This document shows positions 1 to 64,000 of a stretch of 64,000 nt of DNA, piece after piece. The stretch is taken from the NCBI GenBank assembly GCA_963978545.1, contig OZ021726.1, positions 34,322,959-34,386,958 of the forward strand. Direction: 5' to 3'. Within the stretch, counting starts at the first letter, position 1, and each line of letters opens with the position of its first letter. This DNA comes from Linyphia triangularis (lineage: Eukaryota; Arthropoda; Arachnida; Araneae; Linyphiidae). The notes below the pieces were generated by a model. The model was given only the letters and a program-made list of their open reading frames with translations, was not told where the DNA came from and did not search any database. A program made the position numbers and the translations under genes.

Positions 1-2319
1 ATGGACTGGCCAATCTTTCCAGAACCACTATTTCCGGTATTGTTCAATACCGCTGTGCTACCTGGATAAGTACAACGAACTAAAATTGCTGAAATAATTA
101 TTCCTGTCCATTCTAATTGCAAAAAGAGTGCTAAAACCGTCCTCAGATGTCGATTCTTTTAAGTACTTAGAGGGTAAAGCAACTGCATATCTATCATTAG
201 AACATTTCCGCCAGATAGTCTGTATGGTAGCGATTTCTATAGAAATAAGCCTCGTTGATTTAAAATAGAAGTGATGCATGCAGGAAATTGGCGTCTAAAA
301 AGGTTACATCAAACATTGATGCCTTTCTCTTTTTCTGGAATCTCCTGTAGAAAATAGGACTAGTCTTTTCTCCACGGTGACGGGCAATTATAGACTACCA
401 GACGGGAGCTATTATTGTGATAGATAGATAATAAGTATGCGATAATTTTATTTACATAAGCTCGCCTGAGCCACTGTTTTCTGGCATTTCAGTGTGCTTT
501 CATTGTCTCCATACTACAATAAATATGCTGATTAACACACTTTTCTAATAGTTGGTCAAAGTTTCGAAGATTCTTAATATGATAAAAATAATTGATTGTT
601 AATTTTTTTTTTGTTCAGCAAAAATATTTGCTTTTAATCCAGGTGTTTTTCTTCACCTGGCACCTTACCTGCTTAAATACACGCGATAGATTCCTAGGGA
701 AGTTGAATAAGCCTTTCAGAGAATAACAGGAAGACGTCTTCTATAATGAAAAGCAATATGCAACACCTGGTTCGCTCACCTTAGTGTCATGCAAAAAATA
801 TAAACAGTAGAAAAACACACATTTGTATAGTAAACAAAGTCCTTTTTTAATCAACTATTCTAAAATGTGATTAATGAATTTTAGAATAGTTTAAAATAAT
901 TACATCGGTAATTTTTTTTTTTAAAGAGTTGCTAAGTTTTTCCCCATTTCCGCATAATAACATACACCTTTTGTATGAAAAATCCTATTTTCATGGCCAA
1001 TTCCTTGTATTAACCGTTGGTGTGTTTTTTAATTGGTTTCTTTGTGATTAGAATAGATAAACTAAAACACTAAGTTTTGTTGCGTGTGTTTAAAATAGAA
1101 CAGTTTTACATAATTTCCTTGAGTAGCAGCTAGAAATCATATAAACTAAGTATTTATCATTATTTAATAACTGATGTTGAAGAAATCTACATGCCCTTGA
1201 GCATACTTATAAATTTAATAAACACATTTTAATTTCTTCATTTGTTTAATAAAACAGGGAGTTCGGCACTTCTCAACAACTTTGGGGCAATCTCGTTTAA
1301 TAACCGATTCTTCAATCATTATGAAACTTTCACAGTATAATATTTAGATACTTTTGAATACTTTAACATGATATTGTTATTATTATTATTTGAAAATTAA
1401 AATAATTATGACTTTCTAAAAATATATTGAAATGAAATGTTAATATTTTAGACTAATTTTAATTTTTTTAAAAAATGTATGCTACTTATCAATTATTGCT
1501 CGAATTAAAGTACTGAAATTCATTAGAGAAACAAGTATAAAAATTCAAGCTTTTAATGTCAAGCATTTATGCCAAGTAGATTTTAAGCAATGTGCCCCCA
1601 AACACGAAAAAACGACATTTTAAGAAATTCGGCTTTCAAGTTAAAAATTATGCATTAAATACCTACATTTTGTTTACTTCAAAAAATTATTAAAATACTT
1701 CAAAATAAAATATAATCACAAATGAAGCATCATTTTAAAGAGAAGAATTTAAATTTAAATTATTACTATACTCGAAATTAATAATCTAAAAATTTTTCAT
1801 GTGCCGGACCCTCTTTAAAAAAAGAAAAACAAAAATTGGTTTAGCAATGTTTACAGTGAAAATTCGGTCACTTGTAGTGTTTTTTTCTTCTGTTTTCTTT
1901 ATAAAACGTTATTTAAAGGTTTGAAAACGTATAAGGTATACGTTAAAACATTAAATTTTTTTCTGTAAATTTCTCTGTAACTCTACATTTCTTCTTATCG
2001 ACGTTATCAGTTAATGCGACTGATGTGGCAAAGGTTAGCACTTTTAGCTTTATTTTCATAAAAAGTGGTCACAAACTGTTTTTTTCTTTTCTTGGGCGTT
2101 TCCATTTAAATTTCTTTCTTTCTATCTTTTTCAACCCAGTAGCGTTACCAATAGAACCTTAAGTTTTTTTGTTTTTTTTCACCACTTATAGTGTCTTGTG
2201 TGATCGTAAATGCTAGCACATACCAGTAGCACCTAAAGTACTTTTTAAAGTTGTATAACATAATCTTGGTTGACTAGGCCATAAAATCTGTGTGACAAGG
2301 TCGATTAAGTACTTAACCG
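1..2319. other. Unassigned AT-rich sequence
   Basis: No gene, exon or mobile element can be supported here. The stretch holds short T and A runs and scattered stops in all frames. The one distinct structure is the hairpin at 853-891. The small minus-strand frame at 58-279 has no recognisable motif and is probably chance. Confidence 0.6.
853..891. repeat. Perfect 14-bp inverted repeat (hairpin)
   Basis: The arm at 853-866 (AACTATTCTAAAAT) is exactly complementary to 878-891, with an 11-nt loop. It would form a short AT-rich hairpin or cruciform. It has no flanking element features, so it may be a MITE remnant or chance in AT-rich DNA. Confidence 0.7.
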
Positions 2320-2408
2320 GGTGTCTCAAAATATACCTTACCAGAAATAAAGCCTTAATTGAACACGTTCATAGAGGAATAGACAGTTTTATAATAAGTT
2401 GATTACAA

Positions 2409-2487
2409 TGTACAGAAAAAAAAAAAGAAAAAAAAAAAAAAAGAAGAAAAAAAAAAAAAAAAAAGAAAAAAAAAAGAAAAAAAAAAA
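2409..2487 (+). repeat. Impure poly-A / (A)nG tract
   Basis: About 79 nt of A with scattered G, inside the mariner-like relic. The lysine-rich frame at 2399-2584 is only a translation of this tract. Confidence 0.9.
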
Positions 2488-3058
2488 TCCGAACGATGGT
2501 ATATCCTTGCTTCGAATTATAGTAAAATCTTGCGGTTTTCACCAAAATGTTTTGTTTACGATTTCCTATAGGTCTGATGCATAGTTTTTTTTTCTTCTTA
2601 TGGGGCTGTTTACTAGGTAAATTTAACCCTATATTTGAAAATTTTAATACGAACCCCTATTTTTTTATGTTTTCAGTTGTTTTAGAATTCTTTGTTTATC
2701 CTAAATACCAAATTTCAGTTCACGTTAAGAAGCACGTCACTTATGAGCGAAAATGTTTTGGCCGATCTTTAGGGCAAATCTCTTTAAAGTGGGGGGGGGG
2801 GGGAAGAATCAAACGTCTGTGTGCGTCAAAACGTAATCTGTAACACGGTTACCTTAAGTAAACTTTTTTTTTACATTTTTGCTAAAATATTGAGAACCAA
2901 AAGTCATAATGGAATGAAAAAAATTCTGGATGGGATTTCGACCATGATGATCTTTTTTTTCTTTTTTTTTTTAATATTCCTATTAAACAAATTGTAAAAC
3001 TTGTTTAATTAGTTAATAATAAATTATTAAACCTTTGCACTCCAGAGATGACTCTCAC

Positions 3059-3340
3059 TCAACACATGATTTGATGCCGTAACTCAAGAGAACTACTAAG
3101 TTTGATGCGGAAATTCAATGTAAGGCCATTGCCTGTGTTTAGTTTCTTTGGAATGGATCTGTAACCGCGAACCAACCAAAAATGTCGAGAAACATCTTGA
3201 GTTAAACCCCATCCACAGTGCCTGGAGTAATTAAGTGCAAAGACATTATCCCAAAACAGTTTATGCAAAATATCGGAAATGACACGTGTTCGATGCGCAT
3301 GTGAATCATCTTGTATAAACCAATGCTGTTTAAGGTCAAG
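3059..3340 (-). pseudogene. Mariner-like transposase fragment (broken)
   Basis: Read on the minus strand, the segment just upstream of the open frame 3059-3268 continues in frame and gives W-F-I-Q-D-D-S-H-A-H-R-T, followed about 20 residues later by F-A-L-N-Y-S-R-H. This resembles the second catalytic aspartate region of mariner-type DDE/DDD transposases (W-x-Q-D-G-A-x-P-H) and the following V-I-A-L-D-Y segment. The expected W-P-P-x-S-P-D-L-x-P and F-L-W-G motifs are not intact downstream, so the gene is dead. It lies within the element whose TIRs sit at 2320 and 3652, with the orientation expected for that element. The family call is inference from motif memory; no search was run. Confidence 0.5.
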
Positions 3341-4159
3341 ACTACATCCATCTTAAACGACAAGATTATCAACCGCTTGTTTGTACAGTTTAGTTGTCAC
3401 AATTCTTTCTAGAAATACTGGTTTGAGGGGTGACAAAATCATAAAGCCGAAAAGGAGCTTAATCTGAAAATAAAATGACAAGGTCTCCTGCAAAACAGTT
3501 TGTTTAAATTGACATGTTCAAGAACAAATCGTAATGTCATGCACATATCTTCAATAAATCATCCCATTACACTATTAACATCCCATTACACTGTTACTAA
3601 TTATTATTTGAAAAAATGACGTTTGATTTTGTAGGTATATTTTGGGACATCACGTATTTTAAGTTAAGCACTCATTTTTTAAGTGGATTACATTTTGAGA
3701 TAAATACTTATTGTTTGAATTATTCTTTGTTTTGTGAAGTTATTGCTCAATGAAAGCATTTTCATTTGGAGTCACCTAGAACACTTTTCAATGTTAGAAA
3801 TGTGCATGGTCTATAAATCTGAAATTAGCTGCCCAAGACGTTATAAATTAATCCAGGCATTAAACTTAACAATTACTGCCATTTCAGATGATCTATAAAT
3901 TATCAAAGCTCGTGGAAAAATAATCAATTCTAAAGTCCACCTTTAGCAGGAAATTGAAGGGTAAGAACGGTTTAAAAGTGAGAATTCCTTTTGTCCTCGT
4001 AAGCCAGCATGAGTTTGTCATTGAAGACAGGAGTTTTCCTCTTATCTTCTTCGAAGTTTGAGTTATTTTGTACCCATTATACTCAATTGAGAATAATTGT
4101 ATAGGAACTCTATGGCAAGTATTGATTGCCCATGGGAGTTCTTCCGAATAATACCAGCC

Positions 4160-4326
4160 CATATGATGGCTGTGGGGTTAGCGTTCTGGTCTCGCATGCC
4201 AAAGGTGCCGGGTTCGAATCCCAGGTTAGGCGGATGTTCGTTGTCGTTCGGAATCCACTTTAAGCTGTAGGTCATGGCCTGATTAGCCTTCATTGTGCAT
4301 AAAAATTGCTCCAACCAACCAACCAA
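4160..4326 (+). mobile_element. tRNA-derived SINE with (AACC)n tail
   Basis: The head carries RNA polymerase III promoter elements: a box A-like GGGTTAGCGTTCTGG at about 4174-4188 and a perfect box B GGTTCGAATCC at 4211-4221. The spacing between them is like that in a tRNA. The body continues without a tRNA acceptor stem and ends in CCAACCAACCAACCAA at 4311-4326, a typical short-repeat SINE tail. The T-stem pairs 4 of 5 positions, so this is a tRNA-like head rather than a functional tRNA gene. The minus-strand frame at 4063-4326 is a shadow of this element. The exact 5' edge and target duplication are not resolved. Confidence 0.7.
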
Positions 4327-5500
4327 TTTAGTTCATTGTGTACAATTTCCCCAAAGAAATTAATCGCGGCCGCTTGGTAACAACCGCTACATTTCATAAC
4401 TTTTTCTGTCCGATCATTTGACTTGGGGGATTTCTTATAACGTTTTTTGGAGGTACATGTACGTTTTATGGATTTAGCAGGTTTTTGCATTTAGACTACC
4501 ATATATTAGGATTTTTTGAAACTTTCATCTTGCTACTACAAATTTGCAGAGAAATTCTCATCCTGTTCCTGGCCCATAGATCTTATTCTTCCTTCTTGGT
4601 CTATAATATTTTCTTAAGCTTTGTTTTTAAAACCTGTGAAATATTTGTCAGGTATATGAACAGTAACAAAAGCCTATAAAAAATTGTGCAGGGAAAATAA
4701 CTGGGAGTTTTTTTTTTATAACTATTCCATTTTTTTATAAGCGATAGATTATAAATACTTAATAGTATAATAAAAAAAAATACAAGCTACATTCCTTTCG
4801 AATTTTTTAAAAAGATTTATTCCTGTTATTATATTTAATGAAATATTTAATAATTTTAGAATAATTCTTTTGGTACCCAATATAAATCAAATATTTATAA
4901 TGGGTACCAAAAATAAAGCATTAGGTCAGTTGGAAAAAGATCCTTTTTAAAATATTAAAAATTACAGCTCATATACATTACTTGCTAATCTTCTCTTTAT
5001 CAATAATACTAAAATAACGCAACCAAATACTTAAAAAATATAGTAATTTCACACAAACTAAAATCAAATAGAAAATCTTTTTTGTAATTGCAAATTTACA
5101 TTGTATCTCCTTCACTCCAGTTCGTCTGCTGGATTGTGTTCGAAGTGAAGTGAAGAATTCCTTCTATATATTTATTTTGAGGAGCCGTTGCCAGCAGCAG
5201 AGTATCGATCAGTTGTTTGCTTATTGGTGGGTGAGGAGACAGCTGCTCGAGATTGATGAATGAGTTAAAACCCTATGCCACCTTCTCCTCTTCCCCCCTC
5301 GCCCCTTCAGCGTTAATTTTCTATCACGCCAAATCGCTTCTCGCCAAATGTTCGCCAAGAACGAAATGCCGACACATTGGATGGTTATAATAAAAGTGCA
5401 CATACTTGGAGTTCATAGGGATCTACAAATCTTTATACAAATTTCAGTACTTGTAATTATGATTCCTTATATAATAAAAATATAAATAATTACGAAAACA
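4327..5500. other. Unassigned AT-rich sequence
   Basis: Apart from the hairpin at 4868-4912 nothing is supported. A GC-richer patch at about 5110-5400 contains the repeated word CGCCAA(A/G) (CACGCCAAATCG, CTCGCCAAATG, TTCGCCAAG), but shows no coding pattern. Confidence 0.5.
4868..4912. repeat. Strong 20-bp hairpin, 5-nt loop
   Basis: The arm at 4868-4887 (TTTTGGTACCCAATATAAAT) pairs with 4893-4912 at 19 of 20 positions around the loop CAAAT. This is the longest short-loop hairpin I noticed in the window. No terminal features of a transposon flank it. It could be a miniature palindrome, a recent inverted duplication or an RNA stem; the function is unknown. Confidence 0.8.

Positions 5501-8055
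<2,555 letters not shown>

Positions 8056-8095
<40 letters not shown>
8056..8095. repeat. (TA)n microsatellite adjoining the transposon
   Basis: About 20 TA repeats ending exactly where the left TIR of the long-TIR element begins. Because of this tract the target-site duplication of the element cannot be sized with certainty. Confidence 0.95.
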
Positions 8096-8098
<3 letters not shown>

Positions 8099-8425
8099 GG
8101 CGTATCGAAAAAAATCGAAATTTATCAAATCTCTTAGCGGTAGTGCGGAAAATTTGTGGACACTCATCAGTAATAAGTGTGTGAAATTTAAAAACTCTGG
8201 GTTAATATCTTCTGTAGCCTCAATGGCCCCAAAGTTCCGAAAATTGGGCTAAAAGTGTTTAAAATTAAAAAATTCCTAAAAATTCCCATATTTCGTTTAA
8301 CGATTGGGGGTGGTGGTTAATTAGTATTGTTTAACAACAACAACTATAATTTTTAAAAAAATTATAGGTTAATATCTTCTGTCGTCTCAGTGAACCGGAA
8401 ATTCCGAAAATTTTAATAAAAGGAA
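8096..8425 (+). repeat. Left terminal inverted repeat
   Basis: Pairs with 10736-11060. Contains two direct copies of a ~45-bp motif beginning GTTAATATCTTCTGT, at 8201-8247 and 8368-8412, and a small palindrome (CTATAAT...ATTATAG) near 8343-8366. Confidence 0.88.
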
Positions 8426-8499
8426 TACAATTCAATATTTAATCAGCAGTCGCAGATTTCGTTGATCGTTTTGAGGTAGCGCACCGAAGGATTTTTCAC

Positions 8500-10632
8500 G
8501 CATACTGCCAACTCATGAAGACGTCATAAGATGTTGCGCTCATGAGAGGTGGCGTATTGGTAATGAAACTGATGAAAATAAAGAACCATACTTCTCTGTT
8601 ATTGCAGAAACTGTTGCTTTGAAAATTGAAAGTTTATACGTCGATTCATCCATTCCTTCTGTTTCACATAAGCGTGTTTGTGATATGATACACGCTTACC
8701 ATAAAAAATATCGTTCAATCATGAAAAATATAAAACGTGTTGGAAGAAGCAAGACTGCTCTTGAAAATGTTGAGAACTTTAAAACTGAAGCAAAGAAACT
8801 ATTCGACATATCTTCCTGTAAATGCACTATTTTTAAGGAGTGTATCTGTCCAAAAGAGAGCAAAGTTCCGCCAAATGAGCAGGCGTTCCTCAAACTCCAA
8901 AGAACGGAAAGAAAAATGTTCATTGGAAGTGTTGATGTACCCAAAACAAAACGACTTCAGTAACGTCAAATGCGAGTACAACAAAATGCTGTGCAAAGTA
9001 AAAAAAAGGCGTCTCCTGCTTCTGTTTCAAGATTTATTCTGGAAAATGAAGATATGATGGAGGTGGAGGCGGAGGTGGATACCAAAGACGCGCCCTACAC
9101 ACCGTTTCTTCAGCAGGATTCAAGGAGTCTTCAGATGCTGGTAAAATTGGACAACACAATTATTTCAGTCATAGATATGGTGTTTCTAACAGAGCCACGG
9201 CTGCTATTGCATTGAGTGTTATGAAAGAATTGAGTTTAATATCGGAATCGAATTCCAGTCTCGCCACCGACAAAAACAAAGTATGGAGGGAAAAATCAAG
9301 AGTTTACAAGCAAATGGTATCAAAATTAAATGAAAATTGTTCCAATCTATCTGGCCTATATTTTGATGGTCGGCATGACAAAACTTTAACATCAGAAACA
9401 CTCGAGGGAAATCAGTTCCGAACAACAATTGTAGAAGCGCATTACTCTATTGTATCGGAGCCTGGTTCTTCGTATGTGGGCATGTTGCACCTGAAAGTGG
9501 ATGCAGTCTTCATGTATCGAACAGCATTTACGAATACGTAACAAGTACTTTTTTGGATGATTTTAGCAAGCTCACAATTGCCGGGTGTGACGGCACTGTG
9601 GTGAACACAGGAATGTTTACTGGTGTAATTCGCATGCTTGAAATGAAATTCAGAGACCCCTCCAATGGATTGTCTGCTTACTTCATTATAATGAGTTACC
9701 ATTACGACACTTATTCCAGTCAATAGAAGGCAAGTCTTCTGGCCCTTCATCTTACACTGGAGATATTGGATGAAAACTTAAAGGATGTGAAAAACTTTCA
9801 GTCGTTGCTTTTAATAATATTAAATGCGAGTTACCACACATTGATAGTAGATTACTCAGTTCAGATCAGAAATACTTATTCGACATTTGCTCTGCCATTA
9901 GTTAGTTTAGAACTAGCTAACCGAGAACCAGGAACGTTGAATTTGGCCCGCTGGCTAACAACTGCAAATCGAATACTGAGGTTATATATATCTACATCAG
10001 ACCCATCAAATGAGCGACTAACTTTAGTTGAATTCATTCTAAGAGCCTACGCACCTTCATGGTTCTGAATTAAGATTAATCACTCCATAAAAGACGGTCC
10101 TAGACATCTGTGGCATTTCATAAGCTCATCTCGGTACTTGCCTAAGAAGTATTGTGACTTAATCGATCCAGTTATTTCTCGAAACGCTTATTTTGCTGCT
10201 CCAGAATACATGCTTTTGGCCATGTTAACTGATGAAAGATGTCATATCAGAATCATTGAAGCTTGAAGAATAATAAAGGCAAGAGAAATTAGCCGAGGTG
10301 TGCGCAGATTTGTTATTTCTGATTTCAATTTTGAAGCTGAAGACTACATTGATATCATTGACTGGAAAAATCGTTTTGTGAGATCGCCGTCAGTTCTCAG
10401 AGAGATAAGTTCTCAAGATTTTTTGAAAATGACAGAGGACGGTATGCATTAGGCCTATTGGCACTTCATACAATTTCCTTCACATACACAAGCAGTCGAG
10501 CGAATTGTGAAACTTGTCCCGGTAGCCTCCGAGAAAACAGTTGGGCCTGAAAACAGGGATAAATTCATAAGAGCTACTCTAGAATCCAGAAAACACATGT
10601 CGAAATTCGAGACAAAAAAGGATTACAAGTAG
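8500..10632 (+). pseudogene. Decayed transposase of the long-TIR element
   Basis: Several open frames (8619-8963, 8970-9215, 9212-9541, 9766-10068) and the unframed stretches between them read as one protein broken by stops and frame changes. The coding signal extends upstream to about 8510 in the same frame as 8619, and ends at a TAG at 10630-10632. Visible blocks in order: C-x-C-x5-C-x-C (CKCTIFKECIC) near 8815-8850; R-K-M-F-I-G-S-V-D; Y-F-D-G-R near 9360; V-S-E-P-G-S-S-Y; A-G-C-D-G-T-V-V-N-T-G near 9580; R-W-L-T-T-A-N-R-I-L-R-L-Y near 9950; H-L-W-H-F-I-S near 10110; and F-P-S-H-T-Q-A-V-E-R near 10470. I recall these blocks from uncharacterised invertebrate proteins. The two Asp blocks (FDGR and CDGT) could be the first catalytic residues of an RNase H-like transposase; that is inference. 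The long TIRs on either side support a transposase role. Confidence 0.75.
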
Positions 10633-10735
10633 TAATGCTATCGTCAATTGTATATTTGAAAGGCAATAAAACTTCTGATCCCTTTAAAATGAGGAAAGTG
10701 TGACGTGTATTTTTTTTTTTTTTTTTTTAAATTTA

Positions 10736-11060
10736 GCCTTTTATTTTCCAAAATTTGGTGTTGCTGAGATAGCAGAAGATATTAACCTATAATTATAAAA
10801 AAAAATTATAGTTGTTGTTGTCAAAAATAGTAACTAGTAAGCACCATCCTTAAACTTACAGCGAAATCTGGAATTTTTTATGAATTTTTGAATTTTATTC
10901 ACTTTTAGCCCAAATTTTGGAACTTTCAAGCTATTGAGGCGACAGAAGATATTAACAAAGAATTTAAAAATTTCACTCGAGTATTAATGATGGGTGTCCG
11001 CAAATTTTCCGCACTACCGCTAAAATATTTGAAAAATTTTGATTTTTTCGATACGCCCTA
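10736..11060 (-). repeat. Right terminal inverted repeat
   Basis: Inverted partner of 8096-8425. Holds the mirrored pair of internal motif copies at about 10747-10786 and 10906-10956. Confidence 0.88.
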
Positions 11061-11497
11061 ATATGTATGTATATATAATTTTATATAAATTTATTGAGTA
11101 TCATTGTAACCAGGCAAATTCCCTTCAAAATACCCAATCTTAACAATGTTTTTAAAACTAGCCTTCAACCATCCTTGACGTCACGCACTTGTTTTTTATT
11201 ATCCTTTTTCCAACTCAAAATTCTTCTCGGCTTCTTTTGGCAACAATGCTTATTACAAATTTTTCTAATAAAATTACAAAAGCGTAATTTGAATCTGAAG
11301 ATTTTTTCAGCTTCCTGCATTTTGATTCGTAAGTGTTTAGCATTTTTCTTGTATTTTCTTCTTTCTTTCTTCTCTTGAGCTTTTGGGGTTGGGACATTCG
11401 AAAACGCACATTATTACTCGTCCTTGCATCATACTGTTAGAGTTCCCTGCACCCTTATCCATGTAGCACAGCGGTATTGGCCAATGTCGGAAACAAA

Positions 11498-11774
11498 GGT
11501 TCTGGAAAGATTAACCAGTCCATGCCAAAACTAGAGCATCGTTCTAAAATACAAGATTTTTTGATATTTTTTTTAATTTCAAAACCACCACAAAACATAT
11601 ATTTTACTCTTCGTCATTTCTCAGAAAAATATATTTTAATTTTAAAACTCTGCATAACATTTAGCAACTTCCAGTATATTTTACCAGCACTGGGCGAGAT
11701 CAGCCACTATAGCAACGGCCATTGTACAACGGTTCATATCGGAATTGGCCAGTGTTGAGCGATATTGGCCAGAT
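11498..11774 (+). repeat. Tandem duplication, copy 1
   Basis: Shares an extended match with 12050-12338. Landmarks are CCAGTCCATGCC near the start, CAACTTCCAGTATATTT in the middle, and CCAGTGTTGAGCGATATTGG at the end. Copies are offset by about 550 bp. The frame at 11477-11758 inside it is not conserved as protein and is probably chance. Confidence 0.85.
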
Positions 11775-12049
11775 TATTTCTGCAACTGGTGCAGTATTAT
11801 CATTCCTGATGGGCTATACGTTATAACTCTTTTCCAGAGTTCTCACGAGACTACCAGAGTTATTATTTTTTTATTTGTTTTTCGATTAAGACCAGTACCT
11901 CTCTTAAGGAATTAGAAAAATAATTCTATGACTGCAATTTAAAAGACTTTTTCACGATTTCCCAAGTACTACTAACTGTCCTTAATGGTCTGAACACATT
12001 TTATATGCTCCAGATAGCTCCCAGGAATGTCCAGCAGTAGTCCGAATCA

Positions 12050-12115
12050 AGGGTCCTAGAAAAATTAGCCAGTCCATGCCGAAACTCGAGCATCATTCCA
12101 AAATACACCATTTAA

Positions 12116-12148
<33 letters not shown>

Positions 12149-12338
12149 GTGAAAACCATCGCAAAACGTATTTTTTTTTACCTCTCTGTTCTTTCTTATA
12201 AAAATTTATTTCAATTTTAAAACTCTGCATCAACATTTCACAACTTCCAGTATATTTCACCCAGTACTGGGCGAGATTGGACAAGATCCGTATTAACGGT
12301 CTTTATCGTGACTGGCCAGTGTTGAGCGATATTGGCTT
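12050..12338 (+). repeat. Tandem duplication, copy 2
   Basis: Diverged copy of 11498-11774. It has gained an (AAT)n microsatellite at about 12116-12147 that copy 1 lacks, so the microsatellite arose after the duplication. Confidence 0.85.
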
Positions 12339-13042
12339 GCGTATTTGTGCTACTGAGGTTTTAGAAAACACAATAAGATACCGTTAAATGATCATGACTC
12401 AAACTTACGACAAAAATTTTGAGTTATTTTCCTAATGCGTTAAGTTTCAAAATGTAAATCGACCGAGTGAGTGAAGACGTTTTACCTACATCAAATATAC
12501 TACTTAATAGTGAACCCGTGCTTATCTTGTGTATTTAAGATTGCTGAAACGAATTATTTTTTGGAAATTAATCCGAGTTAGATATTGTATTCTATTGCTG
12601 AGAGATGTAATGAAACTTGATTTGGAAAGTAGAACTCTGTACGACTCGTGTAGTTGGTCAGCCTGGTGATAAATCGTATCCTGTATATCCATCATAGAGT
12701 ATCTAATGGAACTTTAAAAACATATTTTAGGAATGGAATTGTAAAGTCGAGAATTACATCCTTAAAAGAATGATGCATTTATATAGTGCAGTTTACGAAT
12801 GCAGAAGAGGGAGATCATTTCCGGGATTTTTAACTTCAAAATTTCTGATTATGCTTACTATTTAAATTTTTTTTAAACTTATAACATTTATACCTTTCAT
12901 ATATTCATAACATATAATTTTCCCAAACACCTTCCGTTTGATAAAATATATTTTGAAAATTTCGATTTTTTTTTTCAAATGAAAAACATGGATAAATATA
13001 AATGTAATTTTGTTTTACAATTTAAAAAAGGAAATTAAAAAA

Positions 13043-13076
<34 letters not shown>

Positions 13077-14504
13077 CTTTCTAAATAAATTTTAAGCTAC
13101 ATTTTATCAGTCTCAGGTACAGGGTAAGTTTTTTAAATCAACCATGTTTTACAGAAATAATTGAACTTAACAAATTAACCTATGAATCTCCAATAAACAA
13201 TTGTGAATTATCAATGAACGATTCCCGTATTTTTTTTTTTTTTTTTTATTTAATTCTAAATGTTTCGAAAAGGCCATAAACAGTAAAATTTCTGCTCAAT
13301 GCGCTTTTTTAAAAAAAAATTTGCAAGCAAAGTTCCCGTGCTACACGTTGGTTAGAAAATTATTAATTTTGTCTCGAATTGAATGTGACGTCAAGACTTC
13401 CCAAACATCTTGGCTTCAAATGCGGCAGCGGAAACCAGTTTTGCAAGTTTCTCGCAAATAGCGCCAACCTGTAAGGGATAGGGCAATGGTCTACCAACGC
13501 CAACTATTTGACAGAAACCTCACAATAACCATAAAAACAGAGGGAACCTTTAACGTCACAGATTTTGTTGAGTGTTTTGATCTGACTGGTTTTGGCTTAG
13601 ATATGGGGCATTTTCATTTCTTAATATTTGAATAACTAATTTTTTTAAAGAACCTTTGTTTAGATATTAGGAATCAGAAAGAAATTCTTCATAAATATAA
13701 ACTAATTTCATTAAAAAATGCGGGAATTGCCCATTGTCAATCAGTCATCAATAGCCAAGAACCCTTTATTTTACATGGAAAGATTTTTTGTACTACTATT
13801 TAAAATTATTTCTTTATAACTCCTAATTTAAGAGCATTTACGATGAAAAATCACTACAAGCATAAAACTCCCAATTTTAATTGATAGAATATAAAAATTC
13901 TATTCAGGCATTTCAAATCCAGCACAGTTTATTTACTGGAACAACTGACAATTTCAAAACCAAACAATCCTCAAAATAGAAAAACAAACAAATCTAAAAC
14001 ATAGAGAAAAAAAAGTAATAAAATCTCCAGTAAAATTTCTGTATTTGGAATCTTATTCTCGTGACCTGCTTCTTCCCATGTAGCCAATAAATAATGCCAG
14101 AAATCTGTACATTCTCGGATCCAGGGATCCGTGAAAAAGTCACGTGACTCCTAGATGAATGCGTGAGTGGAAGTTCTAGAAACTTTTCTACCGTATGACT
14201 TATGGCTAATGAAACGTTATTTCACCTGATGGGGAAGGTACAAGGCATAGGATATTGCATCTTATGCAATAAAATATGTCTATTTTATATGTGGAAGACT
14301 TGGACATGTTGGTCAGCAGCGAATATTTTGTTGTATCCATTTGATATCAAGTTATGTCTGAAAATGCTATGAGATGAAATGTATAAATATAAAATTATAT
14401 TGTAAAAAACATTTGAATGTAATAACTTTATATTTTAGTTTTTAATATTTTTTTTTATTTTGTGCAATTTTTATTGATTCGCAATTGGATCTTTGATTGA
14501 AGTA
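12339..14504. other. Unassigned AT-rich sequence
   Basis: Long poly-T runs at about 13046-13071 and 13230-13247. A slightly GC-richer patch at 13370-13600 has no coding or promoter signature that I can support. Confidence 0.5.
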
Positions 14505-14970
14505 GTAATGTGCAACATCGCACAACTTTTCAATTAGACTAGATATTAATTGGTACATATAACATTTTCGTATTTTCAGTAATTTAAGAAAATTTGCCAG
14601 CTAGGCGATATTTTTGGCGTTAATTCCTACATTGACGAAACCCCCGCCAAATTGTCAAAAATATTATAAATGGGAATTATTATAAATGGGCAATCTTTAA
14701 AAAAACTCTTTGTTTTAAGAGATTCGGTTTTCAAGTTTTTTCCGACTTTATTGAATTTTTAATAGAACTTCCCGGATGGGGATGTTTGGAATATTTTAAA
14801 AGATATTACCATAGCTATTTTGATTAAAGCTTTTATAGGTGTTTGGAAATTACTGAAATTAAAAAAATTTCAATGGCAGCTACCTTATGTGTATGCTCTC
14901 TTTTGACGACAATATTAATGGTAGGTACGTAGACCATCACTGACCCGATACAAAAGTTGGAATAGTATAT
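14505..14970 (+). repeat. Dispersed repeat family A, short copy
   Basis: Shares ordered blocks with 18595-19480: AACATCGCACAACTTT near the start, GATATTTTTGGC, a TGGGGATG block, ATTTTGATTAAAGC/ATTTTAATCAAAAT, and TTTTGACGA followed by AATGG(C/T)AGGT. The order and spacing are preserved except for an extra ~350 bp in the other copy. The family identity is not known. No TIRs or poly-A tail were established. Confidence 0.6.
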
Positions 14971-17900
14971 CCATTCGGAAGCCATGTATCTTATAAATTC
15001 TATTAATTGAATCTTCTTAAACAATCTTCTTCCTGTTAATCAGAATAAGATAAAAAAAATCTACAAGTTGTTGACTATGCATAATTTCCAGGAAATATAC
15101 TTTGGCTTATCTAAGTGTCTTAGATTCAGAGGAGTAATGTTTAAATGTTAGCTGATAAAAAATAGTTACGAACTTAAACAAAATCAGAATTTCATAAACA
15201 ATTTACAACCAAACGTAAATTGTTAGATAATATTGAACAAAAGATTAGGTGAAAAAACTTTCTTTTGCAAATACTTAAACAAAGGTAGGTTTCATAACTA
15301 TGATTTTGTCTCACATTTTTAAATTATATAATAATTTAGCATTTTTTATAATTTAGGTTTTAAAGTTATTAAAGCTTAACGTTACGTACTTAACGTACTT
15401 ATGCATTAGAGGATATCCAGTAGAGTACTTTCCAATAGTTCATTATTAAATTAAAAACAACAACATAAAAAAAAGACACAGTTCTTGTTAAAGTTGTAAA
15501 TACTGTATCTTTTTAAATTCTAACACAAGAAAAATTCGAGTTTAGAAGTTTAAATACAAGAACAATTAATTTCCATTTCTCCTTGCATTGTTGGAATGTC
15601 ACGTTCATATTGATTTAAGGATTAGACAAGAGAAAATAAATTTTCAGACGACTTACAATTTATTCGAAATTAGTGTGTTTGACAAAAACACATTCTGTCT
15701 CGCATTGATCCCGATTTTGTTAAGAACCTTAACTGTCATTTGCACCTGCAAGCTATATTTTCAAGCAGTAGCAGTGTTTGATTAATCATTTAAAAGTTCT
15801 TTCTTGCAACCGAATTTAAAAATAAATGTTATTTGTTGGAAATAAGACAGACTTTGAGGGTTCTATAATTTACTAAGTTTTAATTGTAGTTTTCACATCC
15901 AGAATCAAACAAACTATTTGCTCTTCTTTTTTTTTTTCAATTTACTTACACATAGGGTATATTCTATGCAAAAAAAGAAAAAAGAAAAAAAAAAAATTAT
16001 AAATCAAAATTCTTTAACAGACTGACAAAACTAACAAAAAATGTCCTAGCGAGTTTTATATGGCCATCTTCAATTAATTCATCGAACTAATTTTAATGTT
16101 ATAAAGAAGATGTTTTAAAATAATGTAATTCAATGGATGTCACCAGGTCAAAAAAAGGAACATTTTTACTTAATAATTTTGAAATTTAAATTGTATAAAA
16201 CTCTACCAAGGTCAGTTTATAGTCTTACTTGCAAACTGTTATCAAAATAAATAGACCAAATGCCATCATTTGCAGTTTGAAAAACATTCGATGGGTGTTC
16301 CATGTAAAGAGTATACCTAAAAGCAAGTATTGTAAATATGAGAGATGTGTTTTGAGATTTTTCGAAGAATAATGAAACATCGAAAAAATAAACATAAAAA
16401 AAATTCTTAATTTTAGTAAATAAAAAATTGTCTTAGGTTTAATTTAATATAATTAAAAAAAAAAAAAAATACCATTAGTACTTTTTGTTAAAAGAAGTTC
16501 AAAATCTTCTTTTTACTTTTTTCGAAAGTTTAGGAAATTGAATATGTAATGGCAGTGCTTTTAGCAATCGATATTGTCATATTATAAACAGACCAAACTA
16601 TGAATCGTGACCTACTGGTGGAAATTTAGGCAATTTTTGGAGATTCTCTAAACTTTAAAGATATAAAATGGATGGTAATTTTTCCAACATAACGTCTTAA
16701 GACATTTCAAAAGTGAAGACCAAAATTTTAAGTGTAATATTTTTACATTAGTAGCTGGGTTAGTATGTACCGGGTTACTACGTTAGTAACCTTTAGTAGC
16801 CAGACCAAGTTTTTCGGCAAGTGTGGTATTTTTATTATTGAAATAAAATTTATTAAATTTTGAAGGTTAAAATTTTGTTTTAATGTGCAATTGAATTGTG
16901 CGTTTTGATTATTTATGCTACACTATTGGACTTTATTAACTTTTTAAAATCTTGTGATAAATGTAGCATTTTTTTTGCTGGTTTTGTAATTGTAATTAGC
17001 AAAAGTTTTGAAAAACTGAAAATTTTTAAGTTCTATCCGGGAGATGTACAATCAAAGTTGAATGTGAAAAAATAACTATTGCAAAATGTGCATCACTATT
17101 TTTAAAGTTTGGGAACTTATGCTTTAATATCTTAAAGGCGTCCAACTATTCTCATAAAAGCTAGAATGCAATCTTTTACCCAGTGATAACAGTGAGAAAT
17201 AAATGTGGTAGAAAAAAACATCACCTGCATACCCCAACCTTTTTACATTCAGTGTTCCCCAAAAAGAGAAGTAAACCACCTGTTTTGAATGCATCAAGGC
17301 AGAAGAATTCAACCGAGCTTATGGAATTTGCAGAATAATAATACTAAAAAACTTCACTCGTGTCTTCTATTAAGATTTAAAAATGGTTATTCACTTTGAT
17401 GCATCCACGGCTACGTTGTTTTCTCAATCACGAGTCTGACTTAGCTGAGCCAGAACTAATGTGGAACAGTGTTCTTCGTTTGAAGGATAGTGACTGTGAT
17501 GTGAAATGAAGTCAAGATAGAGAAGGATTCTGTAAGACCTGTTGCAATTTTTTTATATGATCTGTGGTTGTTATAAATAGTTCGTATATTACCGTGGAGC
17601 TCCAAATACATTACTTTTGTTGCTAACCAGGATACATTTATGTACTGGATAAGCCAACCCCCATTTATGTACTGTATAAGATATCTCAAAGCATGGCTTC
17701 ATTGTCTAAAGCCCACTGGCCTGATATACAGTATCGATTACCGAAAGTTACACAGTATTAATGCCAATATGCTATTCATACAATAAGGCTAATTCAACTT
17801 TCCTTCCACTTTATTAGCATGGATGGTAACATGAATGCGATACCAACTTGTTGTTCAGAACAGGACAATAGAGTTTCTATAATAATTCGAAATTTTGGTC

Positions 17901-18594
17901 AAAACTTTGTGGTTTCGACTGGTCGGTCTATTTCCGTATCACTACTAAAATTAGTCTAGCTCGATCTTTACATTTCTTTTATTATCTTAGTTTTATATAT
18001 GCCTATATTTATTTTTCTATTCGTTAGTATATATGTATATATTTTATTCTTTAGTATTCCAGTCGTCACTTTAAGGTTTGAAATCAATGGGCTAGGGTTG
18101 GTAGATGGCATACTTAAGCATTTGGTGCCACGCCGTATGGTTGAGGTTACAACGATATAAACGAAAGTTTTTGGATTATTGCCAACTTTTTCGCAAATGA
18201 ACGTTAATATTTCCATTTCCTGTACAGAATCTTCTTCAGAAAAATGCACCAGAAGACATTTTTACCCTTGAAATATAGTTTAGTATTGGTTGTCGGTATG
18301 CTTGATGGGATTTTCTTAATTTTCTTGGAGGCAGTTTGTCTTTGAAAGATCTACCTGGAGGCATATCCTTCTACATACAGATATCGATACATTGATTTTT
18401 TTCCCACGCAGTGTGACTTTTCTTGTAAGTTTTGCGTCGGAAAATGTCAAGTACAAAATACTTACTAGCCGACAGAAAAAACAGTAAAACGTAAGTATTC
18501 ATGCACAATAAAGACATTTATTGACAAATCTTGATCTCTAAATGTATGTTTCCTAAAATGATAGCTTTAAAAATGTTGGGCTGACTTTATTGAA
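14971..18594. other. Unassigned AT-rich sequence
   Basis: Poly-A/T runs at 15929-15938, 15973-15996 and 16454-16469. A near-palindrome GGTTACTACGTTAGTAACC lies at 16773-16791. Short frames at 14833, 15588, 17124, 17456 and 17968 show no known motif. Confidence 0.5.
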
Positions 18595-19480
18595 CTAGGG
18601 GTGTGGAACATCGCACAACTTTCAATTACACTATAATACTGTTCATTGCATTAAAATTTTATAAGGTGTTATTTACCGTTTTCATATTTTCACATTCAGT
18701 TTGGTGATATTTTTGGCAAATAATTTTTTTGGCACCGCCAAAAGGACAATGTTATTCGATAGACATTACATTGTCTATTCTTGTGCGTGAAACAGAAAAG
18801 AATCCATCATTGATGGGTGACGCTCAAAGGCAGAGAGTTCTGTGTTAAACACATTGTGTGCCAGTGCCCTTTAAATTTTCCGCCCCTTGTGGACGGCCAT
18901 TTTCAGCGCCACCGCTTGAATGGTATAAGCATTCAATAAAACACACACAACTCCTGAACTAATGGATATAAATCCACTCTTGGAGTGAAAAATTGGAGAA
19001 AAACTGGAGACTAGATGAACACTTATTAATACGTGAGAGGGTACCTGATACTGGGGACAAAAACATGTATCGATACTTGAGCGGACCACAAAATGTTAAA
19101 GGTACCCATTTTTCATCTTTTTACGCTTTTGTCGCATTACTAAAGGAATTTCGGAGGTGGGGATGATCACACCACCTTAAAAGGCATTAGCACTGAGATT
19201 TTAATCAAAATCGTTAGAGTCGTTTTTTAGCAATTGCTGAAATGATTTTTTTCATGATATTTCATGATTTCAACCTTATTCGCATGCACGATTTTGACGA
19301 AGACCTAAATGGCAGGTCCCTTGACCACCACTAACACGCACACTAAATTTCAACATCGTAGGTCAGTTTGTTCGCGAGTTTTGTTGACCACAGACACACA
19401 GACATTTTTTCGAGACCACTTTTTTGATATCAGGATGTTGGAAAAACAGGATTTTTTTTTTTGACCGAATGCTATACTTT
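18595..19480 (+). repeat. Dispersed repeat family A, long copy with ~350-bp extra segment
   Basis: Same family as 14505-14970. The segment 18760-19110 has no counterpart in the short copy and may be an insertion or a part lost from the other copy. It ends with GACCACAGACACACAGACA near 19390 and an oligo-T run. The minus-strand frame 18871-19089 falls in the extra segment and has no recognisable domain. Confidence 0.55.
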
Positions 19481-19602
19481 CATTACCTTATGTATATGTA
19501 TGGGTAATTGAAAGTAAAAAGAGGTGACTTACGCATCATTGCACATGCTTTGTGTTTGTTCTTTGTATAGAGCGTTATTAAAAATAAAATAAAATGCAAT
19601 TA

Positions 19603-19631
19603 TTAAAATGAAACAATTTGTTTCATTTTAA
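19603..19631. repeat. 29-nt near-perfect palindrome
   Basis: TTAAAATGAAACAA at 19603-19616 is followed, after a single T, by its exact reverse complement at 19618-19631. Confidence 0.8.
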
Positions 19632-20032
19632 ATGTACCACACTTTTCTTAAATCTCTTTATAAAGCATGACTCAAAAATATGTGTGGCAAAATAGTTCTT
19701 TTTTGATGTCATCTTTACTTTTACTTTCCAATTCATCAATATTAGATTAACCATCTGGTGATGTAGGGATTAAATTACGATTTAACGTAATTTTGAATGC
19801 TCTAAATTACTTTTTGAAAACTTCTTAAACCCTTACTTAAGTAAAATAAAAATATTTTACTTTTAATTATTTTATGTTTGTTTTTACAAATTTCTAAGTT
19901 ACGAGTTAAAAGTTATTTCTAATATCATAAATCATTCAAATAAGGTTAAAGAATTTTTCAAATAATGTATGTAAAGTAAACCATAAAAAGAATGAAGAGA
20001 AGCAGTTTTATAGATTATAGTTTTGTCGTGTT

Positions 20033-20040
<8 letters not shown>

Positions 20041-20070
<30 letters not shown>
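20041..20070 (+). repeat. Poly-A tract
   Basis: 30 uninterrupted A. It is one of many similar tracts in the window (also 7129-7160, 25259-25289, 38694-38722 and 44967-44996 as T). None is attached to a recognisable retrogene. Confidence 0.95.
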
Positions 20071-20073
<3 letters not shown>

Positions 20074-21148
20074 ATTTAATTTCTCAGATCAAAATTATGT
20101 ACCTTTGGGTTGAGAATTTTACAAACTGTGACATCGGATGCAGGCCGCTTATAAAGAGTCTTCTCTTTTTTATTGATAATACGACCCCCGGAGTAACAAT
20201 CGGTCGCACTCTACGTGTCTGGTTTTTTTTAGTTCGTTGAATTGTGAGTAGACGCGGGGTGACGCGATTCCTCACTTTTGAAGAAAGTACCCATGCGTCC
20301 CCACACCCCACTTCTAAAACCACTGAAATCTACCATCCCACTTTTAAAAACAATCACTCCGTCTAAAAACTACTAAAGAAAAATAAAATAAACCTTTAAA
20401 TGCATTGCCACTGAGAGTTTAAAGTTTAATTATTTTATCATGTTTCTTTTTCAAAAAGCTCCTTCGTTTAATGTTTATTAATTAATTTAAATGTTCTGCA
20501 TGAAATAAACTCTATCTTTAAATTATACCTATTTTATTTCTGAAGTTTTTTTTAAATGATTTGTGAGTAAATGTTTTCGAAAATATTTGACTGTTAATTT
20601 TAAGAGATAAATTTAGATAGATAAAGAGATAAATAATAAGATGATAAAGAGATAAATAATAAGATGATAAATTTGTCTCTTTATAATGCTACGCCGACCA
20701 AACGGTATATTGGTTAGCGGTATATTAGTTTTATTCTAAATCCTTCATATGCTTTGCCAACAATTATGTGTAATTCAATTGAACTTTTACTCTTTGTCTT
20801 TTCATGAATTGTTTTTCAAATTACCCCAAAACCTGATAGAATGCATTGTCATCTACAATAAATTTGCCAAGCTTCAGTTCAATTGGATCAGATGACGGCA
20901 TGTAGATTAACTGGCTCTAAGATATACATAAGAATAATAGAAGAGAAGCATGGAATAAGACATTCTGGGTATTTTTATACTACCATCCTGTTGCCACAAC
21001 TAGAAATTCTTCTGGATGATTCTCTTTCATCTTTAAATCAAGAACTTGAGTGAATTAATAAAACATACTTCATAAAAAGTAATAACAAAGAATTTACCCG
21101 ATCTCTAATAACTTACACATACGGCATAATCTCTAATGATTTTTAATG

Positions 21149-21156
21149 GTATGAAT
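21149..21156 (+). repeat. Target-site duplication, left (GTATGAAT)
   Basis: Exactly matches 22120-22127 on the other side of the hAT-type element. Confidence 0.9.
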
Positions 21157-21269
21157 TAGAGGTCGGAAATATCAATCAAAATAAATATCGATACTACATC
21201 GTTGCATAGAAAAAATATCGATAAAATATCGATATATCGATACATGATTAATTTTTTCAGAATTTTTCA

Positions 21270-21511
21270 CACTGATCTCTACTACAACTTTTGGATCGCT
21301 CATTAGAGGTTTCTGCTCTGCAAGCAGATGATGCCATTTGAATACTTCCCCCCATAATGCTTTGAAATAGGTTGCCCATAGTTACAAACAAATTTGAACT
21401 AGTTTTGGGGGAAGTTGTTAGTAAAGATCTCTATGGTGATTATTAAGCCTTCTTCAACTTCAAGTAAGTAACAAAGCATGCGCTATCCAGAAGTTGTAGT
21501 AGAGATCAGTG
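21270..21511. mobile_element. Nested 242-bp MITE, probably hAT-type
   Basis: Perfect 21-bp TIRs: CACTGATCTCTACTACAACT at 21270-21289 (plus one further T) and its complement ending at 21511. The flanks ATTTTTCA (left) and GTTTTTCA (right) match at 7 of 8 positions, as expected for an aged 8-bp target duplication. It lies wholly inside the element at 21157-22119 and is therefore a later insertion. There is no coding capacity. Confidence 0.85.
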
Positions 21512-21548
21512 GTTTTTCAGTGCAAATTTCTACTTTTCCTGAATTCAT

Positions 21549-21655
21549 GCCAAAATTGTTTTAATAAATAAATTATAAAAATTGTTTTAGTAAATAAATT
21601 ATAAAAATTGTTTTAATAAATAAATTATAAAAATTGTTTTAATAAATAAATTATA
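21549..21655 (+). repeat. 28-bp minisatellite, ~4 copies
   Basis: Direct repeats of TTGTTTTAATAAATAAATTA plus about 8 further A/T bases; one copy has AGTAA in place of AATAA. Confidence 0.9.
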
Positions 21656-22119
21656 TTATTAATCAGAATCAATAAAATACATTTGGATGTCAATGCATAA
21701 ATTCACATTTATTTCTAAAGAAGAGATCTTGAAAAGTAGTTTATTGCATATTTTGCTGATAGAGATGTTTTTAATATTTAAAGTTGGATGCAAATTCCAG
21801 GCACACGCTGGCAATAGAAACGGAGCTAAGTTAAGGACTACTAATAAATTATCTTATCTTTCTATTACATCATGTTTTATTTTTTGTTAGGATGTCATTT
21901 TAACTGTCTCTCAGCCAAGTCCAAACCTTAGTTTTGAAGTTTTTGAAAAGGGAATAAAGAAAATCGAAAAAACACATGGAACTACTAAACGATCATCAAA
22001 AAACTAAAAATGTTTGAAAATATCGATATATCGGTTACTTTCATCAATATTTTTACTATCGATATATTTAAAAAAATATCGATAAAAATATCGAAGTATC
22101 GATATATCGCCGACCTCTA

Positions 22120-22127
22120 GTATGAAT
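22120..22127 (+). repeat. Target-site duplication, right (GTATGAAT)
   Basis: Exact match to 21149-21156. Confidence 0.9.
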
Positions 22128-23924
22128 CCACATACTAAACAACTCTAAAACGTATCCCATCATCCCTTCATCACTTCCGCCCCATCAAACCACAACATGC
22201 AGATAAAGGAAACAAAATCTTCCCCAAGTGTAACACTGATACAAAGTTTTCTCTGTCTCAAACACTCACTGAAGCTTAATTCAGGACTATAACAAAATTT
22301 TCCTGGTAAAAGTTTTCATCAAAATGCACCACATCGCCTGCCAGCAATAAAAGAAAAGGGCAACCGTAGGAAATCACATTTTTTTTTCTCCTTCTTCGCC
22401 TTTCTTGATAGACGTGGCGGAGGCTAAGCATGCATGGTTAAACATCGGCAGTTTTTCCTGCTACTCACTTACCGCACCCCCCCCCCCTCTCCCTTCACCG
22501 TTTGGCGCGTGCCAACATCTTCGGAGTAATACCTCCACATAGCCCGTGACCAAGTACAAAGTAGGGTTGCAGATTGGCGACTTTTTTTGACGAAGAGGGG
22601 GGAGGGGAGGAAGTCTGTCGCCAAATTCTAAAGTTGGTTTTGATAATGGTGATCTTATTTTTCCAGATCCTATGTCTTCCAAATTACACTGCCTGTCAAA
22701 ATATTGATGCAAGATGTGTGAAATTTTGGGCCATATTTTATCACAATACCAGAAGCTAATTATTTTTGCAAAATAACAACGAAAAGTATATTTACTATGT
22801 ATAAGTATTCTAAGTCAGTTTTGGGATTTCTTTTCAGTTTAGTAGTGCCACCTGTTGGGTTTATTTTTTCATCTTTTCACACACTGACCTGCATTAAAAT
22901 AACAAGGAAAGTAATTTAATTTGAATTACAATACACTGCTGCAATTATTTAAAAATGATATTTGATATCATTAGATTATGATGCATCGATAAAAACAATT
23001 TCGACTTCTAAAGCTAGGAAGGTCTACTACTAAGTGCATAATAGAGATTATTTTAATAAATTTTCTGAAATACTTTTTTATTAATATTCCATGAATATTA
23101 AATCAAATAAAGCTTTTGTTGTAGTTAAAAATAAGTCTGTTATTTTCAATCTGATGACAAATCTATAAACTGAGTAAAATAATTTCTGAGTTTGCTTTTT
23201 ACACTTTACTGAAGAACAGTACAGCACGACTATTGAAATCTGAAAAAGTCAGTAAAAAGAATTAATACTAGAAGTAATTAAAAAAAAAAAAAATAATGAA
23301 AAGGTACTAAATACTTTACTTTAATATTTAATATTTAGCACTACTTATTAGCTTTAGTTTTTGATTTTTAATCTCTTTAAAATGTCAAATTCAGGTACTA
23401 AGTTAAAGCAAATTTCAGTTATAGAGCATCCATATCATTTTTGGAGGGTTTGCTGTACCCATTTCCATTGAAAGGGGTGACGAAACTCCTTCTTGCACAC
23501 ACAACATTTTGCTCTTTAGCCGTTCCTGCCTTCTGGCACTATAAGTAAAATCATTTATAAAGATTTGAAGTTAAAAAAGATGTTTAAACCTAAAGTTATT
23601 CTGTTTTTTCCAAAGTATACTGCTGAAAGAATATCAAATTGTAAATTTTTTTTTAAACAAAACACCTTGTTGCTGAAAAATGACAATATGTGACAACACT
23701 CGATGTGGCATGGGTATATCAGTGACTGCATTAAGAAAATATATTTTCTATTGCTCAACTGACGGGAAAAAAAAAAAAAAAAAAAAAAAGAGATTTATAC
23801 ATAAAAAAAAAAAAAATGTCTCAAGTAAAGCCAAAATTAATTCACTCTACAGTCCGCAGAATATTCTAAAACCAATTTTTTTAAATGAGAAATTCAAGCC
23901 TTATATGTAAAGGAATTGATGGTT
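22128..23924. other. Unassigned sequence
   Basis: A GC-richer patch at about 22380-22625 has a C run (22478-22486), a purine-rich GGGGGGAGGGGAGG run (22597-22610), and an 8-bp inverted repeat TTGGCGAC/GTCGCCAA (22574-22581 / 22617-22624). A CTCF-like motif lies at 22843-22858. Poly-A runs are at 23281-23293, 23765-23789 and 23803-23816. Small frames here are chance. Confidence 0.5.
22843..22858 (-). promoter_or_regulatory. CTCF-like motif
   Basis: On the minus strand the sequence reads CCAACAGGTGGCACTA, fitting the published CTCF core CCASYAGRKGGCRSY at all but one position. It sits in non-repetitive sequence. Occupancy cannot be inferred from sequence alone. Confidence 0.3.
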
Positions 23925-25092
23925 TTGAGTTTAATATGTACGAAGTCTTTAGTCACTCGTCTAAATCAACTGCCGCTTATTTAAAAAGAAAGAATCAGAA
24001 ATCAAGTGTATCCCATTTAATGAAATACTTATAAAATCTCCTGATGCTTCTCCAATGGACTCTCGACCATTCGTTTTATTAAAACGAGCTTAATGTGGAC
24101 TAAGCCTTCAGTCACATTTCTAAATCAAATGCTGCTTATTTATAAAGAAAGAATAAGAAACAAGAGTAAAGTGTATCTCATTTAATGAAATACCTGTAAA
24201 ATCCCCTGACGCTTCTCCAATGGACTTTCGACCATTCGTTTTATTAAAACGAGCTTAATATGGACTAAGCCTTCAGTCACATCTTTAAATCAACTGCTAC
24301 TTATTTATAAAGAAAAATAAGAAACAGGAATAAAGTGTATCCCATTTAATGAAATACCTGTAAAATCACTTGACGCTTCTCCAATTCACTTTCGACCATT
24401 CGTTTTATTAAAACGAGCTTAATATGGAGACTAAACCTTCAGTCACATCTCTAAATCAACTTCTACTTTTTTATAAAGAAAGAATAAGAAACAGGAATAA
24501 AGTGTATCCCATTTTAATAAATACCTATAAAATCACCTGACGCTTCTCCAATGGACTTTCGCCCATTCTTTTTATTAAAACGAGCTTAATATGGACTAAG
24601 CCTTCAGTCACATCTCTAAATCAACTGCTACTTATTTATAAAGAAAAATAAGAAACAGGAATAAAGTGTATCCCATTTAACCATTTAATGAAATACCTGT
24701 AAAATCACTTGACGCTTCTCCAATTCACTTTCGACCATTCGTTTTATTAAAACGAGCTTAATATGGATTAAGCCTTCAGTCACATTTCTAAATAAACTGC
24801 TGCTTATTTATAAAGAAAGAATAAGAAACAGGAATAAAGTGTATCCCATTTAATGAAATACCTGTAAAATCACCTGACGCTTCTCCAATGGACTTTCGCC
24901 CATTCGTTTTATTAAAACGAGCTTAATATGGATTAAGCCTTCAGTCATATCTCTAAATAAACTGCTGCTTATTTACAAAGAAAGAATAAGAAACAAGAAT
25001 AAAGTGTATCTCATTTAATGAAATACCTGTAAAATCAACTTATGCTTTCCAATAGACTTTAGTCTTTTCGGTTTATTAAAATGAGTCTTACG
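23925..25092 (+). repeat. ~165-bp satellite array, seven units
   Basis: The anchor AAAACGAGCTTAAT recurs at 24081, 24246, 24410, 24577, 24749 and 24914, with a degenerate one at 25078, giving periods of 165, 164, 167, 172, 165 and 164. Each unit contains TAAGCCTTCAGTCACAT, ATAAAGTGTATCCCATTTAA and CTTCTCCAATGGACTTTCG. One unit has an 8-bp internal duplication (CCATTTAA twice, near 24671-24688), which explains the 172 period. The first and last units are the most diverged, as expected at array edges. Confidence 0.97.
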
Positions 25093-28410
<3,318 letters not shown>

Positions 28411-28411
28411 G

Positions 28412-28438
<27 letters not shown>
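28412..28438 (+). repeat. (AAT)n microsatellite
   Basis: Nine perfect AAT repeats, 40 nt before the (AAAT)n tract. Confidence 0.95.
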
Positions 28439-28445
<7 letters not shown>

Positions 28446-28479
28446 TACAGCATTTTGAATGAATATAACAGTATTTCAA

Positions 28480-28736
<257 letters not shown>

Positions 28737-28766
28737 GCGAACGAACGAATGAATGAACGAACGAAA
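28737..28766 (+). repeat. (GAAC/GAAT)n tetranucleotide tract
   Basis: Units CGAA, CGAA, TGAA and so on continue the 4-bp period of the adjoining (AAAT)n with changed bases. It looks like an older, degraded edge of the same microsatellite. Confidence 0.8.
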
Positions 28767-29554
28767 AAAGAAATAAATACCAAAAAGTTTGACCAAAAAA
28801 TCAACTTGTAAAAGAATTATAAAATCAATAAATGAATTCCCAATAAAAATTGCAATTTTAACATATAACAATTTTTTTATGTTGCTCTGTACAACCCAAT
28901 AGGTTGGAAGAGAGCCTATGATAAAAGTGTTATAATAATGTTATTATTTAAAAGAGAAATGAGATTACAAATATCAACATTCTAACTGCTACTTTTATCT
29001 CTAATATATTTTTTGTCAAAAAATTGAAGCCTAAACACGTACTTTTCCTAATACAAATCATCAACTAAAATCAGCCTTCATTCAAGTACAGTTTCCAAAT
29101 AGTTAAACTAAATATCACTACAAAAGATACTAAAATATAATTTATTACCTAAGATATTACCTACATTAAGATTTGAAGTGGGAAGAAAGTATTTTCATCT
29201 ATAAATATTTACTGGTTTCAGTGGATGATCTATTCTACTGATCGATATTGTTACGAATTTTCTGAAGCTTCAAAACCATGTGGGAAAATATTAGTAAGGT
29301 TTTACTGTTGTAAATGTTACTCAAATTTCTACAACCTTTATTACTAGAATTATTTTTATGAAATTTTTTATGCAGTACTGTATTATGTTTTAAAACAAAA
29401 TCAACTATTTTAAATTTTCGAATTTAAATTTTTTTTTCTTTAAATTTAAAAAACTTCAAAATTTTGACATTACCTAAATTTGATATATATTTAAAAACTT
29501 TTTTAAGAAATCATTTCATTTTTTCATTAAATTACTCCTTATAATTACAGTTAA
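28767..29554. other. Unassigned AT-rich sequence
   Basis: No coding, repeat or regulatory signal that I can support. Confidence 0.55.
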
Positions 29555-30325
29555 GGTTAGTACACAGACGCATAGCCTTGGGAAGAGATGTATCCCCCTC
29601 CCCAAAATCCCAAAATATCTTTTAACTTTTACAAATTTGGGATGTCTTGTGCAAGTATAAGTTTTACCTCAGAAAAAGCAGTATCAAATCAAAAAATTAT
29701 ATATGTTTTAGGGAGGGGGTTGGAGATATATCCTCTTCCCGAAAATATGTTTTTAGCATTTAAGAAATAGGGTTTACAAGTAATTTTGGTTACAATGAAA
29801 AGTTTTACCTTAGAAAAGCAGTAGTAAATTAAAAATATATATTATGAGTGAGGCTAATTTATTAAAGTAGCAATGAACCTTTCAGATAGGGTGGTGGTTT
29901 TAGCGAGGTTCAATTTTAGTTGGGGGGGGGGGAGATTTATCGTAGACACTTAGCTAGGGAGGGATATACCCCCTTCTCGAAAATATATTTTAACTTTTAA
30001 GAAATTAGGGATGTCTTGTTGCAAGTAAAAGTTTTCCTTCAGAAAAAGTGATAGCAGAAGCAGAAAGCAACATATGTGCTTACTAAAATTTCTGAAAATA
30101 TTGTGTGTGAAAGTAAATAAAGATTAGATTTTTTTCTACTAAGAAATTATAAGTCGGTCAATAGCCCCTTATATTTAATTACCTAACTAATTAATTATTT
30201 AATTAAGGGTATTTATTTTAAGAGTATTTTCAACAATAATTTTATAAATCATTATTATAAATGCTTTCCGAATATGGGCGCTCACTCCCCGAAAAAGAAT
30301 CCTAGCTACGCCCTTTTCAGTGCTG
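29555..30325 (+). repeat. Minisatellite-like repeat, three diverged copies, possible transposon relic
   Basis: Three copies of a ~105-120-bp motif lie at 29588-29693, 29717-29834 and 29957-30057. Shared words are TCCCGAAAATAT, TTTTAACTTTTAAGAAAT, AGGGATGTCTTG and AAAGTTTTACCTTAGAAAA. The outer edges look weakly inverted: ACGCATAGCCTTGG near 29570, and GGCGTAGCTAGGA when 30298-30314 is read in reverse. Such ends occur on hAT-like elements, but the match is poor and I saw no target duplication. Confidence 0.6.
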
Positions 30326-30572
30326 ATTGAAAGAAGTTTCCTTATTCAAAAGGTATGTATTTTTATATTGATTGATAACGTTTTTAATTATTTTTGTTTT
30401 TAAACCAGTAAACGAGCGATTTTTGTTTTAATTTTAGTTAAGGATTGTGATTATATTTAATGTTTTTTTACAATACGAAGTGTACAGTAAAGTCGCAGTA
30501 ACATTGGACAGAGAAGAACTTTGCGTTGGTTAGGAATTGTTTGAAAAATAAAATATATTTGAGTTGAATATA

Positions 30573-30781
30573 CAGGGCGTCCAATATATGATTGACCCCT
30601 TCCAAATTTGTAAACGTGAATAATTAAAATAGGATTGGAGATATGAATGTACCATTTGCTGCATTGGTACTAGGAAAACAGTAAGTTTTTAAAAATACAG
30701 AAATTTGCCAATTAATTTGTAACTCAAAACCGTGTTTTTTATTTAAGTTTTACATGGGTCACTCCTTTATTGGACACCCTT
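30573..30781. mobile_element. 209-bp mariner-type MITE
   Basis: The left end CAGGGCGTCCAATATATGAT and the right end (read inward) AAGGGTGTCCAATAAAGGAG form imperfect TIRs that both continue into TGACCC. TA dinucleotides flank both sides (30571-30572 and 30782-30783). TA target, short length and GGG(C/T)GTCC ends fit mariner-derived MITEs. There is no coding capacity. Confidence 0.8.
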
Positions 30782-30783
30782 TA

Positions 30784-33700
30784 CATTTTCTGTCTAGTAA
30801 TTGTCACTATTAATTCGGTAGAATAAAGCGGGATTATTATTATAAATATTTCTATAGCTTTAAAACAATTGAGTTGAAATACTTTAGACTAAATTTTAAA
30901 CAAAATAGCTATAAAAATGATTTAAAAAATCTCTTTTAATCAACAAATACATTTTTATATCTCATCCAATAATTGAAAATATTTGTTTGATATATTGCTG
31001 TTTTTATATGAACGAAGTAATAATAAAAACGGGGAGGGGTGGAGGTACCCACATAAAACTGCTAAAAATAGTATAAATGCTCCAGTTTGTTGTTAGTAAT
31101 CAGTTATAACAGGTATCCGAAAAAGAAAAAAAAGCTTTTATTTTAAATCGTGTTTTAAATTATATTTTTTGTATTTATTTTCCCATTACTTAAATTTTTA
31201 TATTTTACATTTTTATTTACTTACATTATTATGCAGAAAACACAATCATGAAAAGTAGCTCCCGTTTAACTCATTACATAAACACCGCACAATCAACCAT
31301 ACAATTATAAAAAATTATTTTAATAAAATTTAAAAAGTATTATTTGATCGAAAATTAGTTTCTACAGATAAAAAAATGATGCTACTCTTCTGATTAAGTC
31401 CTTCACCAACAGCAGAATGCAGTTTTTCGTAAGAAAAATTCCAGTAAAAAACAAGCAGTTCATTTATGTTAGAAACAAACTATTCAAAATTTCGGAGCCA
31501 TCATATTAACTTCAATACCTGAGTTGACAGAAGATACCCCTATTGAACCAAATTCAGACAGTTTAAAAACATTTATCATCAATAGGCAAAGTTTTATCTT
31601 TCTTTTAAATTGGTAAGTAGTAGCATTTATTAGAGAATGCGGTAGTTACTTAGTAGTCGAAATAAATATCATGTATCTATAATCTAGGGGGGAAAGGAGG
31701 GGGGGGGGGGAAGGGTTATATTATAAAGTAAATTGTTTTTTTTTTTTTTTTTTTGATCAGTATACGAATGAGGAAAATATATGCATCTCTCAGAAAATAT
31801 GCATTTCAAAATTTTCGAAAAATATTTCTTCGTACTTCGCCAAATGTGCGCTAACAAGTTCGACAGCGGCAACCCTCCCACTGGAAACAGCTGTCGTCCC
31901 TTCTGAGTGCAAGCCAAACCGACCAGCACTTGGATATTAGCAGCAGCTGTTTCCTCGCCGAGGCACTTGCCTCTGCCTTTGCTTTTTAGCCCGTCTTATA
32001 ATGGCTTCCACATGTTCACCCTTTACAATGCCTGCGGTATAATCACTCCTCAGTCACAGCCAGGCCTTTTGTTTCACTTCCAAATGGTCAATTGTATCGA
32101 GATGTTATTTAGAATAAATGTATCAAGGGAAAAGGGGAATAAAATTGGAATGGAGGAGGGAAAAATGCGTGTTATATCACTTTCGAAATATTCTAGAACA
32201 ATAAATGGGGAAGCGTGGAGAAGTGTTGGAAAGCGAGGAAGAAGTTGTAATCAAATGAAGTTAAAATGTTTATGGTATATTCCTTATCTTTTTAGGACGT
32301 CTCAGTGAATAAATTTGGATCGAAATGTTTTTGGAAAGAAACAGATGTGGGATTGAAATATTCTGATGGAATAATTGAGGATATTGTTAGAAATAAATGT
32401 AAATAGATTATTTATATCTGATTTATCATAAAAAAAAAGTATTTAAAGAAATTGCTAAAATTATGCTTAGTATGGGAAGGAGCAGAAGAGGAGAAGATTG
32501 GGGGGGGGGGAGGAGAGGTCGTTAATCAACAGTGTTAATGCATTTTAGTTAAAAAAAATTGCCCTTGACATAAAAAAATATATTGTATACAATCAAACTT
32601 TCATTTCGTTGCAAATAATTGTAGTTAATTGATTGGAGCTTATCAATTCAATTATTCAAATTTGTCAACTAATAATTGAAAATTAGGAATTATTATTGAA
32701 AATTATCAACCATTATAGAAAATTATCAATTAAATTATTGAAAATTGTAATTAAAACTTGTAAAGCAGAATAATTTAGTTGCTTATTAATCTAGTTATAC
32801 ACTAATTAAAATTGTGATTTTATTCAATTGATAGTTAGTTAAAACAAAGTTAGTTAAACATTTATCAAATCACCTGAAAATTTCTTACTCTTTCGAATTC
32901 CTATACTTTTATAATCATATCTTTACAAAAAAATAAATCTCACAAATATTTATGCATAAAAAATCGAACCTAATAAAAATAAACTTTAAAATTAAAATTA
33001 CAAAAACTATTTTAAAATTTAAATAATTTTAATAATTTAATAATTTTTTTAATTTTTTATGCTCCAAAGTTACACCAAATAAAATAGCTTAAATTTTATT
33101 TATTATCAAATACAATGTACAAACATTAAAGACAACTATGTACTAGTTCTACAATTTTTAAGAAACAAATGCAGCATAGATCATTTCTAGTTTTTCTCTT
33201 CGCCATTTTAGAATAACCCCAACCCACGTGCAGAAAGAATCCAGACTCTAGATTGACTGTTCCTTCCACGGGCGATTTATCAAAATTCTAGCATTCCCTA
33301 TTTTTTCGATGGCCGGTCTTTGGCCCTTTTGACCCTGAGGTTGTTTCGCTGAAATTGATACGTCTTTGGAATTCGAAGAAGGGAAATGGTTGGATAGTAG
33401 TCAGGTTTTGACGACGAAAAGATTTATGGAATTTAACCAATTCGTATTTCGTTTTTTATTTATCATAGAATTGAGAAGTTAAGTTTCAGAGACTAGAGAT
33501 GAGATTTTTATCATTTGTATAGTGTAATGATTTTACTTGGTTTGATTTGAACCAATATATTTTTGCCAATATATTATACACAAACAAAATATTTGATTCC
33601 TATTAGTAGTTTAATCGTGTTGGTTATCGATTCTTATAAATATTTAAAATATCGAAAATCAATTTTTTTGCTTGCTGCCTGTTTCTAAGTGATTGCTTAT

Positions 33701-34929
33701 TTTTAATTTAATTTGTGTGATTCGTTATTAATAATCATTTCTACAGAGATTCATTTTTGAAACATTGTTTCATGATGCAGTAATTTCAAAATTTCCAACA
33801 ATCAAATTTTCATGATTTCTCTTTCAGAAATATGCATTAGAATCGCAAATCAGTTTTTAAACCAAACATTAAACTAAGTATGGTATACATTAACTGGAAA
33901 ATTCCATTATTCTAGTAAAAGTCTTGAGAAATCTCTTCTTCCTGAAGAAAAGCATGTAGACAATGTAGAAAGAATACAAATGTTTTTTGAATCAATTAAC
34001 ACCTTCGAATTATTCCCAGTAAGAGTGAGAGAACACCAAGCAGAGTTCAAATTGACACCACCAGTGTTCATTAGTTTACAAATAACCTAAGGAAAAATTC
34101 ACAGTCAAACAGCCCGTTGAGAAGAGATGGTATTTATTCTTGAGATGCAAGAGACATAAATTTCTAACGAATTTTTTTTATTATCATCTAAGTCTTAAGG
34201 TAACATATTCCTTAAAAAAAAAAATCAAAAAAAAAAAAATCATCATCATCTAATGATGGTTTATTTACTTAAAAATTAAAGCGATATGCATTTTAATCTT
34301 TTTTTCTTAAAAAAATATTACGGCAAATGAAAGAGAGTTAACTAAACTCATTTACCATCCCAAATACTTTGATAAGCCGTCAGCTATTGTTACAAAAGTT
34401 GAGTCTAGGTATAATAAAGTGGTCATGCGCTTTCTGATGAAACTGCTTATAATTTCACCTAGAGATTAAGTAAGTTAACGTCCTTAAACTACACAAAATA
34501 TTGGAAAATTGTCCATTTCAAAATTTCAGAGAAGACCAATTTTATTAATAAAATACACATCATGGAAACGAATGCTTTGATACAGCGCACACAACGCTCA
34601 TTTACATTTTCGCGATTATTAATACTGTTACGTCACAAAAGTTTTACAAAAGAGCGATTAGCCGTTAATAAACAGATAGGTTGTCAACAACATATAAAAA
34701 AAGTTTTTGAGGTGCTGGCAAAGTACTTTTTCATAGATTTGCCTTTTCCGAGATATTTCATGATTTAATAATGTTGATAACAAACATTATATTCAGTGCA
34801 CGTTATATTCAGTTGTGCACGTTATATTCAGTGCAATCATGTACATAAGGTGTCTTTTCCTCTTAAACCATCCAGCTCTGAAACTTTGTAATTTATTATT
34901 TATTTATATATTGTACAGTTTTTAAGAAA
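30784..34929. other. Unassigned AT-rich sequence
   Basis: A long stretch with poly-T 31739-31755, G runs at 31698-31710 and 32500-32509, and degenerate (A)TTATCAATT simplicity at 32610-32830. A GC-richer patch at 31845-32060 carries an inverted pair GGAAACAGCTG / CAGCTGTTTCC at 31883-31893 and 31944-31954. The 133-residue plus-strand frame at 31907-32308 has no recognised motif and unremarkable composition, so I do not call it a gene. Confidence 0.5.
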
Positions 34930-34977
34930 AGACTGTTTTTACTTGACTTTGCCCCTAGGTGTCAGTAAAAACAGTCT
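34930..34977. repeat. Hairpin, 17-18-bp stem
   Basis: AGACTGTTTTTACTTGAC at 34930-34947 pairs with 34961-34977 (GTCAGTAAAAACAGTCT) with a single bulge, around a 13-nt loop. It is too short for a canonical miRNA precursor. No terminator or element context is visible. Confidence 0.75.
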
Positions 34978-35096
34978 CATCGGATAGCACATGGACACTT
35001 TGCTATACTTACACAATGCAGGAAAGTTAAAGAGCAAGCCAAGGACATTAGTTTCCCTTTACGGAAATCGACAGTAATATCTATACTTATTTATTA

Positions 35097-35098
<2 letters not shown>

Positions 35099-35157
<59 letters not shown>
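35099..35157. repeat. (TA)n microsatellite
   Basis: About 29 uninterrupted TA repeats. Confidence 0.97.
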
Positions 35158-35163
<6 letters not shown>

Positions 35164-37320
35164 GCATATATATTAGATTTGCATATTTACTAACAGTAGT
35201 AACTCTAAAACTACGCATTATCATTAAACAAAGGTTTTATGTTTTAATAAATATATTATACAATGAAAAATAAATAATTTATTTTTTACTGTATTTCCAT
35301 TTGCTTAGTTGTTTCTTCTTTAATTAACAATATTTTAAACTAATCATCATGTTTTAGTTTCTGGTATTGTCTTATAATCAACTATTATTACTAATTAGTA
35401 ATACATCGCAATAGACAGCAGGTGCAAATATACTTTATGGACGAAATAGAAAGCTTCCTTCTCTCAAGTTCAACATCACATTTAATTAGAAGTAAATATC
35501 CATCATATTTCTCCATATTTAAATAATCTTATTACGAATTCAGACTTCTCAAATCCTCCCACTTACATAAAGAAAAACGAAAACAACCGCATGTTAAATT
35601 TAAACAAATAACACCATCCGGGCCTACTGAGAAATATGCCGGTGCCCTGTAATTTCCTTAAATGAAAATTTTAAAACCGTACGAAACAGGAAGAATTATA
35701 AACTAAAATATTAAATTCATGCAGCCTCGGAACTCAATTTCGTAAAGCGCATTACTAAAAACATCACCCAACCGGGATTATTTACTCAAGAAAAGTACAT
35801 ATTGCTTTAAATAACCAAATTATTTACCGATTCTCGCATGCATCAAAACAACAGAATACCCTGGTATTATAAAAGCCGAGCAATCCTGCTGTGTTTGCGA
35901 TACAGACGGAAGACATACCACAGATGAGGGTTCAAAGGAAAACGAATTCCAGAACTTGTAGGTACAACCGGATAGGGGTTGTGTAATTCTTTTAAGAGGG
36001 AATTATAATCAGGATAAAATACAGAGCAGAACCAGTGCAACTCAACTCAACTCGGTTTCCTCTGCAGCAGTGGATGGAATTGAAATTCCTTAGCAAAGAT
36101 GACCGACATGAACTGCAGACGACTAATTTGTGATGTTATTTCTTTATAGGCGAGAAAGGGTTTTATTTTACTTTGTTTTTTTTTAGTCTTTATTTAATTG
36201 AGTTAATATGATTGAACACTAATGATGATTTTTCGTTTGCCAAAGTAAATTAATTATTGTTAAGAAATGTTAACTCTAAAATGACATGAAGTTGGTAAAA
36301 TACTAAAGAATTCATGATATTTGAGACATCCAGATTGTCTTAAAAATTCGAAAAAGAAGTTGGATGAATCACCCACCCATCAGGTAAAAAAAAAAAAAAA
36401 AAAAAATTACCTTATAAAAAGTTTTATCATAAACCTCTCAATAATAGAATCCATTAACTAACTCTGATGAACTTTTTATAATTCTAGAATGTTTCCTGTA
36501 GTGCGAATAATTGTGTTTCATTTGCAAAAAAAAACTAAAATAGTAAATAAATTACAAATTTAGTAATGACTGACGCAATTAAACCCTAATTAGGCAATTA
36601 AATTTTAATTATTCAATTAAATATAATCAAATGAAAAAAAAAATATCCAGATATGCAAATATTGAATAATAATTTTATGTAGATATATTAGTTTTTAACA
36701 CTTATTAAGTGTGAAAATATTGTGAATCTGGTTAAAAAATTAAAGAATTTTTTTTCCAATGTGTACTGGTACCTTATTGAAAGATTTGAACTATTTCGGT
36801 GATTAAATGTTTTCAAATTTTACATAATTGTTATTTGGGCCATGTACAGCAATGTAACTATTCACAGTAATGAAACGTGTGTAAATGCTATATTTTAGAG
36901 AAAGTTACTGTCACAATCCAACTTATACCCAGCTGGAAAACTTACATTTTTGCTATAACGTAGAAGGCGTTGGGAGGAAGAGGTGTACTGGCCATAGAAT
37001 TGCCTGGTGCAATCATATTGCCAGCCAGTGTCTTTAAAAAAAATGACCGCCTTCGGTCAGAAGTTAAATACTATACATACTACTTACATACCTGGACATT
37101 GTTTATTTTGCAATTTTTTTTATTTTTTTTCATTTTTATTTTAGTTTTTGCAACAAAAACTATCAATTATTTATTTAAACCAAGTTCATTCTAAAGAGGT
37201 ATAAATAATAGAGACTAAGAAATTTGATTTAAACTAATTATTAAAACGATTCAATTATCAATATTTATTCATAAATTAAACTTTTGAATTATTGAAACTA
37301 GTAATTAAATATAAATATTT
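35158..37320. other. Unassigned AT-rich sequence
   Basis: Poly-A at 36387-36406. A TATAAAAG word at 35868-35875 precedes a somewhat GC-richer 200 nt, but without a matching initiator or open frame. It is too weak to call a promoter. Confidence 0.45.
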
Positions 37321-37405
37321 AAATAATAAAATTTATTAAATATTTATTTTGAATAATAAAATTTATTAAATATTTATTGTTAATAATAAAATTTATTAAT
37401 TATTA
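37321..37405 (+). repeat. 30-bp minisatellite, three copies
   Basis: Three direct copies of AATAATAAAATTTATTAAAT plus about 10 A/T bases, the last truncated. Confidence 0.85.
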
Positions 37406-37719
37406 AAACAATTTAATTATTGAAATTAAATATTTATTTGATTATAAGAATTATCTTATTATTAGCAATGATTATTGAAATTAGTTTAATGATTATCAAA
37501 CATTTTGGCCGGCATAAATATAAAATCACCGGATCGGTTTTATGTCACAGTGCGTCCCTTGTGGGTGGAGTTTTAAAAGGAACAAGTCCCCATTCGCTTA
37601 TTTTACAGGGGAAACATTAGACAAATTACAGATAGTCCTGTAAGCAAAAAATCTTTTACAGTAACATTTGCGTTTAACCGTTACTAAAAGCAGAGTAAGA
37701 GCTCTGTAGCTGGGTATTG

Positions 37720-37925
37720 AACTTGATATCACTTCAGTCTGGATGATATCCCTGGTTGGGTATCCAGAGTATGCCAAACTGGTTTAACGCAAACCCCAAA
37801 TACCATCATGAGTATTCAAACTGTGAACATGCATAACAATCCAACCCATTACTATTGCCATAGAGGTGCCGGATCTCTAGCCACTGAGCCATAAGATGGG
37901 ACCAGATTGAGATCTCTCCTGAGAT
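37720..37925 (-). mobile_element. tRNA-derived SINE (minus strand)
   Basis: On the minus strand a perfect box A, TGGCTCAGTGG, lies at 37881-37891. A degenerate box B, GGTTGGATTGT, lies at 37838-37848, about 35 nt downstream, as in tRNA-derived promoters. The flanking sequence does not fold into a full tRNA. The body extends toward lower coordinates; its end is uncertain. The unit differs from the SINEs at 4160 and 42790. Confidence 0.55.
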
Positions 37926-38109
37926 TGATTATAACAGAGGCCAACACAGTCTACTCACACTGAAAAAAGGTTATTCGAAACATCTGTTTTTGATTGAGGT
38001 TTTGTGCGATTGCAGTTTTTGAAATACTTCATCGTTTTGTACATAATGTGATTTGCCAGTTCTCAACTACTATCCATGCACCGATTCGTTAGTATCGACT
38101 CCTCTTAAA

Positions 38110-38225
38110 GCGGGTAAAGGGAGGGAGTGAGGGTGTGGGGTTGAGTTGTCTACTGCACGTGCCAGCTGTCATTTTCAGGAGCTGCTGATCAATTTCAGCT
38201 GCAGCTCACGAACACACACGCGGCC
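38110..38225. promoter_or_regulatory. E-box cluster in a GC-richer patch
   Basis: CACGTG at 38156-38161 and CAGCTG at 38163-38168 and 38196-38201 lie within 50 nt, next to a G-rich GGGAGGGAGTGAGGGTGTGG run. This could be a bHLH-factor enhancer site; only the motifs are seen. Confidence 0.2.
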
Positions 38226-38686
38226 TAAATTGACTACACTAGATATGAATTGCCCCTAGTATTATTGGAATGGAATTTCTAAAAAATAGTTTGCTGAGGG
38301 CTTACTTTTGATCGTGTTGGTGTGCAGGAAAATAAATTAATAATTTCCATACGATAAATTTCGTTAAAAGTAGCATATTTGTTAATTTTAATGTTAATTA
38401 TGAGGCGATTCAATTTTGTGTGAGTTTTAGTTTGAGTTTTAAGTGTACATGGCATATGACGCTGATCCGAATGGAATTGAAAATAATATAGTGCACAAAC
38501 CAATTAATTTAAGTCATCAATGCAGAAGTAATTTTCTATCTAAGAATTTTTTTAGTATATTATTTGGCTGGAGTTTTTTAAATAGTACATAAACTATTCG
38601 TTTTTAACATGCAGTGTTACTGTACTATAAGTAACTATGAAAAAAAAAGAAGAAAAAATAATTTTTAAGATTGGCATTTTTGGGGT

Positions 38687-38728
<42 letters not shown>

Positions 38729-39118
38729 TTGTATTTTGGAATGAAACAGCTAACATTTTAAAAAATGTTTCTTTTTTAATTTTAAAATACCGAAATAAAA
38801 AAAATATGCGCATATAAACGTTAAAATTATGTAAACTTCACAAAGTATTTTTTTCTTCCAAAAATCACTCAGGATTTTAATATAGCACACAGTGTCATTT
38901 ACTTATAACCCATTATAAGTTAAAATATGTAACTCACATTCAAAATAATTGGTTGATCATGAGGTTGATTTAATTATATTCGAACCGAATCATAAGCTGC
39001 TATATATATTTCCAATTTGATAAAAAAAAAATCTTTATAAATCACATAGGTTTCAAATATAATCCGCCTACTTATAAACTTTTCATTACATTGGCAAAAA
39101 AAAAAAGTTATCGGAAAA
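38226..39118. other. Unassigned AT-rich sequence
   Basis: Poly-A at 38694-38722. Small minus-strand frames (38279-38503, 38625-38813) carry no motif. Confidence 0.55.
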
Positions 39119-40124
39119 TCAGTTTTTCCTTCAATAACTTCTTAGTGGAGCAGCATAAACATATGACTCAGTCGCAAATTGAAATGCTAAGTGTACAGTG
39201 AGGATATGTACAAAAGAATGGAGTACCATTAATGTGCAGTTGTACATATGCATCCATATTAAAAATCATGCAACTCAAGGAGTTGACCTCTTGTGTGACA
39301 TATGATCTCCACTGACATCAGTGCTTACTAGACACTGTATTCTGATAATTAACTGAGTTTCTTGATGAATTCTAGGGGCTAAGTTGCTCGTCTAACCTTT
39401 TGAACTGTTTGCAAGTGATGAAAAGTTCCCAATACATTAAATCTTTACACAATGGGTATCGTAGAAGCGTTCCACTCATTTTTGATGACATTTGGATTAG
39501 AGGAATGATCTGGCTTATGTATAGAGGCGATATTCATATTTTTAATCATTTATCCAAAGCAAAAGTGGGATAAAATATGCCACAAGCATCAATAAACACG
39601 ATTTAGAAACTTATTCCTCATCATTAAAGATTTGTCTAGATCAGGTTAACGTAATTACGGTAAAAAAGTCAAATTTAATTTTCTTTTGCGCACCTGGGGA
39701 GCTTAATAAAGCAATCGAAAGTATTGCATCAAAAGATCAAAACTTTTTTCCCGCCAAATCGTTATCTTGAATTGGCATGTACCACGTAATATCATATTCC
39801 CATCTTTCTACAGATCCTTCTGACGTCTATTATTATTCACGAGATTGAAATTATTATTTTCAGTAAAAAGTATTTGATGTTAAAATGTTTTAGTCTTGGA
39901 GGAAAATTGTTGGATTATTTTATTAAGTTACCCAGGAGAGAAAAAGGTAATTAAATTTGACTTTTATTACTGTAATTATGTTAACTTGATCTAGACAAGT
40001 TTTTAATGGTGAAATATCAGTTTTTAAATCATGTTTATTGATAATTCTGGCACATTTTGTCTCTTTGTTGTGAATTTCATGTGTTTATGCTGCTCCACTG
40101 AGAAGTTATAAATGGAAAAACATG
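39119..40124. mobile_element. Fold-back element with split left arm (~1 kb)
   Basis: The outer ends are inverted repeats. TTCTTAGTGGAGCAGCATAA near 39139-39158 matches TTCTCAGTGGAGCAGCATAA on the minus strand near 40087-40106, and similarity runs about 45 bp. A second inverted block pairs 39577-39725 with about 39915-40055; it shares CTTGTCTAGATCA(A/G)GTTAAC and GTCAAATTTAATT in inverted orientation. On the right the two blocks are contiguous. On the left they are separated by ~400 bp that includes Tc1-like sequence. So the original element had ~220-bp inverted arms around a ~190-bp centre. Superfamily is unknown; no clear target duplication. Confidence 0.75.
39194..39560 (-). pseudogene. Tc1-like transposase 3' fragment inserted in the fold-back arm
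   Basis: On the minus strand the translation near 39480-39530 gives P-D-H-S-S-N-P-N-V-I-K-N-E-W, resembling the S-P-D-L-N-P-I-E-x-x-W block around the catalytic glutamate of Tc1-family transposases. A second frame near 39290-39370 resembles the C-terminal tail. The frame is broken by stops and shifts. The distal edge reads CAGTGAGGATATGTACAAAA from 39196, next to a TA (39194-39195), as expected for a Tc1/mariner end. Only the 3' part is present. The family call is motif-based inference. Confidence 0.45.
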
Positions 40125-42789
40125 GTTATCCTTTAATTTTTTTATGAAAGTATAATTGATTTTTTTTTTTTTTTTTTTTTGGAAAATAAGTTTTCAATAG
40201 TTTTGCGTGATGACGCCAAGACTCTGAAAAGAATAGAAAAATTATTTCGCAAACGGTTTTCTTCTGATTATTATCACCTTGTTACAGTACATATTTCGTA
40301 AAACTATAGTGCAATGCCAGCTGCAATCTTAAGGTAGTATGAACACTCTACAATTGTTTGATGCCTAGGCTTGAAAATACCACGAAATCAAGTTAAAGCA
40401 CCATTTCTGAAAAATATTTAATCAGGATTTGAAACAGGTGTGGTTAAATAAATTAGTGAGCATTGTTAAATTAAAAATTAAATTAAACTTGTATTGACCG
40501 GAAATAGAGCTTAGACTTCACGCACCAAGTAACTCATCATTTTGCCACTAGTGCTGTAAGTGCTAGTATGGCAAGAAATATTACTACAGGAAGTGCTTTT
40601 TATTGATTTTTTATATCGATACTTTTAATTGATGTGACGATTAATTGTTATGATTGTCAGAGAACTTTTGAAAACAAAACTAACTTCACAATTAAAATTT
40701 TCTGTGCAGGCGTTTCTCAAAAGTTTTCATTATAATTTGACATGAAACATAACTCAACAATCAACCATCAAACATAACGATTCCCCACTGAACTAAGTAA
40801 TTAACCATTGACGTAACAATTCATCATTTGTGGAATTTACCTACTGTATAACACACATTTCATTTGTCTACATTTAAATTATTTTATCTTAATTTATTTA
40901 TATTTAATCGAACTTAAACTAACTTTATTATCTAATTCTTGATGTCTTATTGACTTGAAACTTGGCATAATTTTGTATTCTTGATAACATTCCAAGAACT
41001 AACCAAATCTTGCTCTTTATTTATTTACTTTTTTTTTTTTAAATTCTTGACTAATTTTTAAGACGAATATGATTTTTGCTTCAGCATCCCTTTCGATTAA
41101 AATTTTACAAATAGTGTTTACGATACAATTTCAAGGCGTGCATTCCAAAATTTTGAATTATTTAACTAAATTGAAAGACTCCAAAGTTTTATCTCAATAT
41201 AGTTTATATCTAAGTGTATAAAATGAAAAAAATCTTCTTAACTTTTCTTAAGGGGACTAGGTACCCCTTGTTTTCACAAAAAAAATTATAAAAATATAAG
41301 TTTTATATTTTTTTGTTTGTTTATAATCTTTGAAACCTTCTCCTTATTCTGGCAAGTTTTTTTATCTGATTCGATAACTGAAAATGAAGAAAAACTATAT
41401 TTTTATGTAGAATTTTGCACTGCTGCAATAGCTCCTTCGATATTCATAACGCATTTTTCTCAGTTCGTGATTTTTGAAATTTTCACCTTACTCAAGAAAT
41501 GACTTTAAATTTTTTGTGTGCCATTTTTATATCTATTTGACAAAAATAGGCATGGATTTAAAAAAAAAAAAAAAAAAAAAAATTAAATGTTGAAAAATAC
41601 CAGTTTTTTACTCTTTTTTGCATAAAGTTACAGTGATCATCGTTTTTCTCAAACACTATTTTACTTATTCTAAATACGATGCCTAAAACAGTAGAGTATA
41701 TTACTAGAAACATTTTGTTTTTTAAAAATCAGGAAAAAATATTGAAAAATGTAAAAGAAGATAGTATTTGAAATTTGATGAGTTTTTTAAAAAAAATTAA
41801 ATTTTGAAAATTTGAAACACTATGTGAACTTTTTTTTAATAAAAATTAGTTTTTACTTAGTAATACTTCCAAATATGTTAAAATTATAATTTTAAAGGCT
41901 TAAATAAAAAAAAAGTTTGAAGGGGACCAAGTCCCCTTAAAATAATTACAAATCCTGCGAGATCTAGAATTCAACTATCACAACTATTGTAATTGCATAC
42001 TCATCACAATGCACTAATAAAATTTGTGAGATCACTCAAGATAGACGAAAGCCCTCCCCCCCCCCATCAACTACAGAACATCACAGCTCCACCACTTCAA
42101 GGTAGATAATCAATACACCACATAGATTTTCCAAAATTTCATCACGTTCCAAGACAATCATTAACTGAGAATTAGTCGAACATCCAACCACCCCAAAACA
42201 CCCAAACAGTGCTTCACCAAAATATCCCCTCATTTAAAATACACGCAAGACCTTCCATACACCTGGTCACGGCGTCGGTAGATAGCTGGTCTTCACCTGC
42301 TTCGAACTTTTTGGAAGATGACGGGCAGCTGAGTGTCTGCTTAAAAATCCTTTTGCCATCTGTCGTCGTGTCCTCTTGAGTTATTCTGGAAGGTGTGATT
42401 AGGCATGCAAGAAGAGTACGTCTTCGACGCGGATATCCGTTCATGGAGTTGTCGTCACGTGAGGTAAGGATTCTATTTGGGGTTGGGGCGCCGCAGGGAG
42501 GAGGAGCGGAGAGATCGTTTGCTTATTAGAATGGGATTGTTGTTGAATCCAAAGAAATTGTTTTATTTTGGAGGACTTGAAGTGGTGATTGGCCATATGG
42601 AGCGTTCAACGGTTGACCTTCTGAACAAATCAATCCACTTTCATGTTTATTAAGCAGCATAACGCAATTGCTTGTTAGTGAATGAATATAATCATTAACT
42701 CCCACACTACAATGAAGTACGGATTTATATACCAAGCATTTCTGTTTGAGGTCACTTTGTTATACAAAAATCAAAATGGGACACATACG
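40125..42789. other. Unassigned AT-rich sequence
   Basis: Poly-T/A runs at 40160-40181, 41031-41040 and 41560-41581, and a C run at 42056-42065. A GC-richer stretch at 42215-42520 contains a 76-residue minus-strand frame (42214-42444) with no recognised domain; I do not call it a gene. Confidence 0.5.
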
Positions 42790-43000
42790 TTCGACAGGTC
42801 AAATGAAATGTAGTATCGAGATGAGGTTTGGTGGTTTTCATATTATCTGGGGCCGTCAGCAGCATGAGGGCTATAATGCTCCGAAACATTCGTCATTAGA
42901 CAAGCCAACATACATTTACAAACACCAATACCTAACACAAGAATCGAACCCGCAACCTCGCGGTCTAGAAGCTAGCACGCTAACCACTATACCGAGTATC
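42790..43000 (-). mobile_element. tRNA-derived SINE (minus strand)
   Basis: On the minus strand the box A-like TAGTGGTTAGCGTGC (42975-42989) and box B GGTTCGATTC (42941-42950) are spaced as in a tRNA. The head continues into a body toward lower coordinates containing TGCTGCTGACGGCCCC. The plus-strand frame at 42746-43021 is a shadow. It differs in body sequence from the SINE at 4160 though both heads share GGTTAGCGT. The 3' end is not resolved. Confidence 0.65.
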
Positions 43001-44402
43001 GATGTGAGAATCAGATTTTAACTGGAAACATATCCAGAAGTCAATTACTAACTCGTACAAAAGAAAATAATAAATGCTAAGACAAACTGTAGGTTTCGGT
43101 AAAAGTCATTATGCTTACATAAAATAAACTGGAAGGGAGTATTTTATTCCCACACCCCTCACTTGAAGTATTTCGTGTTGTGTTTTTTATACGATTACTA
43201 TGAGGACATCGTAAGAAAATTATAAAATGTATCAATGACCTAATAAAATCGATTGCCACTGAGTTACTCCTCGATTTCTTTTAATTTTTGATTGGTTAAA
43301 CATTTTAGGTAGTAAATCATAGAACAGTAAAAAAAAAATTTAGTAAGTGATGAGATTTTGTTTGAGCACATCCTGAAAAAACAGGATAGAAAATATTAAT
43401 AATATAAAAAAAATATTCATGCTAGATGATAAAATAAATATAACTTCAAACCTATTATAAGTGAAGCGAGTTTCAAAGGTTTGAGATTTTTGCATTTATC
43501 ATTGTACATCATCTAGTTTCAATGCTTTTTTGCGTGAAATATTTTGAACAAATTTAAAATTCGATTGATTCACTGATAAATAATTTATTTGTTATTTTTA
43601 TAACAAATTACAAACCTAGAACTCAAAAAACAATATTAACTACTAGTTAATTTAAATTCAATTGGTCAATTATCTATTCCACAATTAAAATATATTAACC
43701 TTATCTTCACAAGCATCCAGGTGAATGGTTGTAAGTTCAACCTCTGTATCACAACCCCAACCCTAAACACCCCTAGGATCCCTACCAAAGAGTTGCTTTG
43801 TTATGAATGAAAAAGAAAAGCCTTGCAATTGTAAATAATTTCAGAAGAATAATTTGTTTAATTAACTATCAATCAGATTACTATTTTGCACTAAAGTAGC
43901 ACACAGGTCGAAGAACATTGAAATAAATAATGAATGCGTAAATCTCAAAGCACCAAAAAATTGTTCAAAAATAATTTTGATCTAAATAAACTATCATTTA
44001 AAAAATATAAAAATATACACGTTTTCGTTTTTACTAAATGTTGTTATAATGTTTCAAGAGCAATAATTATCTAATAAAATCAGTCTGATAATAGAGTTTA
44101 CCTCTTCGCCAAAAAATATTACTTTCTTCTAATTGAATTTAAGTGAACAACAAAAATTAAAATTTATTTTTAACCTTCAAAATAAAAAATAAAAAATTTC
44201 ATAAACTTTATATGGAGTCCCATGTTGAGATATTTTTTTTAACTCAAAAACTGATCAAAAATCATTAAAATATTTTGGCACCCTTTGGTCAATTTTAAAG
44301 AAACTACGAAAAAAGAAATCATAGAAGTGTGGTGTGAAAAAGTTCTGCATAGAGTTATTTTTGCTTAGAAATACAATAGCAAAGTTAGAGCTTCATTGAA
44401 AA
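43001..44402. other. Unassigned AT-rich sequence
   Basis: No gene seen. A box B-like AAGTTCAACCTC near 43731 could be an eroded SINE head, but no box A supports it. Confidence 0.5.
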
Positions 44403-44960
44403 CCATTTCGTACAAATTCTCTGGTTACGTCCTAGATTCCATCCCCCTACTTCTATATTTTATACAAGATACATAACCCGACCATACCTAGTCAGAAATT
44501 GAATAGTCTACCTCTAAACTAATCATAATTCTCCTATAAAACCTGCGTTTCACATCCCACCATTTCAATGCTGCCCTATCTCATAACATCCCATTTCTCC
44601 GAGCACCATTTCGTACAAATTCCCTGGTTACGTCCTAGATTCCATCCCCGACTTCTATCTTTCATACAAGATACATAACCCGACCATACCTAATCAGAAA
44701 TTGAATAGTCTACCTCTAAACTAATCATAATTCTCCTACAAAACCTGCGTTTCACATCCCACCATTTCAATGCTGCCCTATCTCATAACATCCCATCTCT
44801 CCGAGCACCATTTCGTACAAATTCCCTGGTTACGTCCTAGATTCCATCCCCTACTTCTATCTTTCATACAAGATACATAACCAGGGGTGTAGTGGAGCGG
44901 GAACGCGTGGGAACGGCGATCCTTTACCTTTTTAGAAGGCGGAACGGCGTTCCCTCACCT

Positions 44961-45003
<43 letters not shown>

Positions 45004-45775
45004 ATTACGTGACATTAAACACACAGTCAAGAAAGAAAACGAAACGGTTCTTTCGTGAGAACTATGCTGCCGTTTTCGATATGCAACTTCAGAGCTGAGC
45101 AAGCAAGTTCAAGAATTTGCAAACACTTGAAAGAGGCACGGCAACCCACACATATAGCCATTCGAAAAATCGAAACTCGATCTCTTATGGAAATTTTTCT
45201 GAATGATAATTGTTTAAGAAATCATGTAAATAATCGGTTTAAAATAAATTGTACATAATTTGTTTAAAAATTGTTGCAAAAAATCTATTTAAAAATTTGT
45301 GTCAATAATATGTTTGAAAAGATCTTCTAATCCATTTATAAAGTATAAAATAATCTGTTAAAATGGGTTGTGCAAAGCCAATTGTTAAAAAATCCAGATG
45401 ATTTAATAGTTTTAAAAAGATATTTAAATAAAAAAGCCTAAACACACATGTTTTTCTTTTCAATTTTGAGGAGCTCATTATCTGTTTTGAGATTATTAAA
45501 GTAAAATTAAGAAAGTTATTTATTCTTAGTTGCAATTTTCACTCCCCCCCCCCCCACACACAGAAAAAAACAAAAGTATACGTTTATAACGATGCGACAT
45601 AGCGTTCCCATACCTTTTTATTTTACACTACACCACTGTACATAACCCGACCATATCTAATCAGAAATTGAATAGTCTACCTCTAAACTAATCATAATTC
45701 TCCTACAAAACCCTCTTTTCACATCCCACCATTTCAATGCTGCCCTATCTCATAACATCCCATCTCTCCGAACAC
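44403..45775 (+). repeat. 202-bp tandem array, three units, third split by a hAT element
   Basis: The anchor CCATTTCGTACAAATTC recurs at 44403, 44606 and 44808 (periods 203 and 202). Each unit contains TACGTCCTAGATTCCATCCC, GATACATAACCCGACCATA, AACCTGCGTTTCACATCCC and GCTGCCCTATCTCATAACAT. Unit 3 stops at 44881 and resumes at 45639 after the inserted element. Units are nearly identical, so the array is young. Confidence 0.95.
44882..45638. mobile_element. 757-bp non-autonomous hAT element with perfect 8-bp TSD
   Basis: The left end is CAGGGGTGTAGTG and the right end, read inward, is CAGTGGTGTAGTG (12 of 13), a typical hAT CAGNGGTG terminus. The 8-bp duplication TACATAAC flanks it at 44874-44881 and 45639-45646. 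Units 1 and 2 of the surrounding array preserve the empty site (GATACATAACCCGACC), which proves the boundaries. Inside are a long poly-T (44967-44996) and short frames (44892-45098, 45055-45258) with no recognised transposase. Confidence 0.95.
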
Positions 45776-46234
45776 TTTATTAAAACTTAATGCAGTGTAA
45801 AAGCAACCCAACAATGAGTTGCATGGGTTTAAGATAGAACCTTACACCGGAACAGACGAGCACTGACGACCTTCGGGAACTTTCCACTTTCCATTTTTCC
45901 CAGGGACTTTCTTCGAGAAACCCTTCAATGTGACGTCAACTACTCAATCCGCAGAGTACTAAATCTCCTCTGACTGAAATACTACATTTTTTCTCGTCCC
46001 ATTCAACATCTCTTCTTTCTTTTTTTATTTCACCTGCTTTGGGTATCGGACATCCTGTTGCTGAATGTGCAGTGCAGCTGATATGGGTTTCGATGTGGTT
46101 GGGTTGAGTTAATGGGGTGTGCAAGATGTTGGATGGTTACATCACATTTTTTGGTGTTTCAAAATTTAATTTTCGTTCCTTTATAATTACTCTATGATGG
46201 AAGTTTTGCTTAACAGGAATTGTCAGCTTATCTC
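45776..46234. other. Unassigned, GC-richer sequence
   Basis: No motif or frame supports a gene. The minus-strand frame at 45936-46124 is short and unrecognised. Confidence 0.45.
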
Positions 46235-46287
46235 TGTTCCTTATACTAAACGCATCATTCTTCTGGCCACAATCTTTACCCGAGTAC

Positions 46288-47047
46288 ATGGGCGCCCCCA
46301 GGAATATTTGCAAGGGGGCGCAAGACTAGATTTTTATCAAAATCATTCATTTTTTTAGAAATGATAATTAATAATTATGCATTATAAATTATACTCTTTG
46401 AGAAGAGTTAAAATTCATGGTATATATTTTTGAAATCGCAACCCTGTTAAAGAGAAAAAAATGCAAAATAGTAAAATACTTATTTTTAACGATTTTTTTT
46501 TATCATCCAACTATATCTCACGGCATTCAAGAGACATTGTTCAGAATAGAGGAACCCGAAGATGCAAAAATACAGAAGAGTAAATTTTTTTTTTTATTTC
46601 TTTCAAGTTTCGGTTAAAAAGAAAAAAAAATAAGAATTAAAAACACGAAGGCAGTATTGGAATATATTCAAATGAATTCTGAAAATAGATTTCAAGATAG
46701 TATATCTGATGACTTAAAAAACAAAACATTTTCCTAGAATTTTGAGAGCTACACAGGAAATGATTATACAATAAAAGGAATAAATACTTCTACTCATCAG
46801 CTTTTAATAATCATAGACAACAAGCGCCAGAAAATCGTCACGCAAGTAGCTATAAAAAACGACATAGGAAAGAAACAAAAGACTAAATTAATAGGAAAAA
46901 AAAATGCTCATTGTAACATAAAAGTATAAACGGTATATGTGCTTTTTTTCCCCTAGGAATTTACATCTTTTCCCTAATTTTTTTAAAAATTTTCAAGAGC
47001 CAGGGGTGAGTGCCCAGGAGAGCCAGTGCACCTTCTTGCACCCTCCT
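46288..47047. mobile_element. 760-bp transposon relic inserted in the ~100-bp array
   Basis: Flanked by GAGTAC at 46282-46287 and 47048-47053. The array unit shows an uninterrupted ACCCAAGTACTG at the same point, so this is the empty site and the boundaries are well fixed. Near both ends lies an inverted GGGGGCGCAAGA / GGAGGGTGCAAGA motif, though the outermost bases do not match well. A 6-bp exact, possibly 8-bp imperfect, duplication would fit hAT, but the superfamily is uncertain. No coding region is recognised; the frame 46417-46617 is probably chance. Confidence 0.65.
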
Positions 47048-47200
47048 GAGTACTATTTTATAACATGTGAATTTTCACATCAGTAATTTAATACTTCATT
47101 TCTTAGGCCACAATATCCAACTAAGTACTGATTTATAATATGTGAATTCTTCTACCATTTATAACAAATGCAGCAATGCTTCATTTTTCAGGCCACGATA

Positions 47201-47372
47201 CAGTCAAACCACGTTAACGCGAAATCGCTTAACATGAAATCCCGTTTAACGCAAAGTAAAAGCAGCTCTCCGTACTTAAAACTTAATGTTAATTTATTCG
47301 TTTAACACGAAATTTGGTTAACGCGATCAATTTCGACTACCTCATCGACTTCACGTTAACAGGGTTTGACTG
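47201..47372. mobile_element. 172-bp pogo/Tigger-like MITE
   Basis: The ends CAGTCAAACC and GGTTTGACTG are perfect 10-bp inverted repeats, followed inward by ACGTTAACGCGAAA-type sequence (and its inverse CACGTTAAC) typical of pogo/Tigger termini. The left flank is TA; the right flank is CA, consistent with a TA duplication that suffered one transition. Neighbouring array units show the empty site. No coding capacity. Confidence 0.8.
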
Positions 47373-47700
47373 CATCTGCCTAGATGCTGCTTTGTAGCGT
47401 GTGAATTTTTATAATAAGTTAAACAACATTAACTTAATACTTCATTATATCTGTCCACAATATCTACATAAGTATGTGCATCTACTTAAGCACAGGTGAA
47501 TTTTTATACTAGGTACAACAACAATAACATAATACTTAATTTTTCTGGCCTCAATATGTGCCAAGAACTGATTTATAACATGTGAATTTTCTATGCCAGA
47601 TGTAACAATAATAACTTAATACTTAATTTTTCTGCTCACAATACTTACCCAAGTACTGCTTTATAACCTGTGAATTTCAATACTGGGTGTAAAAACTGTA

Positions 47701-48618
47701 TTAAAAGGTTATTCACAAAGTTTGAAGGAAAAATGGCTGGCGATTATTATTATTTTAAAAGTTTTTGTAGCTAGCTTATAGAAACTTTAAGTGTACTATT
47801 TTAAGTACACTTAAATGTAATAAAAAACATTAAGTTCTTTTCACTTCAAATTGTGAAATAAGCTTTTATTAACGTGGTTTAAAAATTCATACGTTTCAAA
47901 GCATTTCTTGGCAGATATTAGGGTTAAAAGTATGAAGTCCATTGCCATAAATATATTTTTGGCTCGTACCGACATGCACCGGAAATTTTGAGAAATTGTA
48001 GGACATAGCCTAAATTCTGGAAATTAAAGAATATTTTTGAGCTTTATGTCCGCTTTGATAAGGGTAAACATAATTTGGCCTTAAGTATTTTGTAGTACTT
48101 AACCTTGAAGAATAAAAATAAAATGTAAGACTTGTGACACTGTACTTTTAATGTCTCGTTAATGTTCTTTTGTACAATTTAGTTAAACTAGAATTAATTT
48201 TTAAATTTGACACTAATAAAGTTGATTAATAATATTAAAACTCTTGGTGTTTTAACCAGTTTAAACTAATAAAATTAAAAGTTTTTATTTCTCATTTTAT
48301 TGCTTTCTATAAAAGTTAGACAGACAGATTTTGAATTTTATGTGGTCACTTTAATTTAACCCAAATACAATACATAGAAGTAAAATTTGCATGATAAATT
48401 TAGAAAAAAAAAAAAAAAAAAAAAAAATCTCATTACTATTTTTAATACGCAGTGATTAGTTTTTGATGATTTTTTTTCATTTAACGAACCACAACACAAA
48501 AATTCCATTTACACTGTCGAAACATTTATAAAGAAATATAAAGGAAAATTTATCAAGACACTGAAGAATATAAGCTAAAAAAAATACAGTGTTTTTTATG
48601 ATAGAACGCATTTATTAA
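47701..48618. other. Unassigned AT-rich sequence with one hairpin
   Basis: Contains the hairpin at 47786-47815 and poly-A at 48404-48427. Otherwise nothing is supported. Confidence 0.55.
47786..47815. repeat. Perfect 12-bp hairpin, 6-nt loop
   Basis: TTTAAGTGTACT at 47786-47797 and its exact reverse complement at 47804-47815. Confidence 0.75.
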
Positions 48619-50188
48619 TCCATAATAATAAAACAAGCTGTGTGTCTGTCTGTGGCTCTGTGGAACTATAGAGACCTACTTAAAATTGGAGTAGAGTTGT
48701 GAAATTTTCAACAGAAGAAGTTTTGGCTATCTAATTTTATGCATGTCAAACAGAATGTTAAAATTTTTATTAGTTCTTTTTTAACTAATTTTTTTAATTA
48801 TTTTTTTTAATTAATTTTTTTAATTAATTTATTTTTTACAAAGTGACTTTAAATAGAGATGCACCTCTGAAATTTTCAACATAAGTAGTTTTAACCTTCT
48901 AATTGGACTTTCGAAAAACAGAATGTTAAAATTTTGATTAGTTATTTTTTAATTAATTTTCTTAATTGATTAAGATTTTTTTTTACAAAACGACTTCAAA
49001 TAGGGCTACTGTTCTGAAATTTTCAACATAAGTAGTTTTGGCTTTCTAATTAGTCTTTTAAAACACAGAATTTTAAATTTTTATTTAGTTCTTTCTTAAT
49101 TCATTTTTTTTAATTAATTAATAAATATTTTACAAAACGATTTCTAATAGGGCTACAGCTCTTAAAATTTCAACAAAAGTAGTTTTAACCTTTTAATTGG
49201 GTTTTTGAAAAACAGAATTTCAAATTTTTATTTAGTTCCTTTTTAATTAATTTTGTTAATTAATTAATATAAATTTTTCAAAACGATTTCTAATAGGGCT
49301 ACAGCTCTGAAATTTTCAACATAAGTAGCTTTGGCCTTCTAATTGGAGACTTTTGAAAAACAGAATTTTAAATTTTTATTTAGTTCCTTTTTAATTAATT
49401 AATATACATTTTACAAAACGATTTCTAATAGGGCTACAGCTCTGAAATTTTCAACATAAGTAGTTTTAACCTACTAATTGGACTTTTGAAAAACAGAATG
49501 TTAAAATTTTATTTGTTTTTTAATTAATTAATTAATTAACAAATATTTTACAAAACGATTTCTAACTGGGCTACATTTCTGAAATTTTCAAAACAAATAG
49601 TTTTGGCCTTCTAATTGGACTTTTAACAAAAACAACGTTGAAATTTTGATTGGTTTTTTAATGAATTTTTAATTAATATTTCCTCAAAAAGCGACTTCTA
49701 ATAGGTCTAGAGCTCAGAAAGTTTCAACATAAGTAATTTTGCCCTTTTAATTTTGCTTTTTACAAACATCACGTGTTAAAATATTCTTAAAGGGATGTCT
49801 TATAATAGTTATTAACGGGGATTTTTTTTTATTGTTTCTCGACAAGTGAGGGGCTTTTAATACTGAGGCTTTACGTAGCAATTAGTTTTTAGTGTGTGAA
49901 GCGACCTTATTCTTAACCAGCAATGAACCTGTCATCGAGCAAAGCGAGCTTATGTTTGCATAGAAATGAACCTTTCAACGAGTTAAGTAAACCTGTGCTT
50001 ATGTGTCAATGACTTTTTCAGCGAGCGAAGCGAGCTCGATTTAGCGTTGCGATGAACCGTCCTGCGAGCGAAGAGCCAAAAATTGGGGTCTATACATCAA
50101 TGACGGATTTCGACAACGCGAGGCTTGTCAGCTGGCTAAAATATTTTACATGACAAAATTTCGTGGTGAAGCACGGGTATTCAGCTAG
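48619..50188 (+). mobile_element. Helitron-like non-autonomous element 1 (1570 bp)
   Basis: Begins TCCATAATAATAAAACAAGC directly after an A and ends ...CAGCTAG at 50188. About 10 nt before the terminal CTAG lies a short GC-rich hairpin (CGTG 50162-50165 pairing with CACG 50172-50175). A 5' TC, a 3' CTRR end, a subterminal hairpin, no TIRs and insertion between A and T are the hallmarks of Helitrons. The interior is a ~140-bp minisatellite of about eight units (anchor TTTTCAACATAAGTAG), followed by ~55-bp units containing GCGAGCGAAGCGAGC-type words. There is no Rep/helicase gene, so it would depend on other elements. Confidence 0.75.
48690..49760 (+). repeat. ~140-bp minisatellite inside Helitron-like element 1
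   Basis: The anchor TTTTCAACATAAGTAGTTTT recurs near 48708, 48875, 49018, 49166, 49312, 49447, 49577 and 49717. Units also share GGGCTACAGCTCTGAAAT and TTAATTAATTTTTTTAATTA. Confidence 0.9.
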
Positions 50189-51346
50189 TCAATAATAGTA
50201 AAACAAGCTGTATATGTGTCTGAATCTGTGGTTCTGGGAATCTATAAAAAGCTGCTACTTAAAATAGGCGTTGGGTTCTGAAATTTTTAACATAAGTAGT
50301 TTTGTCTTTTTAATTGTACTTTTGACAAAGAGAAGGTTAAATTTTTATTAGTTCTTTTTTAATTAATTTTTTTATTTAAATTTTTTACAAAGTGACTTTA
50401 AATACAGCTCTGAAATTTAAAACATAAGTAGTTTTAGTTTTCTAATTGGATTTTTGAAAAACAGAATGTTACTATTCTAGTTAGTTATTTTTAATTAATT
50501 TTTTTAATTAATTACAAAGAAATTACAAAATGACTTCTAATAGGCTACAGCTCTGAAATTTTCAACATAAATAGTTTTGGCTTTCTAATTGGACTTCGAA
50601 AAAATATAATGTTAAAATTTTGATAAGTTTTTCATATTAATTTTTTTAATTAATTAACAAAAATTTTACAAAACGATTTTTAATAGGACAACAGCTCTGA
50701 AATTTTCAACATAAGTAGTTTTGCCTCCTATTTAGACTTTAAAAAAATAAAAAAAAACGAATTTTTAAATTTTGATTAGGCGTTTTAATTAATTTTTGTT
50801 AATTAACTAACAAATACTACAAAAATATTTCTAATAGGGCTACAGTTCTGAAAATTTCAGCATAAGTAGTTTTGACCATCAAATTGAACTTTTGACAAAC
50901 AGAATGTTAAAATTTTAATTTGTTTTTTAATTAATATTTTCGTATAAGTAGTTTTGGCCTTCTAATTTTACTTTTTACAAACACATGCTAAAATATTCTC
51001 AAAATGGAGTTGTATTATTGTTTTAAAGGGGAAAATTATTTTGTTTCTTTGCAAGGGAGCAGGTTTGAATATTTAGGGTTTCCATAATAATAAATTTTTA
51101 GTGAGTCATGCGAGCTTATGCTTTCGCAGCAATAAACCTTTCAGAGAGAGAGAAGCGATCCCATGCTTGCATAAAAATGAACCTTTCAATGAGTAAATTA
51201 AGCTTGTGCTTTTGTGTCAATGAACTTGTCATCGAGTGAAGCGAGCTTTGTTTTGTGTAGCAATGAACCTTCCTGCGAGCGAAGTACCTAAAGCTGAGGT
51301 CTATGCATCAACGACGAGTCTCGGCAACGTGGGGCCACGCAGCTAG
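50189..51346 (+). mobile_element. Helitron-like non-autonomous element 2 (1158 bp), abutting element 1
   Basis: Begins TCAATAATAGTAAAACAAGC immediately after the CTAG of element 1 and ends ACGCAGCTAG at 51346, followed by T. A hairpin (CGTG 51328-51331 with CACG 51336-51339) precedes the end. It has the same architecture: about six ~140-bp units, then four ~55-bp units with GCGAGCGAAG words. It is shorter because it has fewer internal repeats. The precise head-to-tail junction with the first copy is strong evidence for the element boundaries. Confidence 0.75.
50270..51000 (+). repeat. ~140-bp minisatellite inside Helitron-like element 2
   Basis: About six units with the same anchor as in element 1, near 50283, 50417, 50559, 50702, 50855 and 50943; the last is truncated. 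Confidence 0.88.
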
Positions 51347-52322
51347 TAAAGATATAAAATTAATAACACCGTTGTTAAATTTTAAAAAATATATAAAATA
51401 TGTTGCTTTTAGCTGAAAATTCATTGCTTAACATAAGTTTTTACATGCACTTCTTGTATTAGCCAGAGACAAGCTTTCTTATGGGAGTTTGAATTATAAT
51501 TACCACATTTAAAAGCGATTCTATGTAACTACGAACTAAAAATAATTTTTATGATTCACACATGTCACACCTTCCGTAAGCTACTATATCCTGTCTAATA
51601 AACAGTCAAAACAAGTGAACCGAGAACTGGTGGAAAATGAAAGTTTGTTTCAAGAGAGAGACACAGAGGGTAAAAAAAACTTTTCAAGTTTTACTTTTCA
51701 ATATCACGGAAATTTCCCCCTCCCCTTGCAAACTTTTTGTCGGAAGTACGTTAGCTCTTTCCAGTTACCAATTTCGAAAAAAACTGAAAGATTAAAAAAA
51801 TAATAAAACATCGTGAGTTGGGAGGAGGCAGATGGAAACCAGATGTCGCCCCCCCCCCCCCATACGACGACTTGACAATCACGTGACAAAACTCACGTGG
51901 TGCCAGTCGACACCCTTCTCCGAAAATAATATCACATCCCTTCTTTGCAAGTTCTTTATTTAAACTGATTTTAGCACAAACTCAAATGTGAAACATTTCT
52001 CAAGAAACAATTTGTCACCTCATTGCTAAAAGTTATCGCTTATAGTTAAACATGTCCCTTATCCTGTGGATGTGATGGTACATAGCCCCTCGATATATTG
52101 TGCTTGTCAGAAGACAGAATGGTATATACGATTGCGGTATATATATATATATATATAGATATGATAAAAAAAAAAAATAGGAGCACAACGATAGAAAAGA
52201 AACAGATACATAATAAAGACATAGTAGTTTCATTCAATTACCTTTTAATATGTCCAAGTGCATGCAATTTCTTTCTCATTTTGGGAAAGTAAAAGAATAA
52301 ACTCGAAAAATCAGAAAAAAAA
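51347..52322. other. Unassigned sequence
   Basis: A C run at 51849-51860 and a short (TA)n at 52138-52156. Small frames on both strands here have no recognised domain. Confidence 0.5.
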
Positions 52323-52396
52323 TTAGAAGACAGCAAAAGCGCGATTTATCCGATTATGCGACAAATCGAGTCGCGATATAACGAGGGGTTACTGTA
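52323..52396 (-). mobile_element. Tigger/pogo-like terminal fragment
   Basis: Read on the minus strand the sequence starts TACAGTAACCCCTCGTTATA and continues into TCGCGACTCGATTTGTCGC, resembling a Tigger/pogo element end next to a TA target. The partner end was not found, so it is a solo end or a truncated copy. Confidence 0.5.
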
Positions 52397-52522
52397 ATTT
52401 TTTTTCGTGCAGCTTATTGCAAAAAACTATTCGGGGCCCATATGAAATTTTTAAGAGCATCAATTACGCATTTATTTTAATACTAATTTTGTAATAAAAA
52501 TATTAAGTAATACGCATGAGGA

Positions 52523-53100
52523 CAAGGTCGGCAGTCCTCGGCTTCAGAGCCGCACGCGGTTCTTCTCGAAGATATTTGCGGCTCTTCAAGTCCTAAGTAA
52601 CTCAACCTAAGAATAAAATGGTAAAGCAATAAGTGATAATAAAAGTATACTTTGTTTGGGTAAACCCATTATAAAACGTGGACTAGTAACACAGTTACCC
52701 AACTTAAAATCAGTATCCCCTGATATTTTCTCAAGTCGAAATAAGGAACATTCAGAATGCCAATAAGAGTGCGCCAACCATGCAGTCCCAAACTCTCATA
52801 AGTTGCATCGAGCTTTTGTTGACTTCGTTTTTTTTTTGTCTTTGACTCCCGTAGATAACACCTTTCGTTGTAAACTTTTCGTAGTTGTGCGTAATATTAA
52901 AACGTATTTTGTCTTTGTTTATGATATAATGTATTGGGAAAACAAGTCTTCGACTTTTTCCAAAAGGAGGAGAAAAATTGACGGGAAAGTCGTGAATTTT
53001 AGGGCTGAATTTTATGCGTCATTCCAAAAAAATAGACTGCTTACTTGCCTCATCTGCCATGACTTTTATACCATAAAATTGGTATAAAAGTGTGTGCAGT
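52523..53100 (+). mobile_element. hAT (Charlie/ZBED-type) relic, 5' part
   Basis: Near 52523 the sequence CAAGGTCGGCAGTCCTCGGC is followed by AGAGCCGCACGCGGTTCTTC, resembling the GGTCGGCAAnCT...GAGCCGCATGCGGCTCTT start of Charlie-like hAT elements. About 400 bp downstream a frame encodes a ZBED-like segment. No matching right end was found, so the element is truncated or extends with decay beyond 53100. Confidence 0.5.
52929..53087 (+). pseudogene. hAT transposase N-terminal fragment (ZBED/GTF2I-repeat-type zinc finger)
   Basis: Within the frame 52803-53087, residues 55-85 contain R-R-R-K-I-D, then an F-x3-F spacing, then C-L-I-C at residues 82-85. This matches the N-terminal block of Charlie-type hAT transposases (K-R-K-I-D ... 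F ... C-L-I-C ... H), which also occurs in domesticated host proteins of the ZBED/GTF2IRD2 kind. The distal histidines of the finger are missing and the frame stops shortly after, so it is broken. The weak hAT-like 5' end at 52523 supports the call. No search was run. Confidence 0.5.
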
Positions 53101-53600
53101 TAAAAGTTCATATTGATTCTGCTTATTTTATTTTACGGCTATTTAAAATGTTTGTGATTTTGATTATTGAATGTTTGGATCACAACTTAGAAAAATGTGC
53201 CAGCCTCTGGTATAAAAGTATTAGTTCAATAGGTTGTATCTCAACATCCACATTTGTTATGAGATATACACTCACTGGCTCATGAATCAGAAACCATTGA
53301 ATATTTATTCAATCCATATGCTGGTATATGTAATCCATATCGTGGTATGCGTAATCAATAAGTTGGTATATAATGCTAGACATTTTTACTTCTCAGCAGA
53401 TTGAGGAAGACTTACTTCTCTTGACAGATCGTTAAAAAAATACTCAATTTGATGATCCGTTTAGATTTTGCAACTAATGGTAAAAAAACTCATTAATTTT
53501 ACCTGGTTTCGCAAAAACTATCATTTTGAATGTGTTTTAAGTTGTATCTAGAAACCATAATCCTTGTCAAGATGGATGCATAGTAGGTCAAACATTATTA

Positions 53601-53606
<6 letters not shown>
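53101..53606. other. Unassigned sequence with GGTATA(A) words
   Basis: Short direct echoes TTGGTATAAAAG / CTGGTATAAAAG and TTGGTATATAAT occur between 53080 and 53372. This may be the decayed interior of the hAT relic; no gene is supported. Confidence 0.4.

Positions 53607-53656
<50 letters not shown>
53607..53656. repeat. (TA)n microsatellite
   Basis: About 24 TA repeats after a short ATT run. Confidence 0.95.
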
Positions 53657-53659
<3 letters not shown>

Positions 53660-56600
53660 ATTAATGAAATCTCAGAGGATTGTACAACAACAACAAAAAC
53701 TTTACGCTACAATTCTCCAAAATGTTTAACCATTACCTTCTAGTATCACTCTAGAGATGTGTTTAAATTTTTTCATCAGCTGCATCACAGTGAATTTTTT
53801 ATTTTTTTATTTCAGTATAATTATTCTAAAACGATATGATAGACAATTTTTTTTAAAACTGTTTTCAACCCACATAATGACTAAGAGTTCTGCTTCCGAC
53901 TTTTAACATTATGCGTCATCAATGACGCAATATTTATAACCAACTTGGATCACTTTTAAGAGATTCAAATACTTGGTGCCAGCAATTTAAAATGGTCTGT
54001 ATCCTTCCTCATTGAAACTTAGAGAGCGGTGAATTACTAAATAACAATAATGCTCATTATTTTTAAAATTATGGGATATTTGGGATGGGAAAATGGGATT
54101 TATGGAATTTTGGGAAAATTATGGGATGTAGACAACTAATTAAAATACAGTTTCAGCCAATTTTGCCCCATCAGACCAGTACATCCATATTTTATTAGCA
54201 ATTCTCTACGTTCTATAAAAATATCCGAATGATGTTCATATTGGCAACTAAACTTGCGGTCGCCTCTTAACCCGCTGAGGAATAGGGGAAATTGTACAGT
54301 TGTTTTCCCAGCAATAATTTTTAAATTATATTTCTGATTCAACTACTTATATTTTTTAAATTAGTTTTTTATTTATTTTGTTTAAAATGGGTTTTAAACT
54401 ATCATCCTAAAAAACAAAAAAAATTTATTTTAAATTTATTTATAAATTTAAAAATGTTGTGTATTGCTGGAAAACTGGGGATCAAAGACGTACATATATG
54501 CCCATGATCCTCAGAGGGTCTTAATCCATTAGAGAGAGATAAAATACCAAACAAAATCTAGAATATCGTCTATGCTCGGACAAGATGTGGATCACATTAA
54601 TGTCCAATTTTCCGCATTAACTATCGCAATTTTTTTTTATAATAACTTAGAAGCAGAACCGATTTTGATCGCCTGCAATTTCGAATATTCTTCTCTTAGC
54701 ATTCGTGCATCGAGCAAAATGGCCAGATTTAGAGTCGGCATATGGCTTGGAAGTGTAATAATACCTTTCGGAGGGATTTTCTTTTTAAAGATTTAGCTGC
54801 GTAGGGGAAACGCGAGTCCTGGGACCATGTGTTACACATATGACAAATGTCTTGTGACATATCCCGCCCCAAAGACTTGCCATCTTTAACTCTTCCCTAC
54901 GTAATACATTTCCAGCTTCAAATACCTTTTGAGGCTTAGTGTTTCATTTTCGTTATTTTGGAGTCTGAATATTTAATAAACACTATTACGGTTGATTTGT
55001 TTTTGGAATGGCATACTCTGTGTTAATATGTTTCAGGAAAGCTGTGATAGTCTTTGAAACTAAACTAACCTCAACGTAATCTAGTTTTTATTTTGGAGAG
55101 AAGTGATTGCTGGAATTATTTCGTAATTCTTTTAAAAATAAATTTTTAGGGTTTAATTTTCATTTCTGTAAATCAACGGTTTAAGTTCACAAGGAATTTT
55201 AGTGCGAAACATTTAATGATCTATGTAGTGAAAGGTTGTTTAAGTGATTTGCTTCAGAAAATATGATATGGACAGAAAAATACTGTACACTATTTCCACT
55301 GCTGTTTATATATAGAGTTGCATTTGAGAGTGCAATTCTTTCAGTTTTAAATTTAATTTTAGGTTTGTCTAGATTTATTCAAATAAATAACAGACGTACC
55401 GAAGATTGGAATTTTTGAATTCTAGATTTAAAAGTCTGATTTAATGGGAAACTACATTGATTCTTTGAAAAATTAGAATTCATTTTTTTTAATTTTATTT
55501 TTACAATTGACTGCTTTCTGACCGATAAAGTAAAGACAATATGTGCATTGCGCATTATGTAGAGAGAAAGAACTCTTTTTAGTTTGATTTGAAATTTTTT
55601 TATGCTTTTGGGCATTTGACTGAATTAAAATAGTTTAGTAGTATTTTACAGTATTAGTAGTATTATAGTTATAGTTAGTATTTTTACATGAAATTAGAAT
55701 TGTTTTTACTTATCAATTAACAGCTACCTATAAATTAAAGTAATTGATGACTAATAAAACTATATAATGTATAGATGATACCTCATTGTTTAAGATTATA
55801 AATTTGGTGGTGGATATCTAATGTTTTAGTTTGACTCGTTACGTTAAAAGGAAAATACAAAATAAGAGTAGAAAATTTCCGGAATAAATTTCCTTTCTCT
55901 GAGAAAAATATTATTTTACTTAATATCATATGAAGTTGCCACATATAAAGTTCAACTTAAATATCCGACATCTTTCAATTTTAAGTTTTAAATTGACTCT
56001 TTAATCTCATTAATATATTCATCATGACCAGGAAAAATACCCAAAATTGAAATTCGTTGAATTAGTTTTGCTTATTGTATAAACATTGATTAAAAAAAAA
56101 ATTTAGAATAAAATTTATTAATTTTATACAAGTGAAAATTTAGACGAATACATTTAAATAGGTGATATCCTAATATGAAATATGATCTTGTTGAAAAACA
56201 TGCAATTTTTAGAGCTTTTCTAAGCCTAACCTAGATTTATGAAGTGAAAATGCAATCATGAAACAAAACTTTTCTTTTGAAATAAGCATTAATTAGGAGT
56301 TTTATTCAAACTTTTTCATCCAAATAAAGAACTTTAACTGATTTTATGATATATTTGTTTTTTAAATAAAAAAAATCTTCAATGTTATCTGACATGTGTT
56401 ATTTTCACCAGTTACTTAAAAATTATAAAAACGTTTTATATCTGTAATTAAATCAAAATGTCTGTTAAATGAAGATAAAATTCTTGTTGAAACTGAATGA
56501 TCAAATCAAAACCAACCGGTAACACATCGCTCTAATAAGGTTAATTCTAACAATCCTCACTAACACACCGTAAAGCGCCACCTGGTGTCTTACTGTTTCT

Positions 56601-58819
56601 CCATGTGTTATCTGTCGCATGCGATGCACGCGGCCTCGATTTTTTTTTTATATTCATCACTTTGTTCCGCGTATCATCTGCTAATAACGGATTTTTGAAT
56701 AGGGAGGGGGTGTCTGGCATAAGGCCCACCACCCCCACAAACGGGCCCCTACGCCCCCGTTTCGGTACACACAAACGCCATATGTCACACAGGGTGCAAG
56801 GGAGGAATAGTGGCAGATGTCAAGAAGGACAAATTACGTGTTTTATGGTATTGTGTGGGATAAATGGTATGAAACGGATCATTTTTATGCAGATGCTTAA
56901 TAGGTTTCACTAATTTGAGATGAAATACAGTTTCAATGTTTAATTTTTTTTTAATTACTAAAGTTGAATAAGCATAAGAAAGTGAGAAAGTAACTTTTTA
57001 AGATATTACTTTTTTTTTTAAATAATATTTTTTACTAAAGTTAGATTGCAAGTTGGATCAGTGCGTTAAACAGAAATAAATCGTGAAATGTTTTTTTTTT
57101 TTTTTTTTCTTTCTATTTTAATCTGTCTAGCCTTTAAAAAAATTGGTGGGAAGTTTTGGGGATATTTATTTGAAATTCAATGAAAATTGATTGGAATTCA
57201 TATGAATAAATATTTTATTAATGCTGTAATATATACTTGAATTATAACAAGAAATTTATATTAATATAATAATATTCATATAGAGTAATTTGTCCGGAAT
57301 CTAGTATATTTTTAAATTTAAAAAATCTCAATTTTGCATTTGTGCAAAGCCAATTTTGAAACTGATTTTAAACAATATTAATAAATGAAATGAAATTATG
57401 GTGATAAATGTTTTGTTACGTACTTGGGAAGATAAATATGCATTTGAACTATCAAAGAATTTTTTTCGCATCTCTATGTTAACAAACTAAATATTAAGTT
57501 GTTAAATTTTTTTTTAAAGTCATTAAGTATGTTATCGAAATCCCATATAGTGCTGTATAGTTTTAAATCCTTTATATTAACTTTGATTTTGTTTGTTTGA
57601 GGTGGATAAAATCTACGGAGCCTAGATTCAGGCGAAATCTTTACTTGTTGCCATCCCGCGAACTGAAATTTTACAGATAGTCTCCTTGTCGATGCATTCT
57701 GTCAAGTTTTGAGGGAAAAAAGTTAGTTAATGCACTGAACGTATGTTTATAGTGGCCAAACAGTATGATAATGTGATCTGAGCTCAAAATCACTTAAATA
57801 AATAGCACTTGCACATAAAAGTTAAAAAGTCATATAAATAATATAGAATAAAAACTTTGTTTTTATGGGTTAGACTTTTACGTAAGTCTAAAATATAAAT
57901 TACTAAATGGGGAAAAAAAATATAATATATTCCACACTATTTGACGACTTAATAGTTACAGTGACAGCGAGCAAATATTAAAATCATAAAAGGAAACGGC
58001 AATTTTCCCACCACTTAAAAAAAAGAACAGTTTTCAATCCCCTCCCCCATCTGCCCCTTTCCCCTCTTATTTCCTATACTCACAGGGGTCGATGTATGCG
58101 AAAAATCGAGGAAGTGGTGCAAATGAGGGAATAGGAGAGAGAGAGAGTGTGGGGATGGGAGGGGGATATCAAAAATCGTCTGCTACCGAAATCGTCTGCT
58201 ACTGAACGGCGAAAGGCACGTGGATGTGTGCAGCTGCGAGGATGGAGAGAAGAGAGAGGCGACAGATGATAACTACAGAAACGGGGACCCTTCCGTTATT
58301 TATCATTGCATTCCAACCCGATGGCAACACCCTCCCCCCTTCTCCCCGTTCGAATTTGGAAAGCAGCTGGTATTAGCGGCAGGCTGATTTAGTGGCAATT
58401 CATATGGGAATTCTAAAAATTAAAATTATTGCTTTTATAAAGTAAAATATGTATTTAATAATTTAAATCTTCTAAGATGTTGGCAGAAATTGCATTGCAT
58501 AAAGATAAATTTCCCAAGGCACTCATCAGAAAATAACCAACTAACATACATATACAAATAAAAAGATTTTAATTATTTGAAAAACTTTTTTTTAAACAAA
58601 ATTCCAATCAGCTAATTCGAAATAATTTCATTTTTAGTAACCAAATCCTAATCAACCAATTAAATATTTTCGAAGTTACCTGAAATTATAAATTTTCTAT
58701 TGACCACATTTCTCTACATTACTGAACTATTACTCTGAAATTACAATTCTTACAATAGAATATTTTAGTCTTCTATTGGTAAAAAAAATTAAAAAAAAAA
58801 TTACATTATTAATGTCTTT
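53657..58819. other. Unassigned AT-rich sequence
   Basis: The longest stretch without an identified element. It holds poly-T at 57091-57108, a CTCF-like motif at 56574, a GC-richer patch at 56520-56800 (frames there are unrecognised), and a GC-richer, purine-rich patch at 58020-58390 with a repeated ATCGTCTGCTAC(C/T)GAA word at 58176-58207. Confidence 0.5.
56573..56588 (-). promoter_or_regulatory. CTCF-like motif
   Basis: On the minus strand ACACCAGGTGGCGCTT matches the CTCF core CCASYAGRKGGCRSY at all but the first base. It is the best such match I saw in the window. Function is inference. Confidence 0.35.
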
Positions 58820-60870
58820 TCAGACCATTAAAATTTCCAGAAAAATGAAAACTCTGATACCTCCACCTTTATTACAACATTTTTGTCTTAATGCTTTTAA
58901 ACTATCAATAATCTAACTTCTATTCCTTACCTCCAAAGGGCTCTTGGTTTGGTTTTAATATTTAAGAAGAAGATCAGAAATATATCAAAGTGAACCATTT
59001 CTTTTCATTATTGAACAAATATTCTAAAGTCATAATTCCTGCGATTGATTGAACATTCTAATCTACTATTCTAATAAACTGGTTAACGTTATGATAAAAC
59101 TTCAAAACTAGTAAGACATTTTTTTGTAACCATCCCCACTTGATTGAATGACTATTTTGTAAGTTAAGAACTTTGAATAACATTGCCGACTATTTGAAAT
59201 AACTTCTCAATTGAGGTATAAAAACCTTTGCAGACATTTTAGAACTTCCAAGAAAATAAAATCTCTTCTTTTAAATCTTAATTCTTTCATTTAAAACTAT
59301 CAAAGCGTAGTTTAAAACATTAAAAGACTGTTGGTTTTAGTGATAAAGGACATCTCAAGATTAGAAAAGTTGTCAAAGAAATGTTTTCATACATCGCTGA
59401 TCTACTATTTTGAAGTCATTAAACTTGCTATCGAATACACTCGTTCACTGCAAGAAATGACTTCACAAATGAACTACATTTGCCAAACAATTAAGAACTT
59501 CCATGAAACTAAAAACTCACATTTCATAACTCCGTCATTTGTTTCTTTTAACTACCGAAAACATAATTCTAAACGCCAAATGGTTGTTTATTTTTGTGAT
59601 ATGGGAGAAGATTTGAAGAGTGGTTAAGAAACCATATCCAATCATTTTTATCTACCACTTTGAAATCATTAATCTTTCAATCGATTGTCCACTGTTAGAA
59701 ACGACATCTTAACTGAGTGCTAAAAAAATTCTTTTCAAACAATTAAGAACTTCCAGGTAAATGAAAATTCTACTTTCACAACTCCTTCATTATTTTCTTT
59801 TAACTATCAAAAATCTAATTCAAAACACCAAAATTGCTATTTCTTTTTTAGTGTTGGGGAGGAAAAAGAGTAATCATAGAACCATATTCAATCCTTTTTA
59901 TCTACCACTTTGAAGTGATTAAACTTGCAATTGAATATCATTGTCCACTACTGGAAACGACTGCTCAAACAACTTGCTGCAATCAAACGACTGCTTTTCA
60001 AACAATTAAGAATTTTCAGGTAACTGAAAACTTCACCTTAACAACTTCTTTCATTTCTTTTAACTATCAAAAATCTAATTCAAAACACTAAAAGACTGTT
60101 TGTTTTAGTGTTACGGGAGAAAGAAGAGTAGTCAGAGAACCATATCCAATAATTTTTTAATTAACATTTTGAAATGATTAATCTTGCTATCGAATATCCT
60201 CGTCCACTATTGGAAATGACTGTTCAACTGAGTGCTATAAACCTTCTTTTCAAACAATTAAGAATTTTCAGGTAACTGAAAACTCCACCTTCACAACTTC
60301 TTTCATTTCTTTTAACTATCAAAAATCTTATTCAAAACACTAAAAGACTGTTTGTTTTAGTGTTACGGGAGAAAGAAGAGTAGTCAGAGAAACATATCCA
60401 ATGATTTTTTAATTACCATTTTGAAAGGATTAATCTTGCTATCGAATATCCTCGTCGACTATTGGACATTATTGCTCAACTGAGTGCTAAAAACCTTCTT
60501 TTCAAACAATTAAAAATTTCCAGGTAACTGAAAACTCCACCTTCACGGCTTCTTTCATTTCTTTTAACTATCAAAAATCTTATTCAAACCACTAAAAGAC
60601 GGTTTGTTTTAGTGTTACGGGAGAAAGAAGAGTAGTCAGAGAACAATATCCAATGATTTTTTTATTACCATTTTGAAATGATTAATCTTTGTTATCGGAT
60701 ATCCTCGTCTACTATTGGAAACGACTGCTCAACTGAGTGCTAAAAACCTTTTCAGACCATTAAGAACTTCCAGGAAACTAAAAACTCCTCCTTCACAACA
60801 TCTTCATTCTTTTCTTTTAACCATCTATAATCTAATTCCCCACCCCAAAAAGGCTGTTGGTTTTAGTGAT
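58820..60870 (+). repeat. ~250-bp tandem array, about eight units
   Basis: The anchor CTAAAAGACTGTTTGTTTTAG or a variant recurs near 58934 (degenerate), 59321, 59570, 59830, 60089, 60341, 60593 and 60848. Periods are about 250-260 and exactly 252 in the centre. Units share CAAACAATTAAGAA(C/T)TT, CTGAAAACTCCACCTTCACA and TTTTAACTATCAAAAATCTA. The three units at 60000-60700 are almost identical and the outer ones are strongly diverged. Frames at 59331-59627 and 60715-60957 fall in repeat units and are not conserved between them, so they are not genes. Confidence 0.92.
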
Positions 60871-63800
60871 CAAGAAGGGAGGTTAGAAGGCTCTCCAAAT
60901 TGGCGCTTAATGCTGCAACTGAAGCAATCTCTGCGTGTAATGGGTATATGCAAATGAACCGGGTCGCCTGTTCTGTACCTTACCAGCTGTTGAGGTTCTG
61001 GCGGGAGGTATTTCAACAAGAACAGCGTAAACTTATTATGGAAATAAAATGCGAGGATTTTTGATTTTTTCTTCTTATTCATCTTGTTCTTGTTCATTCT
61101 TTAATATATATATCGGGGCATTGGGGAAATTTTGCAATTAGATCCATTTAGGTGGAGGGGGGATTGAATCGACCCTTGCCACCCCCTTTGGAATGTAAAT
61201 AAGGGAGTCTAAGACATGGTTTGAGATTTCTCGTGAGAATTGGTCTCGTGTGGTTAGAATTTCTTTTGGAGACTTTTTCGTTTCAAAAGTCTGTTTGGCC
61301 TGGAGCAGAAGGAAAATACGTTTTATTTTTAACCGAGGGAAAATTTTAATTAGAGAAGATTATTTCTGCTGATTTAGATTTGTTGTGGATTTAAGGGATG
61401 TTTGGATAGGCTTAGTTTTTGAATTTCTCTGGAGACTTTTAGATATCACTGGAAGATCTAAAGTGCCATTAGTTTTTAGTTTTATTTTCAATTCACTATT
61501 TTGAAATAAAACTGAAACATTTGAAATTAAATTCTATTTTTTTGTTGTTGTTATTTTTGGAAGCGTGGGTTTTGAAAGTGGCAATATTAGAGATATCGAC
61601 TGTTCGCTTTAATATTTTATAGCTTCCTGTATTATAAAGAAAGTAGATGTTTGTTTTTTTTAATTAATTTGAATTAGTGGCAATGTATTTGAAATGATTA
61701 GATGATCAGAAATATGAGATTTTCATCGCAGTATTGCAGTATTTTATGAATAACGATCATCAAAACGTGTCTTATATTCATTATACTGTAACCATTTATA
61801 CATTTGATGTTTTAGAATCAAATTTAAGTGTACTGTTATTTTATACTTCATAAGAGTTAAATCATGTAAATGCAAAAATTAAATAATTTAAATCTAACTA
61901 AATTAGTCTTGTAGTTACTTTACATAACTTTCACTAATTTTTAGTTCTTTAATATTTTCAAAACATATAAGGAAGAGAAATTTATTTATTTAAACTTAGC
62001 ACTCTTTTAACCAAAATGTTTGGATTAAATACTAATGAATACATAATAAATTATTAATTTTTTATAATAAAGTTTACGGATATACAAAAAAAAAAAAAAA
62101 AAAAGTACGTTTAATGTTTGACAACCAAAGGTGGTCCAAATAAAATTATCTCCTTTAGAAATGATACATTAAAATTGAAATATAATCGATTTTTAAGAGA
62201 ATGAAGTTGCTTTGATTAAAGTACCTCCTATTTTCTTGTACAACTAATGATTCTTTTGAGTAAAACGTTCATTAAGTGGTATCTGCAAATAAATCTTCCA
62301 TAAGCGAGTTTTCTTGAAGTATAATAAAACTATGCGAAGAAAACCGGTCGATAGTTTCTAAGCAAGAAATGCTGATGAAAATTTGGGCCTCTATTGTTTA
62401 CATGACCTGATAGTTTTAATTGCTGTACCTGCCTTCAATGCATTTACGAACTAAAGCAGGAACACAACTTTAATGATCTGCAGGAGACAGTTGCCTAGGG
62501 TAATATACAACAGCGAAAAAATCTGAAGATCGCCTCAAACCAAAAGACACGAATAAAGAACTAAATTTGTGGATAAAAAATTCCATCGCTGGTACAACTA
62601 CTTTAATCATCAGTAGAACAAAGAATCAAGCTGGTTCGGAATCCATTTTTTATCGTCCGCTTCTAATCCGCAAGAAACAAATTACGCAGCTTGCAGGGGC
62701 GAAGGGCTAAAATTGAAGGCTCGGTTATTGATTGGACAAAGAGCTTTAATGACTTAAGTAAATTAGGGGACTCCTTTGAGAAAGCAATCTGTCAATACCA
62801 GAAGCTTTTATTAAAAATGGTGGGAGGAAAATACCTCACCAGATGGCGCGCGCGTATCGAGCGGGAAAAACCGTTGTGTGAAAATGGCCGAGAGTTCGAT
62901 TAGGCTGCTACCAAGCCATTCTGCCTTTCGATATTTTATTTTATATTATATATATGGCATCAGCTGGCCGCGCATACAAAGTACAAGCTGTTCCAAAAGG
63001 CTTTTTCGTATCTTCTTTTTTGATGTGTTCGCTTTCGCGGACGCGTTATTTATAAAAGATTTGGGATTTTAATATCTTAGAAATGGAAAGCCAAGTTTTT
63101 TTTTTTGTCAATACAGGTGGACAAAGGCCTTTTTGCCTTAAATTTCCATTATTGTAATTATGGTTAGTGTGTGCCTTGTGTGTCTGCGATACACAACTAT
63201 CGAGTAATATTTAACATCAGAGTGAATGAAATCGGAACAGTTGGTATATCTGTATCGCAGAGTCGGATTTAAGAGGGGGGGGGAGGGGATATCGCATCCT
63301 CCTTATACTATTATTTTTTCCTGCGAGAATGTATTTTTTTAAAAATTCGTTACTATAGTATTCGTTTTAAAAATTCGTGTTACTCTAGTATTTTTAAAAT
63401 TCTGTAGAAGATTGGAAAATAGATAATTCTTACTAAGATACTCCTTCAGCAGTTCATAATGACCTTGAAGTCTGTCCGCGTGGGACGCAATATTTGTAGA
63501 GAGTTGTGGAGATAAAGGATAAATGACCCTTTTCCGGAGATCATTTAAGCTCTAAAACTAAAGGACATCGTAAGCTTGTTGCGAAATCCTTTCATGTCCT
63601 CTCAGTTGGAGTGGAGGTGGGAGGGAGGCTCCGTTTTGAAATAGAGTTAAAAATGTAGGTAGAAGTTGGACAAACCCAGTAATTGAAGCATCTCCAACAT
63701 TTGACGGATGGAATCTGTATTAGTTGATAAGATGGAAAATGTTGGACAAGCAAAATGTGTACAGTCTTATTTCAAGAATTTAACTTTCGAAACGTTCTCT

Positions 63801-64000
63801 GTGATAAACAAGAAACAAGTAAATTCACGATATTGAAGCACGTAAATATGGCAAAAAATACACTCGAATTATACATTGAAAGTCCGATATTTACCTTATA
63901 AGATATTTTAATTAAATTTCAATAATCATGCTCAAACTCTGATTTTAAACATTGTTATGCAAAGAACATGATGACGGTTGAAAGTGAACTTTATGAAGCC
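60871..64000. other. Unassigned sequence
   Basis: Poly-A at 62087-62104 and a G run at 63276-63284. A GC-richer patch at 60880-61000 contains the octamer ATGCAAAT (60948-60955). A patch at 62680-63050 holds a CTCF-like motif. Frames at 62691-62903 and 62878-63072 are unrecognised. No exon is supported. Confidence 0.5.
62836..62850 (+). promoter_or_regulatory. CTCF-like motif
   Basis: TCACCAGATGGCGCG fits the CTCF core closely, with first and last bases off consensus, in a GC-richer patch. AGATGGCGC is a form I associate with insect CTCF sites; this is inference. Confidence 0.3.

Follow-up and report, generated by a model that had tools for sequence, protein, structure and literature searches.

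Does the broken gene that lies between two long inverted repeats in the genome of the spider Linyphia triangularis encode a transposase, and if so, of which kind? The element occupies positions 8096-11060 (2,965 bp) of the window, by which we mean the whole stretch of 64,000 nucleotides of contig OZ021726.1 that was analysed. A preliminary description, made from the letters alone, had proposed that this family of 'hypothetical proteins' is a transposase, possibly RNase H-like and apparently of no named superfamily. Our analyses favor, with a probability of roughly 0.8, a family of cut-and-paste DNA transposons with a hAT-like DDE transposase, terminal inverted repeats (TIRs) of ~300 bp and 8-bp target sites of the pattern nTnnnnAn.

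The ends of the element in the window are exact (Table 1), and alignment confirmed the ~325-bp inverted arms that had been described for an element of ~2.97 kb. The first 295 bases align with the last 297 in 299 columns, 81.6% of which match (E 2e-76), and a looser local alignment takes in 328 and 324 bases at 84%. This is the longest inverted repeat among the 25 longest of 215 pairs in the window (arms within 8 kb). Both arms carry sub-terminal repeats, and in two full-length copies such repeats are ~190 bp long at 68-69%. The left target-site duplication of the window copy has one mismatch relative to the right flank, and its length of 8 bp was set by other copies. The sole gene between the arms is on the + strand, with its blocks spread over three frames, in-frame stops, and frameshifts near 9116, 9478, 9657 and 9903. 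The single decayed gene of the preliminary description was therefore borne out, and all of the blocks listed for it (CxCx5CxC, FDGR, VSEPGSSY, CDGTVVNTG, RWLTTANRILRLY and FPSHTQAVER) are present.

Table 1. Features of the element in the window (positions in the window; protein residues numbered as in the family protein P0056).
Feature	Position	Strand	Remarks
Left target-site duplication, 8 bp	8088..8095	.	ATATATAT, within AT tract
Left terminal inverted repeat	8096..8390	+	alignable to ~8423; starts exactly with TAGGGCGTATCG
Left-arm sub-terminal direct repeat	8190..8422 (8190-8255 / 8357-8422)	+	77%, spacing 167
Junction of ~400-bp internal deletion relative to full-length copies	8481..8482	.	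copy comparison
Decayed transposase gene	8482..10632	+	start lost in deletion; several in-frame stops
CxCx5CxC cysteine cluster (CKCTIFKECIC)	8817..8849	+	candidate zinc site
First predicted catalytic Asp (FDGR)	9365..9367	+	D305; strand b1
Second predicted catalytic Asp (CDGT)	9589..9591	+	D379; directly after strand b4
CxxH motif (CLLH)	9675..9686	+	C408/H411; after strand b5
RW motif	9949..9954	+	R503/W504; helical insertion; positional counterpart of Hermes R318/W319
Predicted catalytic Glu (HTQAVER)	10498..10500	+	E687; penultimate long helix
AATAAA, possible polyadenylation signal	10665..10670	+	read from sequence
Right terminal inverted repeat	10764..11060	-	alignable from ~10737; exact terminus CGATACGCCCTA
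Right-arm counterpart sub-terminal repeat	10773..10970 (10773-10800 / 10943-10970)	-	82%, spacing 170
Right target-site duplication, 8 bp	11061..11068	.	ATATGTAT

The window also holds repeats of other kinds. An inverted repeat at 39560-40070 (128-nt arms, 76% complementarity, 255 nt between the arms) may be a MITE from a different family. Satellite-like tandem arrays lie at 23927-25090 (unit ~165 bp), 44402-44882 (unit ~202 bp), 48792-50940 (unit ~137-147 bp) and 59484-60868 (unit ~252 bp), and a perfect (AAAT)64.5 microsatellite of 258 bp at 28479-28736. Rfam gave no match to the window.

Searching the assembly (1.35 Gb, 369 contigs) with the element returned 941 first-look candidates, and the best 40 of these were scored. 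All 40 proved to be real matches, which sets the copy number at no fewer than 40, and it may be much higher. These 40 copies, which are the best matches and not a random sample and include the window copy (L002), were fetched with their flanks. In 37 of them both ends were located, the left end being absent in the other three, and 26 of the 37 measure 3.33-3.40 kb. The full-length element is thus ~3.37 kb; the 2.97 kb of the preliminary description applies to the window copy and not to the full-length copies. Three copies (L035, L038 and L040) are enlarged to 3.6-4.3 kb with both ends and exact 8-bp duplications intact, which suggests later insertions within element copies.

Target sites were compared after the copies had been oriented by the gene. 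The 8-bp duplication is exact in 33/37 copies and has one mismatch in the other four, including the window copy and L015, in which an AT tract overwrites the right end. The pattern was scored on 24 informative duplications, nine of the 33 exact ones, made up of A/T alone, having been set aside. None of the 24 is longer than 8 (lengths of 1-14 were tested), and T stands at position 2 in 22/24 and A at position 7 in 22/24. Aligning copies outside AT tracts, the course proposed in the preliminary description for defining the duplication, thus yielded 8 bp with the pattern nTnnnnAn. This duplication is hidden in the window copy because of the surrounding AT tract. That tract and the TA...TA ends had suggested a TA target duplication, which was rejected because exact 8-bp duplications occur outside AT tracts. 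The left end reads TAGGG in 36 of the 37 placed copies and TAAGG in L005. The terminal pattern of hAT elements is YARNG, and both forms fit it. The association of the gene with TIRs, first noted for a single copy, therefore extends to many independent copies with target-site duplications. When cases of the gene without TIRs were sought among the 40 best-matching places, no clear one was found, and the three copies without a left end look truncated.

The window copy itself is dead: its start is deleted, its frames are broken and it now encodes nothing. The ~400-bp deletion that follows base 8481 and removes the gene start is common to one other copy among those fetched, L003 on another contig. 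These two copies differ by a K2P distance of 0.017, and their 1000-bp flanks are without similarity. The same deletion between different flanks indicates that the shortened element still moved after the deletion. Since the window copy encodes no transposase, any move since that event needed other copies, which presumably supplied transposase in trans. Across 29 copies of 3.2-3.5 kb, K2P to the column majority ranges from 0.015 to 0.034 (window copy, 0.035; L003, 0.038), and this low divergence among full-length copies (1.5-3.4%) points to fairly recent movement in the host. Only one of the 20 loci checked (L002-L021 of L002-L041) has an open frame. This copy, L005, holds 743 codons open between stops, 740 from the first ATG, in a single exon; judged by eye, two residues that are otherwise invariant in the family are altered in its protein, and we therefore refrain from calling the gene functional.

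Of 7,975 candidate proteins, 394 matched a read-through of the broken gene with an E-value of 1e-3 or lower; 120 of the 394 are listed. Among the matches listed, most are 700-790 aa long and share 38-46% identity with the query across almost the full length, and two (P0001 and P0042) are shorter, with 65-68% identity. None of these 120 has a precomputed Pfam domain, and the eight that name an organism are all from insects (two thrips (Frankliniella), phylloxera, and five moths or butterflies). Public databases list one thrips relative, P0105, under the name 'MAU2 chromatid cohesion factor-like protein', which is probably a mis-annotation of a transposase. The family alignment comprised 117 of the 120 matches listed (all except P0001, P0042 and P0094), and the four cysteines of CxCx5CxC, the CxxH motif and the RW motif occur in 117/117 aligned relatives. 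Pfam-A yielded no model above cut-off for 8 pieces of the window gene and 7 family proteins; all matches were sub-cutoff, among them one to Integrase_2 (E 0.12) from a window piece of 83 aa. Sequence searches against solved structures gave nothing relevant. Among viral contigs, 0 of 43 pattern matches were confirmed as relatives. Among prokaryote genome contigs, 1/54 was confirmed, and this fragment (L001), at the edge of a metagenome-assembled contig and uninformative for TIRs, is probably contamination.

A structural model of a family protein gave, with high predicted confidence, a DDE fold of RNase H-like type whose catalytic positions are taken by the aspartates of FDGR and CDGT, earlier put forward as candidate metal-binding residues. 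The TIR framing and this predicted fold together support the proposal that the 'hypothetical protein' is a transposase. When the predicted model was used in a fold search, Hermes, the hAT transposase of the housefly, was the best match (score 16.8 over 341 residues); the predicted core, with an insertion that separates its second Asp from the Glu, is closest to Hermes. The N-terminal 160 residues, modelled alone, are helical (pLDDT 87.8) with the CxCx5CxC cluster at their end, and the fold search returned no confident match for them.

Other superfamilies were weighed against the hAT-like reading. In MULEs, the Mutator/IS256-type transposons, the core is of the RNase H DDE type and has CxxH, and long TIRs with duplications of 8-9 bp are frequent; these traits suit the long arms better than those of hAT do. 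However, ISCth4, which we take to be of the IS256 family and related to Mutator, has a lower fold score than Hermes, over fewer residues, no MULE or Transposase_mut model of Pfam was matched with an E-value of 1 or lower by the window pieces or family proteins, and nTnnnnAn is the pattern of Hermes, so that we regard a MULE as improbable. We give as little credence to a place within or beside the P or KDZ (Kyakuja-Dileera-Zisupton) superfamilies. In its favor, the duplications of Zisupton are likewise 8 bp long, and KDZ transposases are known to have cysteine clusters around them, but the P element transposase scores about half of Hermes, and none of the 7 family proteins matches a THAP, P-element or KDZ model of Pfam with an E-value of 1 or lower, the comparison with KDZ being one of Pfam models. 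Transib / RAG1 scored in the tool's 'common' range, and Transib target-site duplications are 5 bp, in contrast with the 8 bp of this element. The least credible idea, a host gene or passenger with the real transposase elsewhere, may draw on most copies being broken and transposase activity here being predicted, but it is very hard to reconcile with this being the only gene in the element, with its predicted DDE transposase fold, and with named relatives that are 'hypothetical' or 'uncharacterized' in many insects and bear no cellular name (P0105 excepted).

Under the preferred reading of a cut-and-paste transposon with a hAT-like transposase, full-length ~3.37-kb copies would consist of one gene, a single exon encoding a transposase of ~740 aa, flanked by TIRs of ~300 bp that contain the sub-terminal repeats. 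The helical N-terminal region with its CxCx5CxC cluster may bind the long TIRs. The predicted RNase H-like core would use D305, D379 and E687; a helical insertion with the invariant RW would separate D379 from E687, and the CxxH motif would adjoin the putative active site. By analogy with Hermes, the transposase would pair the two ends and excise the element, probably via hairpins on the flanking DNA, and would insert it across an 8-bp staggered nTnnnnAn site.

The view that the family was apparently undescribed holds for Pfam-A, in which it has no match, and for the open-access literature, in which we found no description of it and four of its motifs were absent; this is weak evidence, as Repbase, Dfam and subscription papers were outside the scope of that search. 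At a guess, with about one chance in three, the family may already be in some Repbase or Dfam entry. These results suggest a likely function and mechanism for hundreds of 'hypothetical proteins' in insect and metagenome-type records. Since no Pfam model exists for the family and its annotation is blank, genome projects may be counting this transposase among host genes.

Among known systems, the closest comparison is with Hermes, of the Ac group of hAT, which has the same order of residues as the family (D, D, CxxH, RW, (S/V)ER); hAT elements also make 8-bp target-site duplications. Hermes has the target pattern nTnnnnAn, as in the duplications of our element, and TIRs of 17 bp (PMC10368747), and hAT TIRs are 10-25 bp (PMC3942097), whereas those of our element are ~300 bp. 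Equivalence with Hermes C265/H268 and R318/W319 is by order, and for CxxH also by a non-significant hhalign alignment, in which CxxH and the second Asp line up with their Hermes counterparts. As this hhalign comparison of the family profile with 42 hAT proteins fell within shuffled controls, a sequence link to hAT was dropped as evidence. For the 8 window pieces and 7 family proteins, Pfam gave no match to hATC (PF05699) at E 1 or better and none to BED or Hermes_DBD; HTQAVER is the counterpart of hATC by position and not by sequence score. The four-cysteine cluster and the helical N-terminus, for which the fold search gave no confident match, also set the family apart from Hermes. Since these hAT-defining features were tested and not found, we do not file the element as hAT.

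The predicted fold, the 8-bp nTnnnnAn sites, CxxH, RW and the glutamate of (V)ER nevertheless point to hAT-like chemistry, and the element likely works as a hAT element does. The family is thus less foreign to the named superfamilies than the preliminary description had supposed. Tentatively, and at less than even odds, the family could be a separate superfamily, sister of hAT, in which the hAT-type active site and the choice of 8-bp nTnnnnAn sites persisted while BED and hATC gave way to a four-cysteine, helical DNA-binding front end reading ~300-bp inverted repeats. If this is so, the DDE residues, CxxH, RW and the 8-bp nTnnnnAn site would be the old parts of such transposons, and the BED finger, hATC and short TIRs their replaceable parts.
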